The translations under genes were made by a program, and so were the position numbers. Of a DNA stretch of 57,027 bases, positions 1-57,027 are shown piece by piece. The DNA lies in the NCBI GenBank assembly GCA_025360995.1, contig JANYBD010000268.1, positions 1-57,027 of the forward strand, in the 5' to 3' direction. The notes beneath the pieces are model-generated. The model was not told where the DNA came from. It worked only from the letters and a program-made list of their open reading frames with translations, and ran no database searches. This stretch comes from Gemmatimonadota bacterium (GTDB lineage Bacteria; Gemmatimonadota; Gemmatimonadetes; Gemmatimonadales; Gemmatimonadaceae). How positions within the stretch are numbered: position 1 is the stretch's first letter; the number at the start of each line of letters is the position of its first letter.

Positions 1-1
1 T

Positions 2-133
2 TCGCTTGGAGAGATTGCCCAGGCGATTGCCAGGCGGTATCCGAAACGGTTTCCCACAAAGGTAGAGGCGCTGCGATACGCTGCTGACTGTTTGGCAGCA
101 CTTGATGACGCAAAAGGCGATCCAAACAGTTGA
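2..133 (+). CDS. PqqD-like protein (lasso RiPP B1 / recognition element), C-terminal fragment cut by window edge
   Basis: Frame 2 reads SLGEIAQAIARRYPKRFPTKVEALRYAADCLAALDDAKGDPNS*, resembling the C-terminal helices of PqqD-family proteins; lies directly before a lasso-type precursor. Confidence 0.6.
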   Translation, partial: SLGEIAQAIARRYPKRFPTKVEALRYAADCLAALDDAKGDPNS

Positions 134-215
134 CGAATCGGTCTGGCAATGCAAATATTGTGAGCATTCGCGACGGCAAAACTGTGAGCCTACCCACATA
201 TCCAAGGTTATCCGA

Positions 216-386
216 ATGAATGAAGCGAAAGATTCGCTGTCCGAAGCAGTACGGGTGCCTGCACGGCTGCCATACCGTGCACCGAAGCTCCATATATTCG
301 GATTGCTCGCCGACATCACACGCCGAGTTGGAATTACGGGCCTGCTACGCGACAAGGCTGGCGGCGGCACGAACAAAACGATGTAA
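216..386 (+). CDS. Lasso-type RiPP precursor peptide (56 aa)
   Basis: MNEAKDSLSEAVRVPARLPYRAPKLHIFGLLADITRRVGITGLLRDKAGGGTNKTM; YRAPKL fits the YxxPxL leader motif, followed by G and T typical of lasso RiPP leaders; flanked by PqqD-like and HPr-kinase-like genes. ORF track extends to 102 but that overlaps the PqqD-like gene. Confidence 0.75.
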   Translation: MNEAKDSLSEAVRVPARLPYRAPKLHIFGLLADITRRVGITGLLRDKAGGGTNKTM

Positions 387-462
387 CATCGTCAGGGCGT
401 GACACATTCCTGACTACTCAATTTACGGACTTACCGTTCGGCTCAATTGCGAGCTGAATGGT

Positions 463-1386
463 TTGCATGTGGCGCCGGGATTGTCGGTGCCGGATGTAGT
501 CGTGCATTTGGGATCTGCTGCACCCTGGCGCGACCATCCACCAGCCACCGACGGTGCCGTGTACGGCCCGCGTCTCGACGATCCCGATCCCACTATGGTG
601 GAAGTCTGGTGGGTGGACGGACACGCGGGTCTCGTGTTCCGCTACGATGACGGCGCTGAGTTTCACGTCAGCGCTGACGCTCGTGAGATCTGGGGAACGT
701 GGCCCGCACCGTTCACGGTCGAAGATGCCGCGGTGTACTTCTTAGGCCCGGTGCTGAGCTACGTGTTACGACATCGCGGCGTGCTGGCACTGCATGCCAG
801 TGCTGTCGTGGTCAACGAACAGGCACTGGCCTTCTGCGGTTTCGGTGGAGCGGGGAAGTCCACGCTCGCCGCAGCATTCGCGGCCGCGGGTTACGCCGTA
901 CTTTCAGACGACGTGGTCGCACTCCGGGAGCAGGCTGGCCACCTATTCGCTTTTCCGGCATCCAATTACTTGCGGGTGTGGGACGATTCCGCGCGCGCCC
1001 TGATCGGCGATCATCAGCGACTGCCATTGCTAACCCCGAATTGGGACAAGCGCGCATTTCCAGTGGAAGCACTCGGTTATCTGTTGGCTCGCTACCCGAC
1101 GCCACTCGGCGGCGTATGCATTCTTGGCGATCGGGAAGAGACAGCCGATGCGCCACGAGTCGCGCGACTGCGCCCGGGGGAGGCCCTTATCGCCCTCATG
1201 CCTCACACATCGGCGAATTATCTTCTGGATGAAAAAATGCGCACCACCGAGTTCGCCCAGCTCACACAACTTGTGGAATCGACACCCGTATATCGATTGG
1301 TGCCGCACTCGGACCCGTTGCGTCTCCCTGAATTAGTAAAACTCGCAGCAGCCGTTGCAGGTCTCACTGGGACGTCCCGTGATTGA
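463..1386 (+). CDS. HPr kinase/phosphorylase-like P-loop protein (lasso peptide tailoring kinase type)
   Basis: LHASAVVV...GFGGAGKST Walker A and LSDDVVAL motif; homology-like N-terminus appears to extend upstream of the first ATG/GTG/TTG (see findings). Confidence 0.75.
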   Translation: MHVAPGLSVPDVVVHLGSAAPWRDHPPATDGAVYGPRLDDPDPTMVEVWWVDGHAGLVFRYDDGAEFHVSADAREIWGTWPAPFTVEDAAVYFLGPVLSYVLRHRGVLALHASAVVVNEQALAFCGFGGAGKSTLAAAFAAAGYAVLSDDVVALREQAGHLFAFPASNYLRVWDDSARALIGDHQRLPLLTPNWDKRAFPVEALGYLLARYPTPLGGVCILGDREETADAPRVARLRPGEALIALMPHTSANYLLDEKMRTTEFAQLTQLVESTPVYRLVPHSDPLRLPELVKLAAAVAGLTGTSRD

Positions 1387-2518
1387 GCAGCCGGCCGCGC
1401 GATTGCTACTCGCGTGTGCGACGTGGGAAATATCCGGAGCGCGCACGGAGTACGTCCGCCGTGCCGCCGAGGGCGTGAATTGGATTAAATGGTTGGCGCT
1501 GGTGCGAATCCACCGGTTAGTACCACACGCCAAACGTCAACTCGATGCGGCCGATATTGACGTGCCGGCTGACGTCCGCGTTCGACTCGACAGTGCCGCG
1601 CATGAAATCGCCGCGCTCGCATTGAGGCAGGCCGCACAATTGGCTGAGTTGCAATGCGACTTCCTCGCCGCGGACATTCCACTGTTGGCGTACAAGGGGC
1701 CGGCGCTGGCGCTTGCTGCCTATGGCGTGCTCGGCGCGCGGCAATCAGTCGATCTCGATATTGTTGTTCGCGCTTTTGACTTTGCGCGAGCCCGGTGCAC
1801 CCTGATCGAGGCGGGGTACGTCTCCTATTATGGAATGTCGGCGGCACAGGAGCGAATGGTTCAGGGGAGCTTCGGGCACGCCGTGTTTGTGCGACGTGCC
1901 GACGAAGCGCCCGTCGAACTACACTGGCGCTTCGCCCGCGCGATCTATCCGTGGACGCTGCCCATCGACGACGTATTCGCCCGCGCCCAGCATGTCGAAA
2001 TCGCTGGTGTTCCTGTCCTCACCAGCGATCCACTCGACAGTGCGCTGTTGCAGTGCATGCACGGTGCCCGGCACGAATGGGAAACGCTGGAATGGCTGGT
2101 GGCGCTCGATGGCACAATTCACCGGACCAAGATCGACAGCCGTGCACTCTTGGAACGGGCAACGCAACATCGATCGCGTCGCGCCCTTTTGTTGGCTGTC
2201 CTCCTACTGCGGGATCTATTGCAGTCAGAGGCAACGCCACACGACCTGACTATTCTGGCAGAGCGCGACGCAAACGTGCTGCAACTCGCCGCGGAAGTTG
2301 TCGCGCGCATCACACAAGAATTAAGTGACCGCCCGCACACAGGTCGCCGGTTCGCCATGCGCCTGATGGACGGCAATGGCGACCGCGCGAATTACTTGCT
2401 GTGCAGCGCTTTCGAACCAACGCTACGCGAATGGGAGTTGCTGCCGCTCCCCGATTCGCTGCTCCCGCTCTATTATCTGATCCGCCCCGTGCGATTGCTG
2501 TTCCGTCCGCGCAATTGA
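1379..2518 (+). CDS. Nucleotidyltransferase family protein (NTP_transf_5-like)
   Basis: LLAYKGPALALAAYGVLGARQSVDLDIVVR motif; overlaps the kinase gene end; GTG start at 1379 (ORF track starts at 1355). Confidence 0.75.
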   Translation: MIEQPAARLLLACATWEISGARTEYVRRAAEGVNWIKWLALVRIHRLVPHAKRQLDAADIDVPADVRVRLDSAAHEIAALALRQAAQLAELQCDFLAADIPLLAYKGPALALAAYGVLGARQSVDLDIVVRAFDFARARCTLIEAGYVSYYGMSAAQERMVQGSFGHAVFVRRADEAPVELHWRFARAIYPWTLPIDDVFARAQHVEIAGVPVLTSDPLDSALLQCMHGARHEWETLEWLVALDGTIHRTKIDSRALLERATQHRSRRALLLAVLLLRDLLQSEATPHDLTILAERDANVLQLAAEVVARITQELSDRPHTGRRFAMRLMDGNGDRANYLLCSAFEPTLREWELLPLPDSLLPLYYLIRPVRLLFRPRN

Positions 2519-2527
2519 TCCAACAAA

Positions 2528-3628
2528 TCAGACATTGAATCGGAACAGCAGCACATCGCCGTCCTGCACCACGTACTCTTTGCCCTCAGAGCGCACGACT
2601 CCCTTTTCCTTCGCACCTTTCCACCCGCCAAGTGCGATAAAATCGTCGTAGCTCACGGTCTCGGCGCGAATAAAGCCGCGTTCAAAATCGGTGTGGATCA
2701 CACCGGCGGCCTTGGGCCCCGTATCGCCGCGATGGATGGTCCAGGCGCGCACTTCTTTTTCGCCCGCCGTGAAATAGGTCTGCAGGCCCAGCAGGTGATA
2801 GCCACCGCGAATTAATCGTTCGAGTCCGGCTGACTCCAGCCCGAGGGACTGAAGAAATTCGGCGCGTTCGTCCGGGGCAAGTTCGGCCAGCTCCCCTTCG
2901 ATCTTCGCGGAGAACGTCACGACTTCGGCCGGTTCATGGTCGTTGGCGATCGCGGCCCGCAATGCCGTGACATGTTTGCCCTCGTCACCGGAGAGTTCGG
3001 CGTCGGTGACATTGGCGGCGTACAGAATCGGCTTCAGCGTGAGCAGTTGCAGTGGCCAGAGCACCGCCCTTTCTGCGTCGGTGAGTTGCACGTGCCAGAG
3101 CGCCTTCCCTTCGGCGAGCGCGGTGTTGGCTTTCTCGAGGGCGCCCAGTTCTGCGAGCGCTTCTTTGTCGCCTGTGCGCGCTGCACGCTTGGATTTGTCG
3201 AGGCGTTTCTCGACCGAGCCGAGGTCGGCCAGGGCGAGCTCGAACTCAATCACTTCACGATCGCGTGCCGGGTCGATGCTGCCCATCACGTGCGTGACAT
3301 CGGGATCTTCAAAACAACGGACAACATGCACGATCGCGTCCGTCTCGCGGATGTTGGTCAAGAATTTGTTGCCGAGCCCCTCGCCTTGTGCAGCACCCTT
3401 GACGAGGCCGGCGATGTCCACGAACTGCACGACGGCAGGCACGGTGCGCTCGGGTTTTACTACGCCGGTAAGAGCGGTGAGACGTGCGTCCGGCACTTCG
3501 ACCATCCCGACATTGGGCTCGACGGTGCAGAACGGATAATTCGCCGCTTCGGCCTTGGCGGACGTGAGCGCGTTGAACAGGCTGGATTTGCCAACATTCG
3601 GGAGGCCGACGATACCGAGCTTCAGCAT
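2528..3628 (-). CDS. ychF: Redox-regulated ATPase YchF / Obg-like ATPase
   Basis: [22 protein letters not shown]...[12 protein letters not shown] full-length family match. Confidence 0.97.
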
Positions 3629-3738
3629 GTAGGGCGGGTCAGGGGTGCGGAGCGCGCTGAAATCTACTGCAATGCGTGGGAAGGGTTGTGTCTGGGCAAT
3701 GCGTCGGAAGTACGATCACCGTCATTCGTGGAGGAACG

Positions 3739-4245
3739 ATGCAGGACTATCGAAAGCTTGACGTCTGGACCAAGGCGCACGAATTGGTACTGGAGACGTA
3801 CCACGCGACGTCCGCACTGTCGGACGGACCGCTTCTGACTATGGCGTCGCAACTCCGGCGTGCGGCCGCGGCGGTGCCGTTGAACATCATCGAAGGGTGT
3901 GGCCATAGTGCGCGCGCAGATTTCGCGCGATTTCTGCAAGCCGCCTCCTCGTCCGTGCACGAGTTGCAGTATCACCTGATGCTTGCACACGCATTGGCGG
4001 TATTGCCAGGGCCGGAATATGCGCGGTTGGATGCGCGGGCAGAGCAGGTGCGGCAGATGCTGATGGGACTGCTGAGAAAAGTCCGCGGTCAGCCGTCCAA
4101 ATTTCCCGCGTCTCCCTTGCCCGGAAAGCGATTCATGGCCGATGCCATGCCGTCCGCGATCCACAGTTCCGTCGCTGACACTATCTCCGGGAAAAGCGAA
4201 CGAATCGATTCGGCATCGCCCTTGCCGAACGCGCTGAGCACGTAG
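3739..4245 (+). CDS. Four-helix bundle protein (S23/IVS-encoded family)
   Basis: MQDYRKLDVWTKAHELVLETYHATSAL...QLRRAAAAVPLNIIEGCGHSARADFARFLQAASSSVHELQYHL; tail antisense to the pth 3' end. Confidence 0.88.
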   Translation: MQDYRKLDVWTKAHELVLETYHATSALSDGPLLTMASQLRRAAAAVPLNIIEGCGHSARADFARFLQAASSSVHELQYHLMLAHALAVLPGPEYARLDARAEQVRQMLMGLLRKVRGQPSKFPASPLPGKRFMADAMPSAIHSSVADTISGKSERIDSASPLPNALST

Positions 4246-4691
4246 TCACTCAAGACGCCGACGCGCCGTTGGGCATCGTCTGCCGGCCCAACGCCGATTC
4301 TCAAACGTCCGTAATCCTGCGTGTGCAAATGGGCTTCAACGCTCTTGAGTCCATTGTGCCCGCCGGCGGACCCTTTCGGACGAAACCGGTACCGTCCGAC
4401 CGGCAGCGCGACTTCGTCGACTACCACGAGCAGATCGGTGGCCGCCGACCAGAACGGCCGCCTCGTGTAATGACGTAACACCTCGCCGCTCAAATTCATA
4501 AATGTTTGCGGTTTTACGAGCCGCACCTTCGCGCCACCCACCGTGCCTGACGTGACGTGCGCGTCTCCGTCCTTTTTCCAGCTGTCAAAATGCCAAACGT
4601 CGGCAAGGTGGTCAACAACCCACCAGCCGACGTTGTGACGGGTGAGCGCATACTCGCGCCCCGGATTACCAAGTCCAACAATGACTTTCAC
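4089..4691 (-). CDS. pth: Peptidyl-tRNA hydrolase
   Basis: MKVIVGLGNPGREYALTRHNVGWWVVDHLA, FMNLSGE, PKGSAGGHNGLKS. Confidence 0.97.
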   Translation of the reverse strand: MKVIVGLGNPGREYALTRHNVGWWVVDHLADVWHFDSWKKDGDAHVTSGTVGGAKVRLVKPQTFMNLSGEVLRHYTRRPFWSAATDLLVVVDEVALPVGRYRFRPKGSAGGHNGLKSVEAHLHTQDYGRLRIGVGPADDAQRRVGVLSDYVLSAFGKGDAESIRSLFPEIVSATELWIADGMASAMNRFPGKGDAGNLDG

Positions 4692-4714
4692 CGGGGCGCC
4701 AGTCGCGTTCTGTG

Positions 4715-5395
4715 TTACTTCTTCTCGTCGCCTTCGGCGTCGTCGTCAGCCTTCGCCTTCCGAATGAGCTCAGGCTCAGCCGCCGGAGCACCGGTAGCTG
4801 CGGCTGCAGCCGTCTCTTCTGGCGTCGGCTCGGCAACGGCCTTCGGCACGGCGCACACGGCCACGGTCTGGTCCGGATGGTCGAGCACTTGGACGCCGTC
4901 GGGCACGATGAGGTCGCGCACGTGGAGCGAGTGACCGATCGTCAGTGGAACCACATTGACATCGATGTGGTTCGGAATGTTCGACGGATCCACAATGATT
5001 TCGAGTTCGCGCATCACTTCGTCGAGAATACCGCCGCCAACGCGAACACCATCCGGCGTGCCGACGAATACGAGCGGAACCTTCACGGTGACCTTCTCAC
5101 CGGCAACCAGCTCCTGAAAATCGACGTGCAGAATCGAGCGCTTGAACGGATGGCGCTGAATTTCGCGGATCAGGGTTTTCGCAACAGTTCCGGCGCAATC
5201 GAGCTCGATGACGGTCGTCTTGTACGACACCTTCTCCAGCAATTTGTCGAGCGTGTGTGTATCGATCGCCAAGGACAGTGGCTCTCGGCCGTGGCCGTAG
5301 ATGATCGCCGGAACGGTGCCAGCGGTGCGCATTTTACGGGCGGCGCCCTTGCCTACGGTCGTCCGGAGCTTTGCGGTAAGACTTGCGGATGCCAT
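4715..5395 (-). CDS. rplY: 50S ribosomal protein L25/general stress protein Ctc
   Basis: GKGAARKMRTAGTVPAIIYGHG..., pth/prs synteny. Confidence 0.95.
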   Translation of the reverse strand: MASASLTAKLRTTVGKGAARKMRTAGTVPAIIYGHGREPLSLAIDTHTLDKLLEKVSYKTTVIELDCAGTVAKTLIREIQRHPFKRSILHVDFQELVAGEKVTVKVPLVFVGTPDGVRVGGGILDEVMRELEIIVDPSNIPNHIDVNVVPLTIGHSLHVRDLIVPDGVQVLDHPDQTVAVCAVPKAVAEPTPEETAAAAATGAPAAEPELIRKAKADDDAEGDEKK

Positions 5396-5495
5396 GTGAA
5401 ATTTCCTGAATGGTCCAACATCGTGCGCAACGTGGGTTCCCGGTCATTCGCCGGCCCGGCGGCGCTTCTTCTCCTTCTTTTTCCTGCTCGCGGCT

Positions 5496-6449
5496 CTACT
5501 CGAACAGCGCAGAGACGCTTTGATCCGCGTGCGTAAAGCGGATCGCCTTCGCCAACAACTCCGCCACCGACAACACCTGCAACTGGGGAAACATTCTAGA
5601 CTCTGGCAGTAAGATCGAGTTGGTCACTGCGACCTCCTTGATCGGTGCATTGGAAAGTCGCTCCACCGCGGGTCCGGAAAGCAATGCGTGCGTCGCGCAC
5701 ACATAGATATCCCTGGCCCCAAGCTCCTTCAGCGCGCGAGCGGCTTCGCTCACGGTTCCTGCCGTATCAATCATGTCATCAGGGATCAGACAATCCCTGC
5801 CTTCCACTTCACCAACGACATTCACCACTTCGGCCACGTTCGCAGCGGGGCGGCGCTTGTCGATGATCGCCAACGATCCATTCAACCGCTTGGCAAAACC
5901 GCGCGCCATTTTTGCACTGCCAACATCTGGAGCCACCACGACGAGATCATGCAATTTCTTCTTCTTGTAATGCGCCGTAAACACGGGAGCCGCGTAGAGG
6001 TGATCGACCGGCACGTCGAAGAACCCCTGCAACTGGTGCGCGTGGAAGTCGAGCCCGAGGACACGATCTGCGCCTGCCGTTTCAATCATCCGCGCCATCA
6101 ACTTCGCACCGATTGCCACGCGGGGCTGATCTTTTCGATCCTGCCGCGCGTAGCCGAAATACGGCAACACCACTGTCACCCGTGCCGCCGACGCCCGCCG
6201 CGCCGCATCCACCATGAGCAAGAGCTCAAGGACGTTTTCGCCGGGCGGATTCGTCGGCTGTACTATGAAAACGTCCGCACCGCGAACATTCTCGTCGATA
6301 CGGACGAACACCTCGCCGTCGGCAAACCGATTGATCGAACTTTTGCAGAGTGACGCGCCAAGATGTTCGGCGATTCCCTCGGCGAGTGGTCGATTTGCGG
6401 TACCGGTCAGCACCCGGAACCCCTGCATCGGAACTGACAAACCGTCCAT
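5496..6449 (-). CDS. prs: Ribose-phosphate pyrophosphokinase
   Basis: GTANRPLAEGIAEHLG...NRFADGEVFVRIDENVRGADVFIVQ...YFGYARQDRKD; ORF extends to 6497, start at 6449 or 6428. Confidence 0.96.
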   Translation of the reverse strand: MDGLSVPMQGFRVLTGTANRPLAEGIAEHLGASLCKSSINRFADGEVFVRIDENVRGADVFIVQPTNPPGENVLELLLMVDAARRASAARVTVVLPYFGYARQDRKDQPRVAIGAKLMARMIETAGADRVLGLDFHAHQLQGFFDVPVDHLYAAPVFTAHYKKKKLHDLVVVAPDVGSAKMARGFAKRLNGSLAIIDKRRPAANVAEVVNVVGEVEGRDCLIPDDMIDTAGTVSEAARALKELGARDIYVCATHALLSGPAVERLSNAPIKEVAVTNSILLPESRMFPQLQVLSVAELLAKAIRFTHADQSVSALFE

Positions 6450-6522
6450 TGTGCCGTAGCCTTGTAACATATGTGATTGCAGCGACTTAGTCAACAATTC
6501 CGAGCGAAAAGTCCAAACAACA

Positions 6523-6593
6523 TTGCCCCCGATGGATTCGAACCATCATTCACGGCTCCAAAGGCCGTTGTCCTGCCGTTGGACGAGGGGGCA
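6523..6593 (-). tRNA. tRNA-Gln(TTG)
   Basis: Cloverleaf on minus strand: tgccccc...gggggca acceptor, anticodon loop cctttggag (TTG), T-arm atggttcgaatccat; between ispE and prs. Confidence 0.93.
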
Positions 6594-6604
6594 GTCTGCG
6601 AAAG

Positions 6605-7483
6605 TTAAGCGATCACCTCTACCGAAGCCACCCGTTCCACCGTTCGGGCCGAGATCAATGTCGGCGGAACTCCCTTCCAGGGTAGCACAAGTTGCCTTGG
6701 CCGGTCGAGGACCCCGAAGACGGTCGAGCCCGAACCCGTCATCCGGGCGATTTTCAAACCTGCCCGAGTCAACGTGTTTACGGCACTCCCAATTTCCGGA
6801 TGATGCGCTGTGACGACCGCCTCCAAATCGTTGGCGGCGAGCAGCTCAACGAGGTTCCAGTCGAGTTGTGACGTCATCGGTTCCGGTGCTTCCGTCCAGG
6901 CATTTACGTTGCCGTGAACAGCGGCATACCAGCCAAAAGCATCGGCGCTGGACACGGGGAAACTCGGGAGTACCAGCAAAATGTCCCGTGCCGGCAATGG
7001 GGCGAACGGTATCAGCTGTTCACCGCGGCCCATCCCGACGGCGGTCACGTGTTCGGATGCCAGAAATGGTACGTCCGATCCCAGGCGAGCCGCAATCACT
7101 GAGAGTGCAGTGGTGTCGAGCGGTGTCGGTGCGAGGACATTGAGCGCCCGGAGCACGGCGCCAGCATCGGCGCTACCACCACCCAGCCCGCCACCGACAG
7201 GAATTCGTTTTTCGATTTCAATCGCAAACCCCCTCGGCCAGAGCGCCACTTCAGCAAAGGCGACGGCCGCGCGCCAAGCGAGGTTCTTTTCCGTTGGTCC
7301 GCAGTCGGCACCGACGGATTCGAGCGCGCGTCCGGTGGCGATACGCACCACAATCGAGTCCGATAGTGAAATCCGCTGAAAGAGCGTTTCGAGTTGATGA
7401 AAGCCACTGGGCGCGCGGCCCCGAATGCGCAGAAACAGATTGAGCTTCGCCTGCGCCTCGACACGCGCAGCACGGCCGCTCAC
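6605..7483 (-). CDS. ispE: 4-diphosphocytidyl-2-C-methyl-D-erythritol kinase
   Basis: AQAKLNLFLRIRGRAPSGFHQLETLF, PVGGGLGGGSADAGAVLRALN. Confidence 0.95.
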   Translation of the reverse strand: MSGRAARVEAQAKLNLFLRIRGRAPSGFHQLETLFQRISLSDSIVVRIATGRALESVGADCGPTEKNLAWRAAVAFAEVALWPRGFAIEIEKRIPVGGGLGGGSADAGAVLRALNVLAPTPLDTTALSVIAARLGSDVPFLASEHVTAVGMGRGEQLIPFAPLPARDILLVLPSFPVSSADAFGWYAAVHGNVNAWTEAPEPMTSQLDWNLVELLAANDLEAVVTAHHPEIGSAVNTLTRAGLKIARMTGSGSTVFGVLDRPRQLVLPWKGVPPTLISARTVERVASVEVIA

Positions 7484-8487
7484 GCCGCGGTCGGCTGGTC
7501 GCCGCTTTTTAAATCACGGAAGTGCAAATGCATGCGAGAGAGGTACATCGCGCCCATAACGGTGATGGGAATGTAGGACAGGACGTGAAAGCCAAGTCCG
7601 AAACTTGCCGCGTCCGTTGCACTTACCCCGTAAAGACCGAGGCCAAGCTTGGCGCCAGCCTCAAACACACCGAAAAAGCCGGGCGTCGACGGAACCGCCA
7701 CCGCCACGGCGATAACCCCCTGCAGTAGCAAGGCGGAGGAAAGCGGGACATTTAAGCCAAGGGCCTTGAATCCCAACCAAAACGCAAATGCATTGCAGAG
7801 CCAATGCAGGACGGTCCAGAAAAACACTTCGGCAAGCAGCCGCGGGTCGCGCAATACGTGCAATCCCGAAACAAATCCTTCGAGTAGGGCGCGGCCACTG
7901 GCGGCGAATCGCGGCAAGGTGCGTGAAATAATCGCGTCGTATAGCGCGAAGATCCGGCTGGGCGCGTAGACCATTAGTGCCATCGCGATAAGCACCGCGG
8001 CCAGAAAAAGTGCCGTGCCGGTCATGGCCGCGACTAGCCACTTTGGTTTTTCTGCTTGAAAGGCCGGGTCAAAGAACGCCGCCAACATGAGCAGCAGCAC
8101 GACTGTGCCATCGAACAACCGATCAACGGCCACCGAAGCGAAGGCAGCCGTGAATTTAACTTTCGGTTCGGCCCGGTTCAGTGCAAATGCGCGCGCCGGT
8201 TCACCGGCGCGGCCGCCAACCACATTGCTGACCATCATACCGATCGCCGTGGTTTGCCAGAGCGGCCTAAACGGCAGTCGCCCTGCGACCGGCGCGAGGA
8301 GCGCCTGCCAACGTCGCGCCCGCAGTGGGAAAATCGCCGTTGCCATAATCGTACATGCGATCCAAAGCGGGATACTGGAATGTGACAGCACGTTCCAGAT
8401 TTGTTGGAGATCTGTTCCGCGCAGTGTGTACCAAAGGGCAAATGCACTGAGCGCGATGCCAAGCGCGCCACGCCAACCGAATTTCAT
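7480..8487 (-). CDS. Lysylphosphatidylglycerol synthase/flippase-like membrane protein
   Basis: Multi-TM; SNVVGGRAGEPARAFAL and TPGFFGVFEAG motifs of the UPF0104/LPG_synthase_TM family. Confidence 0.85.
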   Translation of the reverse strand: MKFGWRGALGIALSAFALWYTLRGTDLQQIWNVLSHSSIPLWIACTIMATAIFPLRARRWQALLAPVAGRLPFRPLWQTTAIGMMVSNVVGGRAGEPARAFALNRAEPKVKFTAAFASVAVDRLFDGTVVLLLMLAAFFDPAFQAEKPKWLVAAMTGTALFLAAVLIAMALMVYAPSRIFALYDAIISRTLPRFAASGRALLEGFVSGLHVLRDPRLLAEVFFWTVLHWLCNAFAFWLGFKALGLNVPLSSALLLQGVIAVAVAVPSTPGFFGVFEAGAKLGLGLYGVSATDAASFGLGFHVLSYIPITVMGAMYLSRMHLHFRDLKSGDQPTAA

Positions 8488-8493
8488 CGAGCG

Positions 8494-10029
8494 CTACTCC
8501 GCCGCGGCGAGTTCGAGCAGGTCGTAGAGTTCGGCGAGCGATTCCGCATCGGGCGACAGGCCTGCACGCTTGAGCGTGTCGCCGAGTTCGACCGCGCGAT
8601 GAAGAGCGGCACGGCCGCGGTACAACAATTCCTGAATGGGTACGATGCCATCGTCGTCCACATCCACTGGCTCGCTCAGCGGCTCGCTGTCGAGACCGGA
8701 GAGTCCGTGAATACCGGCACCCAAAAGGTGATGCAGATCGGTTCCGCTTGGTGCGTTCGGCGCCAATTCGGGCGGAGCACTCGCCACCGGTAACGCGTCC
8801 GGCGCGAATGTCTCAATCGCCGGAAGTTCGGGTTCAGCGGATCTCGGATTCAACAGTGCCTCGAATCGTCCCGCGACCGGTTCGGTGTCGCCGGCAGTGA
8901 GAATCCGTGAAGCTGAGTCGAGCGCCGATAGCGCTCGCGACTCCAACAGCGACGCGCCTTCGATCAACGCTTGAAAGGTCATGGCGACGCTGGTCTCGCC
9001 AAAACTCTCGGCCGCTCGGCCGAGCGCACGCACGGCGGCGCGAAGTTCGTGCCCAACACGTTGCCGCGTTGGACCATCAGCTGCGCTATGGCCGTCCCCG
9101 ACCAATCGTCGCAGATGTTCGGCTTGGCTAACCGTCTCGCGTCGGAATCGCTGACCGGCGGTCGTCGGCGGATTCTCGGCGGTATGCAGCACATTCGTCC
9201 CATCACCTTCCGGAAAGAGTGCGCTGATCGGGATGATTGTGTCACTCTCACCGATGCCTTCGGCCATCGCGGCGGCCGCCGCGGTGAATTCTTGCACGGC
9301 AGTGGAATCCGGATCTGGTCGCCCGCCATCGTGCACGGCCTCCGCACCCTCACGCAACACGGCGGCAGCGGTCCTGAACAGATTGCATTGCGCGTCCGTG
9401 GGCATCGCGCCGCTGATCTCCAACGATTTCGCCGTTTCGTCGACGGTTGCGACGACTTCGGCCAACGGCGGCAAGTCGAGCAGTGCCGCCACGCCGCGAA
9501 GGGCGCGCACCCGGCCGAGCGTTTTCTCGAACGAGGCCATCGGGCCCGGCGCATCAGCGTAACGCTGGAGGCCGGCGGCGACATCTGTCGCTTCGGCGGC
9601 GAGAAATCCGGAACTGGCACCCATTGTCGTGAGCGGAGTCGCGGCCGCGCGGCGGTGGAATGCGGGAGCAAGCGTGTTCAGTTCGCCCGCCCGTTCTGCG
9701 GCACGATTATCTTCGGCGGTTCCCCATGTGCGGGCGCCGCGAATGAGAATCTTCAGGTCGTCAACTGCTGCGATAACCGCGCCGCGCAGCAACTCGCTCC
9801 AATGCAGGCTGCCTTCGCGGAGGCCTTTAACGACGCGTTCCAGCCCGGTCGCCACGTCGGCGATGCCCTGGATCTTGGCCATCGTCGCACTGCCGCGAAT
9901 GGCGCGCGAATGGCGACCGAAGGCGTCGAGGTCTGGCGTCCCATTGCCGGCGCGCGACAGCAGACCGTCGAGCTGTTCGACGTGCTCGCTCGATTCGAGT
10001 ACAAAAAAGTCCATCAGCCCGGAGCTCAT
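8494..10029 (-). CDS. Hpt (histidine phosphotransfer) domain protein without visible kinase domain
   Basis: N-terminal FGRHSRAIRGSATM resembles the CheA P1/Hpt phosphoacceptor helix; no HATPase motif in the 511 aa. Confidence 0.7.
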   Translation of the reverse strand: MSSGLMDFFVLESSEHVEQLDGLLSRAGNGTPDLDAFGRHSRAIRGSATMAKIQGIADVATGLERVVKGLREGSLHWSELLRGAVIAAVDDLKILIRGARTWGTAEDNRAAERAGELNTLAPAFHRRAAATPLTTMGASSGFLAAEATDVAAGLQRYADAPGPMASFEKTLGRVRALRGVAALLDLPPLAEVVATVDETAKSLEISGAMPTDAQCNLFRTAAAVLREGAEAVHDGGRPDPDSTAVQEFTAAAAAMAEGIGESDTIIPISALFPEGDGTNVLHTAENPPTTAGQRFRRETVSQAEHLRRLVGDGHSAADGPTRQRVGHELRAAVRALGRAAESFGETSVAMTFQALIEGASLLESRALSALDSASRILTAGDTEPVAGRFEALLNPRSAEPELPAIETFAPDALPVASAPPELAPNAPSGTDLHHLLGAGIHGLSGLDSEPLSEPVDVDDDGIVPIQELLYRGRAALHRAVELGDTLKRAGLSPDAESLAELYDLLELAAAE

Positions 10030-10040
10030 ATGACTAAAGC

Positions 10041-10760
10041 TTAGGACGCGACTCGCGCCGCGTCCATTGCCCGGCGCATTTCCCTCACCGCACCCGCAAT
10101 GCCTACGAATACAGACTGGCTCACGATCGTATGGCCAATATTGAGCTCTTCCAGCTCAGGAATGGTCATCAATGCCCCAACATTGCGTACCGTGATCCCA
10201 TGTCCGGCGTGCACAGCCAACCCGATGCTGGCTCCTTGGCGGGCGCCGTCGCGCAGGGCCGCGAGGTACCGAGGGTCATGCGGATGGTTGGCATACGGGC
10301 CGGTGTGTAGTTCGATGGCGTCCGCTCCGAGCCACGCCGATCGCTCGACAATCATCGGAACGGCGTCGATAAACAAGCTGGTGCGGATGCCGACGGATTT
10401 CAGGCGGCCGATCGCAGCTTCGATGGCGCCGGGGTCGCGGGTGACGTCAAGGCCGCCTTCGGTGGTGATCTCTTCACGGCGCTCGGGGACCAGCGTGACC
10501 TGAAACGGCTTGAGCCGTTCGGCAATGCCGATCATTTCTTCGGTGCAGGCCATTTCGAGATTGAACGGCGTACGCAACTGATCTCGGAGGCCGATGATAT
10601 CGGCGTCCTGGATGTGTCGGCGATCCTCACGCAAATGCGCGGTGATTCCGTCGGCGCCCGCGTCCTCGCACAAACGCGCGGCGGCGACCGGATCTGGCTC
10701 AGTGGCACGTCGAGCCTGCCGAATGGTGGCGACGTGATCAATGTTGATGTACAAGCGCAT
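10041..10760 (-). CDS. pdxJ: Pyridoxine 5'-phosphate synthase
   Basis: MRLYINIDHVATIRQARR...DPVAAARLCEDAGADGITAHLREDRRHIQD. Confidence 0.97.
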   Translation of the reverse strand: MRLYINIDHVATIRQARRATEPDPVAAARLCEDAGADGITAHLREDRRHIQDADIIGLRDQLRTPFNLEMACTEEMIGIAERLKPFQVTLVPERREEITTEGGLDVTRDPGAIEAAIGRLKSVGIRTSLFIDAVPMIVERSAWLGADAIELHTGPYANHPHDPRYLAALRDGARQGASIGLAVHAGHGITVRNVGALMTIPELEELNIGHTIVSQSVFVGIAGAVREMRRAMDAARVAS

Positions 10761-10833
10761 TTGACTAATCTAAGCTTGCTGGCATTCACGTGCGACACTA
10801 ACTTTTTAATACACTCATGACAGGGAGTCGCGC

Positions 10834-11274
10834 GTGAGACGTCTATCCGTTTTGCTCATTCTCGCCACCGCGGCTTGCCATTCGACGCCGACTGGTGCGC
10901 TGGCCGGTGGCTCGACGCCCCGTGCAGCTGTTGAACAGTTTCTGGCCGCCGCGAATGCTCAGGATTTGCAGGCCCTCGGCGCTGTGTGGGGTGACGAAAA
11001 AGGACTCGCGCGTGACAAGTTTCCGCGGCAGGAAGTCGAGCGTCAGGAATTGATCATGATCAGTCTGCTGCGGCACGATACGCAGACAATCGGTGATGCG
11101 CAGCGCATCGATCAGGGACGATTCCTCGTTTCGGTCGCGCTGTCGAAGGGAAAGGCGATGGCCAATACAAAATTTACTCTCGCGCAAGGTGCTGCTTCGC
11201 GCTGGTTTGTTCAGGAAATTGACCTAAAGCCATTGCAGAACGCCGGCTTTGGCGGCAAAGCCCCCGCCAAGTAG
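10834..11274 (+). CDS. Putative lipoprotein of unknown function
   Basis: Signal peptide with lipobox-like LATAAC; 146 aa. Confidence 0.65.
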   Translation: MRRLSVLLILATAACHSTPTGALAGGSTPRAAVEQFLAAANAQDLQALGAVWGDEKGLARDKFPRQEVERQELIMISLLRHDTQTIGDAQRIDQGRFLVSVALSKGKAMANTKFTLAQGAASRWFVQEIDLKPLQNAGFGGKAPAK

Positions 11275-11314
11275 CACGGAACGGCAACGCGGGAACGCAT
11301 CCTTGCCAAGCCGA

Positions 11315-11743
11315 TTAGTATTCAGAGAGTTCCACCAGTACACCGCCGGTCGATTTCGGATGCAAAAAGGCGATGCGTTTGCCTTCGGCGCCGATCCGGG
11401 GTTCCTGGTCGATTAAAGTGATTCCGGCCGCGCGGCAGCGATCGAGCGTGCGATCGAGATCATCGACAGTAAAGCAAATGTGATGGATGCCCGGCCCGCG
11501 CTTGTCGAGGAACTTCCCGATTGGGGAATCGGCTTTCTCAGGCTCGAGCAGTTCAACAAGCGATTCACCGGCGGTCAGTCCCCGGATGCGGGCCCCATCG
11601 GAATCATCAAGCGGCGCCTCGGGAAGTCCGAGCACGTCGCGATAGAACGGCAACAGTTCTGCGATCGCGTGCACGGCAATTCCGACGTGGGCTATGCGGG
11701 TGCCCCGGCTGTTTGATTGGGTCATATTTCGAATGTAATTCAT
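11315..11743 (-). CDS. mce: Methylmalonyl-CoA epimerase (VOC family)
   Basis: RIAHVGIAVHAIAELLPFYRDVLGLPE...GPGIHHICFTVDDLDRTLDRCRAAGITLI. Confidence 0.92.
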   Translation of the reverse strand: MNYIRNMTQSNSRGTRIAHVGIAVHAIAELLPFYRDVLGLPEAPLDDSDGARIRGLTAGESLVELLEPEKADSPIGKFLDKRGPGIHHICFTVDDLDRTLDRCRAAGITLIDQEPRIGAEGKRIAFLHPKSTGGVLVELSEY

Positions 11744-11770
11744 CGTTCAATCGTGTGAGAGGGTATAGCA

Positions 11771-12097
11771 ATGACGAAGCCAATCGCAGTAACCGACGCC
11801 GACTTCGGGGCCCAGGTGGAGCAGCAGGCCGGGGTGACCGTAGTGGATTTCTGGGCGACCTGGTGCGGGCCGTGCCGCATGATCGCGCCGTTACTTGAAC
11901 AGCTAGCGGTCGAATTCGACGGCCGGGTGAAAGTGACGAAGTTGGACGTTGACAGCAATCAAGCGACGTCCATGCGCTTTAATGTGCGCTCGATTCCGAC
12001 GCTGCTGTTCTTCAAAGACGGCAAGCTCATTGACCAAGTCGTTGGCGCCGTGCCGAAGGCCGCGCTGGTCGCGAAGTTCGAGCAACACGCGGCGTAG
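11771..12097 (+). CDS. trxA: Thioredoxin
   Basis: VVDFWATWCGPCRMIAPLLEQLA active site; RSIPTLLFFKDGK. Confidence 0.97.
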   Translation: MTKPIAVTDADFGAQVEQQAGVTVVDFWATWCGPCRMIAPLLEQLAVEFDGRVKVTKLDVDSNQATSMRFNVRSIPTLLFFKDGKLIDQVVGAVPKAALVAKFEQHAA

Positions 12098-12153
12098 CGT
12101 AAAACATCCAGCCGTGCGTTGCGGGCGGCTGGTCCGCGGCGGCAACTTTTAAT

Positions 12154-13143
12154 ATGTCTCTCTCTGCCGCGTCTATGCGGTTCCCGCACGAGCGCGTCCT
12201 GTTGCATCGGACACGGCTCGCCTACGTCCATCTTCGCAATTTGCTGACGGACGCCAAACGCGATCGCTCGGCGCGTGTGTGGGGCTACGTTGCGGTCTGG
12301 CTCCCCGAACAACTCTTGTTGCTCTACCTGCAAAAGGGCGAAGTCGTCAACGCGACTTCCAGTGCCGACGGCAAGCGATTTCGCACGCTTCCGATTTCCG
12401 AGGCCATCGCTCTGGTGCCGAGTGCAGCCGAATTCGGTGAGATTTGTTTTCACGAAGCGGACGACGAGCAATTGGCCACGATGTACTGGTCTCAAGTCCT
12501 CGAACCGCTGCCGTGGCCGTCCGAACTTAATTTGCACGATGGGGCAGGGCTGTTCGCGTTTCTGCATGGTACGATGCATGACGGCGTACTCGAAGTGCTG
12601 GCGGGTGGCGGCATGAATTACGTGATTCTGCGCAACGGCCGCGTGGTGCGCGGGTTCTTTGCCGACCTGGGCGCAGGGTCGCTCGATGCGCGGTGTGCGG
12701 CCCTTTTTCTCGGCGCGCGGCCAGGGGCCGAGCACGCGACGGTGGCACGGCTCTGGCCGATGCCCACGGCGTTGCCGGTGCAAGCAGCCCCGGCACTCAT
12801 TCACGCCTATCGCGAGCTCATTGCATCGGTCGTGAAACAGTTGAAAGCCGACGGCGTCGACGGTGCGCCCGCTCTCGCCGAGCATGCGCGTCAGAACATG
12901 ATCCGGAGTCATCCGGCACTTGAGCGATTCTCGCTCGCGATTCCCAACCAGCGTGATCCCGTGGCGGAGACAGCAGTGCTGACCGCGGCGATTGGCGCGT
13001 GGCTTGGCGAACTGCTGAGCGCGGCAGCACCAGTGGGCGGAACATCTCCGTCGCGAATGATCGCGGAACTCACACGCGATCGGCGGCACATGTTCCAGTC
13101 GGCCGGTCTGTTTAATGCGCTTCCCTGGAAACCGGAATCGTGA
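12154..13143 (+). CDS. Conserved hypothetical protein (unknown function)
   Basis: 329-aa ORF with 4-nt overlap to rsmI; no motif recognised. Confidence 0.7.
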   Translation: MSLSAASMRFPHERVLLHRTRLAYVHLRNLLTDAKRDRSARVWGYVAVWLPEQLLLLYLQKGEVVNATSSADGKRFRTLPISEAIALVPSAAEFGEICFHEADDEQLATMYWSQVLEPLPWPSELNLHDGAGLFAFLHGTMHDGVLEVLAGGGMNYVILRNGRVVRGFFADLGAGSLDARCAALFLGARPGAEHATVARLWPMPTALPVQAAPALIHAYRELIASVVKQLKADGVDGAPALAEHARQNMIRSHPALERFSLAIPNQRDPVAETAVLTAAIGAWLGELLSAAAPVGGTSPSRMIAELTRDRRHMFQSAGLFNALPWKPES

Positions 13144-13967
13144 CAGTCGCTGCCGGGACACTGTTTGTCGTTAGCACCCCGATCGGGAATCTCGGCGATT
13201 TGAGCGAACGGGCAATCGCCACGCTGCGCTCGGTGAATGCAGTGCTGGCCGAGGACACACGGCATTCGAGGCCACTGCTCGAGCGGCACGGTGTCGCCGC
13301 AAAACTCGTTGCGTATCACGAACACAACGAGGCGAAAACGACGCCGCTGCTCGTGGCACGGTTAGTGGGCGGGGAGTCGTTTGCGCTGATAAGCGATGCG
13401 GGGACGCCCCTGATTTCCGATCCCGGGTCTCGATTGGTCCGCGCGGCAATTGACGCGGGGGTGGTGGTCGCGCCTGTGCCAGGCGCGTCAGCGTTGTTGG
13501 CGGCACTGGTGGGATCCGGACTGGACGCTGAACGATTTACATTCTTTGGTTTTTTGGCGCGGAAGGGACGCGCGCGCACTGAAGCGGTCGCAGCGATCGG
13601 CGCCCTGGCGCACACCGCGGTGCTCTATGAAGCGCCGGCGCGCGTCGGAGAGACGCTTGCCGATCTGGCGACGGCCGGCGCCGGTGATCGCCAGGCCGTC
13701 GTCGCCCGCGAGTTGACCAAACAGTTCGAAGAATTCCGCCGGGGAACTGTTCGTGTGTTGGCCGAGTCTTATATGAATGAGGCGCCCCGCGGTGAGGTTG
13801 TACTGGTCATTGCTGGCGCGGAGCCGATGGTTTTGGACGAAGACGCATTGCGCATCCGAGCCCGGGCGCTGCGCGCCGATGGCTTGAGCGCGCGCGATGT
13901 GGTGCGCGTACTGACAGAAGAAGCGCAGGCTCCCCGCAATCTCGCCTACCGGTTGGCCCACGAATGA
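13140..13967 (+). CDS. rsmI: 16S rRNA (cytidine(1402)-2'-O)-methyltransferase
   Basis: GTLFVVSTPIGNLGDLSERAIATLRSVNAVLAEDTRHS, LISDAGTPLISDPG. Confidence 0.97.
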   Translation: MTVAAGTLFVVSTPIGNLGDLSERAIATLRSVNAVLAEDTRHSRPLLERHGVAAKLVAYHEHNEAKTTPLLVARLVGGESFALISDAGTPLISDPGSRLVRAAIDAGVVVAPVPGASALLAALVGSGLDAERFTFFGFLARKGRARTEAVAAIGALAHTAVLYEAPARVGETLADLATAGAGDRQAVVARELTKQFEEFRRGTVRVLAESYMNEAPRGEVVLVIAGAEPMVLDEDALRIRARALRADGLSARDVVRVLTEEAQAPRNLAYRLAHE

Positions 13968-14677
13968 TTCGTCGTCAGCACATCATATTGATTGGCGCGG
14001 CTCTCGTCTTCGGGCTTGGTGCGGCGCGTACCGACGTCGGCACGGCAGTGCAAACGTCGATGGTCGCGCCGCGACTGACCATTGGGCGCTTGCAGTACGA
14101 TGGTGGCGGTGATTGGTATGCGAATCCATCGAGTTTGCCGAATTTACTTAAGGCAATACGTGAACGGACGACCTTTCAAGTTGAATCCGCCGAGGCCCGC
14201 GTTACGCTGATGGATGAGCGGTTGTGGGACGTGCCATTTCTGCACGTCACGGGCCATGGGAATTTTCTGCTGTCGGATGCCGAGGTCCTTCGCCTGCGCG
14301 AGTATGTGACGCGCGGCGGATTTCTGCATGTGGACGACAACTATGGTCTGGACGAAAGTTTCCGGCGCGAAATCAAACGGGTGTTTCCCGATCGGGAACT
14401 TGTAGACGTTCCGTTGTCGCATCCGATTTACCATGTGGTGTACGATTTTCCGGGTGGGGTGCCGAAGATTCACGAACACGACGGCAAACCGGCGCGCGGC
14501 TTCGGGATCTTTATTGGGGGCCGGCTGGCAGTCTACTACACGTACCAAAGCGACCTCGGCAATGGCTGGGAGGACGTCGGTACCTACGCGAGTGATCCGC
14601 CGAACTTGCACGAAGCCGCGCTGCGCATGGGCGTCAATCTTTTTGTATACGCCGTTACCAGCCGCCCTGCGACGTGA
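13964..14677 (+). CDS. DUF4159 domain-containing exported protein
   Basis: RLQYDGGGDWYANPSSLPNLLKAI...LHVTGHGNFLLSDAEVLRLREYVTRGGFLHVDDNYG. Confidence 0.85.
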   Translation: MIRRQHIILIGAALVFGLGAARTDVGTAVQTSMVAPRLTIGRLQYDGGGDWYANPSSLPNLLKAIRERTTFQVESAEARVTLMDERLWDVPFLHVTGHGNFLLSDAEVLRLREYVTRGGFLHVDDNYGLDESFRREIKRVFPDRELVDVPLSHPIYHVVYDFPGGVPKIHEHDGKPARGFGIFIGGRLAVYYTYQSDLGNGWEDVGTYASDPPNLHEAALRMGVNLFVYAVTSRPAT

Positions 14678-17600
14678 CCGTCTTTGATCTGGTGGCGCGG
14701 GCGCGGATGCGCATCGCCCGACTCTTGCAGGTGGAGACGTCGGTGCGAGTGGCGATTGCGGTCATCGCGCTGTTATTGGCTGGCGCCGCATTGCTCGGCG
14801 GTGCCCGATGGATTGCGTTACCGCGATTGACACCGTTTCTCATTTGGGCGATCGCGGTGTTCGCAGCCGTTGTCATAACACGATGGGGCGCGCGCCGGTG
14901 GAAGCGCATGGCCGAGCCGTCGGCGATTGCTCATGCCGTTGAACGCGAACATGGATTGCGCAACGGCTCGGTGCGCGGTCTGGTGGAGTTGTCCGGCGAC
15001 GGAAGCCCGTTTGTACGTCGCGCGGCGCAACGCATGGGCACGCAGCTGGGTGCTCGCGGGGCACTGTTGCCGGTTCTGGAGCTTCGGTTACGCACCGGGA
15101 TCGTGCGCGCCGCAGCAGTGATGCTACCGCTCGCGCTGATGGTATCGCTCATGGCGGCGCGTTCCGCAGACGGATGGCGCGTGCTCGCGCATCCGGTTGA
15201 TGCGTGGCGCGGCACGTTACTGCCGCGAATTGAGATTGCGGATGCCCCGCGCCGCCTTTTGCGCGGAACCTCGGTGTCGCTGGCCATTCATGCGCCGGGG
15301 CGAACAGAGGTTCGGCTGCGCCGACGCACGACGGGCAGCGCGTGGGTCGAGAGTCCGCTCGCCGTCGTGCGAGGCGTCGCCATCGCGAACCTCGGCGCGT
15401 TGGATGCCGACGTGACGATCGTCGCGAGCGACGGACGTGCCGAGAGCGACACGGTCAATATGCGCGTTGTGGACAGGCCGTTTCTCGGAGATGTGGCCGT
15501 GCGCGCGACGTATCCCGCCTATCTGCACAAAGCCGCTGAATCGTTGCCGAGCGATGCGCCGATTCGCGTACCTCAGGGCACCGAACTTACGCTGGATGGC
15601 CACGCGTCCGAGCCGTTGGCGGCGGTGGCACTATCGCAGGGCCGCGACAGTATTCGCCTGGCGCCGGCAGAACGCCGATTCCACGGACACTTCATTCCGG
15701 CCGCAACCGCGAGCTGGAACTGGAGCGCTCGTGGCGTTACTACCGCGATCGCCGACGTGCCGGCGCCGTTACTGGTGGAAGTTGTCCCCGACTCAGCGCC
15801 ATCGGCAGAGATTCTTGCGCCGGCGAGCGATTCTTTGGTCGCGGCCACTGACAAGGTCGAGTTGCAGCTTTTGGCGTCGGATGATCATGGACTGCAGTCT
15901 GTGACACTCAAACTGTGGCGCGTCGGAGGAAGCGGTTCAAACGTGGCGCCGACAATGCAGAGGATTGCTGGAGGGGGAATTCCTGATTGGTCTGGTATAG
16001 TATCGCTCGATCTCGCCGCTTACGGCCTCGAAGCCGGAGATGCGGTGCATGTACAACTCATTGCTCGCGACGAATCACCGGCCGGTCAGGAGGGAATGAG
16101 TCGCGAGTTGGTGCTTCGGGTGCCGGCAACGGATGAGCAGCGCCGCGCCGCCCGTGACGCCGCCGACAGCGCGGCCTCGCGAGCCGTGGCGGCCGCGAAA
16201 GCCCAGGGTCAGCTGCAGCAGCGCACACAAACCGCGGCGAATGCGGCCGCACGTCCATCGGCCGATAAGAATTCCCGTGGCACGGCGCCAATGCAGTTCG
16301 AGGGCGCACAGCAGGCCAAGGCGCTTGCCTCCGAACAAAAGGCGATGGCCGATCGCGTACAGAAACTCCAACAATCGTCCAAGGCACTGGAAGATCGGTT
16401 GCGGGCCGCCGGTGCACTCGACACCGCACTCGCGGCGCAGTTGCGGGAGGCGCAGCGAATGTTGCGTGAAGCGCTGACGCCCGAAATGCTCGACGCGCTG
16501 AAAAAGCTCGACAACTCTGCCCAACAACTTTCCGGTGAGCAGTCGAAACAATCGCTCGCCCAACTTGTCGAACAGCAGAAAAAACTGCGCGAAGCGTTGG
16601 AGAAGAGTGCTGAAATTCTGAAACGGGCCGCGCTCGAAGGGGCGATGCAGACGTTGAAGGACGAAGCCAAGGAAATTGCCAAGCAGGAACGTGCCGCTGG
16701 CGACAGCGGGTCAAAACAATCGCCGGAGAATGCCCAGCGACTCCGCGAACGCACGCAACAGCTGGCGAAAGATCTGGCGGCGCTGAAGGAGCGGTTGCAA
16801 CAAGAGCATGCGGACCCCGCCGCCAAGAAAACGGCAGAAGCGCTGGATGAAGCGATGAAGGCGAAGAGTGCGCTTGACCAGATGCAACCGAACGGTCCGA
16901 AAGGCGCCCAGGACAAACCGCAGTCCTCAGCCGGGCAACAGTCGGGGCAGGGGCAGCAGGGCGCATCGTCACCGGGGCAGAAGGGATCGCAATCGGGGCA
17001 GGGCCAGTCAGGAGAAAAAGGACAACAGGGTGCGCGCAGCGCCGCCGATGCAATGCAGCGCGCATCAGATGCGCTCGCGGAGGGACGCAAGGCACAGGTG
17101 GATGAATGGAAGCAGGAACTCACCAGTGAGCTCGACCGCTCGGTGCAGGAAATGATGCAACTCGCCCGACAGCAGGATGCGTTGGCCGAGAAAGCCAAAC
17201 AGAATCCGAATGACAATTCATTGCGATCGGAACAGAGCGCGCTGCAACAGGGCGTGCAGAAAGCCGGCGATCGCCTGCAAGGAGAATCACGCAAGTCGGC
17301 GCTCGTATCGCCGAATTCGCAGAAGGCCGTGAGCACGGCAGAACAAAAAGTCGCGCAGGCGTCGAAAGATGCCGCCGACCCTCGTACCAGCGCACAAGCG
17401 CAAAGCTCGATGAGTGACGCCGCAACTGCGCTTCGTCAAGCCGCCGCCGCGTTAGCGCGAGATCGCGAACGTGCCGGCACATCACAGTCCGCGTCGGGAC
17501 TTCCTGAACTCCTCGCACAACTTCAGCAGTTGGCGCAAGCGCAGGGCGCATTGAATGGGCAAATGCAACGTTTCCTGCAAGCGAATGGCGCGAACAAAGG

Positions 17601-18042
17601 CCAGCAGTTGTCGTCTGATGCGCAGGCGCAGGCGCGTGGTCTGGCCAAATCGCAGCGTGACGTAGCGCGTCAGCTCGACGAAGTCGGCGATGCCGATGCC
17701 ACCGGCCGCGCTGCCGAACTGGCGCGAGAAGCGCGGCAGTTGGCGCAGTCCCTGGAGCAAGGCGCCGCGGACCCGACGGTGTTCGAACGCCAACAGCGGT
17801 TATTCACCCGCATGCTCGACGCCGGTCGTACGCTCGAGAACGATCAAAAGGACGAATCGGGCCGCCGCGAGTCGCGGCCGGGCGATCAGAGCAATCCGTT
17901 TGTACCGCCGAGCGGATCCGTGACCGGGCGATCGGCGAATAAATATCGCGTACCCGAATGGAATGAGCTCCGCGGCTTGAGCGCCGAAGAGCGTCGGCTG
18001 GTCATTGAATATTTCCGTCGGCTGAACGGGGACAAGCCGTGA
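14674..18042 (+). CDS. DUF4175-like large membrane-anchored coiled-coil protein (1122 aa)
   Basis: N-terminal TM helices, central domain, long Gln/Ala/Lys-rich coiled coil with a low-complexity GQQSGQGQQG stretch; position after DUF4159. Confidence 0.75.
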   Translation: MTVFDLVARARMRIARLLQVETSVRVAIAVIALLLAGAALLGGARWIALPRLTPFLIWAIAVFAAVVITRWGARRWKRMAEPSAIAHAVEREHGLRNGSVRGLVELSGDGSPFVRRAAQRMGTQLGARGALLPVLELRLRTGIVRAAAVMLPLALMVSLMAARSADGWRVLAHPVDAWRGTLLPRIEIADAPRRLLRGTSVSLAIHAPGRTEVRLRRRTTGSAWVESPLAVVRGVAIANLGALDADVTIVASDGRAESDTVNMRVVDRPFLGDVAVRATYPAYLHKAAESLPSDAPIRVPQGTELTLDGHASEPLAAVALSQGRDSIRLAPAERRFHGHFIPAATASWNWSARGVTTAIADVPAPLLVEVVPDSAPSAEILAPASDSLVAATDKVELQLLASDDHGLQSVTLKLWRVGGSGSNVAPTMQRIAGGGIPDWSGIVSLDLAAYGLEAGDAVHVQLIARDESPAGQEGMSRELVLRVPATDEQRRAARDAADSAASRAVAAAKAQGQLQQRTQTAANAAARPSADKNSRGTAPMQFEGAQQAKALASEQKAMADRVQKLQQSSKALEDRLRAAGALDTALAAQLREAQRMLREALTPEMLDALKKLDNSAQQLSGEQSKQSLAQLVEQQKKLREALEKSAEILKRAALEGAMQTLKDEAKEIAKQERAAGDSGSKQSPENAQRLRERTQQLAKDLAALKERLQQEHADPAAKKTAEALDEAMKAKSALDQMQPNGPKGAQDKPQSSAGQQSGQGQQGASSPGQKGSQSGQGQSGEKGQQGARSAADAMQRASDALAEGRKAQVDEWKQELTSELDRSVQEMMQLARQQDALAEKAKQNPNDNSLRSEQSALQQGVQKAGDRLQGESRKSALVSPNSQKAVSTAEQKVAQASKDAADPRTSAQAQSSMSDAATALRQAAAALARDRERAGTSQSASGLPELLAQLQQLAQAQGALNGQMQRFLQANGANKGQQLSSDAQAQARGLAKSQRDVARQLDEVGDADATGRAAELAREARQLAQSLEQGAADPTVFERQQRLFTRMLDAGRTLENDQKDESGRRESRPGDQSNPFVPPSGSVTGRSANKYRVPEWNELRGLSAEERRLVIEYFRRLNGDKP

Positions 18043-19745
18043 CCGTCCGCGCCGCTCGCCTGCTGCGTCGCCTCTCCTGCGCAATATGTTGGTTGACGCT
18101 GAGCGGCGCCGCGCTTGGTGCGCAGGCACAGAATCAATTGTTTCAGAGAGCGCTCGATCTCGAGAATGCATCGCGATACCGTGAAGCAGTTGCCGCGTGG
18201 CGCTCCGTGATCGCCTCAGGTGCGACGGCGCAGGGCATTCTGGGTCTCGAACGGGTCTTTACGCAGCTCGGTCAGGAAGATTCCGTGCTGCCACCGCTCG
18301 ATTCGGCGCTTGCTCTGCATCCCGCCGACCGCGCGCTGCGCGGCGCACAGTTGCGGTTACTCCGGTCGATGGGACGCGAGTCAGAAGCACGCACCGCATT
18401 CGACATTTGGCGAAGGATTCTGTCACGCGACGTTGCCCCATACCACGACTATGCCTCGCAGCTTTTGCAAGAGGGCCACACCGCCGCCGCTGATACCGTG
18501 CTCCAACAAGCCACGACGGCCCTCGGATCTGTTCAGGGGCTGACAATTGAGATTGCCCAGTTGCGAGCGGCACTCGGCCTTTGGGGGCAAGCGGCGATCG
18601 CGTGGCGCGAAGCAATGGCTGCCGAATTGTATATCGAATCGGCGGCCATCTATTCGCTGATGCCAGCGCCCGTAGCGGCTCGCGACAGTGTGCGAGGAGT
18701 TCTCGCAAAGTTGCCAATGTCCGCTCCGCGTAAACGGACGCTGGGCGCATTGGAATTGGGCTGGGGAGCTCCGCGAAACGCCTGGAGGGTGCTCTCTACG
18801 CTCACTGTGGCAGACTCGGCATACGACAGCTGGAATGAATTTGCGCAGGATGCCGAGCGGGCCGGGGCGTGGCTGGTCGCACGCGATGCGTTTGTCGCGA
18901 TGCACAAGCAACGACCAAATGCGTCGATCGCTCTTCGGGCCGCTCAGGCCTCGATCAACGGCGGCGACGCTGCCGCGGCACTTCCCTTGCTTGCGTCGGC
19001 GCGTGAAATGCTGCAGCCCTTCGCGATACGAACGCAGGTGCTCCCGTTGCAGTTGAGAGCCTTGAGTCAACTTGGCCGTGGCGCTGAGGCGGAAGCGCTA
19101 CTGGCGACCAGTGCCGACGTCGAAGCGGGCGCACGCAAAAGTTACGCGCGGCTGGTGGCATGGGCGTGGATTCGCGGCGGTGAAATTGAGAGGGCGCGGG
19201 CCGCACTTGCCGGCGCGAATGGCGATGACGAAGACGAAGTCACCGCGTGGCTCGCCTTGTACGACGGCAATCTCGCCAAGGCCCGTCCTGGACTGCGTCG
19301 TCCAGTGGAAATCACCGCAGAAGCGGTGACCGTGATGACGTTTCTCGGTCGGACACAAGCCGACAGTTCACGAACCGCTGGCCGGGCATTTCTCGCATTG
19401 GTGCGTGGGGATAGCGCTCAAGCCTCGGCCGATCTCGAACGTGCCGCGGATGAACTGCCCGACGCGGCTCCATTTCTCCTTGCACTCGCCGCGCGGGTGC
19501 ACGTTGCTCGCCATCAGGATCCCGCCGCCATCGTGCTGTGGGAGAGAATCGTCACGCACTTTGCCGCAGCGCCAGAGGCGGCCGAGTCCGATCTCGAATG
19601 GGCTCGCGCCCTGATACGAGCGAAAAATAATTCGGGCGCGATCGAGCGCCTCGAGCATCTGCTCCTGACGTATCCACAAAGTGCCCTCTTGCCCCAAGCC
19701 CGCCGCGAATTAGAAACACTCCGCACCCGAGCCGCCGAACAGTGA
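18039..19745 (+). CDS. Tetratricopeptide-repeat-like exported protein
   Basis: Signal peptide and helical-repeat sequence (ALDLENASRYREAVAAWRSVIASG...). Confidence 0.7.
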   Translation: MTVRAARLLRRLSCAICWLTLSGAALGAQAQNQLFQRALDLENASRYREAVAAWRSVIASGATAQGILGLERVFTQLGQEDSVLPPLDSALALHPADRALRGAQLRLLRSMGRESEARTAFDIWRRILSRDVAPYHDYASQLLQEGHTAAADTVLQQATTALGSVQGLTIEIAQLRAALGLWGQAAIAWREAMAAELYIESAAIYSLMPAPVAARDSVRGVLAKLPMSAPRKRTLGALELGWGAPRNAWRVLSTLTVADSAYDSWNEFAQDAERAGAWLVARDAFVAMHKQRPNASIALRAAQASINGGDAAAALPLLASAREMLQPFAIRTQVLPLQLRALSQLGRGAEAEALLATSADVEAGARKSYARLVAWAWIRGGEIERARAALAGANGDDEDEVTAWLALYDGNLAKARPGLRRPVEITAEAVTVMTFLGRTQADSSRTAGRAFLALVRGDSAQASADLERAADELPDAAPFLLALAARVHVARHQDPAAIVLWERIVTHFAAAPEAAESDLEWARALIRAKNNSGAIERLEHLLLTYPQSALLPQARRELETLRTRAAEQ

Positions 19746-21037
19746 TGCCCCGCCTTGCACGTTGCCCGCTGCCGGCCCCGTCCACTGTTGCGTGGTTGTT
19801 CGTAGCGCTATTGACCGTCAGTGCGCCGGCCGTTGCTCAACATTTGCTCATCCCTATGGATGATGCCCAGCAAAACCATCTCAAAGCCTACGGCCTGACA
19901 TTCGCGGCGCTGAAGACCGGAAGCAAAGCCGAATGGTTTCTGAATTACCGCGGCGGCAGCTTTCTGCTGATCGACGAACCGGCCCTCCGTCGCAAAGCAG
20001 CACTCGACGGCGTGACCATTGAGCCCATCGACGACGGAGCTGTCGCGCAAGTCCGCCGCGAAATCGCCGCCGGCAACATGGATGCGGTGACGCTCGAGAA
20101 GGCTCCGAAGATTGCGATTTACTCGCCGCCAAAGTCACCGCCCTGGGATGACGCCGTCACACTCGCGCTGAAGTATGCCGGCATCGAGTACACGCAAATC
20201 TGGGACGACGAGGTCCTGAAAACCGACATTGCGAAATTCGACTGGATTCATTTGTTCCACGAAGATTTCACTGGCCAGCTCAACAAATTGTACTTGGGAT
20301 TCCGTGATGCGCCTTGGTTTATCGAGGAACGCGATCGCGATCTGGGTACTGCCCAACGCAATGGCTACGCCAACATTCCGGCACTCAAGAAGGCCGTCGC
20401 CGAACGCTTACATAATTTTGTGCAGCGCGGCGGGTTTCTGTTCGCGATGTGCAATGCCACGGAGAGTCTCGAGCTCGCGATGGCCTCGCAAAATGTCGAT
20501 ATCTCCGGACCGTTCTCTGACGGCACGCCAATGGACCCGGATGCCGACAGCAAAATGGACTGGACACAAACCTTTGCTTTCCAGAATGCACATCTCGAGA
20601 TGTCATCCGGAGTGAATGCGCTCAGCGATATTGACGGGCATCAGGTCAATGTGCCGGCGCGCCGTCAACCGCTCGGCCAGTTCACGCTCTTTAACTTCTC
20701 GGCGAAATTCGATCCGGTCGCAAGCATGCTGGTACAGAATCATCGCAACGTGATTCCCGATTATTATGGCGTCACGACGTCGTTTGCCCGCTCCGTGCTC
20801 AAGCCCGGAGTAACTGTGCTGGCGAACGAAGAGGGAACGCCGTGGGCGAAATACATTCATGGCGACTACGGAAAGGGCTCGTGGACGTATCTGGGCGGGC
20901 ACGATCCCGAAGATCCCCAACACAACATTGGCGCCCCTCCGACCGATCTCGCGCTACACGCCAATTCGCCAGGGTACCGGCTGATTCTCAATAACGTGCT
21001 CTTCCCGGCCGCCAAGAAAAAGCCACTCAAGACGTGA
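19742..21037 (+). CDS. Exported GATase1-like protein of the family often labelled 'asparagine synthetase B'
   Basis: Signal peptide, HLLIPMDDAQQNHLKAYGLTFAALKTGSKAEWFLNYRGGSFLLID; KIAIYSPPKSPPWDDAVTLALKYAGIEYTQIWDDEV. Confidence 0.7.
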   Translation: MMPRLARCPLPAPSTVAWLFVALLTVSAPAVAQHLLIPMDDAQQNHLKAYGLTFAALKTGSKAEWFLNYRGGSFLLIDEPALRRKAALDGVTIEPIDDGAVAQVRREIAAGNMDAVTLEKAPKIAIYSPPKSPPWDDAVTLALKYAGIEYTQIWDDEVLKTDIAKFDWIHLFHEDFTGQLNKLYLGFRDAPWFIEERDRDLGTAQRNGYANIPALKKAVAERLHNFVQRGGFLFAMCNATESLELAMASQNVDISGPFSDGTPMDPDADSKMDWTQTFAFQNAHLEMSSGVNALSDIDGHQVNVPARRQPLGQFTLFNFSAKFDPVASMLVQNHRNVIPDYYGVTTSFARSVLKPGVTVLANEEGTPWAKYIHGDYGKGSWTYLGGHDPEDPQHNIGAPPTDLALHANSPGYRLILNNVLFPAAKKKPLKT

Positions 21038-23604
21038 CGGCTGCCGCGGAACAAGTCGAGCGCCTTGGAAAAGTCCCCGCCAAGGCAATGCGCACGGCAA
21101 TCACACTGGCTGGTGGGAACGAAGTCTGTTTCGCCTGTCAGGTGAATGACGACGGAATCATTACCGGCGCGCGTCCCGTGGCCCGCGGAGACATTCGCAG
21201 CGTGCTTGCCCTGCCGGGTTTTGCCCAGCGCGGTGAGATGCTTGTGCACAATCATCCGTCAGGGCTGCTTGAACCATCCGAAGCGGACATCGAGATTGCG
21301 GCGCGCATCCACGGCGACGGCATCGGCTTTGGCATCATCGATAACCTGGTGTCGCGCCTCTATGTCGTGGTCGAAGTCCCGCGTGAGGCAAAGCGGGCGC
21401 CGCTCGATCCGGCCGATGTGAGTGCGTTACTTGGCCCCTCCGGACCGATCGCCGATCATCTCGGCCGCTACGAAGACCGGCCCGCCCAGCGCGAGATGGC
21501 AGCGAAAATCGCCCGTTTGTATTCGCTCAACGGCATTGCGCTCATCGAGGCCGGTACTGGCGTGGGAAAATCGTTGGGGTATTTGGTTCCGGCACTCCGT
21601 TGGGCGGCACTCAACGGCGAACGCACGGTCGTCTCGACCAATACGATTACATTGCAGGAGCAATTGGTAGGAAAAGATCTGCCGTTTCTCGCCAAGGCGA
21701 TGGGTTTTCAAAAGGTGCGTTTTGCGTTGCTCAAAGGCTGGCGTAATTATCTTTGCTTGCAGCGCCTGGATCAGGCCCGCGCCGCTTCGCGGACACTTTT
21801 TGATGACAGCGCCGTCGCCGAACTCGACGGGCTCGCCGAGTGGGCGTCGACTACGAAGGATGGCTCGACCGCCGATCTGGCCACGCCACCTCGGCACGAT
21901 GTATGGGACGAAGTTGCCGCTGAAGGCGATCTGTGCACACGGCTCCGCTGTCCCCACTTTGAGCGCTGTTTTGTTTTCGCGGCGCGACGCGAAGCAGCGC
22001 AAGCGGATATTGTCGTCGTGAATCATCATCTCCTGATGGCCGATATCGCCGTGCGCCGCGCATCGCAGAACTGGAGCGAGGCCGCCGTGCTGCCGGCCTA
22101 TTCACGAATCGTTATTGACGAAGGGCATCATCTTGAGGATGCCGCGTCGAGCCATCTCGGGCAAACGGTCACGCGGCGTGGATTGCAACGGCTGTTCTCA
22201 CGGCTCGAGCGTCGCGGGAAAGGATTATTGCCGTCGTTGGAAAAGAAACTGAGCCAGGCAAACGATTTGCTCAGCGTGGCCAGTCTTGACCTCGTGCGGG
22301 CGCGGCTCGTGGCGTCGCTGTTTGCTGCGCGCGACCTCAGTGGCCGCCTGTTCGATTTGCTCGACGAATGGTTGGGCACACAGACCGACACACAGGTACG
22401 GTTGACGGAAACGTTCGATGCCGATCCTGTCTGGCGGGCCGGGCTCACGCCCGCGCTCGACGACCTCCTGCGCGAAATCGAGTTACTGGCCAGCGGTCTC
22501 GAAATGGTGCGTGAGCGGTTCGAGACGGATACGCGGCGCGAAGAGGAAATGGCGCCGTTGCTCAACGAGTTGCGCGGGGTCATTCGACGCCTCGGCACAG
22601 CTGGAGATGGTTTGCGCAGCGCGCTACGTCCGGCCGCGAATGTCGGACCACAGGTGCGGTGGATCGAAGTCCGACAGCATTCGCAACGCCGGCATCAGGG
22701 CGCGGACAGCTATGAGGCGCGGGAGGACGCACAGCGCAATGTTGCGGTGGCGGCGGTCCCGCTCGATCTGGCGCCAATCCTCCGTGACGATCTGTTCCGG
22801 CGTGTTGATACCTGCGTGATTACTAGCGCGACGTTGGCGGTTGGCGGCGGATTCGAATTTATCTCCGGACGGCTTGGGCTCGATCAGAACGATGTCGAGC
22901 CAGTGACTTCGAGCCTGCCAAGCCCGTTTGACTATCCGCATCAGGCGGTCCTGGCGCTACCTACCGACTTTCCGGCTCCGAACGAGGATGGCCCGTTGCA
23001 TTTTCGTCGGACAGTCCAGGCCGGCGCCGATCTTATCGAAGCAGCCGATGGCGGCGTATTCCTGTTGTTCACGAGTCACCGCGATGTTCGCGAAGCGGCG
23101 CAAACGCTACGGGCACTCGGCATCGACAGCCGATGGCCACTGCTGGTCCACGGTGAGGAGTCGCGCGACACATTGTTGCGCCGGTTTCGTCAGTTGGGAA
23201 ATGCCGTGCTGATCGGGACGGCATCGTTCTGGGAAGGAGTCGACGTTCCAGGGCGCGCGTTGCGCGGGCTCGTATTAGCGCGAGTGCCTTTCCGCGTGCC
23301 ATCGGAGCCGGTCACGGCGGCGCAATGCGAGGCCATTGAATCGCGCGGTGGTGATGCATTTCGCGATTATATGGTGCCCCATGCGGCGTTGCGACTAAAG
23401 CAGGGGTTTGGCCGTCTTATTCGGACTGCGACGGATCGTGGGGTTGTGTTGCTCTGTGATCCGCGGGTGGTGCGAAAGTCCTATGGCCGCGCGTTGCTGG
23501 AGTCGTTGCCGCCAGCGCGACGAATTGAAGGTCCGTGGGCGATGGTGCGGGAAGAACTTCTACGGTTCTATGCGTCCGACAACAATTCTCGGAATTCGGG
23601 GTAA
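21034..23604 (+). CDS. JAB/RadC-like domain fused to DinG/XPD-type ATP-dependent helicase
   Basis: N-terminus: NEVCF...MLVHNHPSGLLEPSEAD JAMM motif; then IEAGTGVGKSLGYLVPAL Walker A, C-x4-C-x4-C (LCTRLRCPHFERC), VIDEGHHLED Walker B, helicase C-terminal motifs. Confidence 0.88.
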   Translation: MTAAAEQVERLGKVPAKAMRTAITLAGGNEVCFACQVNDDGIITGARPVARGDIRSVLALPGFAQRGEMLVHNHPSGLLEPSEADIEIAARIHGDGIGFGIIDNLVSRLYVVVEVPREAKRAPLDPADVSALLGPSGPIADHLGRYEDRPAQREMAAKIARLYSLNGIALIEAGTGVGKSLGYLVPALRWAALNGERTVVSTNTITLQEQLVGKDLPFLAKAMGFQKVRFALLKGWRNYLCLQRLDQARAASRTLFDDSAVAELDGLAEWASTTKDGSTADLATPPRHDVWDEVAAEGDLCTRLRCPHFERCFVFAARREAAQADIVVVNHHLLMADIAVRRASQNWSEAAVLPAYSRIVIDEGHHLEDAASSHLGQTVTRRGLQRLFSRLERRGKGLLPSLEKKLSQANDLLSVASLDLVRARLVASLFAARDLSGRLFDLLDEWLGTQTDTQVRLTETFDADPVWRAGLTPALDDLLREIELLASGLEMVRERFETDTRREEEMAPLLNELRGVIRRLGTAGDGLRSALRPAANVGPQVRWIEVRQHSQRRHQGADSYEAREDAQRNVAVAAVPLDLAPILRDDLFRRVDTCVITSATLAVGGGFEFISGRLGLDQNDVEPVTSSLPSPFDYPHQAVLALPTDFPAPNEDGPLHFRRTVQAGADLIEAADGGVFLLFTSHRDVREAAQTLRALGIDSRWPLLVHGEESRDTLLRRFRQLGNAVLIGTASFWEGVDVPGRALRGLVLARVPFRVPSEPVTAAQCEAIESRGGDAFRDYMVPHAALRLKQGFGRLIRTATDRGVVLLCDPRVVRKSYGRALLESLPPARRIEGPWAMVREELLRFYASDNNSRNSG

Positions 23605-23613
23605 TTTATCACT

Positions 23614-24228
23614 ATGGAACGTCCAGGTCAGATCGTCTGCGTCGGCCGCAACTATCGCGAGCACGCCAAAGAAATGGGAAACGATGTGCCGACAGAACCA
23701 CTCCTATTTCTCAAACCGCGGTCTTGCGTGGTCGGTGCGGGCGCCGCGATCGAGCTCCCGGTTGGCGCAGGGCGCGTCGATTTTGAGGGAGAGATCGGCG
23801 TCGTCATTGGGTCGCACCTGCGAAAGGCGACCGCGGCAGCGTGTGCTGCCGCCGTGCGCGGCATTGTTGCGGCGAACGATGTGTCTGCCCGCGAGTGGCA
23901 GAAGAACGACGGTCAATGGGCGCGCGCCAAAGGTTCTGATACGTTTCTGCCGCTAGGCGACGAATCCGACGCACCGCGCGACTTGAGCGAGCTGACCGTC
24001 GTGACACGCCTGAACGGAGTGGAGAAACAGCGGGCCAGCTCATCCGAGTTGGTGTTCCCAATTCCGATATTGCTCGAGTACATCACCCGCTTTATCACCC
24101 TTGAGGCGGGCGACCTTGTGCTTACCGGGACACCAGCCGGTGTCACGGCGCTCAGTCATGGCGACGTGATCGAGGTGGAAATTGTCGGATACTCGGCAGT
24201 GAAGAATCCTGTTGTCGCGCTGACGTGA
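23614..24228 (+). CDS. Fumarylacetoacetate hydrolase family protein
   Basis: IVCVGRNYREHAKEMGNDVPTEPLLFLKP, DFEGEIGVVIG, LVLTGTPAGV. Confidence 0.95.
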   Translation: MERPGQIVCVGRNYREHAKEMGNDVPTEPLLFLKPRSCVVGAGAAIELPVGAGRVDFEGEIGVVIGSHLRKATAAACAAAVRGIVAANDVSAREWQKNDGQWARAKGSDTFLPLGDESDAPRDLSELTVVTRLNGVEKQRASSSELVFPIPILLEYITRFITLEAGDLVLTGTPAGVTALSHGDVIEVEIVGYSAVKNPVVALT

Positions 24229-24241
24229 GCGAGCTGACCAC

Positions 24242-25123
24242 GTGACCGGCAAGCGACGACACGTCATCAGCACACCGGGAGAACAGCGTGATCCACTGAT
24301 GCGCTCTTCTGTCGGATTGGCGACCTCAGTGGTTGTACACGTTGTGCTGGTACTGTCGCTCGTCCGATTATTTCTGGTACCGAACAGTTGGCTGTCGCGA
24401 CTTGCGGAGAAGTCGCCGCCGATTGAGCACATCGGAGTGATCACGCTTCCTTCGAGCGACACACCGCACCCACTGCCGCCGAAATCGGGCGGAGACAATC
24501 GACCGGATCGTGCAAATCCAACACCGGCGCCACCGCAAATCGTTGCGCCGACGAACGTGCCGACCGTGATCGCACCGCCGTCAAAGGAAACCGTTGCACC
24601 GCGTGTGGAATCGGGCACGGGGCCGCTGATCGGGGGAGGAGGGCCAACTCGTGGCGTTAGTCCTTTCTATTCCGATCCGCGACTGTGGGTATTGCCCGGT
24701 CCGGTCGTATCGGCTCCGCTCACGCCGAAGCAGCGCATTGACAGTGTCATCGCGACGAATTTCGGAGCGCTGCAAGATTCAATCGACGCCATCCCCAAGG
24801 AGCGCGCGCCAGGCGACTGGACGATAAAAAAAGGCGGCAAGACGTACGGCATTGATCCGCGATACATCCACCTCGGCAACATCTCCATTCCGACGGCGCT
24901 CCTCGCGTTGCTCCCAATTAACATGACGAGCAATCCGACGACCTATCAGAAAAATCAACAGCTCGGGTTGGTGCGCCGGGAAATTCAGGAACAAGCAGCG
25001 CGGATGGGGCGCGACGACGATTTCAAGGCAGCAGTCAAGGCACTACGCGAACGCAAAGACAAGGAGCGGAGCGACAAAAAAGCCGCGGACATTCCGACTA
25101 TCGTACCGCCCGCCCGGCTTTAG
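24242..25123 (+). CDS. Hypothetical membrane-anchored proline-rich protein
   Basis: One N-terminal TM segment (VVVHVVLVLSLVRLFLV) then a Pro-rich linker, somewhat TonB-like in layout. Confidence 0.6.
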   Translation: MTGKRRHVISTPGEQRDPLMRSSVGLATSVVVHVVLVLSLVRLFLVPNSWLSRLAEKSPPIEHIGVITLPSSDTPHPLPPKSGGDNRPDRANPTPAPPQIVAPTNVPTVIAPPSKETVAPRVESGTGPLIGGGGPTRGVSPFYSDPRLWVLPGPVVSAPLTPKQRIDSVIATNFGALQDSIDAIPKERAPGDWTIKKGGKTYGIDPRYIHLGNISIPTALLALLPINMTSNPTTYQKNQQLGLVRREIQEQAARMGRDDDFKAAVKALRERKDKERSDKKAADIPTIVPPARL

Positions 25124-25737
25124 CTATTGGTCTCGCGGGGTGTCGACCGCACAACGCCCGCCAACACACCCAGTACGACATAGTCATCGCCGGCGCCGAG
25201 TTCGACGTCGTTTCCTGTTCCCGGGGCGGTCAGTATCAGCGTAGAACCCTGCCGCTGCATCGTGCGGACCATCGCGACGTTCGCGACTCGTACAACGACA
25301 ACGTCGCCATCTTTGGCGCGCTGAGACGGATGGACGATCACAAGATCGCCAAGCCGAACGCCGTGGGCGGGGGCGTCTTCGTGCAACGCCCGCACGAGGA
25401 CGGCATCGTCGCTTGGTGTGAGCCGACGGTCGAGTGTGACGTAATCTTCGGCCTCGAGCTCGGCGCGGCCGGCTTCGAGATGTAGGACGGGCACCGGGAT
25501 CGTGCCGGCACCACCAGCGAATCCCACGAGTGTTACACCGCGCGACCGGCCCGGTTCGCGTTCGACATAGCCCTTCCGTTCGAGTGCGGCAAGCACATCG
25601 GCCACACTCTTGGTGCTGGGAATCTTGAACTGCGCCGCAATGTCACGCACACTCGGCTGAAACGTATGCTCCGAGAGAAAATCGAGCAGGAAGTGATATA
25701 CCTGTTGCTCGATAGGCGTGAGCGGCGCTCTGGTCAT
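25120..25737 (-). CDS. lexA: LexA-family repressor with apparently substituted catalytic dyad
   Basis: LexA-like wHTH (LTPIEQQVYHFLLDFLSEHTFQPSVRDIAAQFKIPSTKSVADVLAALERKGYVER) plus S24-like C-terminal fold; start at 25737 overlaps the gltX stop. Confidence 0.85.
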   Translation of the reverse strand: MTRAPLTPIEQQVYHFLLDFLSEHTFQPSVRDIAAQFKIPSTKSVADVLAALERKGYVEREPGRSRGVTLVGFAGGAGTIPVPVLHLEAGRAELEAEDYVTLDRRLTPSDDAVLVRALHEDAPAHGVRLGDLVIVHPSQRAKDGDVVVVRVANVAMVRTMQRQGSTLILTAPGTGNDVELGAGDDYVVLGVLAGVVRSTPRETNS

Positions 25738-27203
25738 GCGGGTGGCCCCTGCGCGAGCCATTGCAGTGCGCCGTCGATATTTTGGAGTGTAACGACTTTG
25801 CCGAGTCGGAATATTGTGTGGGTGACGCTGATGCCGACGCTTTTCCCGGTAACGGCAACGCGAATCATTTGAAAAAGCGGTGAAGTGCCGACGCCGCGCT
25901 CTGTGGCGAGGGTCTTGAGCGCCGTCTCGATGGCTTTGTCTTCCCACGGCTCGAGTGTCGCCAGCCGGTCGCGCGATGCACGTATCAAATCGGCAGCAAC
26001 GGCGCGATCGGGCCAGTTCTTCTTTGCCGATTCTGCGTCGATCGTCACAACGTGACCAGGAAAAAAGAGTTCGGTGAGTCCCACCAACTGGTCTGTCGTG
26101 CGTGCGCGCTCTTTACAATCGTCGAGCACACCAACAAACCAGGGCTTGACCTCCTCTACGGAGTCGAGCGATGCAAAGAGTCCGGCCCGCACGAATGCCG
26201 GTGCAACGGCATTGACCAGATCGTCGCCGGTGAGTCGCGACAGATGCTGGCCGTTCATCCATTCGAGTTTTTTTGTGTCGAATACGGCCGCCTTGCGCAA
26301 CAAACCCTTTTCGGAAAAGAGTTCGAGCATCTCCGGCATCGTCATCACTTCGCGGTCACCGCCCGGACTCCAGCCCATCAGGGCGAGGAAGTTGTTCATT
26401 GCCTGTGGCAGGATTCCCTGATGCTCATAGTCGGCGACGGCGGTGGCGCCGTGCCGTTTCGAGAGCTTCTTGCCGTCCATGCCGTGGATCATCGGGAAAT
26501 GTGCGAAACGCGGCAGCGCGGCGCCGAGTGCGTGATAGAGCAGAATCTGCTTGGGCGTGTTGGAGATATGATCGTCACCACGCATCACGTGCGAAATGCG
26601 CATCGCGATGTCGTCCGAGACAACCGCCAGATTGTAAATCGGTGTGGCGTCGGAACGCAGGATGACGAAATCCTCGATGTCTTTGTCGGGAAAGCTGATC
26701 GTATCGTGGACAATGTCGTCCCACGAGATCGTGCCCTCAGGGACGCGAAAGCGGACGGTAAACGGCATGCCGTCGGCGACGCGGCGGCTGATGTCTTCGG
26801 GGGCGAGTCGGTCGCATCGCCGATCGTATTTGAATGCCGTCTTGCGCGCGTCGGCTTCTTTGCGGCGCTCGTCGAGTTCAGCGGCGGTGCAGAAGCAACG
26901 ATAGGCGAGTCCGCGGTCGAGCAGTGACCGGGCGTCGGACTGATGGCGGGCGAGATGCTCCGGAGACCCTTGATAGACGACGGTTTCGTCCCAGTGGAGA
27001 CCAAGCCAGTTGAGGCCATCAAAAATGGCCCGGGTCGATTCGTCGGTGCTACGGGCTTTATCGGTGTCTTCTATACGCAACAGGAAAACGCCGCCAAGTT
27101 GGCGGGCGTACAGCCAATTGAACAATGCGGTGCGTGCGCCGCCGACATGCAGGTAGCCGGTAGGCGACGGGGCGAAGCGCACACGAATCTCTGGAGCGGT
27201 CAT
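25734..27203 (-). CDS. gltX: Glutamate--tRNA ligase
   Basis: VRFAPSPTGYLHVGGARTALFNWLYAR; KLSKRHGA. Confidence 0.97.
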   Translation of the reverse strand: MTAPEIRVRFAPSPTGYLHVGGARTALFNWLYARQLGGVFLLRIEDTDKARSTDESTRAIFDGLNWLGLHWDETVVYQGSPEHLARHQSDARSLLDRGLAYRCFCTAAELDERRKEADARKTAFKYDRRCDRLAPEDISRRVADGMPFTVRFRVPEGTISWDDIVHDTISFPDKDIEDFVILRSDATPIYNLAVVSDDIAMRISHVMRGDDHISNTPKQILLYHALGAALPRFAHFPMIHGMDGKKLSKRHGATAVADYEHQGILPQAMNNFLALMGWSPGGDREVMTMPEMLELFSEKGLLRKAAVFDTKKLEWMNGQHLSRLTGDDLVNAVAPAFVRAGLFASLDSVEEVKPWFVGVLDDCKERARTTDQLVGLTELFFPGHVVTIDAESAKKNWPDRAVAADLIRASRDRLATLEPWEDKAIETALKTLATERGVGTSPLFQMIRVAVTGKSVGISVTHTIFRLGKVVTLQNIDGALQWLAQGPPA

Positions 27204-27300
27204 GTTCTTGCGGCGGGGCCGGAGAATCTAAAATGCGGAGCGGGTCCGGCGGAGTATGACGTCCGACGAACCCGCGGTGCAAGGATGAACAACAAACAAA

Positions 27301-27391
27301 CGGAGCGAGAGGGATTCGAACCCTCGATACAGGCGTAAACCCGTATGCCGGTTTAGCAAACCGGTGCCTTCAGCCTCTCGGCCATCGCTCC
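27301..27391 (-). tRNA. tRNA-Ser(GCT)
   Basis: Minus-strand ggagcga/tcgctcc acceptor, anticodon stem-loop ccggtttgctaaaccgg, long variable arm, T-arm gggttcgaatccc. Confidence 0.93.
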
Positions 27392-27454
27392 TCAAGTACA
27401 ACGCGGTGCTTTTCATGCCTCCGTCACACGCGTAACGCGAGCGCGGCGGCGGAG

Positions 27455-27539
27455 CGGAGAGCACAGGACTCGAACCTGTAAGCGGCTTTCACCGCGGCGG
27501 TTTTCAAGACCGCTGCCTTACCATTCGGCGCAGCTCTCC
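27455..27539 (-). tRNA. tRNA-Ser(TGA)
   Basis: Minus-strand ggagagc/gctctcc acceptor, anticodon stem-loop gcggtcttgaaaaccgc, long variable arm. Confidence 0.93.
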
Positions 27540-27591
27540 AAGAGGTCGAAATGTCGCCGGACGGGGCCGTGGACGCAACGGCTCCAGCGGA

Positions 27592-28071
27592 TTATGGCCG
27601 TAGTTTTCGGCCCCATAGCAGAAAATAGACGGCGTTGCCGCTGACATAAGTGGCATTGCCTCCCATCGCCGCCAGTACGGTAGTCCGGAGGGCCGCATCA
27701 GTTGTGCGCACCCCAATCGCCATCAGGGAATTATCGGTGCCGTTTATCGGATTGTTGCCGCTCATCCCGTTGAGCAGCCATACATAGCTCGTCGTGGCGG
27801 ACGGTTGAAACTTAAAACCTTTGGGCAGGTAGGGAACCAGGACGGCGGGCATTGTGCCGGCGGCCGTGTTGGGCGGCCAAAGTTGGATGTCGGCATTGTA
27901 ATGAAATGCCGCGTCGCGCACCGTGACGAGTTCCGACACAATTGCGGTAGCTTGAGTACGGCGTCTCACCGCTTCGAATTTAGGGATAGCGATCCTCGCC
28001 AGGATCCCGATGATACTGACCACAATCAACAATTCGATGAGCGTCAGGCCGGAGCGTCGCCGCGTCATCAC
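27592..28071 (-). CDS. Type IV pilin-like / prepilin-type N-terminal cleavage protein
   Basis: RRRSGLTLIELLIVVSIIGILARIAIPKFEAV prepilin signature. Confidence 0.9.
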   Translation of the reverse strand: MMTRRRSGLTLIELLIVVSIIGILARIAIPKFEAVRRRTQATAIVSELVTVRDAAFHYNADIQLWPPNTAAGTMPAVLVPYLPKGFKFQPSATTSYVWLLNGMSGNNPINGTDNSLMAIGVRTTDAALRTTVLAAMGGNATYVSGNAVYFLLWGRKLRP

Positions 28072-28556
28072 GGCGTATGCTCGAGCGCCGAGAATTCGGC
28101 CAAGGGCGTGGTCGATTTGTATATCAGCGTGACACCGTTATCGGCGCCGGTGAGCATATAAGTGCTACCATCGAGTTGTTCATAGCGAACCGTTTGCGAA
28201 GGTGCCCCGGCCGCCTCGAGCGATGCGGGCAGACTGCCCTTCGCCAAACGGAAATCATTGATCTGCGTGGCCAAGGCACTTACCGTCATTCGCAGGTCGT
28301 CTTCGGTGCGGGCCGGGTTGCGCGGATCGCGGGTGTTCGGAGGTGGCGGCGGAAAAATCACCCACAGTGCAACGGTTATCACCGGCAACAACACGGCAAT
28401 GACATTTTTCCACTGCGATTGCGGTGCGGGCCGGCGCCGGGCAGCAGTCGACTCTTCGAGAATATCGCCGGCGACTTTAGAAGTGGCCTGTGCTACCGCG
28501 GCGAGTACATCGTCCGCCGGTTTTCCCATAGGATCGATCGGCCTGCGCTCGGTCAT
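28068..28556 (-). CDS. Hypothetical single-TM protein in pilus gene cluster
   Basis: 4-nt overlap with pilin gene, one TM segment (VIAVLLPVITVALWVIF); start at 28556 rather than 28652. Confidence 0.65.
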   Translation of the reverse strand: MTERRPIDPMGKPADDVLAAVAQATSKVAGDILEESTAARRRPAPQSQWKNVIAVLLPVITVALWVIFPPPPPNTRDPRNPARTEDDLRMTVSALATQINDFRLAKGSLPASLEAAGAPSQTVRYEQLDGSTYMLTGADNGVTLIYKSTTPLAEFSALEHTP

Positions 28557-28557
28557 A

Positions 28558-30654
28558 TCATCGCTGACCGGCGCGACGCAGCACGGCGCGTACGCGCGCG
28601 GTGAACCGGACCGGATCGATCGGCTTCCGCAAATAGTCATCAGCGCCTTCATCCATCAGATCCGATTCGAGGCTCTCGTCCTCGCTGCCGGTGAGAATAA
28701 TTACGGGCACACGTTGCGTGGCCGGCGTGGCGCGAAGCCGCTTCAATACCTCTCGTCCGTCAATAATCGGAAGCCCAAGATCGAGAATGATCAGTTCCGC
28801 CGGATGCTGATTTGCCAACGACAGCGCTGCAGCGCCGTCCACCGCCGGAGTGACAGCGAAGCCTTCTTTTTCCAGAATCGCCGTGGCGACGCCTCGGATG
28901 ACCGGGTCGTCGTCCACAAGCAGCACACTCGGCTTGGCCGTCACCGGTGCAAAATCGGTAAAGCCGATCACCCGTTCGGCCTCCTCGAGCGTCGTGGCAC
29001 CAGACGCCACGGCATCCAGTACTACCTCAGAAAGCAGGCGCATCCCTTCGGACTTGGCCCGCTTGAGAATTTCCGGGATCGGTTCGTCGGTGGCGATCAT
29101 CGCATCGATTGCCGCGGAAACGACAAACACTTCGGCTATCGCCATGCGTCCGTAGTAGCCCGACCCGCCGCACCTATCGCACCCCACGATCCGTTTGGTG
29201 GGGCGAGTACCGGTGAGCGTGGTGAGTCGCAGTTCTTCCGCGGTCAGTGGCTCGGTCGCCGGCACCGCGCACTGCTCACACACGCGACGCACCAGTCGCT
29301 GGGCAACCACGCCGCGCAACGATGAGGCAATTGTTGCGCGATCGAGACCGAGGTCGGCCATGCGGGCGATCACACCGATCGCGTCGTTCGTGTGCAGCGT
29401 CGATAACACCAAATGGCCGGTGAGCGCTGCTTGGGCCGCTGTCTGCGCTGTTTCGGCATCGCGGATCTCGCCGACAAAAACGATGTCTGGATCCTGGCGC
29501 AACACGGCGCGGAGCGTGCTCGCAAAGGTGACGCCGCGTTTCGTTTCGACCTGAATCTGGGTAATGCCGCTCACTTCGTATTCGACCGGATCTTCGATCG
29601 TAACGATGTTCACTTGCCCGTCGGCCAGCTCCATGATGGCCCCATACAGCGTCGTCGTTTTGCCGGACCCAGTCGGGCCTGTGAGCAACACGATCCCATC
29701 GCGATGGGCAATCAGCGTCTCAATCCGCGCGAGTTCCTGCGCCGGGAGTCCGACCTGACCGAGTTTTCTCGTACTCGCCGTGTCGAGAATACGGATAACA
29801 GCTTTCTCACTATCGCGCGTCGGAACCGTCGATAGACGGAGGTCAACGGTCTTGCCGTCCGGAAGGTGAATGCGCGCCCGGCCGTCTTGTGGTCGCATCC
29901 GGTCGGCGATGTCGAGGCCGCCCATAACTTTAATGCGCGATACGACCCGGTTGAATACGGGCATCGGCAGCTGCAGGTATTCGCGCATCACCCCGTCCAC
30001 ACGGAACCGGACCACACCGTTTTGACGGCCCGGCTCGATGTGAATGTCGCTGGCGCGTCCTTGCACGCCGTCACGTAGTATCAGGTTCGCAAGGCTGATG
30101 ACCGGGGTCGCCGCCACATCTTCGGCGCGCACAGACTCCGGTGCGTTCCGTTCAGCGACGCGCACGGCATTTTCGAGATCGGAGCCGGCGGCCTTCAAGA
30201 GCGACGCGGCGGCATTGGCCGGAGCGTAGCCGGCTTCGATCGATGTGATAATCGCGCTAGGCGAGCCAATCTCGAAAATCACATTGCGCCCGGATGCAAA
30301 ACCGGCTGCTTGCTCGGCGTTAAGATCGTTGGGATCCGCGGTCGCGACAAAAATTGACCGGTAGTCTTCTCGCAACGGAAAAATGTTATGCTTTCGGGCT
30401 ACGCGCTCGGGAACGAGTTTCGTGGTCTGTGATTCGACCAATTCCCAGCGGACCGTGCCGAGACGGTTGGTCCGGGCGATCTCCTGTGCTAGCTGATCTT
30501 CGGTGATACCGCACCCGGTGACGACGGCGGCCCAGGCTTCGGCAATGCCGACGCCCTGTGGAATCTTCAGATCATTGGCATTGGGCCATGCTGCACGCTT
30601 CGCGAGTCGTGCGCACCAATGTTCACCGGTGGCGCGGGGTTGGTCGTCGGCCAT
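28558..30654 (-). CDS. GspE/PilB-type secretion ATPase fused to C-terminal response-regulator receiver domain
   Basis: GPTGSGKTTTLYGA, DPDIVFVGEIRDAETA, CEQC...CDRCGGSGYYGR; C-terminus SVLLVDDDPVIRGVATAILEKEGF...LIILDLGLPIIDG...ILTGS...LRKP. Confidence 0.92.
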   Translation of the reverse strand: MADDQPRATGEHWCARLAKRAAWPNANDLKIPQGVGIAEAWAAVVTGCGITEDQLAQEIARTNRLGTVRWELVESQTTKLVPERVARKHNIFPLREDYRSIFVATADPNDLNAEQAAGFASGRNVIFEIGSPSAIITSIEAGYAPANAAASLLKAAGSDLENAVRVAERNAPESVRAEDVAATPVISLANLILRDGVQGRASDIHIEPGRQNGVVRFRVDGVMREYLQLPMPVFNRVVSRIKVMGGLDIADRMRPQDGRARIHLPDGKTVDLRLSTVPTRDSEKAVIRILDTASTRKLGQVGLPAQELARIETLIAHRDGIVLLTGPTGSGKTTTLYGAIMELADGQVNIVTIEDPVEYEVSGITQIQVETKRGVTFASTLRAVLRQDPDIVFVGEIRDAETAQTAAQAALTGHLVLSTLHTNDAIGVIARMADLGLDRATIASSLRGVVAQRLVRRVCEQCAVPATEPLTAEELRLTTLTGTRPTKRIVGCDRCGGSGYYGRMAIAEVFVVSAAIDAMIATDEPIPEILKRAKSEGMRLLSEVVLDAVASGATTLEEAERVIGFTDFAPVTAKPSVLLVDDDPVIRGVATAILEKEGFAVTPAVDGAAALSLANQHPAELIILDLGLPIIDGREVLKRLRATPATQRVPVIILTGSEDESLESDLMDEGADDYLRKPIDPVRFTARVRAVLRRAGQR

Positions 30655-30725
30655 AAGTTATTAACCTAGTGCCGGACATTTTTTGCGGCGAGTCTCCGCC
30701 CAAAGTTTTTTTGAGGATTCATTGA

Positions 30726-31079
30726 ATGCACCCCCCCGAAGACGCCAAGCCGGCCCTCGACATGCTGCGCAGCTTAGGCGGCGATGAAATGCTGGCGATG
30801 ATGATGCAGACTTTTATCCAGTTCGCCGAGGAGCGGATGGCCAAGCTCGTCGAGGAATCCGAGCATGGCCGCATCAGCGAAGTGGCTGGCATTGCGCACT
30901 CGCTGAAATCCAGCGCCCGTCAACTGGGCGCGAACGCCCTCGGTGATGCGTGCGCGATTACCGAGACGGCGGGCCGGGCGGACGACACGGTGGCCGCCCA
31001 AGCAGGCGTGAAAGATATTCAGCGTGAGTATGCGGCAGCGAAGCCGTGGTTAGACGCTTTGGCCAAGGGTACGGCATAA
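30726..31079 (+). CDS. Hpt domain protein
   Basis: 117 aa with IAHSLKSSARQLGANAL, typical Hpt phosphoacceptor motif. Confidence 0.85.
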   Translation: MHPPEDAKPALDMLRSLGGDEMLAMMMQTFIQFAEERMAKLVEESEHGRISEVAGIAHSLKSSARQLGANALGDACAITETAGRADDTVAAQAGVKDIQREYAAAKPWLDALAKGTA

Positions 31080-31098
31080 ACGCTCGCGCTTCAGTGCA

Positions 31099-31133
31099 AA
31101 AAGCGCCGCGCTGATTTTCAGCGCGGCGCTTTT
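31099..31133. terminator. Intrinsic, probably bidirectional terminator hairpin
   Basis: 16-bp perfect stem aaaagcgccgcgctga/tcagcgcggcgctttt, 3-nt loop, A/T tracts on both sides, between convergent genes. Confidence 0.9.
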
Positions 31134-31153
31134 AGTACCATCAAGTAGGACTG

Positions 31154-33433
31154 TTACGGGCGTTTTTGAAGCGGCACCTGAGTTTTGCGCACGGAGTCAC
31201 CCGAGACCATGGGTGGTGGTGGCGGTGGCGGCGAATCTAATCCGAGTTCCTTGTCGAGTTGCGTTGCCTTGGCAACGGCCCGAGCGCTGGCCAAGGCGTC
31301 GGCCGCGCCCTTCACATCACCCTGCTTGGACTTCGCGTCGGAGAGCACGAAATAGGTGGAGACGTACAAATACGGGATGCCGACCGATGGTTTGTCTACC
31401 CAGTCGTTCTTTCGAATGAGTGAGGCTGGTGCTCGGAATGCCTTGGCGAGTGCATCGGTCCGGCCCACATCTACGAAACCTTCATTTTGCACGTAGACAG
31501 TGTCGCCGCCCACCTTCACCGAATCAGGAAGCAGTTTGCGGGCCAGCCCATTGGTGAGCAAATAGGGCCCCAGTCCGAGCTCCTGTCCATAACCGCCTGA
31601 CGTGCGGCTGAAAAACATCGGACGTCGGCCGGTTTTAATCATCTGCAACACGAACATGTCTGCGCGCGCCAAGAATCGCGGCTTCACGATCGCCCGGATG
31701 TGGTCCTTTACAAATAGTTGCGGCTGGGTGAGCTCCTGCCCGAGCGGCACGGCGTCTGCCTCGTCCATGGACATGTCGAACGGCTTGCCGACCGGCTTGT
31801 CCCATTTCTTGCCGCGGTAAACAGCCGGGCCGTTCGCCGCGTCGTAATCGTATACGGGCCGTCGAAGCATCTGTCGCGTATACCAATCGGTATTGAGCAG
31901 TGACGTGTTAGCGACGAGCACGTCTTTGCGCACGCCGAGCACTTCCTGTGCGTACCAGAGTGGAAACGTATCGTTATCGCCAACGGTGACCAGAATACCG
32001 TATGGCTCCACCGAGTTGAGCATGTCGATTGCAAAGTCGGCCGTATCCGTCTGGCCGTGGCGAGACGCCGCTTGCCAGTTGGCGAACAGCGGCACGAACG
32101 CCAACAGCAGCACAGGCGAGCTGATCGCCCAGGCACGCGTAGTGGGGAGTTCAATGAGCTCTGTGCCAAGCCGCTGCTTTTCGCGGGCGATCACCGCCGC
32201 GATGGATTCCCACACATACATCAGTCCAAGTGCGGCCCACACGCTCCACGCGGAGAAACTCCATAAATAGAAGTAATCTCGATCGCGCACTTCCCGTGCA
32301 ACGGAGTCGCCAAGCTCAGGCGCCTGTGATGCACCGTATTTGAAATTGAGGTAGATAATCAGAACGAGCGTAACGGTAAACATCAACGGCCCGAAGAATG
32401 CAAAACTTCGCGGGTCACGGCGCCAATGTACCCAACCGCCAAGGAGGCCGAGCACGAGGAATACCGACGCCAGCGAACCTTGCAGTCCGGGCGTGATTCC
32501 GTGCGCGTCACGGATCCACTGCCACTTGAAGTACAACCACCACATACCGATCTGCGCGGTCACGGGCGCCTGCCGTTCATTCAACTCGGGCTTGCCGTAC
32601 TGGCCGCGATTGAAGTTGTACATGAACGCCGTGTATGTGCCCTCTGAAAACGTGCACTTCAGATTCAGTTCTGTACGGCACGCCGTCGGCTCGCCTTCGT
32701 TCACGGCCGGGAAGTGCGCGGCACGCAACGGCTGCGTCAGAAACGATGACCCGCCAAATACCAATGCGGCACCACACGCGAGCAACAGCTTCCAACGCAA
32801 AATTGTTTTGGGACGGCGAATGAGCACAGCAAGGCCGACCGCCGGCGCGGCCAGCACGCCGGCCATGTGCACCGCGTACCCGAGCCCAAGGAGATATGCG
32901 ACAAGCACGAGGGCGCGATCCGCCTTGCGACCATCGGGGTCGTCACACCACCGGACGGTAATCCACGCTACGATCGCCATGCCGGCGAGCGACACGGTGT
33001 ATACCTTTTCGTTGACGACCGACTGCGCCCAAACCGTGAATGCCGTCGCGCCGATGAGCACCGCGAGCGATCCACCGGCAACGCGCTGCCAACGTTGCGC
33101 CAGCCAGCTAACGAGCACGCGCTCGGTGATCAGGAACCACATGCCTGCGGCGACGGCGCTCGACAGCGCGGCCAACAAGTTCACGCGCATGGCGATCGTT
33201 GGTGCGACCGGAAGCAGTGTGAACACACGCCCCAGCAACACGAAGAACGGATTGCCTGGGGGATGCGGAATTCCGAGCGTATATGCTGCGGCGATGTACT
33301 CGCTCGTGTCCCACATCGCCGTGTCTGGCGAGAGCGTGAGGACGTAGAGCGCAAACACCAGCCCGGCCGCCACAGCGGCGGCGAGGTATGAGGGGCGGTA
33401 GTCTAAATCGTTTTTAGGGCTTTGCGTGGCCAT
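31154..33433 (-). CDS. DUF2723 family membrane protein (glycosyltransferase-like)
   Basis: LYVLTLSPDTAMWDTSEYIAAAYTLGIPHPPGNPFFVLLGRVF, multi-TM. Confidence 0.92.
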   Translation of the reverse strand: MATQSPKNDLDYRPSYLAAAVAAGLVFALYVLTLSPDTAMWDTSEYIAAAYTLGIPHPPGNPFFVLLGRVFTLLPVAPTIAMRVNLLAALSSAVAAGMWFLITERVLVSWLAQRWQRVAGGSLAVLIGATAFTVWAQSVVNEKVYTVSLAGMAIVAWITVRWCDDPDGRKADRALVLVAYLLGLGYAVHMAGVLAAPAVGLAVLIRRPKTILRWKLLLACGAALVFGGSSFLTQPLRAAHFPAVNEGEPTACRTELNLKCTFSEGTYTAFMYNFNRGQYGKPELNERQAPVTAQIGMWWLYFKWQWIRDAHGITPGLQGSLASVFLVLGLLGGWVHWRRDPRSFAFFGPLMFTVTLVLIIYLNFKYGASQAPELGDSVAREVRDRDYFYLWSFSAWSVWAALGLMYVWESIAAVIAREKQRLGTELIELPTTRAWAISSPVLLLAFVPLFANWQAASRHGQTDTADFAIDMLNSVEPYGILVTVGDNDTFPLWYAQEVLGVRKDVLVANTSLLNTDWYTRQMLRRPVYDYDAANGPAVYRGKKWDKPVGKPFDMSMDEADAVPLGQELTQPQLFVKDHIRAIVKPRFLARADMFVLQMIKTGRRPMFFSRTSGGYGQELGLGPYLLTNGLARKLLPDSVKVGGDTVYVQNEGFVDVGRTDALAKAFRAPASLIRKNDWVDKPSVGIPYLYVSTYFVLSDAKSKQGDVKGAADALASARAVAKATQLDKELGLDSPPPPPPPMVSGDSVRKTQVPLQKRP

Positions 33434-33569
33434 TTCTGTTGGACTGGGTTAAGGCAAGCATCTAATTACGCTTGTTGGGGGCCGCGTTGGGAAGAGTCGT
33501 ATGGAGCGGCTCGCACTCCACGCTGCCCGCCGTCCGCTCCGTACGTTCAACTAATGGTTGACTTGTGCC

Positions 33570-35102
33570 CTAATGCCGGAACGTCCGCCTTCCAGTGAAG
33601 GCCATCGCAATTCCCGCCTCATCCGCTGCCGCAATGACTTCGGCGTCACGCACCGATCCGCCGGGTTGGACGATCGCCCGTACACCGGCTGCGGCCGCCT
33701 GCTCGACCCCATCGCGAAAAGGGAAATAGGCGTCTGAGCCCAAGGCCGTACCAATGGTGTCGTGACCAGCGCTTCGCGCTTTATGAATAGCGAGAAAGGC
33801 CGCATCGACGCGGGACATCTGGCCGGCGCCGATGCCAACCGTTGCGCCATCCTTAGCGAGCACGATCGCATTGGATTTCACGCTCGCGACCGCCCGCCAT
33901 GCAAACAACAAGTCCACATGTTCGGCGCGCGTCGGTTGGCGTTTCGTCACGATCTGCCAGTTCGTGTCGTCGAGTCGCGGGCTGGCACACTCCTGCATCA
34001 GCATTCCACCGCGGACCGCTTTCATATCTAGCGCCCCGGATTGCGATGGTGCTGTGCCCTCCAGTACGCGAAGATTTTTCTTTTCTCCGAGCACGCGAAG
34101 CGCTTCCGGCGTGAACGCCGGTGCAATAATGCACTCTACGAACAGTTGGGCGACGGCGGCAGCGGCCGCTTCGTCCACCGGCACCGTGAATGCAATGACC
34201 GACCCGAACGCACTCATCGGATCACAGGCCAGCGCCTTTTTGTATGCGTCGAGCGCCGTGGAGCCGGTGGCGAGTCCGCAGGGTGTCGTGTGCTTCACGA
34301 TGGCGCACGCCGTCTCACCGCCGAACGGATCGGTTGCGAGCAACGCCCCTTCGAGATCGAGGAAATTGTTGAATGACAGTTCTTTTCCGCCGCGTTGCAC
34401 GAGTCCGGAAAGTCCCGCACCAGGCTCAGTGACATAGAATGCCGCTTTTTGACCCGGGTTCTCACCGTACCGGAGGGACTGCTGCCGTTCCAATGCGATC
34501 GTCAGCCGCGCAGGGAAACGATCATCACGCTCAGACGCAAACCACGCGGCAATCATTGCATCATATGCAGCGGTGTGCTCGAAAACTTTCGCCGCGAGCG
34601 TCCGTCTCAACTCCAGATCGTCACGTTTTTCCTGCAACGTGGACAGCACAATCGCGTAGTCGGCCGGATCCACGACGACCGTCACCGACGCGAAGTTCTT
34701 CGCGGCAGACCGAATCATCGACGGACCACCAATGTCGATCTGCTCGATCACCGCGTCGGGCGTGACCCCCGCTGTTCTGGTGGTGTCGCGGAACGGATAC
34801 AGGTTGACACACACGAGGTCGATGGGACCGATGCCATGTTCGGCGATGGCGGCCATATGCTCAGGAAGATCACGTCGCGCCAGCAGGCCACCATGCACGG
34901 CCGGGTGCAGGGTTTTCACGCGACCGTCGAGCATTTCAGGAAAATTTGTGATCGTACTAACGTCGATGCAGGGAAGTCCGGCGTTGCGGATCGCCTTAGC
35001 GGTACCGCCGGTGGACACCAGTTCCCATCCGAGGGCATGCAGGCCGGACGCGAAGACGTCGAGACCGGATTTGTCACTGACCGAAAGAAGTGCGCGCGGC
35101 AT
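33570..35102 (-). CDS. purH: Bifunctional AICAR formyltransferase/IMP cyclohydrolase
   Basis: [40 protein letters not shown]... Confidence 0.97.
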
Positions 35103-35792
35103 CTAGAGTTGGAAAGGGGGGTGAGTAGCAAATGAAATGCGCTGCGTCGAGTTATTCGAAATCGGACGGGTCGCAGCAACTTCGGCGTTGAGCACCACGG
35201 TCCCATTGGCGGCAAGCGACACGAGGCCGACAGCCAATGCATGAACCGCCCGCGGGAAAAGTATATGTTCGGCGGCCAAAACACGCGCCGCCAATGTCGC
35301 CGGAGTATCGTCCGCCAGTACCGGAACAGTGGAGCGGGCCAACGGAGCGCCTCGATCATACTCGTCATCAACAAAATGGACGGTGGCACCACTCTCGTGT
35401 TCGCCGGCAGCTAGCACCGCTTCGTGTACGCGGCGTCCATACATTCCCGCGCCGCCAAACTTCGGCAACAATGCGGGATGCACATTGACCGTGGCACCAC
35501 GAAACTGGCGGGTGACGGCGGCAGGAAGAAGTTTCACATACCCGGCAAGCACGAGGAGATCGGTGCGCTGCAGTTCCAGCAGTGCGAGCAACGCGGCGCC
35601 GTCGGTCGGATCGGTCAATACAGAAGTCGCAATACCGCGCATCGCCGCGCGCTGTAGTGCCGGTGCGTCGTGGCGATTACTGCCCACGAATGCGACTTGC
35701 GCCGGTGCGGCGCCTCCGAGCCCATCGAGATAATCGAGCAATGCTTGGAGATTACTCCCGCTACCGGATGCGAGCACCGCGATGCGGGTCAT
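35103..35792 (-). CDS. purN: Phosphoribosylglycinamide formyltransferase
   Basis: MTRIAVLASGSGSNLQALLDYL...VNVHPALLPKFGGAGMYG; start 35792 overlaps the upstream gene by 4 nt. Confidence 0.95.
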   Translation of the reverse strand: MTRIAVLASGSGSNLQALLDYLDGLGGAAPAQVAFVGSNRHDAPALQRAAMRGIATSVLTDPTDGAALLALLELQRTDLLVLAGYVKLLPAAVTRQFRGATVNVHPALLPKFGGAGMYGRRVHEAVLAAGEHESGATVHFVDDEYDRGAPLARSTVPVLADDTPATLAARVLAAEHILFPRAVHALAVGLVSLAANGTVVLNAEVAATRPISNNSTQRISFATHPPFQL

Positions 35793-36418
35793 ACCTGCAG
35801 GATCATGTGCACCGCGTCTGTGAGCGTCACCGCGGTCTCGAGTTCGCGCGTGGCGCGCGTAATCTCTTCGAATGGCGTGTGTTCGTTTGGAACCAGAATT
35901 CCCCGCGCGCCATAGTGCAGCGCCGGCTGCACGTCGCGCCAACGATCACCCACAAACACCGATACCGCCGGATTGATCGCATGTTCCGCCATCGCCTGAT
36001 CGAAGAGCTCGGTGCCGGGCTTGCGGCAATGACAAGGGCCAGTGAAGTCGGGATGGTGCGGGCAGAAATAATGTGCGTTGATATACGCCCCTCGCTCAGC
36101 GAGTAAATCGTCCAAGCGGGCGCGCACGGCGAGATAGTCCTCGATCGTGACCAATCCACGTGCGATCCCGGACTGATTCGTGACGACGATGACCGGCCAT
36201 AACGCATAGTTCATCCGCCGCACGGCATTCGCGGCGTGCGGCACGAGCTCAACGTCCGCCGGACTCTTGATGTAACCGATATCCTTAATGAGCGTGCCGT
36301 CACGGTCGAAAAAAACCGCGGCACGCACTTCGCGCAGACTCGTGCGATGTTCGCCCGTGATCGCCATCATATGGCGCACGCCCGGTGTCGAAAGCCGGTG
36401 GCCGTCACCGAATGTCAT
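35789..36418 (-). CDS. gmhB: D-glycero-D-manno-heptose 1,7-bisphosphate phosphatase-like HAD hydrolase
   Basis: AAVFFDRDGTLIKDIGYIKSPADVELVP...VTNQSGIARG...CRKPGTELFDQAM. Confidence 0.87.
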   Translation of the reverse strand: MTFGDGHRLSTPGVRHMMAITGEHRTSLREVRAAVFFDRDGTLIKDIGYIKSPADVELVPHAANAVRRMNYALWPVIVVTNQSGIARGLVTIEDYLAVRARLDDLLAERGAYINAHYFCPHHPDFTGPCHCRKPGTELFDQAMAEHAINPAVSVFVGDRWRDVQPALHYGARGILVPNEHTPFEEITRATRELETAVTLTDAVHMILQV

Positions 36419-37779
36419 GACAGTGCGCCAGCAACAAGTGCACCGAGTTCCGCATCGAGTTCCGACGGCACACCGCGCAGGTCGAGTAGCAACACCCCAT
36501 CGGCAATTCGCCCGATCACCGGCACGCGGGCACCGCGCAATCGCGTTGCGGCGGTGTCAACGTCAGTCACTTCAATCGCTACGGCCGCAGACGGAATGCG
36601 CGCCGTCGGAAATGCTCCGCCGCCGACCGTGGCGTCAACGGCTCGCGTCGATGCGGCGATCCCGGTGGCGCGCAACGACGCGGCAAGGTGCTCGGCGCGC
36701 GCGGCAATCGCTTCGACTGGCGCCGTTAACATGGCGAGCGCCGGGATTTCGACCACAGCGCGTGCCGGGTCGCGATACAGAGCAAGCGTCGCTTCCAGAG
36801 CGGCGAGCGTCAGCTTGTCAACGCGAAACGCACGAGCGAGCGGATTGCGCCGCATCGCGCCGATCCATTCGGCGCGGCCGACGACAATTCCCGCTTGCGG
36901 TCCGCCGAGCAATTTGTCCCCGCTCATCAAGACCAGCGACGCACCGGCACGGATGGCGTCACTCGCCGTCGGCTCGCCCGAGAGTCCCCACGGCGCGAGG
37001 TCGAGCAAGAGCCCGCTACCGAAATCGTGAATCAGCGGCACACCGCCCTCCGCAGCGATCGCGGCGAGATCGCGCGGCGGCACTGCCGCCACGAAACCCT
37101 CGAGCGTGAAATTGCTGCGATGCACAGTGACAATGGCGCCGGTGCGCGGCGAAAGGGCGCGACGATAGTCGTCGGCGTGCGTGCGATTGGTGGTCCCCAC
37201 CTCGATCAGTGCGGCACCACTCTTCGCCATGATGTCGGGCACCCGAAAACTTCCGCCAATCTCGACTAATTCACCGCGCGATATGATCGCCTCGCGACCG
37301 TCGGCACAGCTATTGAGTGCCAGCACCAACGCCGCCGCGCAATTGTTGACCACCATCGCATCTTCGGCGCCAGTCAATTCCGCAATCAGTGCGGAGCAAT
37401 GCGAATGCCGTGACCCCCGCACCCCGTTGGCGATGTCATATTCGAGATTGCAAAACCCCGACGCGACATCCTGAATCGCCTGTAGTGCGGCCGCAGCAAG
37501 GGGAGCGCGGCCGAGATTGGTGTGCAAAACGACACCCGTGGCATTGAACAGCCGGCGCAACGACGGTTGTTGTCGCACCGTAACCGCTTCGATAATTGCG
37601 GCGGTCCACTCCGCGTCATTCGCAGGTACGCCGTGCGCCACGCCGCGCGCGTCTTCGACGACGGCGCGAATGGCATCGGTCACGACGGCCCGCGGCGTGA
37701 CGTCAAGCAACTGCTGTATGCCCGGAAGATCGAGCAGCACGGTAACGGCGGGGAGCATGCGTCGCGGATCGGTCGTCAC
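36415..37779 (-). CDS. selA: L-seryl-tRNA(Sec) selenium transferase
   Basis: NATGVVLHTNLGRAPLA, CNLEYDIANGVRGSR, VSRGELVEIGGSFRVPD-like block, SGDKLLGGPQAGIVVG. Confidence 0.95.
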   Translation of the reverse strand: MTTDPRRMLPAVTVLLDLPGIQQLLDVTPRAVVTDAIRAVVEDARGVAHGVPANDAEWTAAIIEAVTVRQQPSLRRLFNATGVVLHTNLGRAPLAAAALQAIQDVASGFCNLEYDIANGVRGSRHSHCSALIAELTGAEDAMVVNNCAAALVLALNSCADGREAIISRGELVEIGGSFRVPDIMAKSGAALIEVGTTNRTHADDYRRALSPRTGAIVTVHRSNFTLEGFVAAVPPRDLAAIAAEGGVPLIHDFGSGLLLDLAPWGLSGEPTASDAIRAGASLVLMSGDKLLGGPQAGIVVGRAEWIGAMRRNPLARAFRVDKLTLAALEATLALYRDPARAVVEIPALAMLTAPVEAIAARAEHLAASLRATGIAASTRAVDATVGGGAFPTARIPSAAVAIEVTDVDTAATRLRGARVPVIGRIADGVLLLDLRGVPSELDAELGALVAGALS

Positions 37780-39071
37780 GGCTTGCCGGGCAACTTGGGA
37801 TTCTCGGCCGGGGGCTTTAGTCTCGTGGAATCCTTTTTCGCGACGGGCGGCTTGAAGTAGCTCACAAAGCGCGAAGAGGTGCGCACGGACCCGGCAAGAT
37901 TGACGATGTTTTCCGCCGTCAGCGTCATGCGGGAGCTGTCCGCGAGCGGGCGTACGAGCTCGATCACGTATTCGGAAAGCGGTTGCACCCGACTTGGCTT
38001 TGGCGGCGGTACTTTCTTGATCGTGTCGCGCCTGGCCCGCAGGTCGGCAATCTGTTTCTGCGAAATGGAGTCGAGTTTTGCCTTGGCACGCGCCGAGTCG
38101 GTGGCAGCCACGCGGGCGCGACCGGCGACGGACGTGTCGGCGAGCGCAATCGAATCGGCGGTAAACCTCTTTCGCACTGTCACGACCGAGTCGTGACTGA
38201 CCGCCGCAAACACCCCGCGAATCGCAACGAATGACGAATCCTTCAACAGTCGTAACCGGAAATGCGATGTGTCGAATGGCGCGCTTGGCGAGAGCGTCTG
38301 GGTGAATTTGACGCGCACCGTCACGGAATCCGTGACGCTCGTGCCCTCGCCCAGACTTGGTCCTGCCGAGTCGTGTGTGAAGAGGTAGAAGTCATGGCGC
38401 ACGGAGTCAGCCACGGTCACAGAAACGGAATCCCATTTCTCGCGCCGGTCCAGAACACCGTTGTTGTTTTCATCCAGGAACATCCTGAGTCTCAGCGCGC
38501 CGGCGGGGAGATACCGTAACGCAAATCGGCCGGACGAATCCGACGTCGCCATATAGCGAAGAATCGTATCGGCGCCGATGGTCGCTTCAATGCGTGCTCC
38601 ACTGGCGACATGCATTAGCACCCAATCGAATGCTACGCCCCGTACAACACCTGTCGGAATCTCGCCGCCAGTACTGAAAACCGTCTGGAATGGTTTGACG
38701 GTCGAATTGCCGAAAAGATCCGTCAAGCCAGGCAATATCGTGACTGTGTACGCCGTGTTGGCCCGCCATGGTTTGTGCGGATGAATCACCAAGACGCGCC
38801 GATGCCAGTCGACAGACGGGGCGCCGTCGGAGGGCGAGATGGTGACGATCTGATCGAGGGTTGTCGCGCCGCGCGGCCGCTCATTCACCACTTTGTCAAA
38901 CTGAAATGTGACCGTGCGCGATTTTACATTCAGCGAATTGGTATCGGGCGAGACCTTCACCAGTTCGAGTGGTTTTTTGGAAATAGGGCCACCGGCAGGA
39001 AAGCCCGGTGAGGCACAGGCCCCAGCGAGTACGATCGCAGTCAACGCGAGACGCCGGATATGAGAAGTCAT
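37776..39071 (-). CDS. Ig-like (Big_5) domain-containing lipoprotein
   Basis: LAGACASPG lipobox; VKVSPDTNSLNVKSRTVTFQFDKVVNERP; WRANTAYTVTILPGLTDLFGN. Confidence 0.82.
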   Translation of the reverse strand: MTSHIRRLALTAIVLAGACASPGFPAGGPISKKPLELVKVSPDTNSLNVKSRTVTFQFDKVVNERPRGATTLDQIVTISPSDGAPSVDWHRRVLVIHPHKPWRANTAYTVTILPGLTDLFGNSTVKPFQTVFSTGGEIPTGVVRGVAFDWVLMHVASGARIEATIGADTILRYMATSDSSGRFALRYLPAGALRLRMFLDENNNGVLDRREKWDSVSVTVADSVRHDFYLFTHDSAGPSLGEGTSVTDSVTVRVKFTQTLSPSAPFDTSHFRLRLLKDSSFVAIRGVFAAVSHDSVVTVRKRFTADSIALADTSVAGRARVAATDSARAKAKLDSISQKQIADLRARRDTIKKVPPPKPSRVQPLSEYVIELVRPLADSSRMTLTAENIVNLAGSVRTSSRFVSYFKPPVAKKDSTRLKPPAENPKLPGKP

Positions 39072-41830
39072 GCGGCACCCAGGTCATGGAGCTTGGACTG
39101 CATTTGATCGCGTCGAGCGGTCCACTCGCGTTCTTTTGTGCGTTCCGCCTCGACGAGTTCAGGCGGAGCCTTTCCCGTGAATTTCTCGTTGGAGAGCCGG
39201 CCGCGCAGGGCGTCGAGTTGCTTGGACAGCGCGACATGCTCGGCGCCGAGACGTGTGATTTCTTTCTGCAAGTCCACGACACCGGCGAGTGGCAGCACAA
39301 GTTCAAGCCCGTGCGACAGAAGGGCATGTGCTGCAGCGCCACCGGGTGCGGGCGTACTGAGCAGTTCGCATCGCGCCATGCGCGCGATTAATGCCGCTTC
39401 GTGGAAAAGCAGGGCGGCTCGTGCCTTCGCGGTCGCGTCGGGCGAAACAACGTGTGCGACGATTTTCTGTCCGGGCGGAATAGAGTAATCGGCCCGGAGT
39501 TGTCGCACAGTACCAATGGCTTCGCGGATCAAATCGAATCGTTCCCCGCCGCTCAGCGCCGGCGCTGGCGTGGGCCAATTGGCGCGCGCGAGAAATGTTC
39601 CCGCCTCGAACGTCGGCAAGCGACGCCACAGCGATTCCGTTACGAACGGCATGATGGGATGGAGCAATCGCAATCCTTGATCGAACACGTGCACTAGAAT
39701 GGCGCGCGCGACTTCCCGATCGTCTCCTGACCCGAGCAGCCGCGATTTTGCGGCTTCGACATACCAATCGGCGAGTTCGTTCCACACGAAACGTCTGGCC
39801 GTTTCGGCATGTGCGTCGAGACGCATCCCCGCGACACGCAATCCCTCAGACCACGGGCCGGCCGTGCGAGCGGGGCCGAGCGCGACATCGCATTCCGCAA
39901 TCGCTGTTGACAGGCGGTTGAGAATCCAACGATCCGCATTCGTGAGCGCCGTTTCCGGAATGCTCTCGAATGCGCGTACCGGCTCTGCCCCTACTTGCAT
40001 CAACAGAAAGCGTCCGATATTCCAGAGTTTGGTCGCAAAGTTCCGCCCCGGCGCAAACGATTTTTCGAGATCGGCGGGGTCGAGCATCACGTCCACGCCA
40101 AGTCCCATCCCCTGCATCAGGGTAAAACGGAGCGCATCAGCGCCGAACTCGTCCACCACTTGCAACGGATCGATACCGTTGCCGAGTGACTTGGACATTT
40201 TGCGATGCTGCATGTCGCGCACGGTGCCGTGCAAGTACACCGTGTGGAACGGCACTTCTTTTTTCACATACAATCCCGCCATGATCATGCGCGCGACCCA
40301 GAAGAACAGAATCTCCGGCGCGGTCACGAGCACGTCAGTCGGATAAAACGCGCGCTGATCGGCGGTGTCGTCGGGCCAACCGAGCGTCGAGAAGGGCCAG
40401 AGCCAGCTCGAGAACCAGGTGTCGAGCACGTCTTCATCTTGTTGTAACGCTGTGCCGCCGCACTGGCCGCAAGATGTCGGATCGTCGCGATACGCTTTCT
40501 CGTGACTGCAATCCGGGCAGCGCCACACCGGAATGCGGTGCCCCCACCAGAGCTGTCGCGAGATGTTCCAATCGCGAATACCGGTCAGCCAATTGATATA
40601 CACGGCTTCGTGACGTTCCGGCAAAATGCGAATGCGTCCGTCTTTCACGGCCTCGAGCGCCGGCGCCGCAAGCGGTGCCATTTTAACAAACCACTGATCA
40701 GACAAGCGCGGCTCGACGACGGTGTCGCAGCGATAGCAGTGCCGCACGGCGTGCTGATGCGGCTCGACCTTCACAAGACGACCTTCTGACTCGAGTTGGG
40801 CGACCATCATTCGACGCGCCGCGAAGCGTTCGATGCCGCGTAGAGTCGCGGGCACCCGTCCTGCCGAGTCCGCGCCATCGGCCATCGTCGCGTCGGGTGC
40901 CATGATGACCGGCATCGGCAATGCGTGCCGTTTACCGACTTCGAAATCGTTGGGGTCGTGGGCGGGCGTGATTTTCACGGCGCCAGTGCCAAAGGCGCGA
41001 TCGACATAGCTGTCGGCAATCACCGGAATTTCGAAATTCGCAATCGGCAGCAAGAGCCGTTTGCCAATTAAATCGCGATAGCGGTCGTCGTCCGGATGCA
41101 CGGCAACGGCGACATCGCCGAGCATGGTTTCGGGGCGCGTGGTCGCCACAACAATCTGGCGCGCGGGATCGCCGACCACCGGGTACGCGATGTGCCAGAG
41201 CGACCCGGTCGTCTCGCTATGTTCAGCTTCTTCATCCGACAGCGACGTCAAGCAGCGGGGACACCAGTGAATCACCCGATGTCCGCGGTAGATCAGTTTG
41301 TCGTCATACAGTCGCACGAAAATTTCGCGCACCGCGCGCGAAAGTTCAGGACTCAGCGTGTACGCGGTGCGGGTCCAGTCGGCGCTGGCGCCAATCGCGC
41401 GCAGCTGCCGCAAGATCTGGCCACCGGTCTCGGTGACAAACGATTTGACACGCTCGACAAACGCCTCGCGACCAAGGTCCTGCCGCGTCTTTCCCTCGGC
41501 GGCCAGCAGTTTCTCCACGACATTCTGCGTGGCGATGCCGGCGTGATCGGTGCCAGGAACCCAAAGAACTTCGTCGCCGGCCATGCGCCGCCAGCGCACG
41601 AGGACGTCCTGAACGGTGCTGTTGAGGCCGTGTCCCACATGTAGTGCCGCCGTCACATTTGGCGGCGGAATTACAATCACAAACGGGTCGCGGTCCCCGC
41701 CACTGCGTGTCGAACGTGCGGCGTCAGCGTGAAAAACACCGGCGCGTTCCCATTCTTCGTACAGGGTCCGTTCGGTGGCGGCCGCATCGTAGTGCGGCGG
41801 AATCTCGTCGGGGGTTTCCGGAGGCGTCAT
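39068..41830 (-). CDS. valS: Valine--tRNA ligase
   Basis: FVIVIPPPNVTAALHVGHGLNSTVQDVLVRW; KMSKSLGN. Confidence 0.97.
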   Translation of the reverse strand: MTPPETPDEIPPHYDAAATERTLYEEWERAGVFHADAARSTRSGGDRDPFVIVIPPPNVTAALHVGHGLNSTVQDVLVRWRRMAGDEVLWVPGTDHAGIATQNVVEKLLAAEGKTRQDLGREAFVERVKSFVTETGGQILRQLRAIGASADWTRTAYTLSPELSRAVREIFVRLYDDKLIYRGHRVIHWCPRCLTSLSDEEAEHSETTGSLWHIAYPVVGDPARQIVVATTRPETMLGDVAVAVHPDDDRYRDLIGKRLLLPIANFEIPVIADSYVDRAFGTGAVKITPAHDPNDFEVGKRHALPMPVIMAPDATMADGADSAGRVPATLRGIERFAARRMMVAQLESEGRLVKVEPHQHAVRHCYRCDTVVEPRLSDQWFVKMAPLAAPALEAVKDGRIRILPERHEAVYINWLTGIRDWNISRQLWWGHRIPVWRCPDCSHEKAYRDDPTSCGQCGGTALQQDEDVLDTWFSSWLWPFSTLGWPDDTADQRAFYPTDVLVTAPEILFFWVARMIMAGLYVKKEVPFHTVYLHGTVRDMQHRKMSKSLGNGIDPLQVVDEFGADALRFTLMQGMGLGVDVMLDPADLEKSFAPGRNFATKLWNIGRFLLMQVGAEPVRAFESIPETALTNADRWILNRLSTAIAECDVALGPARTAGPWSEGLRVAGMRLDAHAETARRFVWNELADWYVEAAKSRLLGSGDDREVARAILVHVFDQGLRLLHPIMPFVTESLWRRLPTFEAGTFLARANWPTPAPALSGGERFDLIREAIGTVRQLRADYSIPPGQKIVAHVVSPDATAKARAALLFHEAALIARMARCELLSTPAPGGAAAHALLSHGLELVLPLAGVVDLQKEITRLGAEHVALSKQLDALRGRLSNEKFTGKAPPELVEAERTKEREWTARRDQMQSKLHDLGAA

Positions 41831-41902
41831 ACTGTGCTGAAAGTTAGCGCACGATCACCTTTGCCGTAGCGGGGGGTGCGCCGTACGGGTTAACTTCCTG
41901 CA

Positions 41903-42061
41903 ATGCCCGCAACAGCTATTCCGCAATCGTCCGATCGCATTGGCGGCCGCCAGATTGTCCTCTGGTCGGTGTTCACGGCGTTACTTGCCATTGGCCTGGT
42001 GCTGTACTTCCGGTTCGCGCACAGCTTTCCTCCGTTGTTCGACGTCCTCACCGAACGATGA
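41903..42061 (+). CDS. Small single-TM protein (52 aa), translationally coupled to thrS
   Basis: MPATAIPQSSDRIGGRQIVLWSVFTALLAIGLVLYFRFAHSFPPLFDVLTER*; its TGA overlaps the thrS ATG (ATGA). Not in the supplied ORF track. Confidence 0.6.
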   Translation: MPATAIPQSSDRIGGRQIVLWSVFTALLAIGLVLYFRFAHSFPPLFDVLTER

Positions 42062-44025
42062 CGAGTTCTGCGGCAGTGGAAATGAATGGAACACTGACGC
42101 TGGTGCTGCCGGACGGTGCGACCCGCGAAGTGCCGATGGGGACCCTGCCGCGCGATGTTGTGGCGTCCATTGGTCCGCGATTGTTACTGGCGTCCTACGC
42201 CGTGGCAGTGGATGACGAAGTGCAAGACCTGATGACTCCGCTCCGCAAAGGCGGGAGCTTCGTCGTTATCACCGACAAAGATCCCCGCGCTCTGCCGGTG
42301 CTCCGCCACTCTGGCGCCCATATTCTGGCAACCGCCGTTCGTCGCCTGCGCCCCGAAGCCAAGATCGGATTTGGTCCAGCCATCGACGATGGCTTCTACT
42401 ACGATTTTGAAGTGGACACGCCGTTCACGCCGGACGATCTCGAGGCGTTCGAAGCGGAAATGGTCAAGGTGGCCGCCGAGAAACTGCCTTTTGTGCGTGA
42501 AGAAGTTACGCAGGCGGAAGCCCTTGTGCGGTTTTCCAATGATCCGCTCAAGCTCGAGCGCCTAGCCGATTTCGAAGGCACCGATGAAATCATTTCGACG
42601 TACACCGACGGACCGTTCGTGGATCTCTGCCGTGGTCCCCACGTCCAGGACACGTCGTATCTCAAGCATTTCAAACTGCTGAGCACCGCTGGCGCCTATT
42701 GGCGCGGCGATGAAAAGCGGCAAATGCTCCAGCGTATCTATGCGACGGCCTTTTTGAAAAAGGACGAACTGGAAGCGCATCTTCATCAGCTCACGGAAGC
42801 CAAACGGCGCGACCATCGTGTACTCGGCAAACAACTCGACCTGTTCATGTTCCACCACTTCGCCCCTGGCGCGGTGTTCTGGACGGAGCGCGGCACGTCG
42901 ATCGTCAATGAACTCAATGGCTATCTGCGCGAACTGCAGCGCGACGGCTACGCCGAGATCAAGACGCCGCTGCTGTATAACAAGGCACTCTGGGAAGTGT
43001 CCGGCCACTGGGGTAAGTACAGGGAGAACATGTTCCTCGTGCTCGATAAAGAGACCGGCGAACACGACTTCTCGCTTAAGCCCATGAACTGCCCGTCTCA
43101 CTATTTGATGTACAGCGCGAAAAAACATTCGTATCGCGAGCTGCCACTGCGCTACAACACGTACGATGTGCTTCACCGCAACGAAGTGAGCGGTGCGCTC
43201 TCGGGCCTCACCCGCGTGCGCCAGTTCCAGCAGGACGACTGTCACATTTTCCTGATGGAAAGTCAGATAGCCGACGAAGTCAAACGGCTCACCGACTTCA
43301 TTCTCAATTATTACAATACGTTCGGACTCACGGCGAATCTCAAATTCGCCACCCGACCCGAACAGCGCATTGGCACAGACGAAATGTGGGATGCCGCCGA
43401 GGGCGCCTTACGTCAGGCACTCGAGGCCACGGGCCTCCCGTACACACTCAAGGCGGGCGACGGCGCGTTTTACGGGCCGAAGATTGACTTCGACGTCACC
43501 GATTCCATCGGCCGCCACTGGCAACTGGGCACGATCCAGCTCGACTATTCAAACCCTGAGCGGTTTGATCTGACCTACACTGGCGAAGACAATCACGCCC
43601 ACCGCCCGGTGATTATTCACCGTGCCGTCAGCGGGTCGTTCGAGCGGTTTATTGCTATTCTCATCGAGCACTTTGCCGGGGCATTCCCGGTATGGCTCGC
43701 GCCGGAACAAGTGCGCGTGCTGCCGATCGCCGACGACTTTCGCGCGCATGCCGAGAGAGTGACGCGGGCGTTGCGCGATGCCGGCATCCGGGCCCACCTC
43801 GACGTGCGTAACGAAACGCTGAACTACCGGATTCGCGATGGTGAAACCATGAAAGTGCCGTACATGGCGGTGATCGGAAAGCGTGAAGCCGAGGCCAATA
43901 CCTTAGCGGTGCGTGAACGTGGTACTGGCAACAAACAGGAAGTGGTGCCCGTGAGTGAATTCATTGCGCGCGTCACGGGCGAGATTCGCTCGCGCGCACT
44001 CCCATCGCAGGGCGTCGCCGAGTAG
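42058..44025 (+). CDS. thrS: Threonine--tRNA ligase
   Basis: TGS domain then HSGAHILATAVRRL, class II motifs, MNCPSHYLMY. Confidence 0.97.
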   Translation: MTSSAAVEMNGTLTLVLPDGATREVPMGTLPRDVVASIGPRLLLASYAVAVDDEVQDLMTPLRKGGSFVVITDKDPRALPVLRHSGAHILATAVRRLRPEAKIGFGPAIDDGFYYDFEVDTPFTPDDLEAFEAEMVKVAAEKLPFVREEVTQAEALVRFSNDPLKLERLADFEGTDEIISTYTDGPFVDLCRGPHVQDTSYLKHFKLLSTAGAYWRGDEKRQMLQRIYATAFLKKDELEAHLHQLTEAKRRDHRVLGKQLDLFMFHHFAPGAVFWTERGTSIVNELNGYLRELQRDGYAEIKTPLLYNKALWEVSGHWGKYRENMFLVLDKETGEHDFSLKPMNCPSHYLMYSAKKHSYRELPLRYNTYDVLHRNEVSGALSGLTRVRQFQQDDCHIFLMESQIADEVKRLTDFILNYYNTFGLTANLKFATRPEQRIGTDEMWDAAEGALRQALEATGLPYTLKAGDGAFYGPKIDFDVTDSIGRHWQLGTIQLDYSNPERFDLTYTGEDNHAHRPVIIHRAVSGSFERFIAILIEHFAGAFPVWLAPEQVRVLPIADDFRAHAERVTRALRDAGIRAHLDVRNETLNYRIRDGETMKVPYMAVIGKREAEANTLAVRERGTGNKQEVVPVSEFIARVTGEIRSRALPSQGVAE

Positions 44026-44046
44026 AAGTACGCCATTGGCGTATAG

Positions 44047-45303
44047 ATGCGACTGCCCGTTTCGCGATTCAATCCGGAATTAACCGTGTCTGATACCAAC
44101 CGTACCGCCGTCATTATCTCCGCCGCCCGAACGCCGATTGGGCGCTTCCTCGGCGGACTCGCCTCACTCACCGCACCCGAGTTGGGCGCACACGCGATTC
44201 GCGCCGCGATTGCCCGCGGAAAAATCGACGCCAGCGAGATTGGCGAAGTCATCATGGGCAACGTGTTGCAAGCCGGGGTAGGGCAGGCGCCGGCCCGCCA
44301 AGCGGCGATGAAGGCCGGTGTACCCAATCTGGTGCCGGCCTACGCGGTCAACAAAGTGTGCGGCTCCGGCCTTCAGGCAGTGATGCTCGCCGCCCAAGCG
44401 ATCCGGGCCGGCGACGAACAGTTGTTGATCGCCGGCGGTCAGGAGTCGATGTCCAATGCGCCACACCTGGTTAATGGTATGCGCGCCGGAATCAAGTTCG
44501 GGAATCAAGTGATGGCCGACGCGTTGCTGAAAGACGGACTATGGTGTTCGTTCTACGACCGCCATATGGGCGGTCACGCCGAGTACACGGCGAAAAAGGC
44601 TGGGATCACCCGCGCCCGGCAGGATGAGTTCGCGCTGTCATCCCACCAGAAAGCGATTGCCGCGATCGAAGGCGGAAAGTTCAAGACCGAGATCGCTCCC
44701 GTCGAAATCGCGGGCAAGAAGGGGCCGACCATCGTGGATACTGACGAGGGCCCGCGAAAAGATACATCACTCGAAGCACTCGCAAAATTGCGGCCGGCGT
44801 TTCCGAAAGACGCGCCAAAGGATATGACCCCGGCAGAGATGACAGTGACGGCCGGCAACGCGCCAGGATTAAACGACGGCGGTGCCGCACTCGTGGTGGC
44901 ATCGGAAGCGTATGCGATTGCCCACGGCCTCCCGATTCTCGCCCGTATCACCGGATACGCATCGGGCGGTGGGGATCCGCAGGATTTGTTTTTCGCGCCG
45001 ATCGTCGCCGTCCGGAATTTAATGAAGAAGACCGGCGCTACCATCAGCGACTATGACCTCATTGAAGCCAACGAAGCATTTGCCAGTCAGGCCCTTGCCG
45101 ACGGCGACGCGCTTGGCTGGGATTGGAGCCGCGTCAATGTGAACGGCGGTGCGATCGCGCTGGGCCATCCGATCGGCTCGAGCGGGGCCCGCGTACTCGT
45201 GACGCTCCTGCATGCGATGCACGATCGCGGCGCGCGCACCGGGTTGGCGACGCTCTGTCTCGGTGGCGGCAACGCAGTCGCGCTCAGCGTCGAGCGCGTC
45301 TAA
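44047..45303 (+). CDS. Acetyl-CoA C-acetyltransferase (thiolase)
   Basis: [54 protein letters not shown]; possible GTG start at 44086. Confidence 0.96.
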
Positions 45304-45331
45304 GCACACCGTCGTCCCACCGAGATTCAGG

Positions 45332-46264
45332 ATGGATCCCCGTACCGTTTTTGTTGGTGGCGACGGAACGGTGCGCGCCTTTTGGCGTGTACTGTTTTTT
45401 TGTGGCGCCACGATAGTCGGGTTGACCGTCATCATGGCCATTTTGTATCCGATTGCCGCTGCGCTCGGACTGCCCGACTTCGCGCGCGCGACACGCTTGC
45501 CGATTCCCGACCTCATGGGCGTCGGAGCGATATTGATCGGCACTTATGCGGCGTCGCGCGTTATCGATGGCGTGCGTGATGGCATTTGGATCCGCGTTGG
45601 TCTTGGTCGTCACGCACTGCGTTGGCGCGCGATCGCCATCGGGTTGGCGGTAGGCACACTGGCGATACTGGTGCCGAGCGCTGCGTTGATCGCCGCAGGG
45701 CGCTTGACCGTAGTGACACAGCCGCAACTCCAGTCGTGGACGAGTGCGTCGGGTGTGGCGCTAATGGTGTTGACCTTTGCCGCGCTGGCTGAGGAGTTAC
45801 TCATGCGCGGGTATATTCTCACGACACTGCGAGTGTCCGTCGGCACGCCGGTGGCGATTGTCATCACGAGTATGCTTTTCGCACTGCTGCATCTTGGCAA
45901 TCCCGATCCGACGGTCATCGGAATCGCGATGGTGGGGCTGGCCGGATATTTTCTGGCCGTCGTGCGAATCGCTACCGGTTCGCTTTATGCGGCGTGGGTC
46001 GCGCACTTAGCGTGGAATTTTGCCCAGGCCGCACTGCTCCACGCCCCGGTGAGCGGGATGCCCCTGCCTCAGCCCGGGTATCGGCTGGTAGACCAGGGTC
46101 CGGCATGGCTCACTGGTGGCTCATGGGGGCCCGAAGGCGGAATCGCCGCCGCTGTCGGTATGTTGGTGACTATCTTTCTGTTGATATCAGTGCTCAAAAG
46201 GCGCGCCACTGGTGAAGCGGTCGCGCCTCTTGCTTCTATATCCAGGGAACTGACGAATGAGTGA
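45332..46264 (+). CDS. CPBP family intramembrane metalloprotease
   Basis: AEELLMRGYILTTLR, ITSMLFALLHLGNP, multi-TM. Confidence 0.9.
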   Translation: MDPRTVFVGGDGTVRAFWRVLFFCGATIVGLTVIMAILYPIAAALGLPDFARATRLPIPDLMGVGAILIGTYAASRVIDGVRDGIWIRVGLGRHALRWRAIAIGLAVGTLAILVPSAALIAAGRLTVVTQPQLQSWTSASGVALMVLTFAALAEELLMRGYILTTLRVSVGTPVAIVITSMLFALLHLGNPDPTVIGIAMVGLAGYFLAVVRIATGSLYAAWVAHLAWNFAQAALLHAPVSGMPLPQPGYRLVDQGPAWLTGGSWGPEGGIAAAVGMLVTIFLLISVLKRRATGEAVAPLASISRELTNE

Positions 46265-47102
46265 TGTGATCGCCGTCATCGGCGCCGGACAAATGGGAAA
46301 TGGCATCGCGCACGTTTGCGCAGCGGCCGGTATTCCCGTGACGATGATCGATGTCTCGGCGGAGGCGCTCGCTAAGGCCAAGGCGACGATCGAGAAAAAT
46401 TTCGATCGTCAAATCAAGAAGGGCGCGATCGACGTTGCGGCGCGCGATGCCGCTCTGTCAAAGCTTTCGACGAGCACCGATTTAGGCGCGGTCTCGACGG
46501 CAACAGTTGTCATCGAAGCCGCGACCGAAAACGTCCAACTCAAATTCAAAATTTTTCGCGAACTCGACCAACTGTCTAGCGTCGGCGCTATTCTCGCGAC
46601 CAATACCAGTTCCATCTCGATCACCGAAATCGCCGCGCAAACGCAGCGACCCGAGCTAGTGATCGGCATGCACTTCATGAATCCTGTGCCCGTGATGCAG
46701 CTCATTGAAATCATTCGCGGGCTTGCGACCAGCGACGCAACCCTTGCGCACACCGTCGCGCTCTCAAAATCGCTCGGCAAGACACCTGTAGAAGCGAACG
46801 ATTATCCCGGTTTTATTGCCAACCGTGTGTTGTTGCCGATGATCAACGAAGCGGTGTTCTGCGTGATGGAGGGCGTCGGCACGCCGGAAGCGGTCGATAC
46901 GGTCATGAAGCTGGGAATGAATCATCCGATGGGACCGCTGGCCCTCGCCGATCTCATTGGGCTTGACACCTGTTTGGCGATTCTCGAAGTCCTGCATACC
47001 GGACTCGGCGATTCGAAGTACCGCCCCTGTCCGCTGCTGCGAAAGTATGTGGCGGCTGGGTGGCTCGGACGAAAGTCCGGGCGCGGATTCTACACTTACT
47101 AG
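46257..47102 (+). CDS. 3-hydroxybutyryl-CoA dehydrogenase
   Basis: VIAVIGAGQMGNGIAHVCAAAG; GMHFMNPVPVMQLIEII. Confidence 0.95.
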   Translation: MSDVIAVIGAGQMGNGIAHVCAAAGIPVTMIDVSAEALAKAKATIEKNFDRQIKKGAIDVAARDAALSKLSTSTDLGAVSTATVVIEAATENVQLKFKIFRELDQLSSVGAILATNTSSISITEIAAQTQRPELVIGMHFMNPVPVMQLIEIIRGLATSDATLAHTVALSKSLGKTPVEANDYPGFIANRVLLPMINEAVFCVMEGVGTPEAVDTVMKLGMNHPMGPLALADLIGLDTCLAILEVLHTGLGDSKYRPCPLLRKYVAAGWLGRKSGRGFYTY

Positions 47103-47115
47103 CCGATCTGCTCCT

Positions 47116-48285
47116 GTGTTTAAAAATTTGCCGCCTCTAACGGCACTGACTCCGGAGCAGTCCGAAATTCAACGGACAGCGCGCGCCTTTGCGCAGGCCG
47201 AACTTGCTCCGTACTCCGCAGAGTGGGATGAGAAATCATTTTTCGAACCGTCAATTGTTCGCAAGCTCGGCGATCTCGGATTTCTGGGTATTCTGGTCCC
47301 CGAGGCGTATGAAGGCCTCGGACTCGACTGCCTCACCTACTTGATTGCAATTGAGGAAATTGCGGCCGCCGACGCGTCGACGGCCGTTTTGATGTCGGTG
47401 CATAACTCGTTGCCGACGCAAATGATTCTCAACTACGGCACAGAGCAACAGAAGAAGGATTGGCTGCGTCCAATGGTTCGCGGCGACCGGCTCGGTTGCT
47501 TCGCGCTGTCGGAAGCGGATGCCGGCTCCGATGCGGCAGCCCTCGCAACGCAAGCGGTGCGCGATGGCGATCATTGGGTGCTGAATGGCACGAAAGCGTG
47601 GGTGTCTCACGGTAGCGATCCGAACGCGGTAATTGTCGCGATGGCACGTACCGATTCGTCTGATGCGCGGCGCGGCCGCAACGGCATTTCGGCATTCATC
47701 GTGACGCCTGATTTGGCCGGCTTTCGCGTCAGCAAAAAAGAGAACAAGATGGGACTGCGTGCGTCGCCGACGGTGCAACTTTCGTTTGACAATATGCGCG
47801 TGCCGGCCGACCGTTTAGTTGGGGAGGAAGGGCAGGGGTTTGCGTATGCCCTTCAGTCGCTCGAACACGGCAGGATGGGTGTCGCCGCGCAGGCCATCGG
47901 TATTGCCCGGGCGGCTGTTGAGGCCAGCGTCGCCTACGCCGCGGAACGCAAACAGTTCGGCAAATCTATCGATGAATTTCAGGCGATCCAATGGAAGCTC
48001 GCCGATATGGCGACACGCGTCCAGACGGCGCGAGCATTGCTTCACGCTACGGCGACGATGAAAGACCGGGGCGAGTCGCCGGGCGCGTATACTTCGATGT
48101 GCAAACTGGTCGCCAGCGAGACAGCAATGTGGGTTACAACACAGGCCGTGCAGGTGTTTGGTGGCTACGGTTATGTGAAGGAGTACCCGGTGGAGCGCCT
48201 GTTTCGCGACGCCAAAGTCACCGAGATCTATGAAGGTACTTCGGAAATACAGCGCGTCATCATTGGAAGAGCGGTCACGGAATAG
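47116..48285 (+). CDS. Acyl-CoA dehydrogenase
   Basis: CFALSEADAGSDAAALAT, VFGGYGYVKEYPVERLFRDAKVTEIYEGTSEIQR; GTG start at 47116. Confidence 0.96.
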   Translation: MFKNLPPLTALTPEQSEIQRTARAFAQAELAPYSAEWDEKSFFEPSIVRKLGDLGFLGILVPEAYEGLGLDCLTYLIAIEEIAAADASTAVLMSVHNSLPTQMILNYGTEQQKKDWLRPMVRGDRLGCFALSEADAGSDAAALATQAVRDGDHWVLNGTKAWVSHGSDPNAVIVAMARTDSSDARRGRNGISAFIVTPDLAGFRVSKKENKMGLRASPTVQLSFDNMRVPADRLVGEEGQGFAYALQSLEHGRMGVAAQAIGIARAAVEASVAYAAERKQFGKSIDEFQAIQWKLADMATRVQTARALLHATATMKDRGESPGAYTSMCKLVASETAMWVTTQAVQVFGGYGYVKEYPVERLFRDAKVTEIYEGTSEIQRVIIGRAVTE

Positions 48286-48345
48286 CGATATTTATAGCAG
48301 TTGAACCGCCGCTCCACCCCCTCGCACTCGAGACTAGCACTTAAC

Positions 48346-49422
48346 ATGAAGATCTTCGACACCGTTGCGGACCTCGGCCACGAACAAGTCGTCCTCTGCT
48401 ACGACAAGTACACGGGATATCGCGGCATCATTGCCATCCACGATACCACCCTCGGGCCGGCGCTCGGCGGCACACGATTCTGGAACTACGCCAACGAGGA
48501 TGAGGCCATCACCGATGCCCTTCGGTTGGCCCGCGGCATGACGTATAAGAACGCCGTTGCCGGCCTGAACCTCGGCGGTGGCAAGTCCGTGATCATCGGC
48601 GACAACCGCACCGCGAATCGCGAGATGCTGTTCCGTGCGCATGGCCGATTCGTCGAATCACTCGGTGGGCGCTATGTGACGGCAGAAGATGTCGGCACCA
48701 GTACGACGGACATGGATTATGTGCATATGGAGACCGAATACGTGGCCGGTCTCGCCAATCGGTCCGGCGATCCCAGCCCGGTCACCGCACACGGTGTGTT
48801 CCGCGCGATCGAAGCATCGGCGCAACATCGCTGGGGCTCTTCATCACTGAAAGGCAAGACTGTCATTGTGCAGGGGCTTGGAAACGTTGGCACGTATCTC
48901 TGCAACGAGCTGCACGAAGCCGGCGCCAAACTGATCGTTACCGATCTGCGCCAGGAGCGGGTGGATCACGCCGTGAAGAGTTACGGCGCAGTCGCAACGA
49001 CCGACAGCGCCATCTACAGCCAGAAGGCGGATATTTTCGCCCCCTGCGCACTCGGCGCCATCCTCAACGACGACACGATTCCTCAACTGAAAGTTGAGAT
49101 CGTTTGCGGTGGTGCGAACAATCAGCTGCTCGAACCCAAGAAACACGGACCGGCACTGGAGAAACGCAGCATTCTCTATGCGCCGGATTTTGTGACGAAC
49201 GCCGGCGGTGTGATCAATGTGTACAGCGAGCTTGCTGGTTGGACGCGTGAACGCGCCCTCCGGAAAGCCGACGAAATCTTCGACACACTGCTTGGTGTAT
49301 ATCAGATTGCCAAGGAAACCGGTGTGCTGACGTACGACGCCGCGGACAAGCTCGCCGAACGCCGCGTTGCCGCTGTGCGCGGCCTTGTCCGTACGTGGCC
49401 ACAGTGGCCACGGAAGAGTTGA
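48346..49422 (+). CDS. Leu/Glu/Phe/Val dehydrogenase (leucine dehydrogenase-like)
   Basis: GYRGIIAIHDTTLGPALGGTRFWNY, AGLNLGGGKSVIIGD, GLGNVGTYLC. Confidence 0.94.
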   Translation: MKIFDTVADLGHEQVVLCYDKYTGYRGIIAIHDTTLGPALGGTRFWNYANEDEAITDALRLARGMTYKNAVAGLNLGGGKSVIIGDNRTANREMLFRAHGRFVESLGGRYVTAEDVGTSTTDMDYVHMETEYVAGLANRSGDPSPVTAHGVFRAIEASAQHRWGSSSLKGKTVIVQGLGNVGTYLCNELHEAGAKLIVTDLRQERVDHAVKSYGAVATTDSAIYSQKADIFAPCALGAILNDDTIPQLKVEIVCGGANNQLLEPKKHGPALEKRSILYAPDFVTNAGGVINVYSELAGWTRERALRKADEIFDTLLGVYQIAKETGVLTYDAADKLAERRVAAVRGLVRTWPQWPRKS

Positions 49423-49423
49423 G

Positions 49424-49870
49424 ATGGCCGAACGCATTCCGATTGCCTCGGATCACGCTGGGTTCGAGTTGAAGGAAAAAATCAAACGGCAGTTGACAGC
49501 ACTAGGATTCGACGTGCAGGACCTCGGTACGCACTCCCCCGATGCCACCGATTACGCGGACTATGCCCATCCCCTTGCCGCCGAGGTCGAGCGCGGCGAG
49601 GTCCGGCGTGGTGTGTTGTTATGCGGCACCGGACTCGGGATGTCGTACGCAGCGAACCGGCATCCACACGTGCGTGCGGCCGTGGCGTGGACGCCGGAGA
49701 TCGCCGAACTCGCCCGTCGTCACAACAACGCAAACGTACTGGTGTTGCCCGCCCGCTTTCTCTCGGACAGCGATAGCGCGGCGATCCTCAAAGCCTGGCT
49801 CGACACACCGTTTGAAGGCGGACGCCACGAACGCCGGGTCGGGAAAATTGAACTGGAGAACGGTGGATGA
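49424..49870 (+). CDS. rpiB: Ribose 5-phosphate isomerase B
   Basis: [43 protein letters not shown]. Confidence 0.95.
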
Positions 49871-51144
49871 GTGGTTGGCCTAACTCGGAACGTGTTCGTC
49901 CCGGTGCTGCGCTGCGCGCTACCGACCCGGAGATCGCCCGACTCATAGACGAAGAGATTACTCGCGAGAATGATGGTCTCGAGCTGATCGCCAGCGAAAA
50001 TTTTGTCTCGCCCGCGGTGCTTGAAACCATGGGGACGGTGCTCAACAACAAGTACGCCGAAGGCTTGCCCGGGAAACGCTACTACGGCGGATGCGAAGTC
50101 GTGGACAAGATTGAGCAACTGGCCATTGATCGCGTGAAACAGCTATTCGGCGCTGAACATGCGAACGTGCAACCGCACTCCGGAGCGCAGGCTAATGCCG
50201 CGGTATATCTCGCCTTCCTAAAGCCGGGCGATACGGTGCTCGGCCTCGACTTGTCTCAGGGCGGCCATCTCACGCACGGCTCGCCGGTGAACTTCAGCGG
50301 ACTCCTGTATCACGCCGTGCACTATGGCCTGACAGATGCAGCGCTCATCGACTACGACGGTATGGAAGCATTGGCGCGCGAGCACAAACCCAAAATGATC
50401 ATTGCCGGGTATTCGGCGTATTCGCGCGTGGTCGACTTTGCGCGATTCGCTGCGATTGCTAAAGAGGTCGGAGCGATTTTCATGGTTGATATGGCGCACT
50501 TCGCCGGTCTTTCGGCGACCGGCGTGTATCCGAATCCGGTGCCATTTGCCGATGTGGTCACCAGCACCACACACAAGACACTGCGCGGCCCGCGCGGCGG
50601 ATTGATTCTCTGCAAGGCCGTGCATGCGAAAGCGATCGACAAGGCGGTGTTCCCAGGAACGCAGGGCGGCCCGCTCGAACATATCATTGCCGCCAAAGCG
50701 GTGGCGTTTCTCGAGGCGCTGCGACCGGAGTTCAAAAGCTATTGCGAGAAGATCGTCACGAACGCCAGAACATTGGCCGCGGCGCTCTCGGCGCGCGGCT
50801 ATCAAATCGTAAGCGGTGGCACAGATAATCACCTGATGATGGTGGATTTGCGCAGCAAGAATCTCACCGGCAAGGTCGCCGAGCAGGCGCTCGATAAGGC
50901 CGGGATTACGGTGAATAAGAACACCGTGCCGAAAGAGACGCAGTCGCCATTTATCACGAGCGGAGTTCGGATCGGCACGCCGGCGTTGACCACACGCGGA
51001 ATGGGCCCGGCCGAGATGGAGCTGATCGCCGGCTTTATTGATACAGTGCTGAAGGCGCCCGACGATGCTGCGGTTCACGCGCACGTGCGCGCCGAAGTGA
51101 AGGCGCTTACGACGAAATTTCCGCTCTACCCGGCCGTAGTGTAG
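49867..51144 (+). CDS. glyA: Serine hydroxymethyltransferase
   Basis: [56 protein letters not shown]. Confidence 0.98.
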
Positions 51145-51152
51145 AACGCTGG

Positions 51153-51310
51153 GTATTACTGCTTTGCCACGGATTGAAACGGATTTACACAGCGATTTTC
51201 ACGGATACACCCAATAAGTATTAACGGCAGTGCAGTTGTTGTTTCCCAAAAGAAAAATCCGTGTTAATCCGTTCTTTTATCCGTGAAAATCCGTGGCAAA
51301 GCAGTAAAAC
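51153..51310. repeat. Inverted-repeat element with internal tccgtg/cacgga repeats
   Basis: 19-bp perfect inverted arms ttactgctttgccacggat (51156-51174) and atccgtggcaaagcagtaa (51289-51307), interior rich in atccgt/acggat units. Confidence 0.85.
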
Positions 51311-51383
51311 CCCGAGCTACGCACGGAAACAGCTTGTGGCACGACCACCACTGGAGCATTTTTCGGACAACAGGAGCACCGAC

Positions 51384-51770
51384 TTGGCCGAACTGGCGTT
51401 TCGCGATGGAGTGATGGACCGGATCAAGCTGCGCGAACCGCGGTTCGACGAGCACGCCTATCTGTTTGTGCTCTCTGCACTCGAGTTTTGCCAGGGACGT
51501 CTCACCGAGCGCCGTCATATTACCGGCCGTGAACTCGCTGAGGCGTGTCGTGATCTTGCGATCCAACGGTATGGTGTGCTCGCGCGCATGGTGCTGGAGC
51601 ACTGGGGCATTACCCAGACCGCACACATCGGCGATGTGGTGTTTACTCTGGTCGAACTCGGGCTACTGATGAGCCAGCCGACAGATACCAAGGAAGATTT
51701 TGTCGGCGTGTTCGAGTTCTCCGATGCATTCGACCGGAACTACCCGTGGAACGCCGCACCCGCCGCATAG
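51384..51770 (+). CDS. Minf_1886 family protein
   Basis: LAELAFRDGVMDRIKLREPRFDEHAYLFVLSALEFCQGRLTERRHITGRELAEACRDLAIQRYG; TTG start at 51384 preceded by ggag; the longer ORF from 51261 runs through the repeat. Confidence 0.8.
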   Translation: MAELAFRDGVMDRIKLREPRFDEHAYLFVLSALEFCQGRLTERRHITGRELAEACRDLAIQRYGVLARMVLEHWGITQTAHIGDVVFTLVELGLLMSQPTDTKEDFVGVFEFSDAFDRNYPWNAAPAA

Positions 51771-51792
51771 CGGGCTTGTGAGCGGAGCGCAG

Positions 51793-53352
51793 ATGCGCGT
51801 GCGCGTGGTCAGCGCATTGCAGGCGGCGGAACTCGACCGCCGCACAATAGCCTCTGGTGTGCCATCGCGAGTGCTGATGCAGTCCGCGGGGCGCGCTGCC
51901 GCAGCATTACTCATTGAACGATTTCCCCTTGAGACATCGCGTGGCGTGGCGATCTACGCCGGTGCCGGCAACAATGGCGGCGATGCGTGGGTGGTGGCGG
52001 CAGAGCTCGCCCGCCGTGGAATCCGCGTTCGTGTCGCCGAGAGCGCGGCCGCGAAAACGCCAGATGCGATGGCCGAGCGCGAGGCCGCGAGCGCTGTCCT
52101 TCAGCACGACGTGCCCGACGGCACTGAAGGCGTCATCGTCGATGGCTTGCTCGGGACCGGCGCTGTTGGCGCACCGCGCGGTGCGATCGCGGATGCAATC
52201 ACACTCATCAACAGCGCGGCGGCTCACGGCGCCCGGGTTGTGGCGCTCGACATCCCGAGTGGAGTCGACGCTACTACGGGAACGTGCGCGGGCTCGTGTG
52301 TGCATGCCGATCTTACCGTGACGTTTGGTGCGATGAAGCGCGGCCTGCTGGTAAACCGAGACGCCGCCGGCGCGATTGTTGTTGTGGAGATTGGCATTGC
52401 CGATGTCGCGGCAACCTTTAATGAAGCGCCGTACCTCGTAAACGAGAGCTCGGTTCTCCGGTCTGTTCCGCCAATCACAGCCAGCGCCCACAAGGGAACG
52501 CGTAAGCGCTTGTTGATTGTCGGAGGATCAATCGGTTTTGCCGGGTCAACCGTGCTCGCCGCACGCGGAGCGATGCGGAGCGGAATTGGGATGGTCAAAT
52601 TGTGTGTGGAGTCCGCTAGCATCGCTGCCGTGCAGACGCTCGAGCCAGCGGCGATGGCTGTGGGCTGGCCTGAGACCGACGCCGAATTGCAGGAGATCCT
52701 TGCATGGGCGAATGTCGTGCTCGTTGGTCCAGGACTGGGGCTCGCGCAGAGCTCGCGCCTGTTCGCCCGGCGGTTGCTCACATCGTGGAGAGGCCCTGTC
52801 GTGGTCGACGCCGATGCGCTCACGGCGTTTACCGGTGCTGCGTCCGAACTCGGCGCACTGCTTTCCGGCCGTCCGGCGGTTATCACGCCGCACGCGGTGG
52901 AGTTTTCCCGACTTGCCGGTGTTGACACCGCCGAGGTCAATGCGCGGCGCTTTGAGATCGCCGGCGAACTTGCCCGCGCTATTCACGCGACGGTGCTTCT
53001 CAAGGGGGTACCGACAATTGTCAGTGATGGATCTGTTACCGACGTCAGTGCGGCCGGCACTCCCGTGCTCGCGACCGGCGGCAGTGGCGATGTGCTTGGC
53101 GGTATTGTTGCCACGCTGTTGGCACAGAGCAACGATCCGCGCCTGAGCGCCGGAGCGGCGGCTTGGGTACATGGCCGTGCCGCGGAGCTTGCCGGTGCAG
53201 GGCGTATCAGGGGCGTGACTGTGCACGATGTGATCGCCGCTCTCGCGAGTGCTTGGCCGCAAATCGATGTAGCCGGTGTTCCGCCTGTGATCGCGGAACT
53301 GGCGGCCGTCGGGGAACGCGAAGCGCAAACATCAGCTTTGCCAACGCCATAG
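51793..53352 (+). CDS. nnr: Bifunctional NAD(P)H-hydrate repair enzyme (epimerase/dehydratase)
   Basis: MRVRVVSALQAAELDRRTI, AIYAGAGNNGGDAWVVAAELARRG; C-terminal HKGTRKRLLIVGGSIGFAGS, LATGGSGDVLGGI. Confidence 0.95.
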   Translation: MRVRVVSALQAAELDRRTIASGVPSRVLMQSAGRAAAALLIERFPLETSRGVAIYAGAGNNGGDAWVVAAELARRGIRVRVAESAAAKTPDAMAEREAASAVLQHDVPDGTEGVIVDGLLGTGAVGAPRGAIADAITLINSAAAHGARVVALDIPSGVDATTGTCAGSCVHADLTVTFGAMKRGLLVNRDAAGAIVVVEIGIADVAATFNEAPYLVNESSVLRSVPPITASAHKGTRKRLLIVGGSIGFAGSTVLAARGAMRSGIGMVKLCVESASIAAVQTLEPAAMAVGWPETDAELQEILAWANVVLVGPGLGLAQSSRLFARRLLTSWRGPVVVDADALTAFTGAASELGALLSGRPAVITPHAVEFSRLAGVDTAEVNARRFEIAGELARAIHATVLLKGVPTIVSDGSVTDVSAAGTPVLATGGSGDVLGGIVATLLAQSNDPRLSAGAAAWVHGRAAELAGAGRIRGVTVHDVIAALASAWPQIDVAGVPPVIAELAAVGEREAQTSALPTP

Positions 53353-53366
53353 CTTTGATAACAGTT

Positions 53367-54326
53367 ATGACAGCGTCAAGCAATCATCTTACGTTGGGCC
53401 CCGGCGCGGAATTCGACGCCGTCCGCGCCACTATTGCGCGGTGGGGCGCGATCGCTCGCGGCACCGGCGATGACGGTGCAGTGCTCGACGTACCTCCTGG
53501 AATGAAGATCGTCATGAGCACCGATACGTCGGTGGAGCACGTGCATTTTCGCCGGGCCTGGCTTTCGCCGGAAGAAATTGCATACCGCGCCGGCGCGGCG
53601 GCGATCAGTGATCTCGCCGCAATGGGCGCGATGCCATTGGCGATGACGATTGCGCTCACGCTTCCGGAAAATTGGCGCGAACAATCGATGGCGCTGGCCG
53701 ATGGCATCGCCATCATTGCCCGTGATACCAACACGCCGATTGTCGGTGGCGATCTCACGACCGGTTCCGAACTGTCCATCGGTGTGACGGTACTGGGCAC
53801 GGTGCGCACTCCGTTGATGCGTTCAGGCGCAAATGCCGGTGATTCACTTTGGGTGACCGGCCGGCTCGGCGGGCCAATGCTCGCCCTCGAGGCGTTCGAA
53901 CGAGGAGAGGCCCCGACGCCCGTTCATCGTCATCGCTTTGCGCGACCGGTTCCGCGGTTGCGAGAGGCGCAATGGCTCGCCGAGTTCGGTGCGACCGCGG
54001 CGATCGATATTTCCGACGGCGTAGTGTCGGACGCCGGACATCTCGCAGCGGCAAGCGGCAAGGAAATATCCATTGACCTTGATCGGCTGCCGCTGATTGA
54101 GGGTGCGTCGGCAGACGTTGCCGCTCGTAGCGGCGAAGAATACGAACTTTTGGTGACCGGTCCATCTACGATTGACGCGCGTGAATTCGAACGCAAGTTC
54201 GGAATTCCGCTGACAGCCATCGGCGAGGTCAGCACGGTGGGAGCAGACGGTCCCGGGGTGGTCACGCGTATGGCCGGTGCCCGTGTGCCCACGCCGAAAG
54301 GTCACGACCACTTTACCGCGCCATGA
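53367..54326 (+). CDS. thiL: Thiamine-phosphate kinase
   Basis: GDDGAVLDVPPGMKIVMSTDTSVEHVHFRRAWLSPEEIAYRAGAAAISDLAAMGA. Confidence 0.95.
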   Translation: MTASSNHLTLGPGAEFDAVRATIARWGAIARGTGDDGAVLDVPPGMKIVMSTDTSVEHVHFRRAWLSPEEIAYRAGAAAISDLAAMGAMPLAMTIALTLPENWREQSMALADGIAIIARDTNTPIVGGDLTTGSELSIGVTVLGTVRTPLMRSGANAGDSLWVTGRLGGPMLALEAFERGEAPTPVHRHRFARPVPRLREAQWLAEFGATAAIDISDGVVSDAGHLAAASGKEISIDLDRLPLIEGASADVAARSGEEYELLVTGPSTIDAREFERKFGIPLTAIGEVSTVGADGPGVVTRMAGARVPTPKGHDHFTAP

Positions 54327-55078
54327 TCCGAACTATCCTGGGCGCGCTTTTTACGCTAGTAGCGACCGCCATCGGCAGCAGCGCCGTGGTGATTGGCGCG
54401 TTGCTGCGTCGCAAGGACACAGTCGGTAGCATTTTCGATATTACGCCGCGCGTGTGGGGGAAAGCGCTGGTGTGGGCGGCGGGCATAGAAATTGTTGTGC
54501 ACGGTGAAGAAAACACTCGTGGTGCCGAGAAAATGTTTGTGTCCAATCACGTTTCACTTTTCGACGTCCCCGTGATTGCCAGTCTGATGACCCGCGGAAA
54601 GTTCGTGGCGAAAGCCGAACTTTCGCGAATTCCGCTTTTTGGCGCGGGGATTCGCGCTGCCGGGATGGTGTTTATCGAACGGGAGAACAGGAAGGCCGCA
54701 TTCGAGTCATATCGCGAGGCGTCCGACCGGGTGCACGACGGGGCGTCGATTATCGTGTTTGCCGAAGGAACGCGCGGTGACTCATATGCGCTCCGGGCAT
54801 TTAAGAAAGGCCCGTTCGTTTTGGCGATCAGTGCTCAGGCACCGATCATTCCAACGGTCATCTACGGAACGATCCACTGCCAGCCCAAGGGGAAATTTCT
54901 CCTCCGCAAGGGCCGGGTTGATGTGCACTTTCTGGAGCCGGTGCCCACCGCGGGGCTCACATACGAACAGCGGGGCGAACTGGCCGCGACGGTCCGCGGC
55001 CGGATGGCCGAGGCGCTGCAGTTACACTACGGGGTCAAAAGTCCCGGATGGGAGCCGCGGAGCCTCACCACAAAGTAG
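54323..55078 (+). CDS. plsC: 1-acyl-sn-glycerol-3-phosphate acyltransferase
   Basis: MFVSNHVSLFDVPVIASL (NHxxxxD), VFAEGTRG. Confidence 0.93.
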   Translation: MIRTILGALFTLVATAIGSSAVVIGALLRRKDTVGSIFDITPRVWGKALVWAAGIEIVVHGEENTRGAEKMFVSNHVSLFDVPVIASLMTRGKFVAKAELSRIPLFGAGIRAAGMVFIERENRKAAFESYREASDRVHDGASIIVFAEGTRGDSYALRAFKKGPFVLAISAQAPIIPTVIYGTIHCQPKGKFLLRKGRVDVHFLEPVPTAGLTYEQRGELAATVRGRMAEALQLHYGVKSPGWEPRSLTTK

Positions 55079-56752
<1,674 letters not shown>

Positions 56753-56753
<1 letters not shown>

Positions 56754-56770
56754 AAAATCCGTGGCAAAGC
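56753..56770 (+). repeat. Partial second copy of the 51153-51310 element
   Basis: gaaaatccgtggcaaagc, 18/18 identical to 51285-51302; also located just after a gene's stop codon. Confidence 0.75.
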
Positions 56771-56819
56771 CGTTTTTACCTTGATTAAGCGCCTCCGCCG
56801 GGTATGTTTGATGTATCGA

Positions 56820-56893
<74 letters not shown>

Positions 56894-56951
56894 TGAAGTT
56901 TCGAGGGCCGATTCCGGAAGGGGTCGGCCCTCGTTATTTTTCGGGGTTGTT

Positions 56952-57025
56952 GGCTGGGTAGCTCAGCTGGTTAGAGCACGGCACTCATAATGCCGGGGTC
57001 GGGGGTTCGAGTCCCCCCCCAGCTA
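56952..57025 (+). tRNA. Elongator tRNA-Met(CAT)
   Basis: ggctgggtagctcagctggttagagcacggcactcataatgccggggtcgggggttcgagtccccccccagcta cloverleaf; resembles elongator Met. Confidence 0.88.
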
Positions 57026-57027
57026 TT

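Follow-up and report, generated by a model that had tools for sequence, protein, structure and literature searches.

What would a RadC-type JAB domain be doing on a DNA helicase? The question is raised by one gene of a Gemmatimonadota bacterium, found in a 57,027-nucleotide stretch of DNA (the window). Its frame runs from start codon to stop codon with no internal stops, and the first-pass annotation had described the product as a RadC-like domain fused to a DinG-type helicase. The 856-residue protein is almost certainly a Gemmatimonadota 'RadC-like DinG', a RadC-clade JAB domain joined to a YoaA/DinG-type Fe-S helicase. The start codon overlaps the stop of an upstream 431-residue gene by 4 bases, and for that reason the gene has no evident separate promoter. 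The gene is laid out as follows.

21034–23604, plus strand: the whole RadC-like DinG gene, 856 amino acids, GTG start.
21067–21375, plus strand: RadC-clade JAB/JAMM domain, residues 12–114, placed by Pfam RadC, a PDB profile and AlphaFold2 with Foldseek to 2qlc.
21121–21123, plus strand: Glu30, predicted JAMM acid-base, kept in 69/71 JAB-bearing sequences.
21247–21288, plus strand: JAMM core HNHPSGLLEPSEAD, with His72, His74, Ser82 and Asp85.
21376–21471, plus strand: less conserved linker, residues 115–146.
21472–23568, plus strand: DinG/YoaA-type (XPD-like) superfamily 2 helicase, residues 147–845, placed by Pfam, NCBIfam, PDB and Foldseek.
21547–21573, plus strand: Walker A, EAGTGVGKS, residues 172–180, with Lys179 in 77/77 sequences.
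21754–21756, plus strand: Cys241, first Fe-S ligand, Cys in 53 sequences and Ser in 24.
21934–21969, plus strand: Cys301, Cys306 and Cys312, the other Fe-S ligands, each in 77/77.
22117–22128, plus strand: DEGH box, residues 362–365, with Asp362, Glu363 and His365 in 77/77.
23401–23424, plus strand: motif VI, QGFGRLIR, residues 790–797, in invariant or near-invariant columns.
23536–23592, plus strand: C-terminal helix, residues 835–853, from secondary structure and conservation, with invariant Trp835 and Phe845.

On average, pairs of sequences are 59 per cent identical in the JAB domain, 55 per cent in the helicase and 39 per cent in the linker.

By profile and predicted fold, residues ~12–114 belong to the RadC clade of the JAB/MPN clan. 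Pfam RadC (PF04002) covers residues 69–93 at 25.8 bits with the full-length query (cut-off 22.1) and scores 30.3 bits against the N-terminal part alone. The first-pass claim that the first ~120 residues match the RadC C-terminal domain is borne out by this score and by a predicted fold nearest RadC 2qlc, and their placement in the JAB/MPN clan by the fact that 43/43 aligned homologues also match Pfam RadC. A PDB profile search with the N-terminal part returned RadC 2qlc (E 2e-6), and profile comparison of the JAB domain with RadC gave a probability of 98.8. An AlphaFold2 model of residues 1–142, built on a 43-sequence alignment (mean pLDDT 86.6), has five chains of 2qlc as its top matches in the PDB (probability 1.00, E 2.5e-4 to 6.4e-4), with TM-scores to these chains, by query length, of only 0.40–0.48. 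The JAB fold, the HNHPSG...PS..D signature and the upstream Glu are thus shared with classical RadC (PF04002; PDB 2qlc), whereas only the JAB part is present here, and where the LDH-I stretch of RadC has a conserved DH this protein has an N, Asn104.

All five residues of the metal site, which had been called intact at first pass, are in place (Glu30, His72, His74, Ser82 and Asp85). The motif H-x-H-x7-S-x2-D is exact at residues 72–85 and also arises in 27/20,000 shuffles of the protein, and the JAMM assignment therefore leans on fold and conservation as well. The five residues are jointly kept in 60/62 non-redundant JAB-bearing proteins (those below 90 per cent identity) and HNH in 69/69 intact members; HNH is likewise present in 82/82 RadC sequences compared, by construction, the set having been gathered with HNHP as search string. 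From these residues we infer that the domain would bind one zinc ion. The JAMM peptidase pattern E-Xn-H-[S/T]-H-X7-S-X2-D is not matched in full: spacing and ligands fit, and the middle residue is Asn. JAMM peptidases with biochemical proof carry H[S/T]H (PMC300881).

The rest of the chain is the full DinG-type helicase that had been described, with Walker A, the four cysteines at 241, 301, 306 and 312, the DEGH box and motif VI, and with DinG 6fwr as its closest structure. Pfam recognizes Helicase_C_2 at 151 bits, DEAD and, with a weaker match, DEAD_2. The name needed some refinement, in that the best NCBIfam score is to YoaA (572.2 bits), followed by DinG at 457 and 405, yet it falls under YoaA's own cut-off of 680. 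A PDB sequence search placed DinG 6fwr first and returned RadC 2qlc for the N-terminal part. The full-length model (pLDDT 86.6, pTM 0.84) has 6fwr as its best match (E 1e-37), with S. aureus DinG, CasDinG and XPD next. Its relatives DinG and YoaA are Fe-S dependent, move 5'→3' and act on forks (PMC11981726). The first Fe-S ligand, residue 241, is Cys in families f1–f3 and Ser in all members of f4–f6 examined (L041–L064), a change of cluster ligand that follows the phylogeny cleanly.

The architecture has been described before, and this protein is a further case of the uncharacterized RadC-like DinG. RadC fusions to DinG/RAD3-like helicases were described by Aravind's group (PMC5512222), and 'RadC-like DinG' was named and defined in the Cheng 2025 review, which states that the subgroup has not been the object of any research (PMC11981726). 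The first-pass remark that no characterized example is known is therefore right as regards experiment (PMC11981726), but the fusion itself was already in print (PMC11981726; PMC5512222). Membership was judged by the subgroup's described features, and the MD1 and MD2 motor motifs, the Fe-S cysteines (the first being Ser in f4–f6) and the C-terminal helix are all found. Also shared with the published subgroup (exemplar Desulfuromonas soudanensis) are a RadC-like domain at the N-terminus that bears the E, H, H and D, a YoaA-like helicase and the missing HolC homologue (PMC11981726). Relative to the subgroup as the section on it in that review sets it out, the proteins here form a clade of Gemmatimonadota that includes variants with a lost JAB domain or a decayed active site. 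What is new here is the class-wide distribution, a selection estimate and these natural variants.

Among better known helicases, YoaA (NCBIfam NF053712) shares the helicase core at 572 bits and a C-terminal helix, its Trp and Phe invariant, which sits where YoaA has helix alpha-7 and is likened to it by position only. It differs in that its cut-off of 680 is not reached here, in the extra JAB domain here, and in HolC, which was not found in relatives: with an own genome 83.5 per cent complete, 0/61 relatives had a HolC match above the family cut-off, and there were only weak matches at E 0.009–0.1. E. coli DinG (PDB 6fwr), the top structural match, shares the Fe-S XPD-like helicase fold but is without the N-terminal JAB domain and is 23 per cent identical. 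ExoDinG (S. aureus DinG, PDB 8zef) likewise carries an accessory hydrolase-fold domain N-terminal to a DinG helicase; there it is an exonuclease domain, whereas here it is a JAB domain.

As for function, we favour nucleic-acid processing by the JAB domain, coupled to the helicase, a tentative reading to which we give somewhat less than an even chance, with docking and peptidase roles as serious rivals. The near-invariance of the metal site, Glu30 and Ser82 points to a putatively catalytic domain, and the RadC-type HNH, the RadC-like fold and the lack of a recognized ubiquitin-like gene among the neighbours scanned would make nucleic-acid processing likelier than peptidase activity. Surveyors of the clade have argued that the ubiquitin-tail groove is missing from RadC and that nucleic-acid processing is its likelier role, reasoning that its JAB domain is placed like nucleases in other multidomain proteins, the DinG fusion included (PMC5512222; PMC3482391). 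A literature search found no demonstrated nuclease activity for any RadC-type JAB domain, and the DALI search in the review gave metalloproteases, not nucleases (PMC11981726). E. coli radC mutants have normal DNA-damage sensitivity according to work cited in that review (PMC11981726). A mean net charge of −4.7 makes the JAB domain acidic, a composition that does not speak for unspecific DNA binding; net charge was uninformative as a guide to DNA binding.

Were nucleic-acid processing the correct reading, the helicase would load onto single strands where forks have stalled or been damaged, and would unwind 5'→3', by analogy with DinG and YoaA. The JAB domain, with one zinc ion held in its site and Glu30 as general base, would then hydrolyse a bond in whichever strand or end the helicase exposes, as a nuclease or end-processing enzyme. 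YoaA depends on HolC for recruitment and on separate nucleases; here, opening and trimming would instead be joined in a single chain. A DNA-repair role, which had been offered at first pass, is plausible from the YoaA-like sequence of the helicase. The function of RadC-type JAB domains is a long-standing question, and here such a domain comes joined to a helicase whose type is known.

It is rather less likely that the JAB domain serves mainly as a docking or regulatory module, such as a recruiter replacing HolC–SSB, and that its metal site is structural. The failure to find HolC in relatives and the acidic composition of the domain would agree with such a role, and so would the fact that the domain can go while the helicase stays. 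The tree of the helicase part requires at least two JAB losses with the helicase retained, a dispensability that counts against the nucleic-acid mechanism. One loss marks a clade made up of genera g3 and g5 in the family to which the window belongs (g8 also lacks a profile match); the other is in G070. In two JAB-less genomes (L068 and L071) the frame upstream of the helicase has a dN/dS of 1.2 over only 59 codons, as expected of non-coding DNA. From the f1 clade (L202–L204) the upstream 431-residue neighbour is also absent in the stretch examined, which suggests that one rearrangement took out both it and the JAB domain; the JAB-bearing loci L200 and L208 are likewise without this neighbour. 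Three genomes of 1.8–2.0 Mb (G133, G110 and G122) keep a fold that is recognizable by profile with the JAMM residues gone, as might be expected of a docking module, but the decayed sites seen are confined to these three small genomes (the placement in the tree of L061, the longest branch among the decayed copies, is unsure). The Glu of JAMM enzymes, Glu30 here, is not a metal ligand. That it and Ser82 are as invariant as the ligands argues against a purely structural site and for catalysis. Whichever role applies, the JAB-less and site-dead natural versions permit direct comparison of pairs that differ at just these points, a class-wide natural experiment on RadC-type JAB function.

The possibility that the JAB domain was split off as a gene of its own in the JAB-less genera was rejected: a search of those genomes for a separate gene of the same JAB type left nothing beyond matches at classical-RadC level. 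The G070 DinG (L063), an independent loss, has a different in-frame N-terminal sequence.

That the JAB domain is a peptidase, as suggested at first pass, we consider unlikely; positive support for it here goes no further than common JAMM residues and fold. The helicase would strip or unfold DNA-bound proteins at blocked forks or crosslinks for the JAMM site to cut, or the domain would remove a small protein modifier. Every JAMM catalytic position is there, Ser82 included, and the structural matches that follow RadC 2qlc are the JAMM deconjugases CSN5, bacterial BubCD, BRCC36 and Rpn11; moreover, 7/43 members weakly match Prok-JAB too. Weighing against this, the nearest clade is RadC, with HNH in place of the peptidase triplet and a ubiquitin-tail groove argued to be missing, and the neighbours scanned against Pfam (part of the neighbourhood) include no ubiquitin-like, E1 or E2 domains. 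To our knowledge, no peptidase activity of the RadC clade has been described.

An analogue for such a peptidase is the pair of FANCJ, an XPD-family helicase that unfolds crosslinked protein, and SPRTN, which can then cut it (PMC12279946). A one-chain bacterial counterpart, in which an XPD-type helicase and a fused JAMM metalloprotease would clear protein blocks, is a long shot, and if true it would give a whole bacterial class a dedicated DNA–protein-crosslink repair enzyme and RadC-type JAB domains their first function.

Whatever nucleic-acid processing or other task the JAB domain performs, it is under strong purifying selection, and the constraint on it equals that on the helicase. In the window's closest pair, with L004, dN/dS is 0.019 in the JAB part and 0.020 in the helicase, and of ten other pairs the nine carrying the domain have a JAB dN/dS of 0 to 0.18. 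The protein has a match in 330/399 Gemmatimonadota genomes, and the spread of the fusion, a question left by the first-pass annotation, extends to 200/250 near-complete genomes matched by the JAB-part profile, nearly always within an open frame of more than 800 residues. Among the matches listed, all are in the window's own class, and the named records at 56–98 per cent identity are all Gemmatimonadetes MAGs. The gene is mostly single copy and syntenic amid housekeeping genes, and one downstream neighbour, given for context only, is found in 18/18 neighbourhoods compared, JAB-less ones included:

23614–24228, plus strand: fumarylacetoacetate hydrolase family gene, by Pfam.

Distribution and synteny fit a vertically kept housekeeping gene and not a mobile one. 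The own genome also has a classical RadC, on another contig. Upstream, the 431-residue gene (19742–21037, plus strand) has no Pfam or NCBIfam match and is 59–95 per cent identical over 13 neighbourhoods.

Related DinG proteins act in CRISPR and other defence, and from that kinship, together with PADLOC type IV DinG models that match the helicase part, a mobile or anti-phage defence helicase might be proposed. This is very improbable given a gene so widespread, syntenic and mostly single copy among housekeeping genes, neighbours scanned that contain no cas domains, and RadC relatives in viruses that are without a DinG fusion. The helicase is matched by 1,102 plasmid records; all of the 30 matches listed start at residue 110 or later, and in these 30 the JAB part was not seen. 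An assembly or frameshift artefact fusing two genes can be set aside with near certainty, since the identical fusion recurs in hundreds of independent assemblies, some of them single-contig genomes.

A phage origin of the fusion was rejected as well, as a scan of 80 viral RadC loci found a DinG match in none. Several of the viral contigs (L088, L090, L106, L146, L161 and similar) have a RadC-type JAB domain mid-way along ORFs of about 2,500–2,750 residues, and these giant JAB-bearing ORFs resemble published polyvalent proteins. Further along the window, a LexA-like repressor (25120–25737, minus strand) has both the Ser and the Lys of S24 replaced (GDSM to HEDA; ATVK to AMVR). The dyad is also missing at the related loci L004, L006 and L009 and kept in the L007 and L202–L204 counterparts, and a second LexA match lies on contig C104 of the own genome.
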